A stretch of DNA of 64,000 nt, taken from positions 3,543,522 through 3,607,521 of the forward strand of contig JANPWX010000028.1 of the NCBI GenBank assembly GCA_024734555.1, in the 5' to 3' direction. A program made the translations under genes and the position numbers. The notes beneath the pieces were generated by a model. The model was not told the DNA's origin. It saw only the letters and a list, made by a program, of their open reading frames with translations, and ran no database searches. Positions 1 to 64,000 of this stretch are shown here, one piece after another (position 1 is the stretch's first letter; each line of letters opens with the position of its first letter). This DNA comes from Trochalopteron elliotii (lineage: Eukaryota > Chordata > Aves > Passeriformes > Leiothrichidae).

Positions 1-3000
1 TGGACTTCAAGTCTAGTATGCTAGGAGCCAGGAGACTAATTTAAGCTTAGTAAACAACAGAAAAAACAAGCCACAGGCAGCTTGGCCAACAGTTCTTGTG
101 ATCCACAGAGGTGTACAGACAACATGTAATTACTGGAAAAACACATCTAATCAAATCATGCTCTAACTCCTGGCAACACAGTATTCAGTCTTTTGCCTTT
201 ATACTAGCTTTAATGGGTTGCTTCCAGCAGCTGCCTCTGTCCATCAATTACCACCATGCCTTCCGAATTCTGCGCTGTTACTTTTGTCACTGAAATATAG
301 TCGCTGTTTGAAATGGGTTTTCTCTCCTCACTGATTATTTTGTGGGACAGATACTGTTGTGACAGTGGCCACAACAAGGGATTTTGGTGTTTAAGAGCCC
401 ATGGACTGCTGGATGTGCATCACAGAGCTGAGCAGTCAGGACTTGGCTGTGCTTTAGAGGGTTGCTGGCAAACTCCTAGGGCAGTTGGGTTGTAGAGTTA
501 CAGGACGAGAAAGCATCTTCAGAAGTCATCTAAACCAACCTCAGTCCACATATTCACAGCTGTTCTACCAACTTCGTCTTGAAATCCTGCAGCAAGAGGG
601 ATTCTACACTTGCCTAACACTAAAGAATTTTTGGGTTCTTCCATCAACAGAACTTATTTATAAATCATCTTCTCTAAACAAAAAATCTGCTTCACTTATT
701 GTTCTGTTCTGCATAAGACTGGAAATTCTGTTTTAAGGATTTACTTCATCTATTGAAGCACTTTTAATTTGAAAGATATGGGGTCTAAACATTTCAAATC
801 TAGGAATAAACATAGAAATTTTATGATAACTCAAACAGAACCAACAGACCTGTATGCATTGCCATTACAGTATAGATTATTGCACATTTAGATGTCATTC
901 TCTTTATTTGAAGTATTCCCAAATATAACTGTTGAAACTGAGAGCAGGGGTAAATGAAATGGTTCTGTCATAACAATGCTGTGCGAATATTTATTTGCAA
1001 GCATGACGGAGACACCTCTATGTTCCATTTGTCTCACTATTTCTAATGTTTTGATATTGTAGAACCTGTCAAAAGAGAAAATTTGTACCCACTTCCGAAA
1101 TCCCTAATAGTCTAAAACAAGAAAAAAAAAATCATTTGGAATAATTTTGTTCACAATTATATGATTGCAATTAAAATAAAGCAGAAAAAATTCTAAATGC
1201 TATAAATTAATAAAATTTAAAATAACTAAAAAGTAGAGTTTTTTTGTAATGCCAGAAAATATGTTTTTACTAGATGAATCTTTACATCTTGTCAAAAGCT
1301 CAATGGAGTGTGGGTTTTTTTTCATCTCCAACTATTCTGCAGTTTTAGTCTGTAAAAATTGCTAATTAATTTACAATAAAAAATATCTTTAGACAAACGT
1401 CAAGAGTTATGAGTCATTATTACTGTCCAGAACACTTTGCTGTCCCTTTGCTAATCCTTGGTTTCAATCAAAATTTCTAATCACATATATGTACCCAAGT
1501 CAGTTTATGAATAATTAAGTAATGGAGGGGGTGGTATGATATATTTTAATGTAAAATACATTCATAATCCATAGATAAAGCTAACTAATTGTTAAAGGTC
1601 ATGAGAATGAAGATGAGTGGACTATATTAGATTAGAGACCACAGCGATGAAATTCTCTGAGTAAAATTACATTTGGCTTCTGAAACAGGCGGGTGTTAAT
1701 AGATACACAAAAATTAAATAATAAAAGCCAGTAGCAGCTGTCAAATCTGCAACGCTTCTTTGTTCATTTTTAAATTTGTTCTACCTCATCTGGAGGAAAA
1801 ATAAGAACAAGCTATATTTTACTGTGTGCTTCTGAAGGCAAAGAGTTACAGGAAAATGAACTACGGGATAATGCGTGTGGGGATGCAGAATGACAGGTAC
1901 ATAAATTGCTATTTTTGTTCAGTTTTTCCTTTTGTTTTACTAACAACAACAACAACTGAAGAAAGTCTGATTTTGGCAAAGTGAATAAATCAAAGCTCTC
2001 ATGTAAACTGTAATAAGTTTTTTTACCTGATTAGTTTCTCCTCCAAGGACACTTTAGCATTGTCTACTAAATCTAGAGCAAGAAACTAAATGCAACTTGA
2101 TTTGAGGCAGTTTAAGGACCTGTCAGCATAGGCTAGTGTCTGAGATCTTTAAAGCCAGGGACATCTGCTAGAGTAATGTGCTTGTGGAGCAGAGTATAAC
2201 CCACATATTACACAGTAGTTTAATGTTGCTTAATAAAACTGCCATGTTTTAATCCTGTTTTAATGGTGTTACATGTTGAAGGACATTCAACAGTACATTT
2301 GTCTTCCACTAGACTCTTACAAGTTGGACCATCGTCACTGGTCAGTGGCATGGAAGATTTATTGCTTTTCACAAGTGAATGCACATAAACTGTGTGCTTA
2401 CAGCAACAGTTAAAAAGGTAAATATTTGTCTTCAGATACCTCAGTTTCAGTCAGTAGTCATAAAATACACCGCTGAACATCTATGTTTACAGCAACATCT
2501 TGTTAGGAATCACTTAAAATTGATTCTTTTTTCTTGATTATAGACGTTCTTCAATAACTAAGAATGGTTCACAGTCTAAGACTATTAGTAGTCTGTTACT
2601 GGCTGGTATATACACAGTTTCATCAGAGCTTATTGCAAAAGTCAAGACTTACATTGTTACACTAAGTTCCCTTCACAATGAACTATTTTTAATTCTCTCC
2701 AAACACATGAAGCAAATTAAAGAGAAAAAAAGAGAAAAAGAAAAACCCCCACACTTTTTTGTTACTTTTGTAGAAGCAAAGCAAGTGATACTGAATATAT
2801 GTTCAAAAAGAGCTACATTATTTATCTATCTACTGCCTGTACACCACACTGAAGATTGGGCACTGTTTTTTCCAACCACATTAGGTACCTGCAAAGAAAA
2901 AATGAGGAATACAATAGTGCAGTTGGAAAACATGTTTTTCATCCAAGTAAAACCTGAATTTGCTGTGATATAATGAGAAGAAGTTTTTCAGTTATTTACT

Positions 3001-6000
3001 TTTCTCTGTGAAATTACAAAAGATTTATCTAAGACCTCAGTAAAGCACAGAAGAGAAAGAGGAGATATACTGTGAAAACACAACTATATGTCTTACAGGT
3101 GATGTTTTGGAGAAAAAGTTATAGAAAAACAAAATACTGCATGAGATGCAGTCCTGCTTAAATCTCTGAATACAACAATATGATTTGTGTGTCCTGGAAG
3201 GCATACCACACCTGAATGCATGGTCAGATGCCATGGTGACCAGTGCACCTGCCTTAGACAAGTGCTAAGAATGAGATTTTGCCCAGTGGATAACATTGAA
3301 GAAAGCCTCTGGAAAACTCTTCCCTCTGTCCCTGTCAGATTTTTAGTAATAATTCAGAAATAGGTAGATCTCTACATACTCACAGTTATTTACTCACAAT
3401 AGTTTGTTGATTACATTTAAGTCTAACTGATTGCATTGAAGGGCATGCCTGGGGCATGATGTTGTTACATCTTTCCCTTACAGAAAGGGACAAACTTTGA
3501 GGAAATGTATGTTAGATTTAAGAACTGTCTGTGTTAGTAATTTGTCTGATCTAAAGCTTTTGTAAACTTGATAAACACGGCCTTCAGTTAGAGGTGGCAC
3601 AAAGATATTTCTTACCAAAGCAGAGATGGAAGGACCATGATTTTATAGGTCTCCAATTCCTGCACATACTACTTGAAAGATAAAATACCTCTGTTTTTGT
3701 CAGTAGACACCATGAAGAAACAACTACTGAGGAAGATGAGAGTGAAAACAGTATTTTTCTGAATCAATGCAGATGTTTAAATGGATTCCAAGAAGTCCTC
3801 ATTTTAGGATGAGATCTTCATTGGCACGTGTAGAAAAACCCCTACATTTGCACTAAGATAGTTCTGAATGATTTAGACTAGCCCTCAACTCCTTTCATCT
3901 TTGTTTAAGGGTGTACTTACCACCACAAATAATAAAGGTGTAGCACATCCACAGTTCTTTTTGCCAAAGTGACACCTGAAAGGCTTTCACTCATTGTACT
4001 ATCTCAGGTCAAATGTCGAGGCAATTCTACGATTGTCCAGTAATCCCAGCTACTGAAATCCTTTATTGCTGTTCTGGCCCAAAGTACCATCTCTAGCAAC
4101 AAAAACAGAACCAAACATAACAATATACCCATTCACTGGAAGGCTAATAATCTATGAGGTGAAGCAAAAAACAATACCTGTTTTGAGGGAAATGCTGCTG
4201 CTATTGGAAAGGACTCATTACTCTATTGAGCTTTGACAAGTAGTTTGCACCTATTGCTTGCTAAAAAAGACAAATTTCTGGCTTAAGTTTCCCATCTGAA
4301 GTTAAATGCAGCTACAGCACATTGTAGTGTGGGTTTGTTTGTTTAATATGTTCCATCAGCCAAGGAGTTTTCTAGTCTAAAATGTTTTGTCAGTTACTCA
4401 GCTATTGGTTTAGAGCTTCATCAGCATTAACTTCTTGCTATAGACCAGTTACATAAATTACTGATTGGTCTGCTTGATGATAGCCACTAGAGAACTTTCC
4501 CATTACTACTGGGAAGGGAGTGAGGCAAAAAAAGGCATACACCTATGTAAGGTGTTGTCAACAGCAGAGCTTCATCTAGCACTTCACTCCAGTATCTCCT
4601 CTACTGTCATTAGACTCTTCAAATTTCTTTATTGCACCTGGCAGACCTTATTTTAGTCAAAAAACTTACTATGGTGCCTCATAAAAAGAATAAAAATTAC
4701 TAATACTTACAATTTTTGCCTTAACTTTTGGGGTGTTCCTCATGCATTCACTTTTTATATTGCTAGCTCACATATTTTATTGGTGTGGGGATATACCCTC
4801 AAAGAGTTGTTTGTTAGACTTCACTAACTTCACAGAAGAAATTATGGCCGTTTGCTTGAAGTATTTGCCTCTAGAGCTCAAAATTTGAAAGGAGTTATAG
4901 CAAAATGACAGAGAAACTCAAGTGACATTGAAGATCAGTAGTACAATACTGTGATGTACTGACCCTCAGCACATAAATGTCATATACCTTCCCATCATTT
5001 TTTATGAATTACCTATATCTGGAAAAGCTGCCAATGCTTAAATTTCCAAAGTTTTGTCAGCATATTCTGATGCTGAAATGAGACTGGTGAAATAAATCTG
5101 GTTACTTTTAATAATCCTTTGGTACTGAAATGGATATTTCAGCACAGTAGATTTGTTACTCTTGTTAAAGTATGTTGCCTCCCTATTAACAGCGCTTGCT
5201 GTGAAGATTTGTTTGTTTTCTTGATGATGCCAGAGAAGAAGAGATTTTTCCTTTACTTATTTTTTTTACCAACAACAAACTCAAAATTTACAAATTTACT
5301 GGGTTTTATATCCCTTAAAAGCAATTACAATGAAATCACTCAAATTTAGAATTTGTTCTGTTTTAAATTGTCCCTTCCCATAGATGTCTCATGTAAGGCC
5401 ATGACTATGCGTGTGTGAAATATCTTTTTTCTCAGAGCAAGCAAAGAACCACTCAAGATGTCTTCACTCTACACAGCATTCCAGCTGCAAGCCTTTATTC
5501 AATAAACACCTACTAGGAATAAACCAGAAATAACCAGAGCAGCAGCAAGGCAGACATCAAATATTAACAAGGCTGCAAGGGAATCCCTGCCCCAGCATGA
5601 GGGATGGGATAGTGCACGTCTCCATCTCCAAATTTTTATTAGAGTGGAAGGTGAAGTAAGAAAGAGTGGTGCATTTCCATTTCAAGGATGTTGATGGGGC
5701 CCAAGCAAAGATTATGAGAGAATAGAAGAACCAGATCCACTGCTATTTTTTTTTTACTGGAGGTGTTTCAAAAGGGGAAATATAACTGTGTGTAAAAAAG
5801 GTTGAAGGAGGAGTGATCTTTCCACCCACCCTGTCACCCCAAAAAATAGGATAAAAGGAACGGCAGGAACTGAGATGCAGACTGAATTAGTGAGGTTGCC
5901 AAGTACTGAGTATAACTTCTTCAACACCTTTATTCTTTCATCCATTGCAAAGGACAAAAGGGAGACCTTTGAGATGTGGAGAAAAATAATCTCATAACTG

Positions 6001-6350
6001 CTCAGCACATGGCAAATCAAGCACTGAATCAACTTTGTGCAACATTTCCGCAGCTCTTCTCCTCCACTGCTGCCTTTCACCTCAAGTGCCCTGATGACCC
6101 TTAGCTACAGTTTCCAATCAGTCCTACAGAATACACAGTGCACTTACATATTTCGAAATTTAATGGAAATAGTATTGAATTTTAAAGGTTTGGTTACAGG
6201 TTTTTTTCCTTCTGTTATTGGCTTTGCCCCTTCCAAAATGACTCTTTTAATGTTACAATATTTATATTAAAAATTACAGGATAGCTGTTTTTCTGCTCTG
6301 GAAATTATTTTGGCATTACTGTCCAGTCCTTAGAAAAATTAGGAACCTGA
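1..6350. other. Non-genic AT-rich host DNA
   Basis: I see no supportable gene here. The open frames are under about 110 codons, overlap on opposite strands and show no family motif. Short simple runs occur, for example an AAC triplet run near 1,941-1,956 and A- or T-homopolymers. A 45-bp segment at 1,861-1,905 is flanked by AG and GT and is discussed as a weak exon-like candidate. The stretch around 5,480-5,650 has clustered TTTATT/AATAAA-like motifs and could be remnant LTR sequence, but I cannot assign it. Read as intergenic or intronic DNA. Confidence 0.6.
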
Positions 6351-6466
6351 TTTGTGGGGGGGGCGGTTGTTTGTTTTTTGGTTTTTTGGGGTTTTTTTTT
6401 TGGGGGGGTGTTCGTTTGTTTGGTGTTTTTTGTTTGTTTTGGTTTGTGTTTTTGTGGGTTTTTTTT
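6351..6466 (+). repeat. G/T-rich low-complexity tract
   Basis: About 115 bases are almost only G and T on the plus strand. They include an 8-G run, a G7 run, several G4 runs and T runs of 6-10. The core resembles tracts near 28,670 and 50,657. The G runs give potential for G-quadruplex or slipped structures. It creates artefactual Phe/Gly/Val-rich frames on the plus strand and Lys/Pro/Thr-rich frames on the minus strand, which are not genes. Confidence 0.85.
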
Positions 6467-9400
6467 GTCTGGATGGATGGAGACATGTAGTCCAGCTCTA
6501 GCAGTCTCCATGCAAATCCGTAAGACAAGAATGCCTTTTAAAACATAAAAGCATTTTGGAACATGGAAGCAGAAATACACCCTGAAAGCAAGTTCCTTTC
6601 AGCAGTTCTACAGGCTGTTTGTGACAACCCAGCTGCTAGCCTTTTATTTTTCTCTTGAAGCTTTAGAAAAAATGAAATATAGATGAAGGTCACTTTTTAT
6701 TACATCTCCCCTCATTGTGATTGGGTTTATTTCTTTCTGCTTTTACTGCTAAGAAACTGACAGTCTCAGCAACAGAGATAGTAAAACACTTGTATCTCCT
6801 TTACTATTCTGTAAGATTTTTAACAGATGGGCAAGAAAGTGAAGGGGGCTCTTGATTCATCAGAGGATAGATTTAGGAAGAGATACCAAAAACAACCTTC
6901 ACTTATCCTCTAATTTTTTTTTAAGGACTCAGATGAAAGGAAAGCAACCAAGAGCTGAGAGATGAGAATGAGGCAAAGAACATGTTCCCTGCCTGGGAAA
7001 AGGAACCTTCTAGTTGTCTTTGCTCCAGAGCCATTTACACCACCCCAGAAAGCTCTGAATGGAAATCAGCTGCCCCTGCACCTTTTACTATTAAGGTTAA
7101 AGCCAACACCTCTCCCTTCCAGAACAATAGCGGTGCATGCTTAATTAAAAAAAGAGTAGGCACTCTTTTTTTTTTCTTTTTTTTAAAGTGTTTCCCCAAT
7201 GAAGTTTCACTTGTTTTTTCATGTGCTCCTGGGGGTCTATTATCCATGCATGTGCATATGAATGCTGACAAAGTGTTTGTGTTTGTGCCTCAGAGGGGTA
7301 AGTTAGAACATATTAAAAAGCTAGGGTTTTTTTTAATCCTATTTTTTTTTGCTTTTCTTGGTATCATCATGAAAAAATTTCTCTCTTGACACAGAAATAG
7401 CATAAAAATAGCATCAAAAACCCAACATAAACAAGCCCTTTCACCTTTCTTTATGATTAAATCATGCATTCTTCTCTCAAATACGGAGAAGAATCAGTAA
7501 AAAATTCAAAACTTGTAACTAGAGTTGTAACAAGAAAACTACCCAAATGTAAGTAAAATCAAACAGAAAGCAAAACAGATTTTTTCCTCTCTTCTGTCAA
7601 TTGCAGCTGACACAGTTCTGCAAGGGAAAGACAGTCCTGAGGTAGTAGCAGCAGCAAAGTCCCAAAGGGCTAAAAACATATAATGTGTATATTTGTATGC
7701 ACACAGCTGCAGTGTCTCAAATGCTTTGACATCCAATGGCAGTTGTTACAAAAGGCTAATAGTTTAACTACATTTACATACTGCAATAGATATTATAAAT
7801 ATTTAAAATGGCAAGGGACTGTCTTTTCAACCTTTGAACTGCTTAATGCATTATCATGAAAATCCTTTGCATGACTGGCAGAGGTTTCTCCAATGCTGAA
7901 AGGGGCTGAGTTTATAGCTCTACTGTTAAGAAATGCAGCTAAAATATACAAAATGGAAAGTGAGTACACAGAGCAGCATAGGAGATCTCCTGTTGTGGGT
8001 CTGCTAAAAACATCAGATGCTGAAAAGTGCAGAAAAAGAGAAAAAGGAGAAAAAGAGAACTTAGAAGAATTAGATTTAACAAAAAGTGACTGCAAATATC
8101 TAATAAGTATGCTTTCTGTTTCCATAGCAACTTGCATCAAAGAAATGGAAAGCACTTTAAACATCAATCAATTTACCCTCAACAGTACTGTGTGGAAGGC
8201 AAAATATATATTAGAAGAAGTAAAATTGCTTCCTGGTGATTTCTGGGCTGTATTTTAGAAGTCGTTTTGCTACCTCTGCACTAACTTCCTCACCAACATT
8301 CAGATTTTGAGTCTGTCTTTTTCTTGTTCTCTCACACAGATTGTTACTAAGAGGAGTGATCAGAGACATTGGGATAAAGAATGAAGACCTTGGGAAGTAA
8401 TGAATTTAGCCATTATTAAACACCTGATCAATATAGCAACTAAGCAATCTCATCTCCTGTAAGTCATCACTGCAAGAAAATCTCTGCAATGGCAGATACC
8501 AGAACAACAGTGGCCTCTTTCATCAAGAATTTTGCCAAAGGACTTGTACAAAACCCATATTTTGGCTCTCTATACTAGGTAGGTGCAGCATACATGGGTA
8601 GGCACCATGACCCAGTACGTGCCGGTAAATTATGGGTGGCTTTAAAATATTTTTGAAAATAATTTTATAAAGTCAGTATGTCTAGAGATAAAAGAGAAAC
8701 CTAGCAGACCTTCAATTATTATGTGTGACATGCCTACATCCAACAAAAGAAAATAAGCTCAGCCTAGTTCTTCCTGGTTTTGAATTTTAGGAGCTGAGGA
8801 ATCTAAAGCCTGAAAAAGTAATTTTTCTGCTCTGGAGCCCACACAGACTGAAATTGAATTGGTCATCTATTGGCAAAAAGTTGTGGTAAATCTTTATGCT
8901 TTCTTTTATTATTCAGATGGCTTGGCTGGCTGGAATGAAAGTGAAGATGACAGACAGGATTTTGGTCTCTGGAGAGAGAAGATCTCATTGTAAGACTGGA
9001 TGTTGCACGATCTCCACCCCTGAGGACAAGGTTAGAGCTGGCCATGGGCAATAAATTACCTCCCATCTGGTTTGGTTTCTTTGCTAGGGAGAAGAAGGTT
9101 AGACCACAGGAGTCTAAAGAGTAATGAGATTTTTCCTTGTGTTTTGAGTGCCTCTAAGAGTTTTTGAGGAATACAAAGGCCCTTTCATACAGTACTTCAT
9201 ATCCACTTTTCCAGAAGAAAAGGGTCCTCCAGGTAAAGTCAAGCTGACAGCTAGTGTTAACATTTGGGATCTAACAATTTAAGATTTTGGCTGAATGGCA
9301 TTTCAGAGTTCATCAGATGCCTCTGATGAGCAGTATTTCAATGGATTTACTACTTATAATGGATCCCTGGGACAGCATGATTTCAAAAGTAATAGTTAGG

Positions 9401-12400
9401 ACTTGGAATTTTAAATTTAAAAACTGAAGAATTTGTTTTCTGCTGTGTGCTAAATGGCTCTGACTGATGGCAAGAAGGCAGATGCCGCCTTCAGTATTCA
9501 CTGTTTCAGAAAAGATGGATTCCAGTTGCCAGAACGAAAAGGTTAAAGTTAAGGGTGTGTCAGGATTTTCTAATCCAGAGTGAGAAAGTTGTAGATCTTT
9601 AGAGTTAGGCAGAAGTTTTGTATCAACTCTAGGCAGTATGGGATTAATTTTTTCATTGCTGGGGTAGCTCCCCTGTATTTAATTGCACTAAGATATAGGA
9701 TAAAGTAATATAAAATATAAAATACACTCTTTTTCTGAATGATAATGGGCCTGAGAGTAGGAAGAGGTAAAGTATTTCTTAAGTCCCATACCTTATGTAC
9801 ATATTTTTTGAGGAGATGGAACCCCAGGCTATAATTAAGGTTAGAGTTAGGGCTACTGGTTGTACATCAAAAGCAGAGATCCTGGCTTAATACTCAGTGC
9901 TGCATGTCCCATGGTGAAGAACTGCACAGCTGCTGTCATTTGTGGCTGATTATTTATGCGTCCTTTCACTACTCAGGTAGTTCTGCTAGTTATAATGAAG
10001 GCAAAAGCTGGTTAAAGACTCAAAACTCATAGGCTAAAGAAATTATCTCCTTGAAGTCTGTGAGCTACAGAAGGGGTTTTTTTGTGTATATCACAGAGCT
10101 GCTATATTAAACAGATCTTGTTTCAGCAAGAGTTGCCAAACCAAGTTATGCCCAGTATATTAAATCTTATATTTAAGACAAATTCATGGATATAATTCTA
10201 GATATAGTTAAAAGTTTAGATAACAAGGCAGATGTCAGAAATTGCTCTCAAAATAAGGAATGAAAGTCATCAGGCTTCTTTTTAGCTTTGAGATATCTCT
10301 GAGGACAAGAAAGTGTTTGGAGAAAAATGTTTGTCAAGTTATTGCCAAACACTGTTGAGTACTGCTGTTTTCTTGGGTTCCTTGCAAGTTGTTAGGTCTT
10401 GTTCAGGTAGGAGCTTCTTAGCTAAGTATGCATCAAGCCTTTGTTTTAATTTTGATTTCAGAGAAAACAGATAATTATGGTTTCAGGGTCTGTACCAGCT
10501 TTCAGCCTCTGCTCAATACTAAGGAAACAGAACAAGACATTCTCAGAGATTGAGTTTTCTGTAACTTACAGGTCTAGAGGAATGCACTCAAGTTTAGGGT
10601 ATTGTAATGTTTAATAGTTTCTATTCAAAACTGATAACATTCTCGCATTTATTTGCCTAATTTATAAAACACATGAAAATACATTAGCAAGAAATTGATT
10701 TTTTATGCATGTTGATTTTTATAAACAACTTCAAAACCACGTTTCTGTTATGAGTATGTTTTTCTTTACAATTAAAGTTTTACCATATTTGGCCTGGGAA
10801 TACCTGAAAACTAACATGAAGGAATAACCTAATGTTTTCAAAATCTACTAATCCTGTCTATGCCTTCATTGCCAACCTTCCACAGAGAGCACACCCAACA
10901 AACCACAGAGTAAAGAAGAAAAAAGAAAGCAAGCATTCTTTAACTGCTTTCTCATATTTTTCATATAAACTATTGCTCTGATCCATCTGTAGCACCAAAG
11001 AAATGGCTTTGTTATCTCCTCCCACTCATAAAACAAACTATGTCTCAGTTAAAGTTTATCTGAATTTTTGAGCTATGGATACCACAGCCTTTCAGAAGAG
11101 AAAACTGATGTCACATGCAGTGATGATGTCACAGGAAATATCTCTGCCTTCTGTTGTTGGGGAGATACATGTCCAGCTTCTCTCCTGAGTGATCTTCAGT
11201 GAAGATGAGTTTAGAAACTGATCTCCAGGTTGTTTTGGAGAAGTTCAATTCCAATAAACCTTTTTCAACTGAGGTCTTGAAATTTTCACGTTTGTTTCAT
11301 TAGGGTTGTTTTTGAACAAAAGTGTGTGGGATACTGGAAGACAGGACACAACCTGCTGAGATGCAACCAAGACAAAGTTCTACAAAAGTGCAGAGTATGT
11401 ATCTGTGCACTACAGAGTATATATTAAACAAACAAACATATAGGATATCAGACCTTTTTTTGTTATCTCCTGATATTATTGATGAGAATCGAACTATGGG
11501 CACACTAGGGCAAAGAAACCATCTGTCATGGTTGAGGCTCTAGTTTCAGAAACAAAGTAAACAAGGAAAGGAAAACCTGCAGTGTTCATATCACATTTGA
11601 TCACATTTCTACAGGCTTCAGATGACTGATTTCAGCATTCTCTAAAAGCTGTTCTATTGGTGAAATTGCACCACAGGCAATAAGGAAGATCTATGCTGCA
11701 TTTGCAAATGAAATGAATGGGCACAAAGCACGCTACACTTTTATCTTTGCAATTCATCATATTAAAACTAATCATGACAGGTGTAATTATGTAGCACCAA
11801 AAATAAATAAGCAAGCAAATAAATAAATAGCTCTCAAATTTTCCTAGGCATTCTGCTTTTCCTAAGCATAATAAATCTATGGGTTGGAGAGGAGGTTGCA
11901 ACCTTCCTTACAGGAGAAGATATTTTTGGAAGAAAATGCTAGTTAGGAAAACTGCTAAGATTATCTCATCACAGAGAGAAAGGAAGAAAGAACAGGGAGG
12001 GAGGAAGGGAGGACATGACTTTATTGTCAGCAGTTTCTCAGTGTGTAATCATTTTTGACAGAATAAGCCTTACCTCTGTAGTATATTCGAAACTCAATTT
12101 TGTTTTTTATAATTTGAGTCAACTCTATTCCAGCTGCAAACATTGTGACAATAGCAAGTTTTTTCCTAGACTGAGGCTGACTGTTTCATGCTACATTAGT
12201 GAACAGAATAAACATCTCGCTCAAATCCGTATCTTTTTGGTACTGGCTTTTGCACTCTGTTCACACTGAGTACAAATTTAAACAGCATATCTTCATGTAA
12301 TCATTGGAGATCCTGAAACAGCAACTGCGATTAGGGGCAGGCTCCATTCCTTCTGAGAAAGGGAAACATCATCTTAAAAGTGGAAACACAAATATAAACA

Positions 12401-15400
12401 TCTTGGTTGTTGCAAAAGGGCAATTACTGCAACACCTACATCAATGGAAAAGTATACCTTCTAAAATTAATTTTCTTTCCCTATAGCAATGGTTAGAAGC
12501 TCTGGATTTGAAAAAAAACCCCAGTAATCCTTCACAAGGAAAACTGTATTTCAGACAATAGAGAGTTTTTCTTTTAAATCTACTGTCTCTATGTATGAAG
12601 AACTTCCTTAGAGTAGATACAAAGATATGTGGAAGAGCCTCTGCCACTAAGGAGTCTATAAACTGGAATATTTCACTGCTGCTTTTCTCATTCATAGTAT
12701 TGTAGAGGGAGCAAGCTCCTATTTTTTTTTCCCCTATCTGTTGCTTTGCTGGCACACACTGAATTTCCACAATGAGTGAGAAGATTGAAGCATGAAGTTA
12801 CATGCTGCAAAGTGGCAGTGAGAAGAGCCATGTGTCATATTCTGTATCTTGATCACAGTCTTTCTAAAGTAAAAACATTCAGGAAACTCAAGGAGATATT
12901 CTGGCAGGGGTGCCACTGAGCAAGTATGGTCCATGGTCTCTCACATAAACATAATATTGTTGTGTCAGACCTTCATCATTACTTCTTCCACACACATATA
13001 GAAAATAATTTTAAACACTGCTTCCATCACAGTCAAAGTCACAAGATGTTTCCTTTGACTCCTTTTAGAACTTGGGTGTAGACTGAAATCCCTAAAATAG
13101 ATCATATATTGTGATCCAAGGTTAGCTGAATGCAAAAGATCAGCATTTTGCTGTTTTCTTTTCCTTGGAAAAATCCTTGCACCAGAGAAAGATGTTGTAG
13201 AAAGAAATCATGATATTTGAAGGATACCTTTCTGAAATACATGATGCCCCTAAAAATATGGTACTACTACATTTTGGAGGTAATATAAAGAGTAATAGTG
13301 TTTAGTATCAACAAGAAGACATTCTGTCTAAATGATAACAGCATATCACAGCACAGAAAGGGCTTTAGGATTTTTTGAATATTGGTAGCCATATATCTGG
13401 ACCCATAGTTTTCCTGGTATATAAGTACATACATCTTTGAAATAAAGATAAAATTTCTAGGATGGCAGACATTATAGACCCTAATGGCTGATCATAACTA
13501 CAAAATATGCCTGCATACCAAAACCACAGAGTTCCATATGTTACCAGAAAATCCTCAGCTTCTCCAAACTTCAAGAAATATATTAAGACAACTATTTAAA
13601 ATACTAAATATCTTCAGGCTGAGATCTTCAAAGTTCAAGAATCTGTTAGATTTTTCATGCTTAGCAGTTAACACCTACCACTGCAACAAGTAAGTAAAAA
13701 GCCAGAAAAACATATTTTTCAATCAAATATGTGTCTGGTATGCCATCATTACATTTCCTGATGCTGCCCACAAATCTGTTTGGTTCCCTTGAAATATATA
13801 TTTCCACAGTTCTTTCACAAGAAAAATATGAGAATCAAATCTGACCTTTTTTTAAGTCTTAAAGAAACTCAAGAATATTGCTCACCCTGTCAGAACTAAA
13901 TTAATTACTGCAAAATTTGAAGCTGGATAGTAGTTTTCAAATGACAAATATTTACTGGTTGTCAATATATTTAGATGTTTTATGAAAGCAATAAGTTTCC
14001 CATGGAGATATAAATAATTACAGTGTTTTCAGTTCAGACTTGTATAAGTTGATCTGAATGCTAAATTCATAAACCTAGTGATGATTCTTTGCTTTTGGAT
14101 TTAATTTTTTATTTCCTATTGCTCATCATGTAGTGAGTATTGCTCACTGGGAACTAAGTTGTGCCTGAATATCTGCAGATGAAGGAATGTAGGAGAGAGA
14201 TGAATGTCTTACTTATGGTAACCACCCAGGTTGAGCATTAATCCACAGTATGCAAATTGCAGAGTTAAATATCATTTGTACTAATCATTATACCTGAGGT
14301 TGACTGAACTGAAATCAATCTGTGATATGTTGTGACATATTAGTGTTCATGTCAGCTTACTTCAGAAGAGAATTCTCACGACATGCTTCTGTCTCACATA
14401 AATAACCAGATAGTCTTGTTGAAGTAACCCTCTCTTTTCTTAATTTTTGTCATTCTCTACTGGTGATATTACCTTACTAAAATAAATTTGGACAAGTAAA
14501 GCGTGGATTGTTATGAACTTTCGCAATATCTTGTTGATATGTTCACAGGATATTTTCTAGATCGTCAACTGATTTGATGAGTGTCTTATCTAACCGATCT
14601 TATTGTTTAGGACCATTTTTAGAGATGGTCATACATATGTATATATGAGCCTCATGATTATGCAAATTACATAAACAATATTTGTTTTGAAGTTTATAAA
14701 AGTAGAAACTGATGGTGTTTGTTACATATTTGCTTTTAAAATGCTAAAATAAAATTTATCTGGTCATGATTAACTTTCTGTAGGAGTTGCTGCACAGTAA
14801 AATAACCCCAGGGTACATATTAGTTTATTGGGCAATTTCGTGCTTCCAAATTACGCACAAAGAAATTTTTGAGTACCGCAAATTTTTATACAAAAAAAAC
14901 CCCACACGTGATTGTGTTCAATTTTTGAGTATTTTAAATGAGTTCTACCAAATGTCAGCACTTGTTTTAGCCCATTACTGGCTAATAATACTACTAATTA
15001 ATAATTAATAATAATTAATGAATAATACTAATAATGAATATTACACAGCCTCCAGTTTGCATTAGATATTTTAGAAGAATGCAAGACTGGACATGCTCCA
15101 ATGATTTAATTATGCAAACAGACAGTAACACCATAGCAGACAGAGGAAGAAATTAATCTAATATCTTTTATGTCTCTCTCTTTTTTCACATTTTTTAATT
15201 TTTATATACTAGTACACACTATCAGAATCCCCTATCTCTGTTCATAGATGCCTCCTTACCTGCTGAGGCCAAAATATATGGTGACACTCAAAAGGCAGTA
15301 AATGCCTGCCCCTGCTATGCCCAATATTGCTCTCAGATCTCCTTGAGAAGAGAGATAGGGCTCCTGGTGGCTCCCTGGGGGGAGAGGGAAAACTTAGGCG

Positions 15401-18400
15401 AGTGCAGTCAGCCCATAAGGCCTGCAGTCTGGTGCCTTTACACTCTCCCCAGTTACAGCTGCTTTACATTTCCCCCTTTTAGCCCAGTAAGGCTCTCAAA
15501 AGGCACCTGGCTGAGAAGCCCAAAAGTTCTAGATTGCTGCTTTTTCTTGTCAGGAGAAGAGGTTTCCTGTGGAGCCAACTGCCTTTGTTTAATGGCTCTC
15601 TCTCCAAACTGACAGGAGGAGGCTGTCCCTAGACACTATCCTTTGCCCTTTTTATCCTCATCCTCTCAATTTTATGTTACTAAGGATGATTACCACAGTA
15701 AAATGTGTAAAATATGAAATATTCCCTTACAGCAGTGTTGAATCAAAATCCCAAAGGGTCTGCTATGGCACATGCAATATCTCCAGAAAAAAATAATTGA
15801 GCATACAGAAACTTGTGTAAAATCAGCTCAAGATAAACCTAATCACAGCTGTGCTTGCACTCCTCCACTGTGAAAAATCAGGCTGATCAAATTAATTAAT
15901 CAGGGCATCACAGGCTCCTTTCCTATGTGGCACTGACAGGTGAATGAGCATGACCTGGCAGGGACAAGGGGCACTAAGAAACTTCCTCAGAAAGAAGATT
16001 CCTGAAAAAGCATGGACCAAAGTTTCAGGCTCCTCAGAGGATCTCCACTGGAGTCTTTGCAGGCTCTCTCTTCTATGAATGGCGTCAGTGGGTGCTGCAC
16101 TGGCATTTGGCCAGTGCCTGTGCCTAATGGCTTAGATTGCAGAGCACATGAGTATCATTAGTGCTGCTTAGGAGAACAATAACTAATCAGTTTAGGGAAG
16201 AGATGATAATGCTTTCTGTAATCAAATGCACGCTTTACTCTCTTACCTAATCACATCCTCCTTTTTTTCTCAAGAACACAGGAACACTTCACTGGAAACT
16301 GAATGGAGATGAAAATATAAAGTGGAATGAGAGCTGGATTTAAAGCTCGTGTATAATCAAGTTGTATGAATGAGATGAAGGCTCAGTTCAATCTCCTCCC
16401 CTCTTCTCTGCTCAGCGGGTGCTGACACAAGAGTAGAATTTATTGCACAGTAACTATACCACGATTGCTATTTGTAGTAGTCCCCTTTCAAGTTATAACA
16501 TTAAGAAACAATATTTCAGGGCCAGATGTGCTATTTAATCACTCCTCTCCATTGTCCTTCTCCATTTTTGTGAATGTTGTTAGAAAAATAGGATGGCGAA
16601 TAACTAATTGACATAAGGCCCTGACCTGGATTTTGAGGGAGATGTTGTTTTATTACCTGTCTTTCTCTTCTGTAATTTTCTCAGTGTTTCATGCTTCGGA
16701 AGGCATGAGTTCAAGAAACTTTGATTTAAGAGCACTAATGCTTCCAGGTAACATTCTGAACTTGCTTTATGAAACCTATTTCAGAGGTTAATCTATAGCA
16801 ACTCCTTCAATATATATGACAGGAGAAAGCTGTGTACTGGTTTTGACTTCCGTGGTCACCTATGGGACTGTCCAACCTAGAGTCTGCACACACAAATAAA
16901 GATGTTTGAAGATCTGAAAGCTGAAAATTAGGTACACCACTGTTTGCTAGCCTATTTTAAATCCAGTTTCCTTCTTTTCAAAAGTTGGAAGGATAGGATG
17001 GGCAGGTACACAATGCCCATCAACCTGAAAATGCAATAAACAAATAGCCAGAGCTATGCCTGCTTTTTGCACTGATTAAAAAACCCAAACAAACAAATAT
17101 CCCTCAGCCCAGAAAAATAAAAAAACCTAAATAAACAAAATGCTCAGTTTATATGAAATCTTATTTTTCTTTCATTCCCCAGAGAGTGAGAAATTCTTTC
17201 TCCAGTTCTCTGCAGAACAATTATCTATGAATTAAGGGAGCTTTTATCAAGTGAATCTAAAGCATTAATTGCTATTTCTGGAGCTCCTCAACCCTGTCCT
17301 TGTGAGCACTGCTTCAGTGCAAAATACTATTTCTATGGAATTCCTAATCAACTGGATCTTTGAGATTTTAGTTCAGGCCATAAAGAATCAAAAAGTCTTT
17401 TTGACATTCCAGGAAAAAGCAGAGGCAGGGAAACATTCAAATTTTGGAAAAACCAAAGAAATCAACAAAAGGATATCTTTCCTTCAAGGTTATGCACAGC
17501 AGAAACTATCCTGTGAACAGCCCTGTAAAGTCATGTGATATAAAGGTATAAAGATATAAAGATGAAGCAGCAGAAGATATAAAACATCCAGAAGAGATCA
17601 GTAAGAACAGGAAGCTTCCCTCTAATCTTCTCGTCAGGTGGTGTTTTCAATTAGCTGCAGATGGTCTGACACAATATCAGGTTCTGTGAGTTAAGGGCTT
17701 AATAAACAAGCCAAAGTGTGCAGTGGGATCAGAACTACTCTTCAGGCACAGTCTCCAGACAGCAGGTACACTTCTGAAGGCCAGTGTGACATTTTTATCA
17801 GCACAATAGGCAAGTAGGAGCCAAAGATGCTGCATCAGGACAAAGAGAAGCATATGAAGAGACCCAGAGATAAAACACTAAAATAAATGTTTTCTCACTA
17901 ATAATATTGCATTTAAAGAAACAAATATGAGAAAAAAGTTCTGTGCTTGGCCCACTGAAGTGAACCAGTTCAGGAAATCCTGCTCTGATTAAGTTCCAAA
18001 ATTTATGAACTACATCAGTTTGAAGCATGGCAGAGAGATCCTACCACTCCCATAGCAGTGTGGCTCTTTAATGCTTTAGGTCTTTTTATTTAGCCTCAGC
18101 CTCTGAGTTGCAGAATGAGGAGAGGAGGGGCAAAGTATTTCCTTGTTTGCAGCCATACCAATTTGTTGAATCCAGCTTGTCCTTGAAAAGTTGGATATCA
18201 TCACAGATCCTGATGTCTTTTTCCACAGAATTTAATTACAAAAATTGGTTAAAATAAAGGTGAGTTAACAGTGTACCTTAGACTTATTGCACTGACTGCT
18301 GTTGTGCTAAAAGACAGAGCTCTCATCTCTTTCTCTTACTCTGATGTGTTCCATCATCCCTAGGACCTGGTCACTCTGCCGAATGGTGAAATACATCTAA

Positions 18401-20939
18401 GAGGAACATTAAGATCAGAAACTCCAGTATAAATTGAGAAGGTATGACTGCAGCATCATCAAAACTGTGCTAACCCACAGCACCCTGCTCTCAGGAATAC
18501 CATTTCAGTCTTGGAAACATGATCCATAATTCAGCCCTTGTTTCCTGAAACGAATAATAAGAAATCTACTGCTGTGATTTTGAGCTCTGCCTGACTAAAG
18601 ATGAAGATCATATTTCATTTCTGTTCTTGAATGACTTTTGCAGTGGAATAAAACAAATATCTACTTCTGTTGAACAATGCACGCAAAGAAATAAATCCTG
18701 TTCTGGTTATAAAAGGAGCAGGGATGAGTCCTCCACACATGCAGGAGGAAGACAGCTGAAGAAGTTCAATGAACAGATCTTATATGTGAAGAGGCAAATA
18801 CTGTGCAATGGATAGAGTGATTCTCGGAGGGAACCCAGAGGTTATGCTGGGCACTGCCTTGGGCTTTTTTGTGCAGGCAGCCCAAGTGAGCACAGGGAAG
18901 CCATGCTGCAGAAGGACTGGGAGCAGGAGAGATCTTCAGCATGAGTGCTGAAAACAAAAGCAAATGCAAGTTTTTGGGTTACAAAATTTCACAGGAATAT
19001 AACCAGGGGGATGTATAAAGATATTTACCATCTTTGCATAATTGTTTAGCCCAGCCTAAATGCTCACCGTCTTTGGTATGCCATGTAAGAAATTAATTGT
19101 AGGAAAAAAATGTGAAGAGCACACTAATTCAGTAGTGTTTTTATTTGAAATTTGTAATCTCAAGCAGATTCAACACAAAAAAAATGGATAGCAACATAGA
19201 AACCAATGACAATTTTCTGTTCATGCCCAAATAATTCTCCAGGAGAAAGAAAATTAGGTTATGCCTGGAAAAGAATTCCCTTCCACTGTCTTATATAAAG
19301 ACTGTCCTGCTTTACAGGAAAAAAAATACGACTTTCCTCTTTGGTCTGAGAGCTGAACATTACAAAAAGCTTACAGTCCTCTGGCATGGCCATGAAACTG
19401 ATAGATACTTGATCTAAAGAAGAAAGTTTAAAGCAAAAAAATGTCATTATACCTTATGAACCCAGATATTTGAAGGGACAGAACTGAGAGAAGAGGTAGT
19501 GCTACATGAAATACAGCAACAGAAGCATGTCAGGACACAGAGGCACGTGTTGTCTGACTTGGGCACAGAAGCTCAATACAAAATACAAAAATGAAGTTAG
19601 GAATTGCAGTGTTGAGACTACAAGCAGCACCAGCTATGTGGAGGCTAGACAAGACTTCCATATGGACCCAAAGCTGCATGTGTTTATTGCCCAGAAACGT
19701 GTTTTCAAATCAAGTGACACATTACCAAAGCCAACATCTGGAAAGACACAAAAGTCCCTGACCTGAAATGGTGCTCCCTGTGCAGCAGCCATATACTGGC
19801 AGACATCATGTGTGAAAGCAGACCAGTAGAGATGTTAACAGCAAACCATCTCTTTCCATCTCACTTCCCTATGGACTGGTTGTGTGCATTGTATAAACAA
19901 ATACACAATAGCCAAATCATCCAAAGCCTACATTTTTTTAGCCTAGACTAAACATTTGACTTTTACTCAGCCAAGGATGGTTGGAATTACCTATTCTTCT
20001 GTGGCTGCTACCTTAAGTGTAAACTCACAGCTTTCACAGAGACCCATAGAAGAGACACTCTCTCTAAAACTCAGCATGAACCCCTCCAGCACTAATAGCA
20101 GCTTTACTTACCCATTCTTTCTTGGGACTGTGCTGATTAAACAAAACCTACAGGAGCTGTTCAGAAGCACCAGAGCAGTCCTCAGATTTATTGCAAGTTA
20201 CTATAGACAAAATACCAAATAAATAACTCCCTAAACAAATCAAGTTTCATCTTTAGGGACTTAGGCTTCCTACAAAAATCTTGGTTTGCACTACTGAGTG
20301 CTTCAATTTTCTCATTCTTCAGGGTCACTGATCTCCTCCTGAATGCTAACCCAGTTCTCTTTTGAAGTGACAACACTTTTTTAAGTTTGTGAAATCAGTA
20401 ACTGGTATGGGCTCATCTGATATTCTGTGTGAAAACCTGAGTCTTCAATTATTCTGCTAACCTCTAGCTTCTCTTTCTTAAGAAAATCTGATAATTTTTC
20501 TTACATCAATCGAATCAAGCATTTTACTGAGGCTGAAGCAAATTAGATTTAACTTATTTTCTTTTCCTAGAAAATTAAATTTTCTCTATTGTCTTAAATA
20601 CTGATCAAAGACAAGTATAAAGGGGCATCACTTCTTTGGATCAAAGCTTCTTTTGGTCAATAGACCTGTCACCTGTTGTATCAAGATAAAAGCTGGCCCT
20701 ATATTTATTTAAGAATCTGTTCTTCAGCACATACCTTGAAGGTTACAGTCCTCTGTAAAAAAAATTTAAAGAAAATTTTCACAGTCTTGACCCATCATCC
20801 CCCATCACAATTACAACCAAAATTCCCCACAATTATTCCACAGTCTGACAATGTCAACTCCATGTTTTACCTGTTATATCTTGCAATTACTATCATTATC
20901 TTGAATTCCTCTAGAGCCCCACTCTTGAGCTCCTAGGTT
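6467..20939. other. Non-genic host DNA, about 14.5 kb
   Basis: No gene or confidently recognised interspersed repeat. Minor simple sequence: an AAAT-type run near 11,802-11,829, a purine-rich GGGA/AAGG tract at about 11,970-12,014, and AT-rich ATAATTA repeats near 14,990-15,045. The longest frames (for example 121 codons at 7,893-8,258 plus and 135 codons at 6,982-7,389 plus) lack recognisable domains and overlap frames of similar length on the other strand. The 15,340-15,620 stretch is more GC-rich than its surroundings but I cannot identify it. Confidence 0.55.
11970..12014 (+). repeat. Purine-rich GGGA/AAGG simple tract
   Basis: Nearly uninterrupted A/G on the plus strand with repeated GGAAG, AAAG and GGGAGG units. 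It looks like a short degenerate microsatellite with the same strand bias as the larger GGAA array at 40,991-41,505. No other function is visible. Confidence 0.7.
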
Positions 20940-21501
20940 AACCTTGGCTGCCAGACAGGTTCCTATCAAGTTGCTCTCTTACTTCGCCTCCTCAGCAGTT
21001 TAGGGGGAGAAAATAAGACTAAAAACTTCTGGTTCACGATAAAGACAGTTTAATGACAAAAACCTAAGGCAGGTGGAAGCATAGCAAAAAAAAAAAAAAA
21101 ATTCTCTACTTCCTACCAGCAGGTGATGTCCAGTCACTTCCTTAGAAGCAGAGCCCCAGTATGCATAGCAGTTGCTTTGGAAGAGAAACATATGAATAAT
21201 GAATTTTAATTATAAATGTCCACCTTCTTCTCCTTCTTTTAGCTTTTATTGCTCAAGACAAGATCATGCATGCTATGGGATATAGCTTTACACAGTCTGG
21301 GTTTTCTGTCCTGTGTCCCCTCTAAACTTCTGGCCCACTCCCAGCCCCCTGGCCTTTGTGGGGGAGGCTGATGCTCTGCTAGCACTGCTCAGCAATGGCC
21401 AAAACACTGGTGTGTTATCAACACCCTTCTAGCTACAAATACAAAATGCAGCACTAAGATAACTGCTTTGGGGAAAGTTAACTACTTTCCAGAGAGACAC
21501 A
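20940..21501 (-). mobile_element. Degraded solo LTR of an avian ERV
   Basis: Recognised from several blocks in the order seen in a common bird ERV LTR family. Read on the minus strand these are a U3 start near 21,501 with a GTTAAC-containing block, a block around 21,380-21,450 (plus strand contains GTGTGTTATCAACAC), a block at 21,265-21,335 (plus strand contains ATGGGATA and GTCCTGTGTCCCCTC), a TATA-like AATAAAAG near 21,241-21,250, and an R/U5-like segment with plus-strand GATAAAGACAGTTTAAT at 21,039-21,055. It is highly diverged, and a poly-A run lies inside it at about 21,086-21,101. The left boundary is approximate (no clean target-site duplication seen). No internal retroviral sequence adjoins it, so it is probably a solo LTR. 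The exact family name needs a repeat-library search. Confidence 0.65.
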
Positions 21502-22564
21502 ATATAATATAATGTGAAAAGTTGCTCTCACACAATCTAAACAAAAGTTACCAACTTAGACTGAATTTAAAGTGCATGTCTCTGGGTAAAAGTTGTAAGA
21601 AGCTAAGGTATGGAATGGTGGACCAAAGAAAGGCCAGAACTGGCCCAGTTTCATGCCTATTACTGTTGCCAAGAACAGAAGTTTGTAGGAGGTGTAAGAA
21701 CTGGCAGAAACATTAAGTAGTCTTTTCCCTTGTATGAGGAAGTCCATGGCCTCCCTGGGGCAAACCAGTATGTCTGGAGAATAGGCCTTATGAATAGGCC
21801 TATTCTTTTTGACTTTTACTTTTAAAGCCCTAATGTCCAGCAGCCCAAAACATTAACAATCAGTTTCACTATGCATTGCTTGCAAACTGCATCATTTACC
21901 TGAACAATCTAACTGGGTACTCCCTAAGTTTTGGATTGTAATAAACAGAATCAGCATTCCAGACACAGTACCTCCATATATTTTATGATTTTATGGTTTG
22001 CTGTCGTTTCTTTACTCATTCTCTTCCAAGCCAAGGACTCCAACCATGCTGAAATTTTTCTCTGTGGAACTGGTTCCAAGCCCATGGAACTTCATTGCCT
22101 TTTCAGTGCCTTTCTTAGTTTGTCTGCAGCATTTTAACATCTTCGGTATAATTAGATACATTTTTTTCTCCCCAAAATCTCTTAAAGTATCTGTGGGATA
22201 ATTTATGGGAAACTTACTCTGCACATTTCACTCTGATGACTTCAATAAAATTTACATTAAAGTGACATGCCAAGCTGCACAATTTTAGGATACTTAAGAC
22301 ATTGAACTGACTCCTTTGAGATTATGTATTTACAGTATAAATATTTATCAGAAAACATGCTTTTTTAAGAGGCAGTATTAAGATTTTTCTGATAATTTTA
22401 AATATCATATTGTCTCTTGAGTATTTGAGCATTTGCAACAACTTCCTTTTCAAGTTACTATCTTTTAAAGAAATCCTACATGGTCTGCTACTTTCTGAAT
22501 ACTGTGCAAGGCATTTTGTGTCTGACTCAGACTCATATGTATGGCCATGCTTCTGCTCAATTCA
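21502..22564. other. Spacer between LTR and CR1, no gene
   Basis: About 1 kb of AT-rich DNA without a recognised element. Overlapping frames of 60-70 codons on both strands at 21,522-21,747 and 21,931-22,224 have no motif support. Confidence 0.5.
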
Positions 22565-24572
22565 GGGACATACTTAGAAGAATCCCATGGGTTATGATCC
22601 CTGAGACAAGGGAGGTCAAGAAAGGATTTTTAAAGATCCCCTTCTCTAAGTTCAAGAGTGGCACATCCTGATGAACAAGAAATCAATCAAGGTAGCAGGA
22701 AGCCTTCAGGTATGAATGAGGAGCTCCTGACAATAGAGGTGGAAGAGGGGAGAGATGAGGCTGGAGGCATGCATAAGTAGGAGAGCTAAAGCCCACCTAG
22801 ATGGAAATCTGGATACAGAGGCTTCTGCAGGTTCATTAACAGCAGAAGGAAAACTAGGGGACAGACAGTGAAGAAGGAGACTGAGGTACTCAATGGCCTC
22901 CATGCCCCAGTTACAGACAGAAGGTAATACCAGCCTTCAAGGATCCCAGGTCCTTGAAAACACTGGAAAAGTTTGCAAAAAGTAAGGTAGAGGAGGATCC
23001 TGTGAGTGAACATTTCAATAAACTGCACACAAATTGATGGGACCTGATGTGATAGACCTGCAAATACTGAGAAAGATGCCCAAGGACGCAATGCCTCTCT
23101 CAATTATCTTCAAGAGATCATAATAATTTGGAGAAATTCCTAAGGACTGGAAGAAAGTGATCACCCCAATTTTCAAGAAGGGCAGGAAGGAGAATCCAGG
23201 GAACTAAAGGGTAGTAAACCTCACCTCAGTGACTGGAAAGGTGACAAAGCAAATACTCCTGCAAATATTTCCAAATATTTTTAAGGCAAGAAAGTAATTT
23301 AGAATATTCAGCATGGATTTATGAAGGGGAACTTACATACTGATATTATTGTACAATGACCTGATGAGTTCAATAGATAAGAGCAATAAATAGGTGCTGT
23401 TTACCCGGATTTTAGGGAGACTTTTGTTACTGTCCCCATAGCATCCCCACTGACAAAATTATGAAATACAGACTAGACATATGGACAGTAAGACAGACCA
23501 AAAACGGTCTGAAATGTAGCTTTTATTAAAAAGCTGTGATCAGCAGTACAAAGTCCATACAAACACCAGTCACTAGTGGTGAGGGGTCAGTGCTAGAGCC
23601 AATACTATTCAACAGCTTCATGAAATACCTGGATGATGAGAATGAGCCCACCCTTCAGAAGCATGATAGAAAAATAAGAAGTAGCTGATCTATCAGAGGG
23701 TTATGCTGCCATTCAGAGGGACACCATGGTCTGGAGAAATTAGTTGACAGGAACCTCATTGTTGATCTCTTGTTGATGTAGTTCAACAAATGAAGTGAAA
23801 AATCCTACATCCAGGGAGTAAGAAACTCGTGCAGCATATATGCTGGAGCCAACAGAAAATATCCCAAGAGTCCTGGTGGACAAGAAATTGACCATGAGCC
23901 AGCAAGATGCATTTTTATCACAGAAAGACTTACAGCATCCTGGACTGCATGACGGAAAACATTGTCAAGGAGGTGATTCCTAACCTCTGTTTATCACTGA
24001 TGAAACACATCTGGAGTTCTGGATCCCATTCTGAGCTCTCCAGTGCAAGAAAGATATGGACACATCACACTGAATCCATCAGAGGTCATAGAGATGATTG
24101 AGATACAAGAACATCTGACGCATGAGGAGAGGTTGAGAGTGCTGGGACTGTTTACCCTGGACAAGAAAAGGCTCAGGAGAATCTTATCAACAAATATAAG
24201 TTCCTGATAGGAAATGGTAAAGAAGATGGAGCCAGGCACATCTCAGAGGTAGGGGCAAGGGACAATATTTGCAGGAAGTAGAAAATACTATTTAAACATA
24301 AGAAAAAAACAGGTTGTGTTTTCGTTTGATTTGTTTTGTCTTGTTTTGTTTTGTTTTACTGTGCAGGTCATCAAATACCTGGAAGACATTGCTTGGAGAG
24401 GCTGTGGAGCCTCCGTGAAGATATTCAAACCTCATCTGAACAAGGTCTTGCATTACCTGCACTAGTTCACTATGCTTTGACGAGAAGAACTGAACTAGAT
24501 AATCTTCAGAGATATTTATATCCATTATATCCGTTAATATCCATTCTGTGTTTCTTTGAATTCTTCCAGTAA
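22565..24572 (+). mobile_element. CR1 LINE copy, 5'-truncated and decayed
   Basis: Plus-strand match to the CR1 non-LTR retrotransposon, whose ORF2 encodes an endonuclease and reverse transcriptase. Blocks occur in CR1 order: the segment before the RT domain (about 22,630-22,740, with a GAGCTCCTGACA block), the early RT domain (about 23,030-23,250, including AACTAAAGGGTAGTAAACCT, the diverged counterpart of the RT motif encoding Gly-Asn-Tyr-Arg), the central RT (about 23,560-23,650), the thumb/C-terminal region (23,860-24,260) and the 3'UTR-like part (24,359-24,530) with GGAGAGGCTGTGGAG. It ends near ATTCTGTG-like sequence, the usual CR1 3' tail. Many stops and indels leave no open RT frame, so it is inert. 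A TTTTG microsatellite has expanded inside it. CR1 copies are usually 5'-truncated, and this one appears to begin within ORF2. Confidence 0.88.
24315..24358 (+). repeat. TTTTG/TTTG microsatellite inside CR1
   Basis: A run of TTTG/TTTTG-type units sits in the CR1 3' region, immediately before the ACTGTGCAGGTCATC block at 24,358-24,372. CR1 similarity continues on both sides, so this is an internal expansion and not an element boundary. Confidence 0.75.
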
Positions 24573-24678
24573 TATCTGATCTAATAAATTAAAAAGAAGA
24601 TTGTTTATAAAATACCTCCATAAATATCTATATCTTTGAATTACCTATTGTAGAATTGTGTTGCTACAAAGTTCATTG

Positions 24679-24979
24679 TGTCTCAGGAGGTTACAGCTGC
24701 TGGCATGGGAACACATCAGATGAGTCTTTGTTTTGTTAAGTTCAAGAATCCATTTATTTTCCCCCATGGCCGGGGAGGGGGATGAAGATGAAAAGACCTG
24801 GCAAAGGTGGGGTCATGGGGTTTTATAGGGCGTACCAGGGGTGGAGTTTTAGGGTTTGGGTCAAGGGAGAAGTTAACACAAAACGGGGTTACCTCAGGTT
24901 CCCACCTCCTCAGAACGGGAGCACTCCACAACACCTTGTTTTTAAATTGGTTAAAAGGTGTGTTGAATAACTCATAACA
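24679..24979 (-). mobile_element. Probable solo LTR (short)
   Basis: Read on the minus strand it runs from TGTTATGAGTTATT near 24,979 to CCTGAGACA near 24,679, giving TG...CA ends. It contains a TATA-box-like CTATAAAAC (plus-strand complement at about 24,822-24,830) and, about 75 bp further along its own strand, an AATAAA polyadenylation signal (about 24,750-24,755). That promoter-then-polyA order is typical of an LTR U3-R. It is more GC-rich than its flanks. I found no convincing target-site duplication, and the 5' edge could extend to about 25,049. No internal retroviral sequence adjoins, so a solo LTR is the best reading. Confidence 0.6.
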
Positions 24980-25231
24980 AAGGGATTCTTGAGAATATGA
25001 CTTAATAGTTTGCAAAACTAAAATGAGCATTATTAAGCCAAATTAACAAGCAGTAGAAAAGTATCTGAAACTTAGTTACAAAGGATGAAGTAACAGAAAT
25101 TATGATAATTAACTGAATACATTTTTACTTAATGAGTTAATAGTTTAATCTCTTTTGGTTTTTGATCTTCTCTGTGACTTCAAAAATCACAGGCCGGTCA
25201 ATTTTATACTGTAATTCTTCCCATGGGATTC
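24980..25231. other. Short spacer between LTRs
   Basis: AT-rich sequence with no recognised content. Part of it (to about 25,049) may belong to the LTR on its left. Confidence 0.4.
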
Positions 25232-25879
25232 TGTCCTGGGGTGACTTTATGATGCTTGTATACCCAATTATCTGTTCTGTTTATGCTGGATAAACAGAAC
25301 ACACACCTTTAAGACTGGTTCTGAGAACAAAGGGAGGAAAGAAGAAGCATGCAGTTTATTTCCAGAAAATGCACCAACTCCTCCACTGGACTGTGCTGTC
25401 TACAGACAGACAGTGGGACAGAGCTCTCCTTTGATTTTTATTTAGTTTTTAGCTAGCTGAGGCATAGAATTTCCCTGGACTGTTTTTTATCTTTTTCTTG
25501 GAAATGTTTAAACTTGTTCTGGCCTGAAAAATCCAGAAAACACTTGGATCTCATGCCTGCAGCCCACTGGGGCCTGGACCTCGGCATTTTCCAGCGCCGG
25601 AGGGACTGATAAGAGACTGGGCAAGCTGAGCTACAACCCAAGGTGAGGACTTTCTCAGTTTTGCCATCTCTCTCTCTTCAGAACAGCGAGAGGTTTTTTT
25701 GTTTGATATTGTTTATTGGTTTTGTGCTTGTGGGCACTTTGCTTGTTGAAAAAACAGCTTTTTCCACTTTTCTCTAAGGAAATTTTTCCTGGACCAGTTG
25801 GAATAGGGGCCACTTGAATTTGCTTTCTAGAGGAACCCCATTTGGAGATTTCTTCCCAAATTTGCCCTAAGCCAGGACA
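25232..25879 (+). mobile_element. LTR-like element with inverted termini TGTCCTGG...CCAGGACA
   Basis: A 648-bp block begins TGTCCTGGG and ends CCAGGACA, an 8-bp perfect inverted repeat with TG/CA ends as in retroviral LTRs. I recognise it as a passerine-type dispersed repeat, but not by library name. It includes a perfect 11-bp hairpin near its left end, a CACACCTTTAAGACT block, a TTTTTATTTAG block (possible TATA-type sequence) near 25,436-25,446 and a GC-richer central part with CpGs near 25,590. The flanks (GGATTC left, GGTTTA right) do not give a clear target-site duplication. Orientation is inferred only from motif order. An alternative is a non-autonomous element with terminal inverted repeats. 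Confidence 0.65.
25274..25300. repeat. Perfect 11-bp hairpin in LTR-like element
   Basis: GTTCTGTTTAT at 25,274-25,284, loop GCTGG, then ATAAACAGAAC at 25,290-25,300. The arms are exact complements. It lies 42 bp inside the left end of the LTR-like element and could be a protein-binding dyad in U3. Confidence 0.8.
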
Positions 25880-27322
25880 GGTTTAGGAGTAATGGTGTTT
25901 TCTTCCACATAAAAATTGCTGTTTTCTCCAAATATTAAGGACATAATATTTGTCACCTAGAGATTTCTTCTGTATCACTGTGTCCTTATATCATGTAATT
26001 TTACCCCAGATAACTATAGGAAACTCTTAATGTAAGAAACTCCTTGGGTAACTAGAATGAGTTGGGCCACTGACAAAGAGGTAATACAGCCTTAACTGAA
26101 TGCTTAGTGAGATGCATATTCATTTCCTTGCTTTCTGAAGTGCTGTCATTAAGAAACATCCTTAAATTATTCATAACTCTGTTTTAAGAAATGAGACCAT
26201 TTGGTGTGATGTTAATTGCTGCCAGAGAAGGGTCCCTCAAATTACCAACTTCTGTCCATTAACCTTTTTTCAAACCTAATACTTCAAAACATAAGGTGTA
26301 TATGTAAACAAAGATAAATATTTCACATCCATTAGTTTAATGGAGAAAATGACGGATGGTTTCACTCAGTCTTCATCTCTCCCTTTTGCTTGACTTAAAT
26401 TCATGTAAAAGTTATTGGCCTTTTGGTTCTATCCATTATCTCCTTCCAAACATAAGGAGATATAGAATTATTACACAAATATAAAGCACATGGAGAAAAA
26501 TTCCATTTTGGTAAACATCAGCTGCTATTCTGTGCATTTCATCACTATCGGCTATCTGCTAGTGCAGAAACTTTCTTGTTGTTATATAAGATAAGGATGT
26601 TTATAACAGCAGCAAGGCTCATAGTAGTTATTAACAGATCAAAACCAATAAGTGTCAAGAGCTGTAATCATCTTGTACCTGTTTGGACCATAGGTCATCA
26701 ATCTCTGCTCTGTTCCAACAAACATGAAGAACCAGAGCATTAGCAGGGCAAGGCAGGAAGCTGAAAGATGTGAAGGTGTGCTACTGAAAAGCTCTGGATG
26801 AGATCCAGTTTGGAATGAGGGCATCTGACATTAGTTTCCTATATTGCACTACCTGTCTAAGCACCTATTAGTCTGAATGGATTGCTACTCAGTATGGTTA
26901 ATAGGCCTGAAAACTGCTCAGCATTCAGTTAATAGGCACTGAAGGAGATGTTTGTTGGATGGCCATTTGAATCTCACACTCTTGAAAACTAAGACAGACT
27001 AGGACCAAACAACAAGCTGGTTTGGGTTTACACTGAGCACTGAGTACTCCAGGCTGCATGAACCACACTAACTCCCAAAAGTCCTTCGGGGGAGAACACC
27101 TGAAAAATACAACTTTGTTTAAAAGATTTTTTTTTCTCTCTCATGGTCTTCTAACACATCAAAGGGAGAAACCTGTGAATACAGTTAGTAAAGGCAGCAA
27201 GTGCCACCCATCATAGACAAGCTGAAAGTTCAGCCTCATGAGGAAAGGAGCAATGACCTAGGCCACTCCTAGCCCTCCATCATTGTAAAGAATCCCAAGA
27301 GAAATTAGAACCGTTCCTGGAA

Positions 27323-28113
27323 ATGAGAAAGACCACACTTAAGTATGATTTTCTTGGTCTGGTGGCCTGTGATAACACCTCACCTTACGGGAGGTTAAAA
27401 ACTCCCAGAAGATGGGAACAAATGAATAACTATGTGACGATTTCAAATGACTGCAAAGAGAAAGTGGAATTTCACGAAACACAATATTGGTGGGACAAAT
27501 ATTCATGGCACAACACTGAAGAAATAGTGGTTGCAAACCTCCCGTTGGTGACTCCGGCATTGTGCCCCTCAATCTTCCTTGTTTGACTCAACAGTGATGG
27601 ATTTAAGAGAGGAACAGCTTGAGATTTCATGCACTTAGCTGTAGAAACAGGCAAAACAGCTGCGGCTGCACTCCCAGAAGACCTCCATGTCTTTGCACAC
27701 TTCCTTTGCAACATCTTTGCAATGGAATCTGGCCTCATTTGTGGCTCCCTGATCTCCAGCTCTGCCCAGCCTCTGCCTCTGTTCTCCAGCACAGCTATGT
27801 GAGATTTTAAACCTGGAACTGGAAGCTTCACATAACAGTACAGATGTCACATGCCAGGACAACTGCCATGCAGTCTGCCAGAAATTCACTGGACTCCTTC
27901 TTCTACTTTGATATGAATCTATTGGCTGCTGTTGTGCCAATTCACTCCCTGCCGACCAACGCGGTGCAGGGCAAAAAACCAAACTTCTCATGCAATTTCC
28001 ACTACTTCTGGGCCAAGACTGTAAACTGTAGAATAAAGAACTCTAGTATTAAATTTCCAGTGTCCCAAGACCTGCATTATGGCAATCCCTGCTTCAATAT
28101 GTCCAGTGAATAG
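27323..28113. other. Unidentified ORF-dense, CpG-containing patch
   Basis: Plus-strand frames at 27,323-27,586 (87 codons) and 27,844-28,113 (89 codons) and minus-strand frames at 27,472-27,831 (119 codons) and 27,635-27,991 (118 codons) overlap. I recognise no domain in any of them. Splice-like signals are not convincing. It could be an old processed pseudogene, a diverged repeat or chance. I assign no function. Confidence 0.25.
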
Positions 28114-28665
28114 CACATAATGAAGTACATTGACTCCAAATGCTCTCTAAAGTGTTTAATATGCACGTGAAGAGATGACTTCTGTGACATTTTCAAGTTG
28201 GGTTTCTGCCTAGATAGCAAGGCAACTTTTTGTTCCTGGACTTCTGACACAGATCTTGAGTATGAAAAGATTTCAGATGTCTTTGGCAGCTCCTCTTGCT
28301 TATTTGCAAGTTATATAATAAATTAATTTTTCATGTCTTTTACTGATAGAGCTTGGCTTTTCACAGTTTTCAGTCTGGGCAAAAGTCAGCTGGAAATAAG
28401 TTTAGTTGGAATATTTTTCAGCGAGAAGTATAATTGCATCAAATAAAGAAATCTTGTAGATTCTGTTGCAATTTTGTTGTGGAGAGAAGAGGGGAAAATG
28501 TTCAGACATTGTCAAAATATTTTGTCATTTTCTTATAAAGTGATTTTAAAAAATTGATTTATTTTGTATGGAATACTTTAACATAACATTTAAAATTGAC
28601 AAAAATCAGAGCATTTTTGTCAAAATAAAATATTTCCATCAACTCTAAATGGTGTTGGGTGGAGT

Positions 28666-28706
28666 TTGGTTTTTTTTTGGTGGTTTTTTGGGGTTTTTTT
28701 TTGACG
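28666..28706 (+). repeat. G/T-rich tract with TTTTTTGGGGTTTTTTT core
   Basis: Alternating T runs and G runs on the plus strand, including GGTTTTTTTTTGGTGG followed by T6-G4-T9. The T-G4-T core recurs at 6,383-6,398 and 50,663-50,683. Confidence 0.8.
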
Positions 28707-30190
28707 TTATAAAATTTGGAAATGTGTTTTAGGCTCTCTTTTCAGCATGAAATATACCATATAGAACATTCACCTTCAGTTCAGCAGTGCTGAGCATGTC
28801 CCTCTCCAAAGGACAACAGAGTCAAGGAAGCAACAAACAAAGCTGTAAGATGCATGTGACTCCCAGTATTTGAACATGCCCATCAGTTATAGTTGTGAGG
28901 AGTTGCACCTGATTTAAGACTAGTATTTTATGAGCAAGAACAATATATGAAGATGGTGCCAGAACAAAAAAGGGTGCAAAGATTAACAGAGAAGCTGATG
29001 CAGGTGAAGAGCAGTAAAGAAGTGGTATAATTATTTATATAGAAAGAGTTAGTCTGACATTGTGAGACAGCAGTGAATACCTCATGCCGCTGTTATTTAT
29101 GCCAGAAGAGTTATGTAGCTTCCAGAATATAATAATTAAATTAGACAGGACTCCAAAAAAACTGAAGTAAAACAAAAACGTATAGTGCTACAGGGGATAC
29201 CATGTCAAAACCCCTGCTTATATCCATTTGGAAATACATGCCAAAGTAACAATTATCTTTTTATTTATCCATACTGTTTTTTCCATATGTCTCCACCTGA
29301 AGCATGTGGTGCAAAGTATATATGCAGCAGTAGGATGTGATAATTACCCCGAGAAGATAGAATAGATATATAAAAACACTAATTAATTTTATACAGAATA
29401 GAAACAAGAATTCTGCATCAGCAGTCAGCAGCTCCAATCCTTAAGGAATGAATGTGAAAATATTACTGGTGTCGTGATTATTTATAGACTTGTAGATATA
29501 TACCCGTGCATATATGTCAGATGTTTCTAAAGGTTTTTTTTAAATTATGGTCGTCTGTCTTACTGGCATGAGCAGTCTTGTCTGCCAGCATTTTCCCCAT
29601 GAACAGCAATAAGGAGATCCTGCAGCCATCACCAAGGCCCACAGGCTGTTATCAGAAAACAAATGGCCATATTCTAAGCAATTCTTCAAGATTATGTTCC
29701 ATTCATTACACTAAACCTCATATTATTAATAAAACGTCCTTTGAGAGCTCAAAATTCATTGAAACATAAAGCATACATTTATATAGTAAGCCAAATAAAT
29801 TATTTGGGCCAGGATTCATCCCAACTAGCTTCAACTAGAAAACCAGTTACTTTGGCCCCTCTTTATATTAAAAGAATAAAAAACCACTGTAATAGAAAAT
29901 ACAGGAGGGTCCTGAGACAGATTTGAAAAATCCCAGCTGATCCTTTATAGTAGATTTAAGAACCTATACTGTATGTTAGAATGTATTCCAAGTAGTACTT
30001 TAGAATATATGAGATTGCATTTTAGAAGACATACAGTGAACACTGAATGCTGTGGCTGTTACTCTTTTGCATATTTTTAAGCACTACAAGTACTGGGAGC
30101 CTTGGCGATAGTCAGAAGAACTAGCCTAAGCAGCAAAATAACAGGGCTAAAGGTGCAGATAAAGAAAAGAACACAGACTCTAAGATGGTA

Positions 30191-30530
30191 TGTTCCCTTG
30201 AAAACATGCTAAGAGGACCAAAGCACACACGGGAGAGATAAAGGTGAAGAGGTGAACGTCAGGAGACCACCACCATGGCCGGGAGACCACCACCACCAAG
30301 GCCTGAACATGCCCAGAAGGGCGTGGAGTTAATTACCACACCAAGCGAGGATGAAGGGGGACCATAGAATGTCATGCATATGTAAGACCTCAGAGAATAA
30401 TAAGGGGCTCAAGTTCCCTGGTGGGTATGCGTGTCTTTGGTGAAATTATTCCCCATGCATCTCGACGTCGATAAATACATACAGCTCTAAGAACTATTAT
30501 TAGTTGTGGAATTCTTTCCGCGGCATTTCA
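30191..30530 (+). mobile_element. Probable solo LTR, 340 bp
   Basis: The block runs from TGTTCCC to GGCATTTCA (TG...CA). It is GC/CpG-richer than its flanks, with CTCGACGTCG near 30,461-30,470, and has a polyadenylation-like GATAAATAC at 30,469-30,477 about 55 bp before its right end, as expected for R/U5 of a plus-strand LTR. A tandem duplication of a GGAGACCACCACC unit occurs near 30,261-30,302. Possible 4-bp flanks GGTA/GGTC match at only three positions, so the boundaries are tentative. No gag-pol sequence adjoins. Confidence 0.5.
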
Positions 30531-33500
30531 GGTCCAACAAATATCTATGTCAGCACCTGGGGGTGCACCTCTCCCTGTTGGCTGCACTGCAAACCTGCAG
30601 TGACTGCACCTAAGATATGGTGTGAATCCCATCCTCAGGGCTGTTTCTGGAGTCTGTTTGTGAGCATAATTTCTCTGAACTCTTTTAGGTGCCTTATTTG
30701 ACTTCCAGTCATATACTCCAGAAATGCCTTTTGGATACTGAAAGGTAAACACACATGTGACTAGTTTGGGTTCAGGAGGAGGCTCCTCTGGAAGTGCCTG
30801 AACAGAGCTATTGGGCTCCACAAACCCTGACTGCCTGCTTCAGTCCATTGTTTACTGCCTCAGCTCATGCTGATAGGACCTCAGTCTAATTCACAGATGC
30901 AGATTCGGATAAAGCTGCTAATGACAGCATAAACATTATGCTTTTGTTTTCCTTCCCGAACACCTACATGCAAGCTGAGTAACAGAAACAAGATCTTTAA
31001 CCTGTGTAAAGGGCAGGATGCATAGGGCAGCTTAGTTCCATGGCCCGTGGATCCTCGCGCTCCTCCTCTGCAGCACTGTGGGTCTCCAGCTGGCTTGGGC
31101 TGCTTCCCAGACAGCCTCACAGTCTGAAAAAGAAGACTCATTAGCATCTGACTCCCTTCACTTCTAGTCTCCCAGGCACAAACTCTTCTAAATCACTTTC
31201 TCCTTCAGTAACAGAACCAGACAACAATAATTTCAGAAGACTCAGAGCCCAACATGAGCAACCTGTGTTAATATTAATGGGCAGTAAATAAAAGATAATT
31301 CAACTAGGTAATGAATACCTAATATTATTTAATCAAAACTGATGCCTTATCTGAATTACCACAGTTATGTGGATTTTTTTCAAGCAGAAAATTTTAAAAC
31401 CAGGGAGAAATTGAAGTGTGAAATCCCCAACCCCCCCTAACTGTTTTATAAAGAAAAAGATTTGTTAAAGAGCTTGAGAACACAGAAATATTTTGTACCC
31501 ACTGAACTGAAACCATGTTCACTGATTCGGTGGTCACAGTAGAGGTCACCTTACAAATATCCTAGAGAGGAATCAATAGTTTGATTGTTCACTAAGATCT
31601 TTTATGTTTAAAAAAAAGAAAAGAAAGACCTTTTCTTCTCTTCTGAAGATCTTTAAAACAAGGTACACACACCTCCTACAACATATGTTTTCACCAGACT
31701 GAGTAGACAACCACCACAGTAGTGCTACTTATATTTGTTTAGAATTTCAAAAAGATGGAAAATTCCTCTGTGTTCTGCGCCTGAAAATTTTCCTTCTTAC
31801 AACAGGGCTCTTACATCCATGGCAATACTGTCTCTTTTGCAAAGCCTCAAAAAGCCCCAGCAATTACTGGCAAAAGATACACAGTTTGAGCTGTGTCATT
31901 TATGACATCTTAAGATTTGGGAAACTCTAACAACTCTATTAAAAAAAAAATCTGAAAGACAAAATAAAAGACTTTCCCTACAATGAGAAGTTTGATGACT
32001 GAGAAGTTTTGAACTGTCAATTACTCATCTCATACAATTTTACATAATGACAGGTCCTGGGTGGTTTGTATCTATGCACCTTATTATTGCAAGGAAGGAA
32101 ATTTTCAGGTACCAGCCATATAAAACATTTCACATTTGAATGTAAAGACAATTATCATATGTAGAGGCAGCTGAAATGGCATGAAACCGAGGTTTTCATA
32201 GCTGAAATCCACTCCATGAAGGACTGCATAGTGTTCTACACATATGTAAAACTAATTAAGCATTGCATAATAGCAATTAAAGATGGGACACATCTGTTTT
32301 GATGCCTACTATATCTACACCTGTACTAGTTGGCTGATGCTTCCTTTACAAATAAGTTCTACCAAAACATGATTGATTATATCTCACCCAAAACACAGTA
32401 GATTAAATGGGGTTTGAAGCACATTTCCTTCTCCTGACTATGAACAGATCTTAGAGCAACAAGCTCAGATGAACGTGTCTAGGTAGTGGGTGAGATGAAT
32501 GCCATCATAGGCTACTACAGCAAGGAATTCTCTACCAGCAACAGCAGGGAATAATGACAGATTATCCATCTAGAAGCATTTGGGGATTATATGAACAAAG
32601 GTGTTGTTGACTGCTTTATTGAATTTCTCTTATAAGACATATGATCTTTTTGCCTTACCAGACTCAGAGAAGAGCTCTTTCTGTAGAGGTTAAAGAGGGT
32701 GGGGGTTTTGTGTGTTTCTGACATACAGTATCTTTACTCTCAGGAATCAGACCGTTTTGCCTCAATTTTCCACTGAGGCTAGATAATAAAGTATTAATAA
32801 AGCTTTTTTTCCTTTCCTTCTTTTTCATCTGAACTGCACGGTGTAGATATGTAGAGCTATATAGAAATACTTTGAAAATTATGAATAATAAAGGTTGCAG
32901 CAGGTTTTTAGTAGTACAGTGAAGAAAACCAGGAAGTTGTCATCCAACTCTGCATAGTCTTAGCCTTCATCCTGGATACAAAATCCGACCCTGTTCTGAA
33001 GACTTTTTTGTTATGAAAGATGTAGCATTGACGTTGCAGGAAAAGAGCTTCTGATGCAAAACCAGTGACCTGACACAATTGTTAATAAAAAGTCCACTTT
33101 AATGACTCAATTGCAATGAGTACCCTTCATAAGCAATTTAAAAGGAAGCCTATAAGAGCATTAAAACCCAAATGAGATTTTAATGCATGACACCTGCATT
33201 CTGAGGGCTCAGAAGACACAAGAAAAAATTACTGAACCTCTAGGCTGGATAAAATTAGTTGCCTGACGTATTATGACATGAATCAATATACCCACCAGAT
33301 TTCTGAATGGCTTGAGTTTTCAGAATTCATTTCCATCGTTCATTTATTAGCTGAGCTACTTGTTCTCAGGGGACACCCAAAATGTTTTGGGGATTTATGT
33401 TCATTTTTCAATTGCAATCACTGCTCACACCCCTCCTGTTTTTTCATAGCCACTCTTGTTGTATAAAAGGTGGCTGAAAGGACAATTACAATAAAGAAGA

Positions 33501-33827
33501 AACAGCAAGATTAGTTAGAAGGCCAGTGTAAAATTAAGAAAAAGACTATTTCAATTAAAGGAACTATGAATGCCAAGCTGAACAGAAAATACTGGTGGAG
33601 ATTTATTTGACAGCAGGAAAGTAAACTTAGCTCTTCAATTGACTAAGCAAGAAAATGATGCAGATGAGAGTTGAGGAAATTTTCCACAATAGCATGGAAA
33701 TATGCATTTAAAAATTATTATGTCAACACTGTGAGCTTCGCCCAAGTCTGAACCTGTGTCTATCCTTACCTCCATCCCTCTTAACACAACTGTAATTAAC
33801 ATATCTCAGCCTGCAACAGGTTTGTTT
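30531..33827. other. Non-genic host DNA
   Basis: No gene recognised. Frames at 30,504-30,821 and 30,881-31,147 lie on opposing strands without motifs. The rest is AT-rich with A- and T-homopolymers. Confidence 0.5.
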
Positions 33828-34404
33828 AAATTTGGTGGAGTTGCCAGTAAGCTGAAGGCCAGGGCCGCTGTTCAGGATGGACTTGATGGGCTGTGGGCTG
33901 AAGGGAAGTTCATGAACCTGCAGAAAGGTGAATATAAAGTCCTGCACCTGGGATGTCATAACTCCATGTAGGAGTACAGGCTGTAGGCCAGCTGACAAAA
34001 GTGTAGTCAGGCAGAAAAAGGACCTGAAGGTGCTGTGGACAAGCTCAGCACAAACCAGCAATACAATTTTACAGCAAAAACCAACAACCTACAGAGCTGT
34101 ATGAGGAAGAGGACATCTAGCAGGCTGAGAGAGGTGATTCTTCCCTGTATTCTGCTCCAGTGAGGCACTGAGAGTGTTTGGTCCAGATCTGGGCTCCCCA
34201 GTACAGGGGAGAAACTGAAACCACAGACCTATGGAAACACATTTTGAGCACAGGGTGCAGAGCACAGAACAGAGGAAGAGAGACTGAGAGAGTTGGGTCT
34301 CTCCGGCCAGGAGAAGAGAAAGTTCAGAAAGATCTTACTGCTGTCTGCAAGTACCTAAAGGAACAGTGCAGAGAAGCCAGAGCAAGTCTATAAGTGCCCT
34401 TGAT
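33828..34404 (+). mobile_element. CR1 LINE fragment, 3' half of ORF2
   Basis: Plus-strand similarity to the CR1 C-terminal RT and downstream region. Blocks include GTTCAGGATGGACTTGATGG (33,870-33,889), AAAGTCCTGCACCTGGGA (33,937-33,954), a GACCTGAAGGTGCTG block (34,021-34,035) and the AGTACCTAAAGGAACAGTGCAG block (about 34,351-34,372). The similarity stops at a poly-T tract before the usual CR1 tail, with only a weak hint of resumption after it. It has stops and small indels and is not coding. The fragment begins and ends internally, so it is a truncated copy. Confidence 0.85.
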
Positions 34405-34449
34405 TTTTTTTTTTTTCTTTTTTTTCTTTTTTTCTTTGTTTTTTTTCTG
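34405..34449 (+). repeat. Poly-T tract interrupted by C
   Basis: T-rich run with scattered C at the right end of the CR1 fragment. It may be an internal expansion, or the poly-A tail of a minus-strand retrocopy inserted into CR1. I see no recognisable retrocopy body to its right. Confidence 0.8.
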
Positions 34450-36699
34450 GAACAAAGAGGAATAGATGCTTTATACAGCATTGATGCTGGTTTTGATGTA
34501 GCAATTATAACATGAGAAAAAAGGTGTAGATCCATGTTATAAAATTCACTGTGCCAGACCATACGGTTTACAACCTACCTCACACATGTGGGCATGAAAG
34601 ACTGAAAAGGAATGAAGCTGAACAGCAAAGAGGTAAGTTAAGAGAGGAAATATGTGAGGAATAGGAGAAATCTCACCACATGGAGGCACAAAGCAATACA
34701 AAGCATGTGATAGAAAACAAAAATCACTGAAAATGTCCTGTAATGCAATGTTAATTCATGGGATTCATTACTGTGTACAAATCTGAGGTCAAAATTTTAA
34801 TGAGATCAAATCCTAATAAAGGTTGGATAACAATACCCAGAGTTTTGGTAGTTATACAACAGGTATTGTACAGTGTATGAATCTTCACACACTGAAAATT
34901 CCAGCTAATTCTCTTGAAATATGTAAAATTCAACGCCTACTTAAAAGTTTCTTCTTTCAGATGCAGCTGATGCTTAGCTTTACCTTGATCCTCTGTGACA
35001 GTTCCCATGTACCAAAGGAGACAGGACTGAGAGCAGAGCATGCTGGGAACCAAATGATTCCTGTCACTTGGATGCATATTTACATTCAAAATAAACCAAT
35101 TAACTCTTGGGAAGAAAAAAGAATGTGCAGTAAAGTAGCTTCAGAAGAAAATTTTCAATGGAATTTGAAAGCTCACAGATGCATAGCAGAAGCTGAAGAT
35201 TTGGGTATTGATGGGGAAGGAAAAACTTAGCAATAATTATTGGCATAAATCAGTGGAAATTAAGCTACTAGTTTTGCTTCCATTTCTGACAAGTTTTCTA
35301 CACACAGTGGTTGTGGTAATCTGCAGTAATCTGGTTAAAAAAGGTATTGCACATCCCTATTACAGACAATATTCTGAAGACCTGTTTAGCCTTGAAGTGT
35401 GGTTACTGTACACTCTTGGTAATCACCATATCTGAAATTTCTGGATAAGTTTCATTCTGTCTTTACACACCTTTACTACACTGAAACACAACAAGGGTTT
35501 ACAGGGTTGGAAAGAGGAAGAAAGAATGTAAGTAATTTTTTTGTTATTTAATTGGTAAATTACATAAAAGTGCGAGGTTGACAGTTCTAGATACATTCTG
35601 AGTCAGTTCACAGTGATGTACGTAATAACTCCAACAAATGCTGCTCATGCCACATCACTAACTCTTAAGAAAAGTTATTTTTAATCCTCTGAATATTCAT
35701 AAATACATCATATATAAGTAAGCCAATACAATCATGCATTGGCAACTCATGCATCTGTTGTTTGCTAAAAGCAGGCAACTATATTTACAGTATCAAAAGG
35801 CGTTGCAAACACAGTTAAATATATTTATTACAGACATGCAGACGTCCTGCAACTTCAGAATGCCATTCTGCCAAGGAAAGAAATAGTTCACCATCTGCTA
35901 TTTTATTTTCTGAATGTGATTTGCATCGATATTTTTATTATAGCATTTTTAATGAAATGCCTATCCAGCACGTGATTTTTAGAAGGTGAAGGTTGCTATA
36001 AATACTCAGGAATTGGAGATTTCATGAGGTAAACAGTACCATTTTTTTCAATAAATAAAAATTGTAGATAGGAGGTTTTCGAAGCATTTTGATGTACATT
36101 CTTGTCCCATTGACATTATAATTTTATAATAAAAGTACAATTCAATCATAGGAGATCATTTATTTAAAAAATGCTAGTAATTCAGGATGGTTTATCTAAA
36201 AAGATAAAATCTCTATGACACCCAGAATATAATAAATTAATAATCAGATTTCATAAATCTGATTGTATTGAAATAATAATTACTGTTCTGTAGAATAATG
36301 ATTAAAGAGGTATTGAATTGTAGTAATCTGCCTCAGAAGGATCAGAAAATACATTGCATCAATACCAAAATCATTATCTAGGTTGAGAACTTTTCCTTCT
36401 TTTTATTCGAACACCATAAAATGTCAAAGAAAATAAAATTATATTGTTGTTCAATTAACTTAAGAAGCCTAAGTATTAGGAAAAGAAAAACATCACAGAT
36501 TATGCAAGTAGAAGCAATTGGATTATAATATGAGATTTATATATGTCTTTATAAAAACATTCAAGACAATTTTTTCATTCCCATTTTAATATTTATTGGT
36601 TATTACCTATATATATTCATTCAAGTCAAATTTTCTATGTTTGTGCTGTATTTATTGTCCTTCTTATCCATCACTCTTCAAAGCTGCCCTTGCATTATT
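34450..36699. other. Non-genic host DNA
   Basis: No gene recognised. A 135-codon frame at 34,823-35,230 has no motif. The 35,870-36,620 stretch is strongly AT-rich and contains a perfect 10-bp-arm palindrome at 36,242-36,264. Confidence 0.5.
36242..36264. repeat. Perfect inverted repeat, 10-bp arms
   Basis: AATCAGATTT, spacer CAT, AAATCTGATT. It lies in AT-rich DNA, where short palindromes are common, so function is doubtful. Confidence 0.7.
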
Positions 36700-37606
36700 G
36701 CCCTGCACACAGAGCTGAACAATGACGGGGACAATGGTTTGTCTATCACTGGGGTTAAGGCCTGTGTCAAAACTCTTTCCACAAAGAAAAGAAATGGGAT
36801 GTTGCTAAAGGACACTCCCTTCTAATGGGACAGAAGACCCCACATGCAGACTGCACTATTGATGCCCATCTCTTCCCATCTCTTAGGGAAGCCTGCTGCC
36901 TCCCTGGTGTCCAGGTTAAAGACGTGATGGGAAACCCTCCTGCCCTGGCACAGCCCTCGGACAACTGTTCACTGTTGAGTTTTTCAGGTAGGCAGTGATG
37001 AACAAGAAGTCTGAGGGCAATCACAAGATATTTCAGTCGCTTGAGACGAACATTTAAGGGATAAAGAGCAGAAACAGTGTTCTCCTCTGTCCTTCCAGTT
37101 ATAAGGAATGACCAGGGAAGAAACAGGAAGAGCCAACAGATCAATACTTGGCTGAGCTTGGTACAGTTTTGGGGTTTTTGATCATGGGTTGTTTTACAGG
37201 AAATCAGGGCTGCTGGTGACAGGCAGGGTTCACCTTTCTCAAAGAGAGGGAGAGGATCTTTGCACAGGAGTCAGTAGGACTCATTGAAAAAGCTTTAAAC
37301 TAGATTTGAAGGGGGAAAGGGATTAGTTCAGGCTCACTAGGTGTGAGCTATGGCATGACAGTGAGGCTATTTGGTCTGCCATCTCAGTGGTGTCAGGGGA
37401 TGGAGATCCCTGTGGCAACAAAGACCCCCAGGGTTACTGATATGTTGGAAATCATGGAAGGGGCTGAGAATTGTCGTGTAGGAATGAGGGCTTCGTCCCC
37501 CAAAAAGATGTTGGCATCAACAGTGCAACTGCAGAGCATTTGCACCAATGCACATGTGGGCAACAGTCAGCAGGAGCTGGAAGCCTTTGTGGTCATTCTT
37601 AAGTGA
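36700..37606 (+). mobile_element. CR1 LINE fragment, 5' region (ORF1 to start of ORF2)
   Basis: Recognised as the 5' part of an avian CR1. Diagnostic plus-strand blocks are GGAAGCCTGCTGCCTCCCTGG (36,887-36,907), TTTTTCAGGTAGGCAGTGATGA (36,979-37,000), GTCCTTCCAGTTATAAGGAAT (about 37,090-37,110), AGGAAGAGCCAACAGATCAATAC (about 37,124-37,146), GCTTTAAACTAGATTTGAAGGG (about 37,292-37,313) and, at the far end, CAGCAGGAGCTGGAAGC (37,569-37,585), which corresponds to the start of the ORF2 endonuclease. Later ORF2 and the 3' tail are missing. Stops and indels make it non-coding. Confidence 0.85.
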
Positions 37607-39645
37607 CTCAACCAGCACATGTTCGCCAAAATGACCTTGTACCACCCCCTCAAGCTGAAGAAGGAATTTCTCTCTTCCAAGAAACATAAGTACTTACTAC
37701 TAGATAAGCAAAAGTTGATACCATCTCTACTCCCCCTACTCTTTGAAAACCTATTGCAAGATTTTCAGATACTCTGGGACTAATTCCTTAAGTTATTGTG
37801 AGGGACTGAGTAAGGGAGTGACTGGAAGTACTGTTTGGATTTCTGTCTGAAGTATGTGTGAAAATACTCAGCCCAGGAAAGACTATCATATACAAGCTCT
37901 AAGTACATGAGAAACTTTACAATTAAAATGTAAGCACCAGGAGTCCAAGTTCTGAGTTAGGAAGTAAATCCACTTCTTCTCCCCTTTGCATCCCCAGAAG
38001 TAAGCTGTGACAGCTGTGACAGTGTATCCCCTATCTTGAAATAAGAAGATCAAGGAAGAAAAGTCCTTCACTGTAGTGAAATTGTAGTCCTGGAAGTGCT
38101 GCACTGATACTGGCCCATACCTCTCTGCATGCAGCCATACCTTGGCAGAATTACAGTTAGCACAGTTCACAGTCTCAGTAGCTACACAGGACACAAGTGT
38201 TTATAATGAAACTTTTATGAGGTCTCTTTCTGCTTTGCCTTTAGAGCACCCTTCTTCCCGGCATAACAACAGAATATGAGCACAAACGTGTAATTACAGT
38301 AATGACTGCTAGCAGTAAAAAAAATGGTGCTGTCAGTTAGCTGCTCAGAAACTAAGGCTATTAACAATCCCTTGTTAGAGCTTATTCTGTCAAAGAAGGA
38401 GAGATCTCAGTCATAGTGTTGGAAGCAGATGGTCAGGATTATATACCTGTGGGGGGGAAGGGGAAGTAATCCATCTGTAAATTAACGATAGAGGGTGAAA
38501 GGGAAAAGATTTAGTTGTATGCACAAAGAATTCCGTGACAGGAGTGTAAATTGAGCTCACCCCTATAGGGGATTTCTGACACAAATGGAGAGAGGAATCA
38601 CATGGATGGTGTCACTTTACAGTATTTACCACTCGGTTAATTTACATAACTGCCTGCTGTGTTCTGTTGCAGTGGTACAATCTTGTTCAGTGCGTATACT
38701 GTAAGCATACTTTGCTTCAGTGTTGTTGGTGTAGGAAATACCAAGTAAAATAAGTGCATCTGCTTAATTATATTGGTATTTTTGAGGGTTAAATTCAGCA
38801 TAAGAAAATGTATCACTATCCAAATCAGAAGACACAGTCATCTGCTACACTTACCCCAGTTTCAAGCACTGCAGCATTGCAGAAGACAGTAAGTCAGCAG
38901 AGGTAATCAAGTCATATTTTCCAATCAATTACTCCAGTAAACCTGGTGTAACAATTAGCAACTGAATATGTGAGGCTTCTGTGAACTAGTTACTATAAAA
39001 AATTTACAGTCATTAATATGAAATAAAATGGTCTTAGCTGAAAATGAGCCTAGAGACTGCATTAGGACTGAGGTAAGAATTCTTGAGGACTTCTTAAGGA
39101 GATAGTTTAGATTTAGCTGCAATGCAATCAGGAACATAAAAATCACTTAAATCAACCACCACTTGATAACTTATGTGAGACGTGAAAAGCCTGAATCAGT
39201 TTAAACAGCACCATAAAACTCTGGCTGCACCAATACTTTACCCACAGCTGAGACAGAGTCTTGGGCCCCACAGGGTGATCATTTCCACCTTTCAAATTGA
39301 TGAAATGGTGCCTGGCCATTTTGGGGCCAAATTAAATTATGTTCCATTGCAAACAGTTCCTATGCATAATTGAAAGGTTAGGAGGCTGAGGACCACTCTT
39401 AATATGCAGGTTTTTGATAATAGTGCCTTTCTTTTTCTTTGATTCATGTAATAACACAATGAAAACTTATATTCAAAATGAGCATGTGCCAAGTATTCAA
39501 ATAAAATTTTTCAACAATGTAATATTTTTTAAAATTAAACAACGTTTCTGACATTTTCTTATTGCAATACCATTAAGCAAGTTCACGTATTAAAGGTACA
39601 ATAATATTCTACGGTGTGCTTAATTTACAATTAAAAGTTAAGAAT
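37607..39645. other. Non-genic host DNA
   Basis: No gene recognised. A small tandem AGCTGTGAC duplication occurs near 38,003-38,022. Confidence 0.5.
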
Positions 39646-39860
39646 ATGTGTGTGTGTGCGTGTATATATATATATATGTGGTTGACATTTTCATTCACTA
39701 TTATAGTACACATCATATACACAGTATATATTGTATTATATATATACATCATAAATATAAAAATCATATATATAATATAAATAATGTATTAAAATAGAAA
39801 TAATATCTGTAAATAATAAATATATAATTTAAATAATATAATAATTTAAAATATTTACAT
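39646..39860. repeat. TG/TA microsatellite and AT-rich zone
   Basis: Starts with a (TG)n run and a (TA)n run near 39,647-39,677, followed by about 180 bases of TATA/AATAA-type simple sequence. It is likely easily melted DNA. No gene is visible. Confidence 0.8.
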
Positions 39861-40990
39861 GCATTTTAGTCTAAAATTATGAATAGTTTATATCTGGTGT
39901 TTTGCTTGTAGCATTGCCATTCAGTTTAAATAATTCTGATATTTTCTTGGTGTTTATACTACACTGTATTCACAAAGAGCAATCATATCCACTTTTGGAC
40001 AACCTATCTAAAGGGAAACATGAGAAACTCTCTTAATCTCCTCCTGCTAGATAGGGTTTTTGTTACTTGCTATCTTAGTAACCATTTTCTTTATCCAGAA
40101 TTTGACTGGTTTACAACATTGTACATGAGATCTTATAGGACTGAGTAAATTGACATTATTATTGTCCAGAAATCAATTGCCTTAGAATCTCTATGGCTTT
40201 TCTTTTGCCTTCTTAGTCATCCAAATGCATCCTGAACCAAATAAGATTACTGGATTTTTCATCAGTTCAAATTGATGAGGTCTTCTAATTTTAAAAAAAC
40301 ACATATTAGACATAACTATACAACTATTTTTTCTTCCATTCCTCCAAATATTATACCTATGATGATTCAGTTCTCTGCTATATAAACAGTGGTCCAAGTT
40401 TGTGTCATTATCAGTCATCAGCATATTCCTAATATTTGCACCAGTATGTTAAGGGAAAGCTTTTGATAAAATCTGTAGCAAAATGAATCTTTGACAAATG
40501 CCAAGCACCAAGCTCTGCTCTATTCAATAAGACCTGGTTTTGCTTTTTTCAATACAGAAAAATTTCTGAATACCTTTCTTTATGAAGTTGAGACAATTTT
40601 CTTCTGTACAGTACTCTATGGAATTTATCACTGAACTACCAAGATATTAGACTTATGGCATTTTCTTTGCCTAGAATATGGCTTTTAAAAGGAATTTTGA
40701 AAAAGTGCATGGGGAAGACAGAATTTTATTAACAGGCAAATAAGCCAGGAGACATGAGAAACAACTTCCTACATAAAATTTCTAGAGCAGCTGTTTCTGA
40801 CCAATGGCAGCACTGTAGGGACGTAGAGGCTGACATGGTATTACATCGTCCAAAAATCATCTCTACTTATCAGAAAGATATGTGATGTCTTACTGCCTGG
40901 GTCTAGTAGATTTAAGCTGGAAAGAGGGACACTCCTTGCTATCTCAATTACACCACACACAGAATTTCTCTTTTAAATGAAGCAAACTTA
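39861..40990. other. Non-genic host DNA
   Basis: AT-rich, no recognised element. Short frames on the minus strand (for example 40,191-40,424) have no motif. Confidence 0.5.
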
Positions 40991-41505
40991 AAGGAGGAAG
41001 GGATGGAGGGAGAGAGAAGGGGAGAGAGGGAGAAAGGAAGGGAGGGAGGGANNNNNNNNNNNNNNNNNNNNNNNNNNNNNNNNNNNNNNNNNNNNNNNNN
41101 NNNNNNNNNNNNNNNNNNNNNNNNNNNNNNNNNNNNNNNNNNNNNNNNNNNNNNNNNNNNNNNNNNNNNNNNNNNNNNNNNNNNNNNNNNNNNNNNNNNN
41201 NNNNNNNNNNNNNNNNNNNNNNNNNNNNNNNNNNNNNNNNNNNNNNNNNNNNNNNNNNNNNNNNNNNNNNNNNNNNNNNNNNNNNNNNNNNNNNNNNNNN
41301 NNNNNNNNNNNNNNNNNNNNNNNNNNNNNNNNNNNNNNNNNNNNNGGAAGGAAGGAAGGAAGGAAGGAAGGAAGGAAGGAAGGAAGGAAGGAAGGAAGGA
41401 AGGAAGGAAGGAAGGAAGGAAGGAAGGAAGGAAGGAAGGAAGGAAGGAAGGAAGGAAGGAAGGAAGGAAGGAAGGAAGGAAGGAAGGAAGGAAGGAAGGA
41501 AGGAA
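40991..41505 (+). repeat. GGAA/GGGA microsatellite spanning an assembly gap
   Basis: The left flank to 41,051 is degenerate GGGA/GAGA purine sequence. Positions 41,052-41,345 are N (294 bases). From 41,346 to 41,505 the sequence is an essentially perfect GGAA array (about 40 units). It forces long Pro-Ser-Phe-Leu or Lys-Glu-Gly-Arg frames across the gap; these are artefacts. Confidence 0.95.
41052..41345. other. Assembly gap (N run)
   Basis: 294 undetermined bases inside the purine microsatellite. The true length is unknown and is likely repeat that the assembly could not span. Confidence 0.97.
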
Positions 41506-44500
41506 ATACATATCCGAGTCAGCCACAGTCTCTTATTCAAATGGATCTTTCAGCTTCTGTGCAAATTGTAATAGTACTTAATAGTTTCAGGCTTGAATAG
41601 GGAAATCCTTGCTCTTTATAATCAATATCATCTTCATTACAAACAGGTTAAATCATAAAAAGACCAGTTTGAAGGCTGTCCTGGTTGATCTCAAAAGCTT
41701 TCCTGGTCATCAAGAAAGATTATAACACACTGCATGCTCACACTGTTCATAATTTCAAAATATTTGGCAGTGTTAAGAAATGTCTAAAATCTCTTCTTAC
41801 AAATTGCACTGAACTATAAGTAATTTTACCTCCAAATGAGCTTTGGCCTTTCTCCTTTGTCCCATAATGTTTGGACAATGCCTTTAAATACTCTGTTAGT
41901 TGTCAATCCTTGATTTCCAGTTTCTATGTTCTTTTTTTGCATTGTAATCCTCCTCTGATACTATATTTTTATATTGATGCATGATAATTTTTTCTTTGGT
42001 TATATACGAAGCATGAATAGAACTAACAAGAAGAATGTCAAACTTAATAGGCAATAAAAATGCCATATTTGACCAGCACTCTGTTTAATCAGACTAGTAT
42101 TCATTTTATTATTTCCAGCAACTTTTTAAACATCAGATGAAATCAAAATTCCCTAGTGATAAATGTCTACCTCAGTCACTGCTAGATGAGAGACAAGTGG
42201 TTGGAATAAGAATGAGTCAGTACCTCTGAAGAAGGTTGATTGATGGAAATTTGAAACCACAACAAAGAGTGCACAAATTCAGTTTAATCTGTCTACAAGA
42301 TTGCACTTTAAAAGAGGCTGAAACAGTGGCAATTAGCAATATTCACATACAAGCATGCCTGCACAACCATTTCCCAACATGCAGACAGATACAGTGCCAG
42401 CCAGGTTCTAATTCTGAATACACTTATAAACTGAATCCTGGGATTCAAGATTGTAGTTGTTCTAGGACTCAGGAGCACTCTTTCTGAGTCAAAATCTTTC
42501 AGGTGTTTATTTGTTGAGTTGTTTTCAAATAACAAGGTAAGAGAATGTATCAACACTCTTCAAGTCACACATCATTCAGGTAATTTTCACTAGATCATTC
42601 TTCTAAGTCAGAAAAAGCATGTTTCCAGGAGTAAATGTGTTTGCTTTTAGGTGAAAAGGAGTGAAGCTTCCAAGAAGGATAGACTTGGATCTCTGTCCTT
42701 GATTGGTCTGAAGAGGACATTCACTAGCACATTATTTACACAAGAATCACCACTGCAATACACTGCTTTTGAATGTGACAGTTCAACATTGCAAGTAGAT
42801 CTGTTGGGGAAAACAGCCTTTGGCAAATAGCAAAAAAATCAGATATGGGGGGGAAAATTATGAAAACCACTAGTGTATCTGTCTTATATTTCATAGATAC
42901 AGAGTAATGGTAGAACGCGTTTCATGAGAGTGATGGGGATGCCATTGTCTATCACAGAAGAAGTACCGTAACTAACTTAAATAGTTAATGCACCTGTCAT
43001 AAAGATGTAGGAAATTTTACACCCTTCAAATGTATTTAATTTTAGCTTGTTTCACCTCTTCTTTTGCTTTAATTGAGTATTGATTTAATTGAATTCCTGC
43101 CCACAAACACAAACCTAATCCTCTTTTACTCAGTATGTTTCCCAAGGCATACCGTTCACTTGGTTTTCCTAGGATGTTAGTGACACTTCAGTGGTTTTTT
43201 TGTGCCAGGCCTCTAGACACAGAAAAAAAAGTTACGTACCATGTACCATGATGGTGACATAACTTCCAATTCATGTGAATATTTTGTGTTGTGTATTGCA
43301 AGCACCATGGAAGTGATCCTGAACTGTCCACTGGGCAGAGTAGGAAGTCAGCTTGAGTAGTCAGATAAAGACCTGCCTTGTCCAGAACACTTTTTTATAA
43401 AGGCATTAATTTTGCTGCTTGGTAGGACAAGCTGTATGCAAACACAGAAGGACTATTCAGACATGTAGCAGTTCTTTTCCTAGGCTGGTCAGAGCTCTCC
43501 TGGATCCTTTTGTGCAAAGAAAAGAATGTTTCTTTTCTCAGTACAGCTCCTATTGTTTAGGGTGTCAGCTTCACACACCAGTAGTTTCCTGAATGAAGCA
43601 ACAATTTTTTAATTTAAAGAGTCTTGTCTCCTGTAAGGTGTGACATTTAGCTTTCATTTTTAAACATTCTTTTTTAATGTATTTTTAAATATAAAAATCA
43701 GTTTTATTTTAGTTGTAAAAGAATGCAAGCTTGTATGGGAAGCAACCAGAAAAACTCAGATATTAGTTAGAAGATCTCCTATACTACTGAAAACACTTTG
43801 CCAGCATCAACTGCTGTCATGCTGAGCGATTATGTATACTTATGACTTTGAACATAGATCAAGATTCTCATAAACCTTATATGCAAGAGTTTCAAAATGA
43901 TGACTGAACAGTATGTCCTGGCTTGTTTTTAGCCTGGATCTTTTGTGTGACTCAGCAGACCTTGCTAACAGAAAGAAAAGTGGTATCAGGTGGATGTGAG
44001 TGAAAATGGATAGCTCATCAGAACTGGAGAGTGAGCCTGTCATCTTTCACTCAAGTACATATTGACAGTGTTTACTTAATTGTACTCAAGTAGTGAAGCC
44101 TTAGAAGGCTTCCTTTTAGAAACCCTTAGAAAGCACAAATTTCATTGATATTGGACAGAACTGGACTTCTTCACAGTAGTAAGAAAAGGGCAAAACCAGA
44201 AACATGAATTGATTTCACCTCATTCTGGCACAATATATTGCATACTTAAGAAAATTAGTCCAGACATAAGACAAATGGCACCACATCAACATGGTCAGAA
44301 ATTGATGTTCACAGCATTCACAGTATGACATTTGATCCCTGCCCATAGTTTTAGTGCTGATTGTCTTCACTTCTTTGTCATTGTTCCAAGCTTGAGCAAA
44401 GTTCCCTCATTTCTACAGTCAGAAAATGAAACTGCTTGAATAATACAATATGTCAAGTTTAAGGAAGGTGAGAAAAACTCCTGGTGTCATTGAAGGTACA

Positions 44501-47500
44501 TTGACTATTCATCTTACTACTCTCGTTAATTACCAGCATAAATCCAGTCATCACCCTCGCCTCCACTTTTCCATATTAAACAAAGGTGACCCTTTTTTTA
44601 CCTTTGTTGCTGTGCATCAAATGACAGACCATCAGAATGCAATCAGAAGTCCTCACTGCCCCAAAAAACAGCCACTCAAGGCTCATTGAAATGGTGTCAT
44701 CTTGTCTTTACATTTATTGGACAATAATTTTGATCTCTGAAACTGCGAGATGTGAGTCCTTCGAATCTGTAAGTGAGAGAGTAACAGAAAATAAGAAAGG
44801 GGATAAACATAACAGTCATGGGCTTGCCTACTTTCTGTCACAGCTTCTGCTGCTGTGGAGGAAGGCGAGCATGCTTTATGTTTCAAATCACTTATCATAT
44901 TGTTCTTTCTGGGCCATATCACTTTTGCTCCTTAAAATTTTCAAATGGTAAAAAACTCTCTTAGCATCTGTTAGTCCTCTTTCTTTAATGAAATGCACTC
45001 TGCTTTTGGAAGTGTAAAACTAGATATAATCCAATTTTGGCCTTATAAGGTTCCTATATTCCACCTTGCTCTTCATTCCAGAATTAACATCATCAGGTGA
45101 GGTCAAATAATGTATTTTACTTTCAAATTTTGTTGTTTTTTTTTTTCCTTCCACTACCCTTAGCTGTTGATTTCCTCCACTCACCACTTCACACACAGGA
45201 ATTTCTGGCAGGTCTCTGGTGGGGTGGAAATATGCAGCTTGGTCTGGCTTTCCCTTTAGTGTAGATCCCTTATGAGCCTTTCCACAATCCTGCTGCAGAA
45301 GTACTAAAGCCTAGGTCCCCTCTCCCTCTAGTGGAACACGTCACAGTCAGCAGAATGTGACCACCCAGGATTTTTTCCTTTTAGTAAACATCAAATCTTT
45401 TACATTTGACTGCTCCATCTTTGCACCACTCCTAGAGAGGTTTTACCAAACCAGTTGGTAACAGGATCCAGCTCTTTTATTTTATGATCCAGTTTTCTCA
45501 GAGTAACTGAGAGATTGGCAAGGAAGTTTACTTGAAAGTCTACTTTAGGTAGCCTTCTTTTTTTAGAGGCTTCCTTTCCAAGTCAATCACCAGCAAAGTG
45601 GATTCTCTCTTCTCTTGAAGAGCTGGTATGATTTCCATATGTAGGACTGAAAAATCCTAACTGAGCTTCCTGCCTTTGGGAGATACACACTTTCATAGAG
45701 AATTCAAAGGGGTTTCTACTAAGACTGCTATTTTCATAGGTCAATACAATCCTGTGCAATTGATTCTCTTGGGTTTTCTCCCCTGTCATAGTACCTACTG
45801 CATTTTTATGCAGCTTGTGAGTCATGAGAACAATTCACAGCAAATACCCTTTAGTTGTAAAGAATACATGACCTGAAGGAAGTGCAGGAAGAGAAAAGCC
45901 TCAGGACCAGGAAAGTTCTTAGTGGATTTATTTGAAATTCTGTTATTATCAAATCTGCAACACAGCAGAGTGTGTATTAAAAAAAACCAAAAATCACAAA
46001 GCAATCTTAAGGCTTCAGCTGAATCATTTCCCAGCTGCACTTAAGCAGTGACTATGCAGGCACAATCAATCAAACTAATTTTAAAAAGTTATGAGAACTA
46101 ATCAGAAAGTTCTTTTAAAGCTCATTAGTTATAGGAAACATACACACAGGATAAGGATGGAGACTGGGATCTGTGTTCATCTATAAAGCTGGAATAGCAA
46201 AAAATATCCCCACTTCTAAGTGAATTCAATCAAAATCGTGAAGGAGAAAAATCAAATCCCCACTATGTTCATAACTAGGAACTTGTGAAGACATAGTGAT
46301 GTTGGTCTAGTATTTTAGGCAATTCACCTAGACCCCTTTGCAAGTAAGAGGCTGAGAACATGCTACAGATAAATCATTTCATCAGTGCAGAAAACTTAAC
46401 AGTTGCTCAGTGTCAAGGTACATTCATCAGACATGTCTATTTTAGTTTACAATTTTGCTCTTCTACTATTCATCCACTTATTTTGTCCCTTTTTCCCAAT
46501 CTGTTTTATCAAACCTAATTCTAAAATTCTTGAAAAATATTATTTATTATTTGTATTAGTCTAAAAACTCATGTCAGCATATGAAATTATTAACTTCCTC
46601 TCATTCTCTTCAAAAATTTCTATGTCATATGATACAAAAAGCAAATTAAAGTAAGACTAACATTACAATAGCCCCCTGATGAAAAGCAGCAATTTACTTA
46701 TGAACTTCTAAGGCTTCTGGGCCATAGAAATTGTTAGACAGGAAAAAGGAAGAGCTGCTAAGGAATGCATGTTCTCTCTTTTCCTGTTCACACAATATTA
46801 CTCAGTCTGCAGTTTCTAATGAGGCTTCTCCAAAATAAATATTTTGGAAGGATTTGTATTTTGAATGTCTTTTTTCATGTCTTCTTAGCTTTCTCTGTAC
46901 ATTGTGTTTTTTATGTTTCAGATACTAGTAACACTTCTAACTACATATGTGTACACAGAAATGTATACATTCATTCAGTTGTTTCTTGACGAGTATCTTC
47001 TCTACTTATTTTTTTTTATGAACTATTCTCTTTTCTTCAGGGGTTAATAATACTCCCTTTATCTACCCTACTGATGTTCTTTCTTTCATAACAAAACACA
47101 AATTTACTGATAATATAGTATTTACTTAAATTAAAACTACTGGTTTTAAGTGGAGAATGAGAAAATGACCCAAATGAAATCAACAAAACTTGATTCTGGC
47201 TGACTTCATTAGCACCAGCATCTCATTTATAATTTCAAAAAGGAGCATGAGAAGTTAGCTACCACATCCTTAGAAGAGTGACAGAAGGATTTGAAAACAG
47301 ACTAAACAAATTTTACTGACCTATTTTTTTCTGCTTTTATAATATAAATGCAGGTGCAATTCTTAGTCATCGAGTTGATGGAGATACTTCTCCATCATCA
47401 TAGACATATTTTCAGATGCAAAATTATACTTGTAAGAAAATATAGATATGCAGTGATATGCAAGGGCAATACACACATTTATTTTTAAATGTGTGTTTAC

Positions 47501-50500
47501 AAACCCATGAAAACAACTCTGGTTTACAGTACTTACTGACTTGTGTCATGTTTTATTAATACATTAAGTTCTTCATCATAAAAGTCATATTTTCCTTTTC
47601 TTCTGATTATACTAACTAAATGAGAGGGAGACCTAAACCAAAATTATTAATAGGTTCCATCTCCTTAGTGTCACTAAGTTCTTCAAAGCTTTTTTGTTCT
47701 GATAAACCTTGACAAGTGATCCAAAAAATGCTACTAGAAAAGCTAAGTAGTCTTGAGGTAAAAGGGAAAAGAAAATCCTCAATTGACTACCGGGTAGAAA
47801 CTGCTAATTAAATCAGAAGATTCAACAGCATTATATTTCCTCCTTCATTATAACTTTGTGATGATGTATCTTTACCTTCTGTACCAGGTTGATATTTAAT
47901 ACACAAGCAAGTGATTTAGAATGTGGCAAGAGGGAATACCGAGGCAGCTGAGTTTGTAATGAGATAGAATGGTTCTGCTAGAATCAGAAAGCAGCATGAA
48001 AAGCCTTCAGAAGACATGAAAAACTGCAGTGAATCATAATGACAAATGAACATCCATACAAGTAAAAACAAACATTAGAGGTGAAACAATGAAATATTTT
48101 AACCACATTTAGGGTTTAAAGTAATGATTGCCAGTCAGGAAGTAGATATAAATGTCATTGCACTCCAGTTAATTAAGATTTTCACCCACTGTGCAGCAGT
48201 AATTGACGGTGAAGGAAATATTTAACAAGATTACTGAAGAACAAGATAAAAAATAATTCCAAAATTGTTCTAATAAAATAATAGCAAGCAGTGTTTCACC
48301 CTCAGCTGGACTGCCATCATTTAGTCTCATGGTTAATGGAGCAGAAGTGAGTTTTCCATGAACACACAATGCAAACTAAAAAGATTACATGACTGAATAT
48401 TTAAATGAAAATTTTAAGTCTTTTCACTAATGAGAACAGAAATTAACATGATAAAATATGCAAAGCTGTTATTTCTACAGAGAAGATCTATCAGATATTT
48501 CTATTTGCCTTGTTTACAATGCAAGAATATCAGTTAGTCATAGAAATAAAAAATTGCATAGGAAAGAGAAATTCAATAGGAAAATAATTTTCCATAAAAT
48601 GTACAATCACACTGTGAAATCCATTGTCAGTCAATAGTACTGAAAACCTAAATTTCATCAAGGCTAAAGAAGTATTGGAAAGTCATGTGGGTAACATCAA
48701 CATCAGGCATGTGGCAGTATCTCACTTAGCCCTTGCAAGAGTTTTCTTCTGGTAGGCTGGAAATGTACAGGCAATCATAGCCTGTATACGTTGTTTTCAT
48801 GCAGTGGCATGAAATAAAATAAATATTTTATATATAAATAAATCTGCATTTGAGGGGCCTGTGCTGGCCACTGGCAGAAAGAAAGAAAAATAGCCAACAC
48901 AAACCCCTAGTCTTCTTCTAGTGTCAGTAATCTACTTAGTGTGTTACAGTGAACAAATCCATCCACATAACATCTAAATCTAGGACCCTGTGCTGAACTG
49001 AAGTAGAGGTATTTGCCCTTGCGCTTTCTTCTCTTCCCTGCTATCACCTCATGTCATCCTTCAGATCACTGGTACAAACATATAATCCCAACCACTTCCA
49101 TTCACAGTCCTCTCTCAAAAGTACATACTGTATCTCTTGGAAAAAAGGAGAGGTCACTGATATCAGAACAAGCACAGTTCTTCTGTAAGGTCAGTTTGTG
49201 AATTTCACTAGCCTAGCAAGTTAAAGAACAACCTCAAATTGTAGCTTACTCTGACTAAAAATTCACTATAAATTTACTAGGCTCTGTTCCAAGACTTAAA
49301 ATAATGCAAAATTAGGATTAAATCTTTTGACTATTGTAGAGGCACAACAAAATTACTGCAACTCCTACCCTTACCCCTTTACCAAGACTTGGGGTGGCCT
49401 GGATTTTCCATCTCTTTTTTAATCACCTTTTAGTACAAATTGTCCTATTTCAGTTTCCCCTGTTACTGAAGAACAGCCCAGTATTGACCAAATACAAACA
49501 AAACATAGTGCTGGCCAGCTGTTGACCTGGGCAATTTCATTTCATCCTTTACATAATAGGGGCAAAAAAATTGTTGAGTCTTGAGAATCCTGGGCTGTCT
49601 TGGGGGTGAGATAAAGTAGCATAAAAGACTGTTACTGGTGTGATCATCAGGTCTACTTCCACTGAAGTGCCACCAGAGCAGGCATATTCCCATATCTGCA
49701 TTTTTTGGGCAGAAAAACACTCCTCAGAGAGGAGTGAAGCTGGAATCTGGAGCTAAAACTAGGTCTATGTACAAGCTAGCGTTGTAGCTTTTGAGTTTCA
49801 AAAACACTACAAAAACTGTTATTCTAACAGAATTAAACTTTAGCTAAGAGGACAGATTGACTGTTGACCAAAATGAGTCAGCAAATAGATTAACCCCAGT
49901 GCTTAAGCACGTATCTATTCTAAGAAGTATGCAAATGTGTGCATATGTATGATTTACATTGTAAAAGATACAATTTTTTTTTTTAGATACATAAAATTAT
50001 TTTTTTTGATCTATTTTATATTTGCACATGAATATTTATATCCATTCTTACCAAACAGATACCATTGAACTCCCCTACATTTCCTACTACTGTTAATTGT
50101 TTCTTTTCTCCCTCTAAAGGTATAAATTTTAGGGTTTATTCCATCAAAAACCATACATAGAACAAGGTTTCAGCTTGGGAGGATCTGAAGGCTAACTCCT
50201 TGTTACTGGTCATAGAGGATTCATATATAATCTAGAAAAGAAATAATATCTACTGTTAGTTTGCCCTTTCCTGCTGGATTCATGAGAAAAAAAAAGTGAA
50301 ACAAAATTTTTGCTTCTTTTAAACAGAACCTAAATTCTAAATGTGAATTCTTCATGGCTTTACCTTTCTCAGCAAACAAGATGCTATAAAAGAACTGACC
50401 AAGAAAATTAAAGTATGGTGAAAACAAAGTGTTTTCAGCTTCTCTGGTTTTAGTTCCATTGTATTAATTGGCTTGGTACTCAGCTGATTAATTAAGCAAT

Positions 50501-50654
50501 TTCAAGAGAAAGTCAGCTTTCATTTTTATTAGACTTTTTAAGTAGCTTTCTCACTATTTTGGCTGTGGTGAAAAGCTGGAAGTCTTGAGTCATAAGGTAC
50601 ATAAACAAAATTACTCCTCAAAAGCAGTACTACTGTAAAAAAAGTCTTTAAAGG
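41506..50654. other. Non-genic host DNA, about 9 kb
   Basis: No gene or interspersed repeat that I can name. Many short frames on both strands, all under 105 codons, without motifs. Simple sequence is limited to short homopolymers (for example T-runs near 45,135 and 49,975). Confidence 0.5.
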
Positions 50655-50723
50655 TTTTTGGTTGTTTTTTTGGGGTTTTTTTTGTTTGTTTGTTTGTTTT
50701 TGTTGTTTGTTTGTTTGTTTTAC
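50655..50723 (+). repeat. G/T-rich tract with TTTG repeats
   Basis: T7-G4-T8 core followed by a (TTTG)n-type run to about 50,720. It shares the T-G4-T core with the tracts at 6,383 and 28,681. Confidence 0.8.
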
Positions 50724-53700
50724 CAGTTGCATGAGGTTTGCATGCTTAAAGGAGAGAGACTTTGAAAAAGTCTGCAGTCCTTACCTTCAGGACAAGTACA
50801 TAGCTCAGAAAGACAAAACAGACTCACTTTTTCATAAATTTCATAGAACAAAAAAGTAGTAACTGCATTACTTCTACTCTCAGAGGAAAATAAAGCTGAA
50901 TTGCAACTGCCCCTTGGCTTTCTCTCTAATGTAATAAAAAGCCTTGGGCTATATCTGGGTTGTGCAGACTTAGCCTTCAAGTCTCCACGGCTAGGCTATA
51001 AAAATGAAAAGCAAAACAAAAGCTTGCATGAATGAACAGGTGTTTTGGTGTTTTGACCCTGGCTGGATGCCAGGCACCAACCAAAGCCCTTCTACAACTG
51101 GACATGGGAGAGAAAATACAACAAAGGGTTCACCAGCTGAGATAAGGACCGGGAGAGATCACTCACCAGATACTGTAGTGGGAAAAACAGACTGGAATTG
51201 AGGATATTAATTGAATTTAACAGCAAAATCAGAGCAGGATAATAAGAAGTAAAATAAATCTTATAAACACCTTCCCCCTGCCTCTCCCTCCTTCCCAGGT
51301 CCACCTCAACGTCCCCAGCAGTGCAGGGAGATGAGGAATGGAGGTTATGGTCAGTTCATCACAAGTGACATCCATCCATAACGTACTTTTTATGCTATTC
51401 TTTCTCCCACAGAATAAATCATTTTGCTTTGACCTAATCACAAATGGCCACAACCCATAGAACTTCTTACAAAGAAAAATCAAAGCCATTTTCTCAATTA
51501 AAAAAATTCCCCCAGTGCTTAATGGACTCCCTTTCATATTTTGTACTTCAACATCAAACTAGAATTGTGTGCCTGTTCCAAGTCAAATGATTTCTTCTGT
51601 AAATAACAGAAATAAAAATTGTAAGTCACCAGAAATCAGCTCCATGACTGGAAATGCCTTTCCTCTGGATTAATGTCACAGGGATGGGGAAATGGGTATG
51701 AGAGGAGGATGGGAGAGGCTGTGGATGTAGATCTGCGACACAGAATTTCATAATATTTCTTTAATTTCTTTAAGAGTGGTCTCCAGTTCATATTTCATGG
51801 CTCCTGTATCAGACAATCCAGAAACGGGGAAAAGATGACAATGTCCTTGTCTTTCATTTCAGTGGGTCTCCAGCTTCAGGGGAGGCAGGCAGGAGAGAAT
51901 AATGTCACAGGTCTGCAACTTAGCTGTCAAGTGACAGCATTTTTGCTGTGTCTGACCACCTTTCCAAATTTTAGCTACCCTTTTGTATGTAGAATTTTCA
52001 AATCAACCATATGGAAGAATTTTTCTCCATAGGTTTTCAGGGACAGCCAACTTCTGGTTCACCTTCATAATAAGACACAGCCTCTTTTTTCTGACTTTCT
52101 GTGTTAGCTTCTTTAAAAATCTTCCTTGTATACATCCAGAAAAGGCTACACACTGGCTTGCAAGGTCATGCTTTCTTTTCAGATGCCTCTGAAACATCAG
52201 TGTTTCTGGTGGGCCAACACAAGGGAAAAAGAAAAAACCTCCCCTGCAGCAAACTAAAGGTATTTTATTAAAATTATACTACACCACACTGTACCTACAA
52301 TCAAGATTTCTTTATTTCCTGGAAATTAAAAGGACAGAAAACCCCCAAATACTTCCTTTGTTGTGACAACCCATTTCTTTGCTCGTTGTTCTTTACCTCT
52401 CTAATATAATCAGACTCACAAATAAAGGAGGGTGAAATACTGTAAATAGTGTTCTGCCATGTATGACATGGGTGGGAGGAAGCATATTTTACAAATATCT
52501 TGAAGGACAGGCTTCATTCCCTGGAACCTGAGTACACAGACAGTGCTGCTGCAAGGAGAAAGAAAACAAATTGGAGACAGTACCAACCAAGCACTACCAA
52601 AAAGCAATGAAGCACCTGCTCAGACTGATATTGAACCCCTGAAATTCCCACATGGACCCCAGACTTTCAGGCACATCTCTCTGCTTGATTCAGTACAAGC
52701 ATCAGCACACCTAATTCTGTTAAAGCATCATTTACAGACAAACACCCCCTGCACCCTTGTTTCCTGTGCAGATGAAAGTACTGGAAAGGAACTAAACCAT
52801 CAAGAGTTTTTCAGGCAGCAGGTTCCTGCATCACTTCCTCAGCAATTTATAAATAGTCTAGTCTTAATTAGTATTACATTTTTTTATATTGTACCTTATC
52901 TGACAGTGTAAAATTCAGTTTGCTTCCTGTTAGCAGTCAGTGGAACTAATGTCAGGGCTCTGAACTGTTTTTTATGTATTTTTAAGCTTTTTTGTTTCAG
53001 TACTTACTGTTTTCCATTGAGTTGCAAGAAATGTAGCTATGTCAGAGTGTTTAATTACGTATCTCTGCAATCTACACAAAACAATTAAAAGGATCACCTT
53101 GGGTCATCAACTCAGAAAACATGAAGACTTACCCTTTTTTTTTTAAATAAATAATCCCATATGCAATTAATTAAATTTAAATTAGTCAAGTTCAATATGT
53201 ATTGGTTATGAGTTTCCTTCCAACTAAATACAAAGATGCATTGAGCCTAAATTATGAAGAGTAAGATGCTCCCTGTGAATATTCTTCTACTGACAGTTGT
53301 AGGAACCTACAGTACTCCTCTTGTTTTTCGCCTCAAATCCAGTTTTTTGTATTTGACATGAAAACACAATTGACACATCTATCTTGTCCATCGTGCATAC
53401 TTTGTCTACATCCATTGCACCCAGAATTTTACTGGGTGTGGATTTTTACTGGCATCTGCAAGTGTCATAAATGGTAGTGTTATAATAAAAAGATATCTTT
53501 GCAAAATAAAGAAAATATAGTTTGACCAGTAACAACCCCAAAGCCAGAGCTATGGAAGACAGCAGCTGCTGGAGTCAGAAAGAGAAGGCAAATCATCATA
53601 CACTGCCTAAATTGGAATGACTCCTCATTATCCTAGAAAGCCTGTGGAAATGCTAGTCTAATACATGAATAGCCAGCATCTCCAAAATAAATGAAATAAG

Positions 53701-56700
53701 CAGAGTCTGATACATCAAGTAAAACAGTGTCTAAAATGTGGCAGACAAGAAGTGCTGGATTGAGTTACTGATTTTGGAGTACAGGCTCTTCACAGAAAAT
53801 CCTGCTCTTAGTCTCCTCTTTTTCTCCCCTGTGCTCTCCAAACCAGACTTAAATGTGCAGAACTGAACATCCAGCATAAACAGAACAGATGACTGGGGAT
53901 ACAAGCATCATAAGGTCACCCTAGGACATGAGTCTAAATTCATACCACCCAATTTATGCTACTGAGCATCTGGGTGGCTACTCTCAGCTAGGCATCCAGG
54001 GCCCGATTCCTTTCAAGATTCAGATCCCTAGATTTAAGCATCCACATGTAGGTGTCTGCAGGTGCACTGGGCATTTACATCTACCTTTTGTAGGACTTAA
54101 TTCAGTTGCCTGACACCTAAAACCATTTTCAGTGTTCTGCCTGGCCTACAGAGTGTGCAATTCCCCATAGGACCAGTGTCTGCCTGTCTTTTCTCCTGGG
54201 TCACCTAGACGTTTCCTTCCTGCTGCCTATCTCCTCATCTGTCTGTCTAGCTGCTCCTCAGTTCTAGTATTGACAGAGCCTTGAGCAGCTCAGACTTCTG
54301 AAGATAATGATAATTTACAAGAAGAACTGTGAGAATGTGTACAGACCACAACTCAAGGGAAAAAACTGTGATCAGGAAACATATATAAGCTTCAGTGAAA
54401 CACCTGGGAGTCAGAAGACGACAAGTCAGAAGCAACAAGGATCAGGGCATTCAGTGAACACCAGAGGCCCACTCTTCCCTTCATGACTTATGATTTCTGA
54501 TCAACGAAATCTCAATTGTCAGCTTAGTGGAAATGAAAAGCATCATAGTGCCTACCCTAGGAACTCATTAGTCCTGGCTATCTATTGCACACATTCAACA
54601 AATAACTGCTTTATGCCTTTAAATATCGTGCCTCATACTAGAAGTGTCCCTTGCTTACATGCATTAAGCTCACTTGAAGTCCACACACTGAGTGAGCATT
54701 ACCCAAACCATCCAAAACAGCCCTAGGAGACCCTGTGTATAGGCTAATGTCCATACAGTGAAACCTCAGTGCAGCCAAAGAAACCTGGGCAGATATTCTG
54801 CTAGATGTTGGCTGATCTTCCCTGATTAAAAAAGGAACTTAGAACATCTATGTAGATTTTGAATTTCAGGTACCTGAATCTCACCCAGCTACGGTGTCAG
54901 AGGCAGATTTACAGTGACAGGAAGTGATAGGGCCTCTTTTGGCCCTCCTTTATCAACCCTATTCTCCAGTCTCTAGATGCAGCCCCAGCACCATCCTGGT
55001 GCAACTGCCAAAAGGCAAAGGAAAAAGAGACAAATCCTGTGGCTACAACAAGATGGGGCAACACCACTCTCTTCTGGTTGGTCCACAAGAGGAGATGCGT
55101 CATCCCAGTCACATGGCTTCAGCCTGCTGTAGTCATGACATTCACCATACCTTCTCCAGGTCTGGGCTCAGTCTCATCCTGAACTCTGTCCCAAAGTGGT
55201 CCTGTTGTTCTGTGTGTATCTGCTTCCAGGTACTGTAAAGCAAAAAATTATAAAACGCTAAATGCTGATAATTTAAGTCACTTTGAAAGAAATCTATGCA
55301 GTAGGAATTTAAATAAGTCTTTATGCAAGGTCTTTGTTATCTAGCCATTACTAAATTCTTATGCCAGAAATCTGGCAATTTTCTAAAAATATGTTTTTAT
55401 TCCCTGCAGACAATAAAAAAGTGACTTTTAAAAGTGTTTTTCGATATACTTTTGTCATTTTCTAAATGAATAATCTTCTGTTATCTGTTATCTCATCTGA
55501 ACATACTGGCAATTATCTTGTTATATTACTGCTTTCTATAATTTAATATTCAATTTGATTTTTGGACCAAAGCCACTCTTTATATCTGAGAAATCAATTT
55601 TTTATGGTCACTATTACTGATTTTCTTTACAGCTTCTATCTGCAAGCCATTTTTTGATCAACTGAAGCACATACTGAGAGAGAAACTATCACCCAATAAT
55701 CTTTTTTTTTTCATTAACTTGTCTCTAAACTTCTTCCATTTTCTCTGTCAGAAACACTTCACTTTCTTCAAAGGTCTAATATCACAATTCTGTTTTTCTT
55801 TTTCCTCTCCCCTCCTTCCCACTCATAACTTGTAATTTGATCTGTGACAGCTGAAGAAAAAAAACAAGTCTCATTTTAGTAACTTTCTGTCATTCTGTGT
55901 TTCGCTAAGTAGTTAAGCAGAACTGAGATCCAAATACTTCCAAATTTGGAAAAAAATCAGATTCACATTCAAATTGTTCTGCATTATGTTATAGAGAAAT
56001 CCTTCAAAAATCCCCTGTAGCACAAGAGTGCAAGTCAACACACTTTTAGCAAGACCTTTATTTTTTCTTAACCAAAACAAAAAGGTAGTTATAGCGACTA
56101 AGGGAGAATGTACAAGGACTAATATTTCTGGGCACAGAAACACCTATCAGAAGGAAATCCAGGTTTCATAACCACTGTTAAATCTACAGCTGAGACCAAT
56201 GCTACTATCTCTTTGTATGCATTATTTGCTCTACTATCCTCATGAGAACCAAGTCACCCTCCAGCACCACCTGCTGAGAGTGCTTTGATCATGCTGTATA
56301 GAACATGACTTCAGCTTTTCTGTGGAGCCTTTTTAGTCTATTCTGAATGTTTTTCCCCAGAATATCAGCCCCTGATACTTGGGTTATTATAGACTTGGTT
56401 ACTGGCTTCTTCTGGGACACTTGTTTTCTGTGCTGCCACAACTCGCCTGATGGGAGAAGGATGAGTCACCAAGATTGCACTGGTGACCCATGGATGCTGT
56501 CAGAGGCAGCTCATCTTTTGTACAAAACAAAACTAAGAAGTTTCTTTCAAGACTTAGGCCCTAAGACAACAGTGACCCATAAGTCAAAGGTGCAGCCCTC
56601 CCCAACACACTGCAGCTGAGAGATTCACTTAATAGAGTAAGTCCATTGCAAGGCACAGAGTTTAAAACAAGAAAGTATTTGTTTTGCCTAGAAATCTCTT

Positions 56701-58272
56701 GATAGCACAGAAATGAAAGCAGAATGGTGGATTTTTCTAAGGTACAAACTAATGGTGTAAGGAAGTAATGACAGGAAAACAGCTCTCTCAACAGAAATAC
56801 AAGAAATATCAATGACTCAACAGTGCCATTTTCCCACAACAGGAGTTAAGATGGAACTAAAGGATAGCAGGACAAAATCCTCCAGTGTTCTTCAAAGAGA
56901 GAAGTTTGAAAGCGTGAATTTTGCAAGACACAATGTTTCTGAAAGTTAGATGCATCTACAGTGAGCTTCATGTCAGCTCATGTTTGAAATTCTACTACAT
57001 ATCTCTTTCTCATAGGTGAATTCCAAGCTGTCTGAAAACAGATATCAAGGTAATTATATCTATTTTTAACTGCAATGTCATTTACAGTCCTCTTACCAAA
57101 AGCTAAATTTGATGGGAATCTGCTTTGCTCTATGATCAACTGTTATTTCTTCTTGAGATTCTTTGAGACTAACTTTTTAATGTGCAATTATTACACATAT
57201 AAGAAATTTCAATTGCACTTTCAGGTCCACTGCATACACACTCTATTTCAGTCATTGTGTATAGAAACAATCATTTGTAGACAAAACAACCCCACATTAA
57301 AAGGCTTTTACTTGTATAGCATCCTTGAATTGTCTTAGAAAACGTAAATTAGATGAACTTTGAAGTCTCCCTCAATCAAGTTACAAGTTGAAAAAAGAAA
57401 AGAACTAGGAAAAAAAGAATGTATTTTGCTAGTTTTGCTCCAAGTTAATATTTTGGTTTGTTCTTATTTCCTATCCTCCTTTTCACCTTCAAATTCTAAA
57501 TTATTTGTTTGCCTCACCAGAGCCAAATTATTTTGATCCTTTAATTATCTGAATTATTTTTCTATGTTCCTTGTTTCTCTGCCAATCATTAATTCATCTT
57601 GTTGTGAACAGACTGCTAAAAGATTCAGGTTTTGCACAGCATGGCAATGAGGTATAATATGCTTAGCTTTTACATCCAAGAGTTTGAAGACTTCCTGGTT
57701 CATCATATGAGCCAACAAACATGTTTATCTAATGCTTTGCAAAAAGAATAATCTTGCTTTGTCTGTTGTCATTGTTTCCCTTTTGAGTATCACATTCACT
57801 TGAGTGCCACTGTCAAACTGACTTCTGTCAAAGCTAATCCATTCCTCAGTGATAGTATCTTGAAAAGAAACACTGCCTTTCTCTCTCATGGGGATAACAA
57901 TAAACCTAAGAGCTGATCTTCTTAGTGTAAACTGCCAAATCTGAGGAACTGCTCCTCAAACTTGACTAGCTGGGAACACCATATGTTTAAGTCATGTCCT
58001 GGCAGGTCTCTGCAGTTATAAGTAGTTTTCAGCTCTGTACGAGATATTTAACTCTCTCTTCTGCCCCAGTCATGGGTTTGACTTCTTTCCTTATATTGCC
58101 CTTTATCACTATTCTCAGTCTCTCACTGTCTTTTTTTGTTTTGGAAAATTCCCCAGTTTCTGTACTCCTTTCTCAGTGATTCCATTTCAGATATTCCTCC
58201 CTAGTCTCTAAGATCATGAGATGCACTGCCTACAGCAAATGCATGAGCTTTCTCTTCCACATGATTACCCCC
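50724..58272. other. Non-genic host DNA left of the provirus
   Basis: No gene recognised. The longest frame is 122 codons at 52,543-52,911 (plus), with no family motif. A 53,930-54,130 stretch has several TAGGTG/CACCTA-like and CAGGTGC-like words that hint at a very old diverged repeat. A GC-richer patch lies at 54,930-55,230. The host side of the provirus insertion ends at ATTACCCCC just before 58,273. Confidence 0.5.
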
Positions 58273-58323
58273 TGTGATGGTTTGAAAGCAAAACTAGTGA
58301 GAGGCTCCAAGTCAGAAATACAA

Positions 58324-58329
58324 TTTAAT
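58324..58329 (-). promoter_or_regulatory. Possible LTR polyadenylation signal ATTAAA
   Basis: A minus-strand ATTAAA hexamer sits about 50 bp before the LTR 3' end and about 175 bp after the TATA-like box, a plausible R-region position. No canonical AATAAA was seen in the same interval on that strand. Confidence 0.4.
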
Positions 58330-58500
58330 AGGAAAAGAAAAAAAAGAAATAAAATAAATGCAATAATACAAAAAACCCCTGACAGAGTCAGAATACAACC
58401 TGAGCAAGATGATGGAAGCAGCAATCCTGTAGAAAGGTCTGGTAGCTCTGATCCTCTGTAGATCCAGTGGGTAAGGTACCCCGTATTGTCCCAGATCCCA

Positions 58501-58510
58501 GATTATATGC
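58501..58510 (-). promoter_or_regulatory. Possible LTR TATA box
   Basis: Minus-strand GCATATAATC is the only clear TATA-like word in the central LTR. It is placed about 320 bp after the U3 start. Confidence 0.45.
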
Positions 58511-58602
58511 AGGTGAGAATGCTTGGCTCCTCCCCCTGGATGGAGCATCTCACAATGGAATAATGAGTCATACAGGGGGGTCCTTGATGGCCTATTAACG
58601 GG

Positions 58603-58627
58603 AGATAACTCCTGGTGGGAGTTATCT
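58603..58627. repeat. Perfect 10-bp hairpin in U3
   Basis: AGATAACTCC (58,603-58,612), loop TGGTG, GGAGTTATCT (58,618-58,627). The arms are exact complements, so it may be a binding dyad or a structured element in the LTR. Confidence 0.8.
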
Positions 58628-58644
58628 GTAAGTCATCAGCAGGC

Positions 58645-58725
58645 CATTAACAGAAAACACGTTATCAAAAGATCCATTAGCAGAGGACACCTTAACAAAA
58701 GACACCCTAACAGAAAGAGGGAGGG
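58645..58725 (-). repeat. Degenerate short tandem repeats in U3
   Basis: About four imperfect units of roughly 15-20 bp share a TTAACA(A/G)AA(A/G)(A/G)AC-like core on the plus strand. These are TTAACAGAAAAC, TTAGCAGAGGAC, TTAACAAAAGAC and CTAACAGAAAGA. U3 direct repeats of this kind often carry enhancer sites. No specific factor is proposed. Confidence 0.6.
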
Positions 58726-58830
58726 GAGAGCCTGGAAGAATGCTGCTTCAGCAATAGGTTTCCACAGTTCATGAAGATGGTGGTAGAATACTCCGTGCAC
58801 GTTCTACACCACAACCCAGGACATAATCCA

Positions 58831-58839
58831 CCCCTTATT
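58831..58839 (-). other. Polypurine tract
   Basis: Minus-strand AATAAGGGG immediately precedes the 3' LTR TG. This purine run is the plus-strand DNA primer in reverse transcription. It fixes the LTR boundary at 58,830. Confidence 0.85.
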
Positions 58840-58913
58840 CTATCACTATCTACATCATATCTAAATAAATACATTCTTACAGAGATATACATATATACAT
58901 AGAGAATGAAACT

Positions 58914-59825
58914 TCACACACTGTTTTCACTTAAAATTAGGTTTCCCTGTGGCACACAACGGGTTTTCTTATTTTTCTGCATTACTTACCAAGTGTATTC
59001 AGGTCTTTGAGCAAAGACAATCCCACGGGTGGGTTTGCCTTTGTTTGAAGTGGGATTAATTTAAACTGTCTTGCCTAAAATGCCCTTCATGTGTACCACA
59101 GGGACTTTGTCTCTATCTACCGTGTGTAAGGGTTTAGACTGGGCAGGACCAGCTTGATTGATAGACTCTCGGGTGTTGACCATCCAGGTGGCTTTGGCTA
59201 AGTTTATTTCTTAGTTTTTGAAGGTTTCTCTACCAAGTGCCTTCAGGGTAGTTTTTAGTAGTCTATTGCAGCGTTTAACTTTTTTGGCAGCTGGTGCGTG
59301 GTAAGGAATGTGATATATCTATTTAATGCCATGTTCTCTAGCTCAGGTGTTTATAAGGCTGTTTTTGAAATGGGTCTCATTGTCTGACTTAATTCTTTCA
59401 GGGGTGCCGTGTTTTTACAGGACTTGTTTTTCAAGGCCTAAAATGGTGTTCTGGGCAGTGGCATGGGGCACAGGGTATGTTTCTAGCTATCCAGTGGTGG
59501 CTTCTACTATGGTCAGCACGTAGCGCTTTCTTTGGCGGGTTTGGGGAAGGGTGATGTAGTCAATTTGCCAGGCTTTCCTATATCTGTACTTCAGCTATCG
59601 TTTACCATACCACAGAGGCTTTACTTGCTTGGCTTGTTTGATTGCAGCGCAGGTTTCACAGTTGTGGATGACTTGTGAGATGCTGTCTATAGTAAGGTCT
59701 ACTTCTTGGTCACGGGCCCATCGGTATGTTGCATCTCTTCCCTGATGACCAGAGGCATCATGGGCTCAACGAGCTAGAAACAATTCTTTCTTGTGCTGCC
59801 AGTCTAGATCTACTTGTGATATTTT
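58914..59825 (-). pseudogene. pol (IN): ERV integrase (degenerate)
   Basis: Same frame as the rest of pol. The zinc-binding HHCC module is intact: His codons at 59,760-59,762 and 59,745-59,747, and Cys-x2-Cys at 59,658-59,660 and 59,649-59,651. The first catalytic Asp is at 59,559-59,561. The second is at 59,382-59,384, in a Ser-Asp-Asn context. Exactly 35 residues further on, the expected Glu is Lys (AAA at 59,274-59,276), so the D,D-35-E triad is broken. Premature stops: TGA 59,766; TAG 59,595 and 59,487; TAA 59,415; TGA 59,343; TAG 59,319; TAA 59,211, 59,061 and 58,986 (plus-strand low coordinates). The likely genuine end is TGA at 58,914-58,916. No frameshift was seen across about 900 bp. 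Lys is abundant and Gly scarce, consistent with G-to-A change. Confidence 0.9.
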
Positions 59826-60497
59826 CATTTTGGCAGCTTTGTCTACCTGCTTATTGTTGTGATGCTCTTCATTAGCCTGGCTTTTGGGTACGTGTGCATC
59901 TACATGTCGAACTTTTATGGTCAGTTTCTTCACTCGGGCGGCGATGTCTTGCCAAATGTCAGCGGCCCAGATGGGTTTTCTTCTGCGTTGCCAGTTGGCC
60001 TTTTTCTAGCGAGTCAGCCATCTCCACAGAGCATTAGCTACCATTCATGAGTCAGTGTAGAGATAGAGCCTCGGCCACTTCTCTTGTTCAGCAATATCCA
60101 AAGCCAGCTGGACAGCTTTAAGCTCTGCAAGCTGACTCGATCCACTTTGTCCTTCGGTAGCTTGTGCAACTCGTCGTGTGGGGCTTCATACTGCAGCTTT
60201 TTATTTCTGGTTAGTGCCTACAATTTGGCAAGAGCCATCAGTGAAGAGAGCATGTCGTCTTTCAGCCTCTGGTAACTCATTATATGGTGGGGCTTCTTCG
60301 GCACGTGTTACTTGCTTTTTTTCTTCTTCAGACGACAATTTAAAAGTCTCACTTTCTGGCCAGTTTGTTATAACTTCTAGAATCTTAGGGCGATTTGGGT
60401 TTCCAATACGGGCGCGCTGTGTGATGAGGGCAATCCATTTGCTCCATGTGGTGTCAGTGGCGTGATGTGTGGAGGGAACCTTTCTTTTGAACATCTA
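59826..60497 (-). pseudogene. pol (RH): ERV RNase H domain (degenerate)
   Basis: RNase H removes the RNA strand during reverse transcription. The Phe-Thr-Asp-Gly-Ser motif places the first catalytic Asp at 60,237-60,239. The Glu of a Gln-Leu-Ala-Glu-Leu-Lys-Ala block is at 60,123-60,125, and the Asp of Tyr-Thr-Asp-Ser is at 60,051-60,053. A late His/Asn-rich block with a Val-Asp-Lys-Ala-Ala end lies near 59,840-59,880. Premature stops: TAG 60,495; TAA 60,201; TGA 60,186 and 60,045; TAG 60,006. The frame is otherwise continuous with RT and integrase. The assignment is firm from motif order, and the copy cannot make a full-length product. Confidence 0.9.
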
Positions 60498-61751
60498 CCC
60501 CAGCACTGGTAGTCGAGGTGCTAAAAGCAGTTGTGTTTCAGTGCCAATCACTTCTGAGGCTGCTTGAACTCTTTCGTAGGCGGCCAAGATCTCTTTCTCT
60601 GTGGGAGTGTAGTTGGCTTCGGAGCCTCTGTAACTTTGGCTCCAGAATTCTAATGGTTGGCTTCGAGTCTCCCCAGGCGCCTTCTGCCAGAGGCTCCAGG
60701 ACAGTCCATGGCTCCCGGCTGCAGAGTAGAGCACATTTTTCACGTCTGGTCTTGTCTTGACTGGGCTAAGGGCTACTGCATGAGCAATCTCATGCTTGAT
60801 CTGAACAAAGGCTTGTTGCTGTTCAGGGCCCCAGTGGAAATCATTCTTCTTGCGGGTAACCAGGTAGAGAGGGCTTACGATCTGGCTATACTCAGGGATG
60901 TGCATTCTCCAAAAGCTTATGGCACTTAGGAAAGCTTGCGTTTCCTTTTTGTTAGTAGGTGGAGACATGGCAGTGATTTTGTTGATGATCTTTGTGGGAA
61001 TTTGGCGACGTTTATCTTGCCACTTCACTCCCAGGAACTGGATTTCTTGAGCCGGTTTCTTAACTTTACTTTGTTTAATGGCAAAGCTAGCTTTTAGCAG
61101 AATTTGGATAATTTTCTTTCTTTTCTCGAAGACTTTTTTTGGGGTGTTCTCCCATACGATGATATCATCGATGTACTGCAGATGTTCTGGAGCCTCACCC
61201 TTCTCCAGTGCAGCCTGGATCAGTCCATGGCAGATGGTGGGGCTGTGTTTCTACTCCTGGGGCAATCGGTTTCAGGTGTACTGCACGCCCCTCCAGGTGA
61301 AAGCAAACTGGGGTCTGCACTCTGCTGCCAGAGGAATGGAGAAGAAGGCATTGGCAATATCAATGGTTGCATACCACTTTGTTGCTTTGGACTTCAGCTC
61401 GTACTGAAGCTCTAACATGTCTGGCACTGCAGCGCTCAGTGGTGGCGTGACTTTATTCAGACCACGGTAATCTACTGTCAGTCTTTATTCTCTACTGGAC
61501 TTACGCACAGGCCATATAGGGCTGTTGAAAGGTGAATGAGCTTTAGTGACTACTTCTTGGCTCTCTAGTTTACGGATTATTTCATGTATGGGAATCACAG
61601 AGTCTCTGTCAGTGCGGTATTGCCGACGGTGTACTGTTGCTGTGGCAATTGGTACCTGTTGTTCTTTGACTCTCAGCAGTCCTACAGCAGAGGGGTTATC
61701 TGAGAGACCAGGCAAAGTATTCAACTGTCTGATGTTTTTTTTCTCCACTGC
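60498..61751 (-). pseudogene. pol (RT): ERV reverse transcriptase (degenerate)
   Basis: RT copies the viral RNA into DNA. The N-terminal part has an Ile-Pro-Ile-His-Glu...Ser-Pro-Phe-Asn-Ser-Pro-Ile-Trp-Pro-Val block typical of retroviral RTs (within 61,485-61,748). Palm motif A (Ile-Asp-Ile-Ala-Asn-Ala-Phe-Phe) has its catalytic Asp at 61,359-61,361. The catalytic Tyr-Ile-Asp-Asp box is intact at 61,164-61,175. Downstream is the thumb/connection region, open from 61,028 to 60,498. Its Phe-Leu-Ser-Ala-Ile-Ser stretch has Ser (AGT 60,924; AGC 60,915) where retroviral RTs usually have a conserved Gly at the first site. Premature stops: TAA 61,485; TGA 61,272; TAG 61,251. No frameshift seen. Confidence 0.92.
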
Positions 61752-62108
61752 AGCTATCCCGAAAGCCCAACGATATCTTTTTGGGTCTTTGAAATATTCA
61801 TTCTTGAGATAGTTTATGCTGAGGATACATGGGGCCTCTGGGCCAGTTGCGATGGGGTGTTTTTGCTACTCATTCCTCGTTAAACTTACTTCAGCCTCTA
61901 ATATAGTCAGTATTTGGGACTCTCTTGTCACCCCAGAGATAGAAATGGCTTCTCTTCTTACATAACTTGATGGCATCATGGTACATTGGGCCCCAGTGTC
62001 AACCAACGCCGTATATTTTTGTGGGTCAGATGTGCTAGGCCATCGGATCCACACAGTCCAGTAGATCTGGTTGTCTCTTTCTTTTACCTGGTCAGAGGCA
62101 GGGCTCCC
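61752..62108 (-). pseudogene. pro: ERV aspartic protease (degenerate)
   Basis: The retropepsin active-site motif Asp-Thr-Gly-Ala lies at 61,989-62,000, preceded by Tyr-Thr-Ala-Leu-Val as in retroviral proteases, which cleave the Gag-Pol precursor. It is in the same frame as both gag and RT. The upstream boundary is the TAG at 62,109-62,111. A premature TAG lies at 61,866-61,868, just after the protease core. Beyond that stop the frame continues into a linker and then RT. No frameshift seen. Confidence 0.88.
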
Positions 62109-63244
62109 CTATTCCTGATCATGGCATACATTGTTCTTTCTCTGTAAATATGTTTCTGAGGTCCCTTCAAGAGGATCAGTCATATCATCATTCCTGTACC
62201 GTGTGGGGTTTTGTGCACGAGAAACCGGAGCGACATTGATTCTAGATGGGCTTCTTGTGGTAGATGTTTTTCGTTTTAGCTCACGTACCCGGGCTGCTAA
62301 GGAGGAGGTGGGTTTTCCATCCCACTTCTTCATGTTTTCTCTATGCTCTCGAAGGAAAGACCAGAGGTTACCTCGTGGTGTGTATCTTCTCTCCCTGGCT
62401 GGGGAGCGCCTGCTCCTAATGGCAGAGACTTTCGTTGGCTCTGGTGAGATGTGGTAAATTTTTTCCTTAAGTTCTTTTTTCAGTTTCTGATGGTCTTCTG
62501 CAATTAACTTCTGGACTTGCTCAGCTAGTCCTGTTTCCACAGACGAGACACGGGTACGAATTGGTGCAGTGACAGTGTTTTCGTAAATTCTTAGTTTATT
62601 TGTCAGGACACCCACCTTGTCCTCACCTTCTCTTCATTGCAGTGTTGCCAGGTAACGTGAGTACATCTCTGGTCCAAGCCGTGCAAATCTCAACCACATC
62701 CGTGATGTGCAATGGACGTTATCTGGGCTTTTAGGAAATTTCTTGTCTTCTGAAAAAATGATTTCCAGCACGGCCAATTCCCTCAGGCATCGGATACTTT
62801 GTTCTATTGTGCTCCATTTTCTTTGGTGTACTTGGAGGTCTTTTTTATAAAGGTATCTGTCTTTCACACTTGTTAGCAGTCGCTGCTAGAGACTGAGAGG
62901 TTCTTGGGTTTTTTCAATTCCCTGGTCAATGACCACATTCTGGGACAGCGATCTCAGTTGTCTGGCCTCAATTCTATCTAGAATGGTGTCATTGGCTGCA
63001 GCGTCCCAGATGCGGAGCAGCCAGGTCAGGATGGACTCGTTGGTCTGGCGGGTGAATTCTCTTCGCAGGTCACGCAGCTCACCCAGAGATAGAGAGCGGG
63101 TGATGATCTCTGTCTCCGTCTCTTCTACTGGGTGCGAAGGTCCTGCTGCATCCTCGTCAGTCACTGTGCGGACTGATTTGCTTTTTACTTTCTTCTTCTG
63201 AGTGGTGGCAACTGCTACTGGTTTAGGCTGTTCCAGTTCAGTGA

Positions 63245-63480
63245 CGGTTTGTGTGGAGATGGTGACAGCACCTTTGGTTCTTTTCTCTTCTGTGACAGAC
63301 TGCATAGATGGGGACACCGTTGCCTCACTTTTGGCTTCTTTTCTTTTTGTGATGGTTTGTGTAGATGTGGACACTGTTGTCTCACTTTTGGCTTTTTTTT
63401 CTTTTTGTGATGGTCTGTGTAGATGTGGACACTGTTGCCTTGCTTTTCATTTCTTCTACCTCTTCCTTAAGATGCTGTAT
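63245..63480 (-). repeat. 57-bp coding tandem repeat in gag
   Basis: The plus-strand word AGATG(T/G)GGACAC(T/C)GTTG recurs at 63,421, 63,363 and 63,306, spaced 58 and 57 bp. A shorter, diverged unit begins near 63,257. The unit encodes 19 residues (a Ser-Thr-Ser-Thr-Gln-Thr core followed by a Lys/Arg/Glu-rich linker). The 58-bp spacing marks the copy with one extra base. Confidence 0.85.
63393..63400 (-). other. Frameshift site: T8 homopolymer in gag repeat
   Basis: The repeat copy here has T8 between two C residues, where the sister copy at 63,336-63,342 has the 7-base TTCTTTT. The extra base shifts the minus-strand frame and separates the N-terminal hydrophobic part from the rest of gag. 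Confidence 0.8.
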
Positions 63481-63965
63481 CACACTATGTAGTGTTTTGA
63501 TTCTGAGCATTGTGTGTGCTGTGCAGAGGAGACTGAGCAGGACTAACAATAACCCCATGCTGTCTTTGGCATCCAGAGGGTACTCAATATTTATAAAAAC
63601 TGCTGTGTCATGCCTGAAAAGCTTGAAAAAATCATTCTTTACCCCTCCCCACAGGGGCTGGGTGAGATTATTGAGGCCCTGGATGTAGCATCTTGGACCA
63701 GAACAGGAGTACAAAGCTGGGTATATGTTCTGAATGATGTTCATTGCCTTGGAGTTTATCAAGCAATGGGCATAATAGACCAATAAAGCAATTTTAGTAC
63801 CATACCCTGGTCTATGCAGGAGCATTAAGACCGGCAGATAGTGCCCCAGGTGCGGAAAAATATAGAGAGATAGGTACAAGACACATGTGAGCATGCTGAG
63901 CATCATGGCAAACAGGTGCCTGCCTCAATATGAAATTGTAATTCTGACTTTTTTCAGTGCCTCTT

Positions 63966-63983
63966 GCCCCACGTTGGGCGCCA
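63966..63983 (-). promoter_or_regulatory. Retroviral primer-binding site, tRNA-Lys1,2 type
   Basis: Minus-strand TGGCGCCCAACGTGGGGC is an 18-base match to the tRNA-Lys1,2 3' end complement known from spumaviruses, Mason-Pfizer-type viruses and visna virus. It starts 4 bases (TATT) after the end of the 5' LTR, which marks the start of minus-strand DNA synthesis. Confidence 0.92.
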
Positions 63984-63987
63984 AATA

Positions 63988-64000
63988 TGTGATGGTTTGA
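63988..64000 (-). repeat. Inner end of the 5' LTR (13 bases, truncated by window)
   Basis: TGTGATGGTTTGA on the plus strand equals the first 13 bases of the 3' LTR at 58,273. The remaining roughly 545 bases should lie just beyond the window. Confidence 0.9.

What the first reader, a model, noticed from the sequence alone, without database searches (positions are those of the whole stretch)
58914..62108. Provirus pol shows a G-to-A hypermutation signature (18 stops, no frameshift)
Seen: across about 3.2 kb, protease, RT, RNase H and integrase stay in one minus-strand frame with no frameshift, yet there are 18 premature stops. By plus-strand low coordinate they are 61866, 61485, 61272, 61251, 60495, 60201, 60186, 60045, 60006, 59766, 59595, 59487, 59415, 59343, 59319, 59211, 59061 and 58986 (7 TAG, 5 TGA, 6 TAA). 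Each is one or two G-to-A steps from TGG. Gly codons are few (about 16 in the last 430 codons by eye, only one GGG) while Lys AAA is abundant. Known: cytidine deaminases edit minus-strand cDNA and turn TGG into stops. CpG decay cannot do that at TGG. Inference: the copy was edited at insertion and dead on arrival. Birds lack APOBEC3, so AID or APOBEC1-like enzymes would be the candidates.
Basis: partly seen in the sequence, partly recalled or inferred. Interest (0 to 1): 0.82.

Follow-up and report, generated by a model that had tools for sequence, protein, structure and literature searches.

The report
Deaminase-scarred bird retroelement copy
This genome carries a young retrovirus-like element riddled with one kind of mutation, G to A, in a pattern left by an antiviral DNA-editing enzyme that struck while the element was being copied; such editing is already known in songbirds, but the scar shape, the nearby candidate enzymes and an unscarred second element family make the open question of which enzyme does it testable.

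Summary
The finding holds. All 18 stops are at the stated places, and the finding's refutation test fails. Against the nearest same-genome copy, 187 of 190 differences over 3,195 nt are G-to-A and 1 is C-to-T. All 18 stops lie where relatives read tryptophan. Context is GG 0.42, GA 0.25, GC 0.02, GT 0.04. On the minus strand TCC is the hottest motif; AID hotspots WRC are nearly untouched (7 of 171), AID coldspots are edited (66 of 265). Editing climbs from gag to the 3' end of pol and drops in the 3' LTR, as expected if single-stranded minus cDNA was deaminated during reverse transcription. Sixteen of 38 other copies pass the same test. A second, betaretrovirus-like family shows no such signal in 29 copies. 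Three family searches find AID, two APOBEC1-like exons beside it, and APOBEC2. So an APOBEC1-like enzyme is the likeliest editor and AID is disfavoured; neither was assayed. Editing of songbird LTR elements is in print (Knisbacher and Levanon 2016; seen only through citing passages). This is a new, very clear member of a known kind; the family contrast is the least expected part.

The parts
58914..62108 (-). pol frame (protease, RT, RNase H, integrase) with 18 internal stops and 187 G>A changes against the yardstick copy
   Evidence: Of 9 pieces between stops sent to Pfam, 2 pass a curated cut-off (RVT_1; RT_RNaseH_2 and RT_RNaseH), 4 have only weaker matches (protease, RNase H, integrase zinc domain, integrase core), 3 have none
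62109..63965 (-). gag and leader region of the same copy; lighter G>A editing (58 of 455 G sites over 62109-63988 against one other copy)
63966..63983 (-). primer binding site, 18 nt; reads as the complement of the 3' end of tRNA-Lys (CTT) by recall, not tested
58273..58918 (-). 3' LTR, 646 bp, TGTG...CACA ends; few G>A (6 of 135 G sites against one other copy)
   Evidence: the 3' flank 57900-58272 has no match at E 1e-20 in the pieces of 20 other copies
63988..64000 (-). last 13 nt of the 5' LTR; the rest lies beyond the window and reads N in the assembly

Best explanation
An env-less endogenous retrovirus copy whose single-stranded minus-strand cDNA was hit by an AID/APOBEC-family cytosine deaminase during one round of reverse transcription, and which then integrated. 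C-to-U on the minus strand became G-to-A on the element strand and turned 18 tryptophan codons into stops, so the copy was dead on arrival. Shown: direction, strand bias, context, gradient, and many sister copies with largely their own edits. Inferred: that it happened in one round, and the enzyme. I commit to an APOBEC1-like protein encoded near AID in this genome (about 0.7 on its own).
For: 187 of 190 differences from the yardstick copy are G>A, 1 is C>T. All 18 stops sit at tryptophan codons of that copy. Edited share by next base: GG 110/264, GA 68/274, GC 4/198, GT 5/141; minus-strand TCC 59/98, ACC 17/39, TTC 22/80, CCC 18/65. AID hotspot WRC 7/171 against coldspot SYC 66/265 (motifs as tabulated in PMC5391955, passages). 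Gradient at G followed by A or G: leader and gag 50/274, last quarter of pol 66/136, 3' LTR 4/77 (pol end against LTR p 4.7e-12); PMC12548423 (passages) says HIV-1 editing peaks 5' of its polypurine tracts. 16 of 38 other copies pass the GR-against-GY test at p under 0.05/39; the GG:GA mix is uniform over 17 edited copies (p 0.71). Searches with PF18778, PF08210 and PF18769 find catalytic exons of AID, two APOBEC1-like genes and APOBEC2, and no further one (identities).
Against: The enzyme is not shown: no expression, no activity, and only catalytic exons of the APOBEC1-like genes were read. In PMC3880073 (passages) new LINE copies made in cells with lizard APOBEC1 were not hypermutated, and genomic editing in anole was seen in L1 but not in LTR elements. 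That paper also reports DNA mutator activity for a zebrafish APOBEC2, so APOBEC2 is not excluded. In the 8 other edited copies examined the second half of the 3' LTR is not low (47/274 against 16/292 in the first half), so the LTR drop is only partial there. Shared edits run slightly above expectation overall (463 seen, 412.6 expected over 16 copies). The 5' LTR and target-site duplication could not be read. APOBEC4 was not searched by its own family model.
Confidence: 0.9

Rival explanations
1. AID, the antibody deaminase, edited the cDNA.
Against: AID hotspots are nearly untouched (WRC 7/171) and AID coldspots are edited (SYC 66/265); AGC, a canonical AID hotspot in PMC5391955, is 0/53.
Confidence: 0.07
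2. Reverse-transcriptase error under unbalanced nucleotide pools (too little dCTP) made the G-to-A changes, without a deaminase.
For: It also gives G-to-A on the element strand (recalled, no call).
Against: It does not predict a drop in the LTR right after the hottest part of pol (66/136 to 4/77), nor the lack of signal in a second young ERV family (0 of 29), nor a TCC-type motif. These are arguments, not a direct test.
Confidence: 0.03
3. Ordinary decay after insertion: CpG loss and drift.
For: Old ERVs do gain stops (recalled); one old copy here has balanced changes (L048: G>A 38, C>T 42).
Against: C>T 1 of 795 against G>A 187 of 877; 3 other changes in 3,195 nt means a young copy; a second family in this genome shows G>A 170 and C>T 194 summed over its copies.
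Confidence: 0.01
4. The stops are inherited: an edited parent copy was mobilised by intact copies and spread.
For: Two copies 5.4 kb apart on contig C676 share 96 of 96 edits, so edited copies can be duplicated. Shared edits exceed the context-and-position expectation in 14 of 16 copies, by 463 to 412.6 in all.
Against: The excess is small (largest: 50 seen, 40.2 expected; others such as 36 against 35.3), and finer hotspots would explain it. Each stop of the window copy is found in only 0 to 10 of 39 relatives.
Confidence: 0.03

Closest known systems
APOBEC editing of songbird LTR retrotransposons (Knisbacher and Levanon 2016, not held; seen only through citing passages in PMC6523648 and PMC6497032)
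   Same: G-to-A editing of LTR elements; PMC6497032 says birds, oscine passerines above all, gave the strongest signals, and PMC6523648 says zebra finch was strong and medium ground finch much weaker
   Different: Here one copy is followed with its motif, its gradient along the element, the host's deaminase exons and an unedited second family. Whether that paper already gives motifs or family contrasts I could not read.
APOBEC3 hypermutation of HIV-1 and mouse retroviruses (PMC5391955 Table 1; PMC12548423; passages)
   Same: Minus-strand deamination, GG and GA context, rise toward the 3' polypurine tract; the nearest tabulated motif is mouse APOBEC3 (TYC)
   Different: No further catalytic exon of APOBEC3 type was found in this genome; TCC is hotter than CCC, unlike human APOBEC3G.
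Green anole APOBEC1 (PMC3880073, passages)
   Same: A non-mammalian APOBEC1 that is a DNA mutator; zebra finch APOBEC1 is named there as the other non-mammalian homologue known at the time
   Different: There editing was seen in L1 and not in LTR elements, and new LINE copies in cell assays were not hypermutated; here an LTR element is edited.
TguERVL2 family of estrildid finches (PMC6523648, passages)
   Same: About 6.4 kb, gag and pol without an intact env, recently active; this copy would be about 6.36 kb if the 5' LTR equals the 3' LTR
   Different: No sequence comparison was possible; the name is a lead only.

Membership tests
AID/APOBEC-type hypermutation of a reverse-transcribed element | large G>A excess over C>T on the element strand | tested here: met
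   187/877 against 1/795
AID/APOBEC-type hypermutation of a reverse-transcribed element | dinucleotide context preference | tested here: met
   GR 178/538 against GY 9/339, p 2.5e-32
AID/APOBEC-type hypermutation of a reverse-transcribed element | gradient set by single-strand exposure: low near PBS, high before the 3' PPT, low in LTR | tested here: met
   Met in the window copy. In 8 other edited copies (of 16 that pass): gag to pol rise met (Spearman 0.90), LTR low only in its first half
AID as the editor | WRC hot, SYC cold | tested here: not met
   WRC 7/171, SYC 66/265
APOBEC3G as the editor | CCC as the hotspot | tested here: not met
   CCC 18/65 against TCC 59/98
APOBEC1-like as the editor | catalytic exon present with H-x-E and P-C-x(2,4)-C motif | tested here: met
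   two open exons on C439, human APOBEC1 the best solved relative of each; motif read by eye; the other exons were not read
APOBEC1-like as the editor | DNA mutator activity with YC (TCC) preference | not testable with these tools
   needs an assay
TguERVL2 (ERVL) family | sequence match to the family's pol | not tested
   sequence not held; the RT piece's best solved relatives are gammaretroviral and foamy-virus enzymes (virus names partly by recall)

The most novel reading that the evidence does not exclude
In this bird two diverged APOBEC1-like enzymes near AID do the job that APOBEC3 does in mammals, and they do it selectively: they hit about 4 in 10 of the sampled copies of an env-less ERVL-like family and leave a young betaretrovirus-like family untouched, because that family excludes or blocks the enzyme.
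Probability: 0.3. Interest if true: 0.75.

Novelty: new member of a known kind. Interest (0 to 1): 0.5.

Why it matters
This genome gives a clean motif (YC, TCC on top), a profile along the element that ties the editing to reverse transcription, four catalytic exons to choose from, and two young ERV families of which one is scarred and one is not. Together these make two questions directly testable: which avian deaminase edits retroelements, and how one family avoids it.

Tried and rejected
Rejected: CpG decay (strand asymmetry), AID as editor (context), inherited stops as the main cause (sharing near hotspot level), two editors with different mixes (GG:GA uniform, p 0.71).

Led nowhere: dating by LTR pair (5' LTR reads N). 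A count of the window's family that is blind to editing, by a degenerate pattern or an edit-insensitive 80-nt query, never got an answer, so the edited share (16 of 38) is from the 40 best-scored of 610 candidates and is not a genome-wide rate. Rows dropped: from 23 copies with at least 12 G>A (window included), six were left out of the pooled motif: L042 (duplicate of L041), and L034, L046, L010, L024, L048 (few edits or an old copy). Of 32 other-ERV pieces, L105 and L107 did not align to the second family and fell out. The first 12 of these pieces came from an integrase-profile ranking that favours open frames; the next 20 from a DNA ranking (40 scored of 168). An edit-insensitive 80-nt query for the second family (40 scored of 104) brought up 36 places already and 4 not in it; all 17 perfect matches are at 95% or more over 682 nt, and letters were held for 12 of those 17. 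Against the idea that betaretroviruses escape as a rule: PMC12548423 (passages) describes very heavily edited endogenous MMTV copies in mice.

Full report
What is there. The window lies in a 1.04 Gb assembly of 2,215 contigs. At its right end, on the minus strand, is an env-less endogenous retrovirus copy. Its 3' LTR is 58273-58918 (646 bp, TGTG...CACA). The pol frame 58914-62108 ends inside the first bases of that LTR, gag and leader lie at 62109-63965, and an 18-nt primer site lies at 63966-63983 (it matches tRNA-Lys CTT by recall). The 5' LTR begins at 63988 and continues into a stretch of 3,879 N. Of 9 pieces of pol between stops, 2 pass a Pfam cut-off (reverse transcriptase; RNase H-like domain of RT), 4 have weaker matches to protease, RNase H, integrase zinc domain and integrase core, and 3 have none. 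The RT piece is closest to gammaretroviral and foamy-virus enzymes among solved structures (virus names partly by recall).

The observation. The glycine count is also exact.

I took the 39 best same-genome copies (40 places scored of 610 candidates, one of them the window itself) and compared copy against copy, without a consensus. Against the least different copy, used as yardstick, the window differs at 190 of 3,195 sites: 187 G>A, 0 A>G, 1 C>T, 0 T>C, 2 transversions. Against all 39, G>A ranges from 109 to 194 and C>T from 0 to 24; A>G runs up to 64 where the other copy is itself edited. At the 18 stop sites the 39 relatives read TGG 594 times, a stop 79 times, another codon once, CAA/CAG/CGA never, with 28 cells without data. 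Of 47 in-frame TGG codons in the yardstick, 18 became stops. Glycine is 38 against 88. Of the 40 copies, 31 are complete over at least 1,060 codons and 11 of those have no premature stop, so intact pol frames exist in the family.

Context. By the next base, the edited share of G is GG 110/264, GA 68/274, GC 4/198, GT 5/141; two other copies as reference give nearly the same shares. Read on the minus strand, TCC is 59/98, ACC 17/39, TTC 22/80, CCC 18/65, GCC 16/62; every NRC context is at or below 0.12. AID would prefer WRC and avoid SYC (PMC5391955, passages). Here WRC is 7/171 and SYC 66/265. Human APOBEC3G would prefer CCC. The nearest tabulated motif is mouse APOBEC3, TYC. Sixteen other edited copies pooled also have GGA on top (GGA 349/1545, GGT 87/599, GGG 104/1021), and the GG:GA mix does not differ among the 17 edited copies (p 0.71), so one enzyme type suffices.

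Gradient. At G followed by A or G, the window copy is edited at 0.10, 0.25, 0.20, 0.16 in quarters of leader and gag, at 0.25, 0.31, 0.37, 0.22, 0.32, 0.23, 0.50, 0.47 in eighths of pol, and at 0.08 and 0.03 in halves of the 3' LTR. Last quarter of pol against LTR: 66/136 against 4/77, p 4.7e-12; against leader and gag 50/274, p 3.6e-10. The climb is uneven (Spearman 0.70 over 12 bins) but has the shape expected if the minus strand is exposed longest just 5' of the polypurine tract and the LTR is covered early by plus-strand DNA. Eight other edited copies pooled (of the 16 that pass; those whose gag and LTR pieces were fetched) show a smoother climb (Spearman 0.90) and a low first half of the LTR (16/292), but the second half is not low (47/274). 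I have no good reason for that; editing of minus strong-stop DNA before strand transfer is one guess.

Independence and age. Over 16 other edited copies, edits shared with the window number 463 against 412.6 expected from context and quarter of pol; 14 of 16 copies are above expectation, the largest 50 against 40.2 (sums over the pairs printed). That small excess fits finer hotspots; it does not fit a common edited parent. One pair of copies on contig C676, 5.4 kb apart, shares all 96 edits, which is duplication. Sixteen of 38 other copies pass the test at p under 0.05/39 (15 if the duplicate is counted once). Among the 39 rows there is no C>T burst: the highest C>T count is 42, in one old copy with G>A 38. 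The window copy differs from three near copies by only 3 to 6 changes other than G>A in 3,195 nt. At recalled bird rates that is some 0.1 to 0.5 million years, a rough figure.

The second family. An integrase-profile search scored 150 places of 1,808 candidates. One young family among them has a betaretrovirus-like integrase (best solved relatives 5cz1, 5cz2 and 3jca, MMTV by recall). Over 682 nt, 29 copies against one reference give G>A 170, C>T 194, A>G 99, T>C 94 summed, and none shows a GR excess (smallest p 0.12). The same length on the integrase side of the window's family shows a strong G>A excess in 17 of 39 copies, window included; 17/39 against 0/29 is p 1.2e-5. An edit-insensitive 80-nt query for the second family (40 scored of 104 candidates) returned 17 perfect matches, all of them copies listed at 95% identity or more over 682 nt, so heavily edited members are not hiding among those. 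This is two families in one genome, the samples were drawn differently, and 64 of 104 candidates were not scored. Selectivity is a strong lead and not a law. PMC12548423 (passages) also shows that endogenous MMTV can be heavily edited in mice, so escape is not a rule for betaretroviruses.

The enzymes. Three family searches of the genome (PF18778, PF08210, PF18769; 11, 12 and 31 candidates, all scored) find four catalytic exons. One is AID on contig C439 (best solved relative AID, 1.3e-53). Two are APOBEC1-like exons on the same contig, about 10 and 26 kb from it (best solved relative human APOBEC1, 1.8e-30 and 3.2e-25). The last is APOBEC2 on C1672 (7.6e-91). The two APOBEC1-like exons are 38% identical to each other. 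The first scores best with an APOBEC4-like model and APOBEC1 next; the second scores best with a secreted-deaminase model (SNAD4), APOBEC1 lower. Both keep the catalytic motif by eye. AID is disfavoured by context; APOBEC2 is usually held to lack DNA mutator activity in amniotes (recalled), although PMC3880073 reports such activity for a zebrafish APOBEC2. An APOBEC1-like protein is therefore the candidate, by elimination and not by assay.

Known or new. PMC6523648 and PMC6497032 (passages) state that Knisbacher and Levanon 2016 found strong LTR editing in birds, above all in oscine passerines and zebra finch, and weaker in medium ground finch; that paper is not held. PMC3880073 (passages) reports mutator activity of anole APOBEC1, but no hypermutation of new LINE copies in cells. 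So the phenomenon is known and this copy is a clear member. I found no paper on family-selective editing in birds or on two APOBEC1-like genes in a songbird, but only in the listings of ten searches of an open-access library, which is weak ground for a claim of absence. The element resembles TguERVL2 of estrildid finches in size, layout and youth (PMC6523648, passages); no sequence test was possible.

Noticed in passing
41346-41505: A perfect (GGAA)40 microsatellite, 160 bp at 100% match.
   Followed up: no
63269-63447: Three tandem copies of a 57-58 nt unit inside the gag region; 58 is not a multiple of three.
   Followed up: no
62109-63988: Outside G>A, leader and gag differ from the four copies nearest in pol by 13 to 30 changes over 1.35 to 1.88 kb, against 3 to 8 in 3.2 kb of pol, which suggests a recombinant between subfamilies.
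   Followed up: partly
L041, L042 (contig C676) and L019, L033 (contig C1019): Two copies of the element 5.4 and 5.8 kb apart on one contig, as in tandem copies sharing an LTR. The C676 pair has identical edits; the C1019 pair does not (G>A 2 and 45 against the yardstick).
   Followed up: no
L091 (G000:C439:49478-49855): A second, diverged APOBEC1-like catalytic exon near AID whose best Pfam model is SNAD4 and not APOBEC1.
   Followed up: partly
G000:C439:22413-22583 (L094): The AID exon 2 match is reported with one TGA inside the matched stretch; whether that is an exon edge or a real stop was not checked.
   Followed up: no
L081-L088 (3' LTRs of other edited copies): The second half of the 3' LTR is edited about three times as often as the first half in 8 edited copies pooled (47/274 against 16/292), unlike the window copy.
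   Followed up: no
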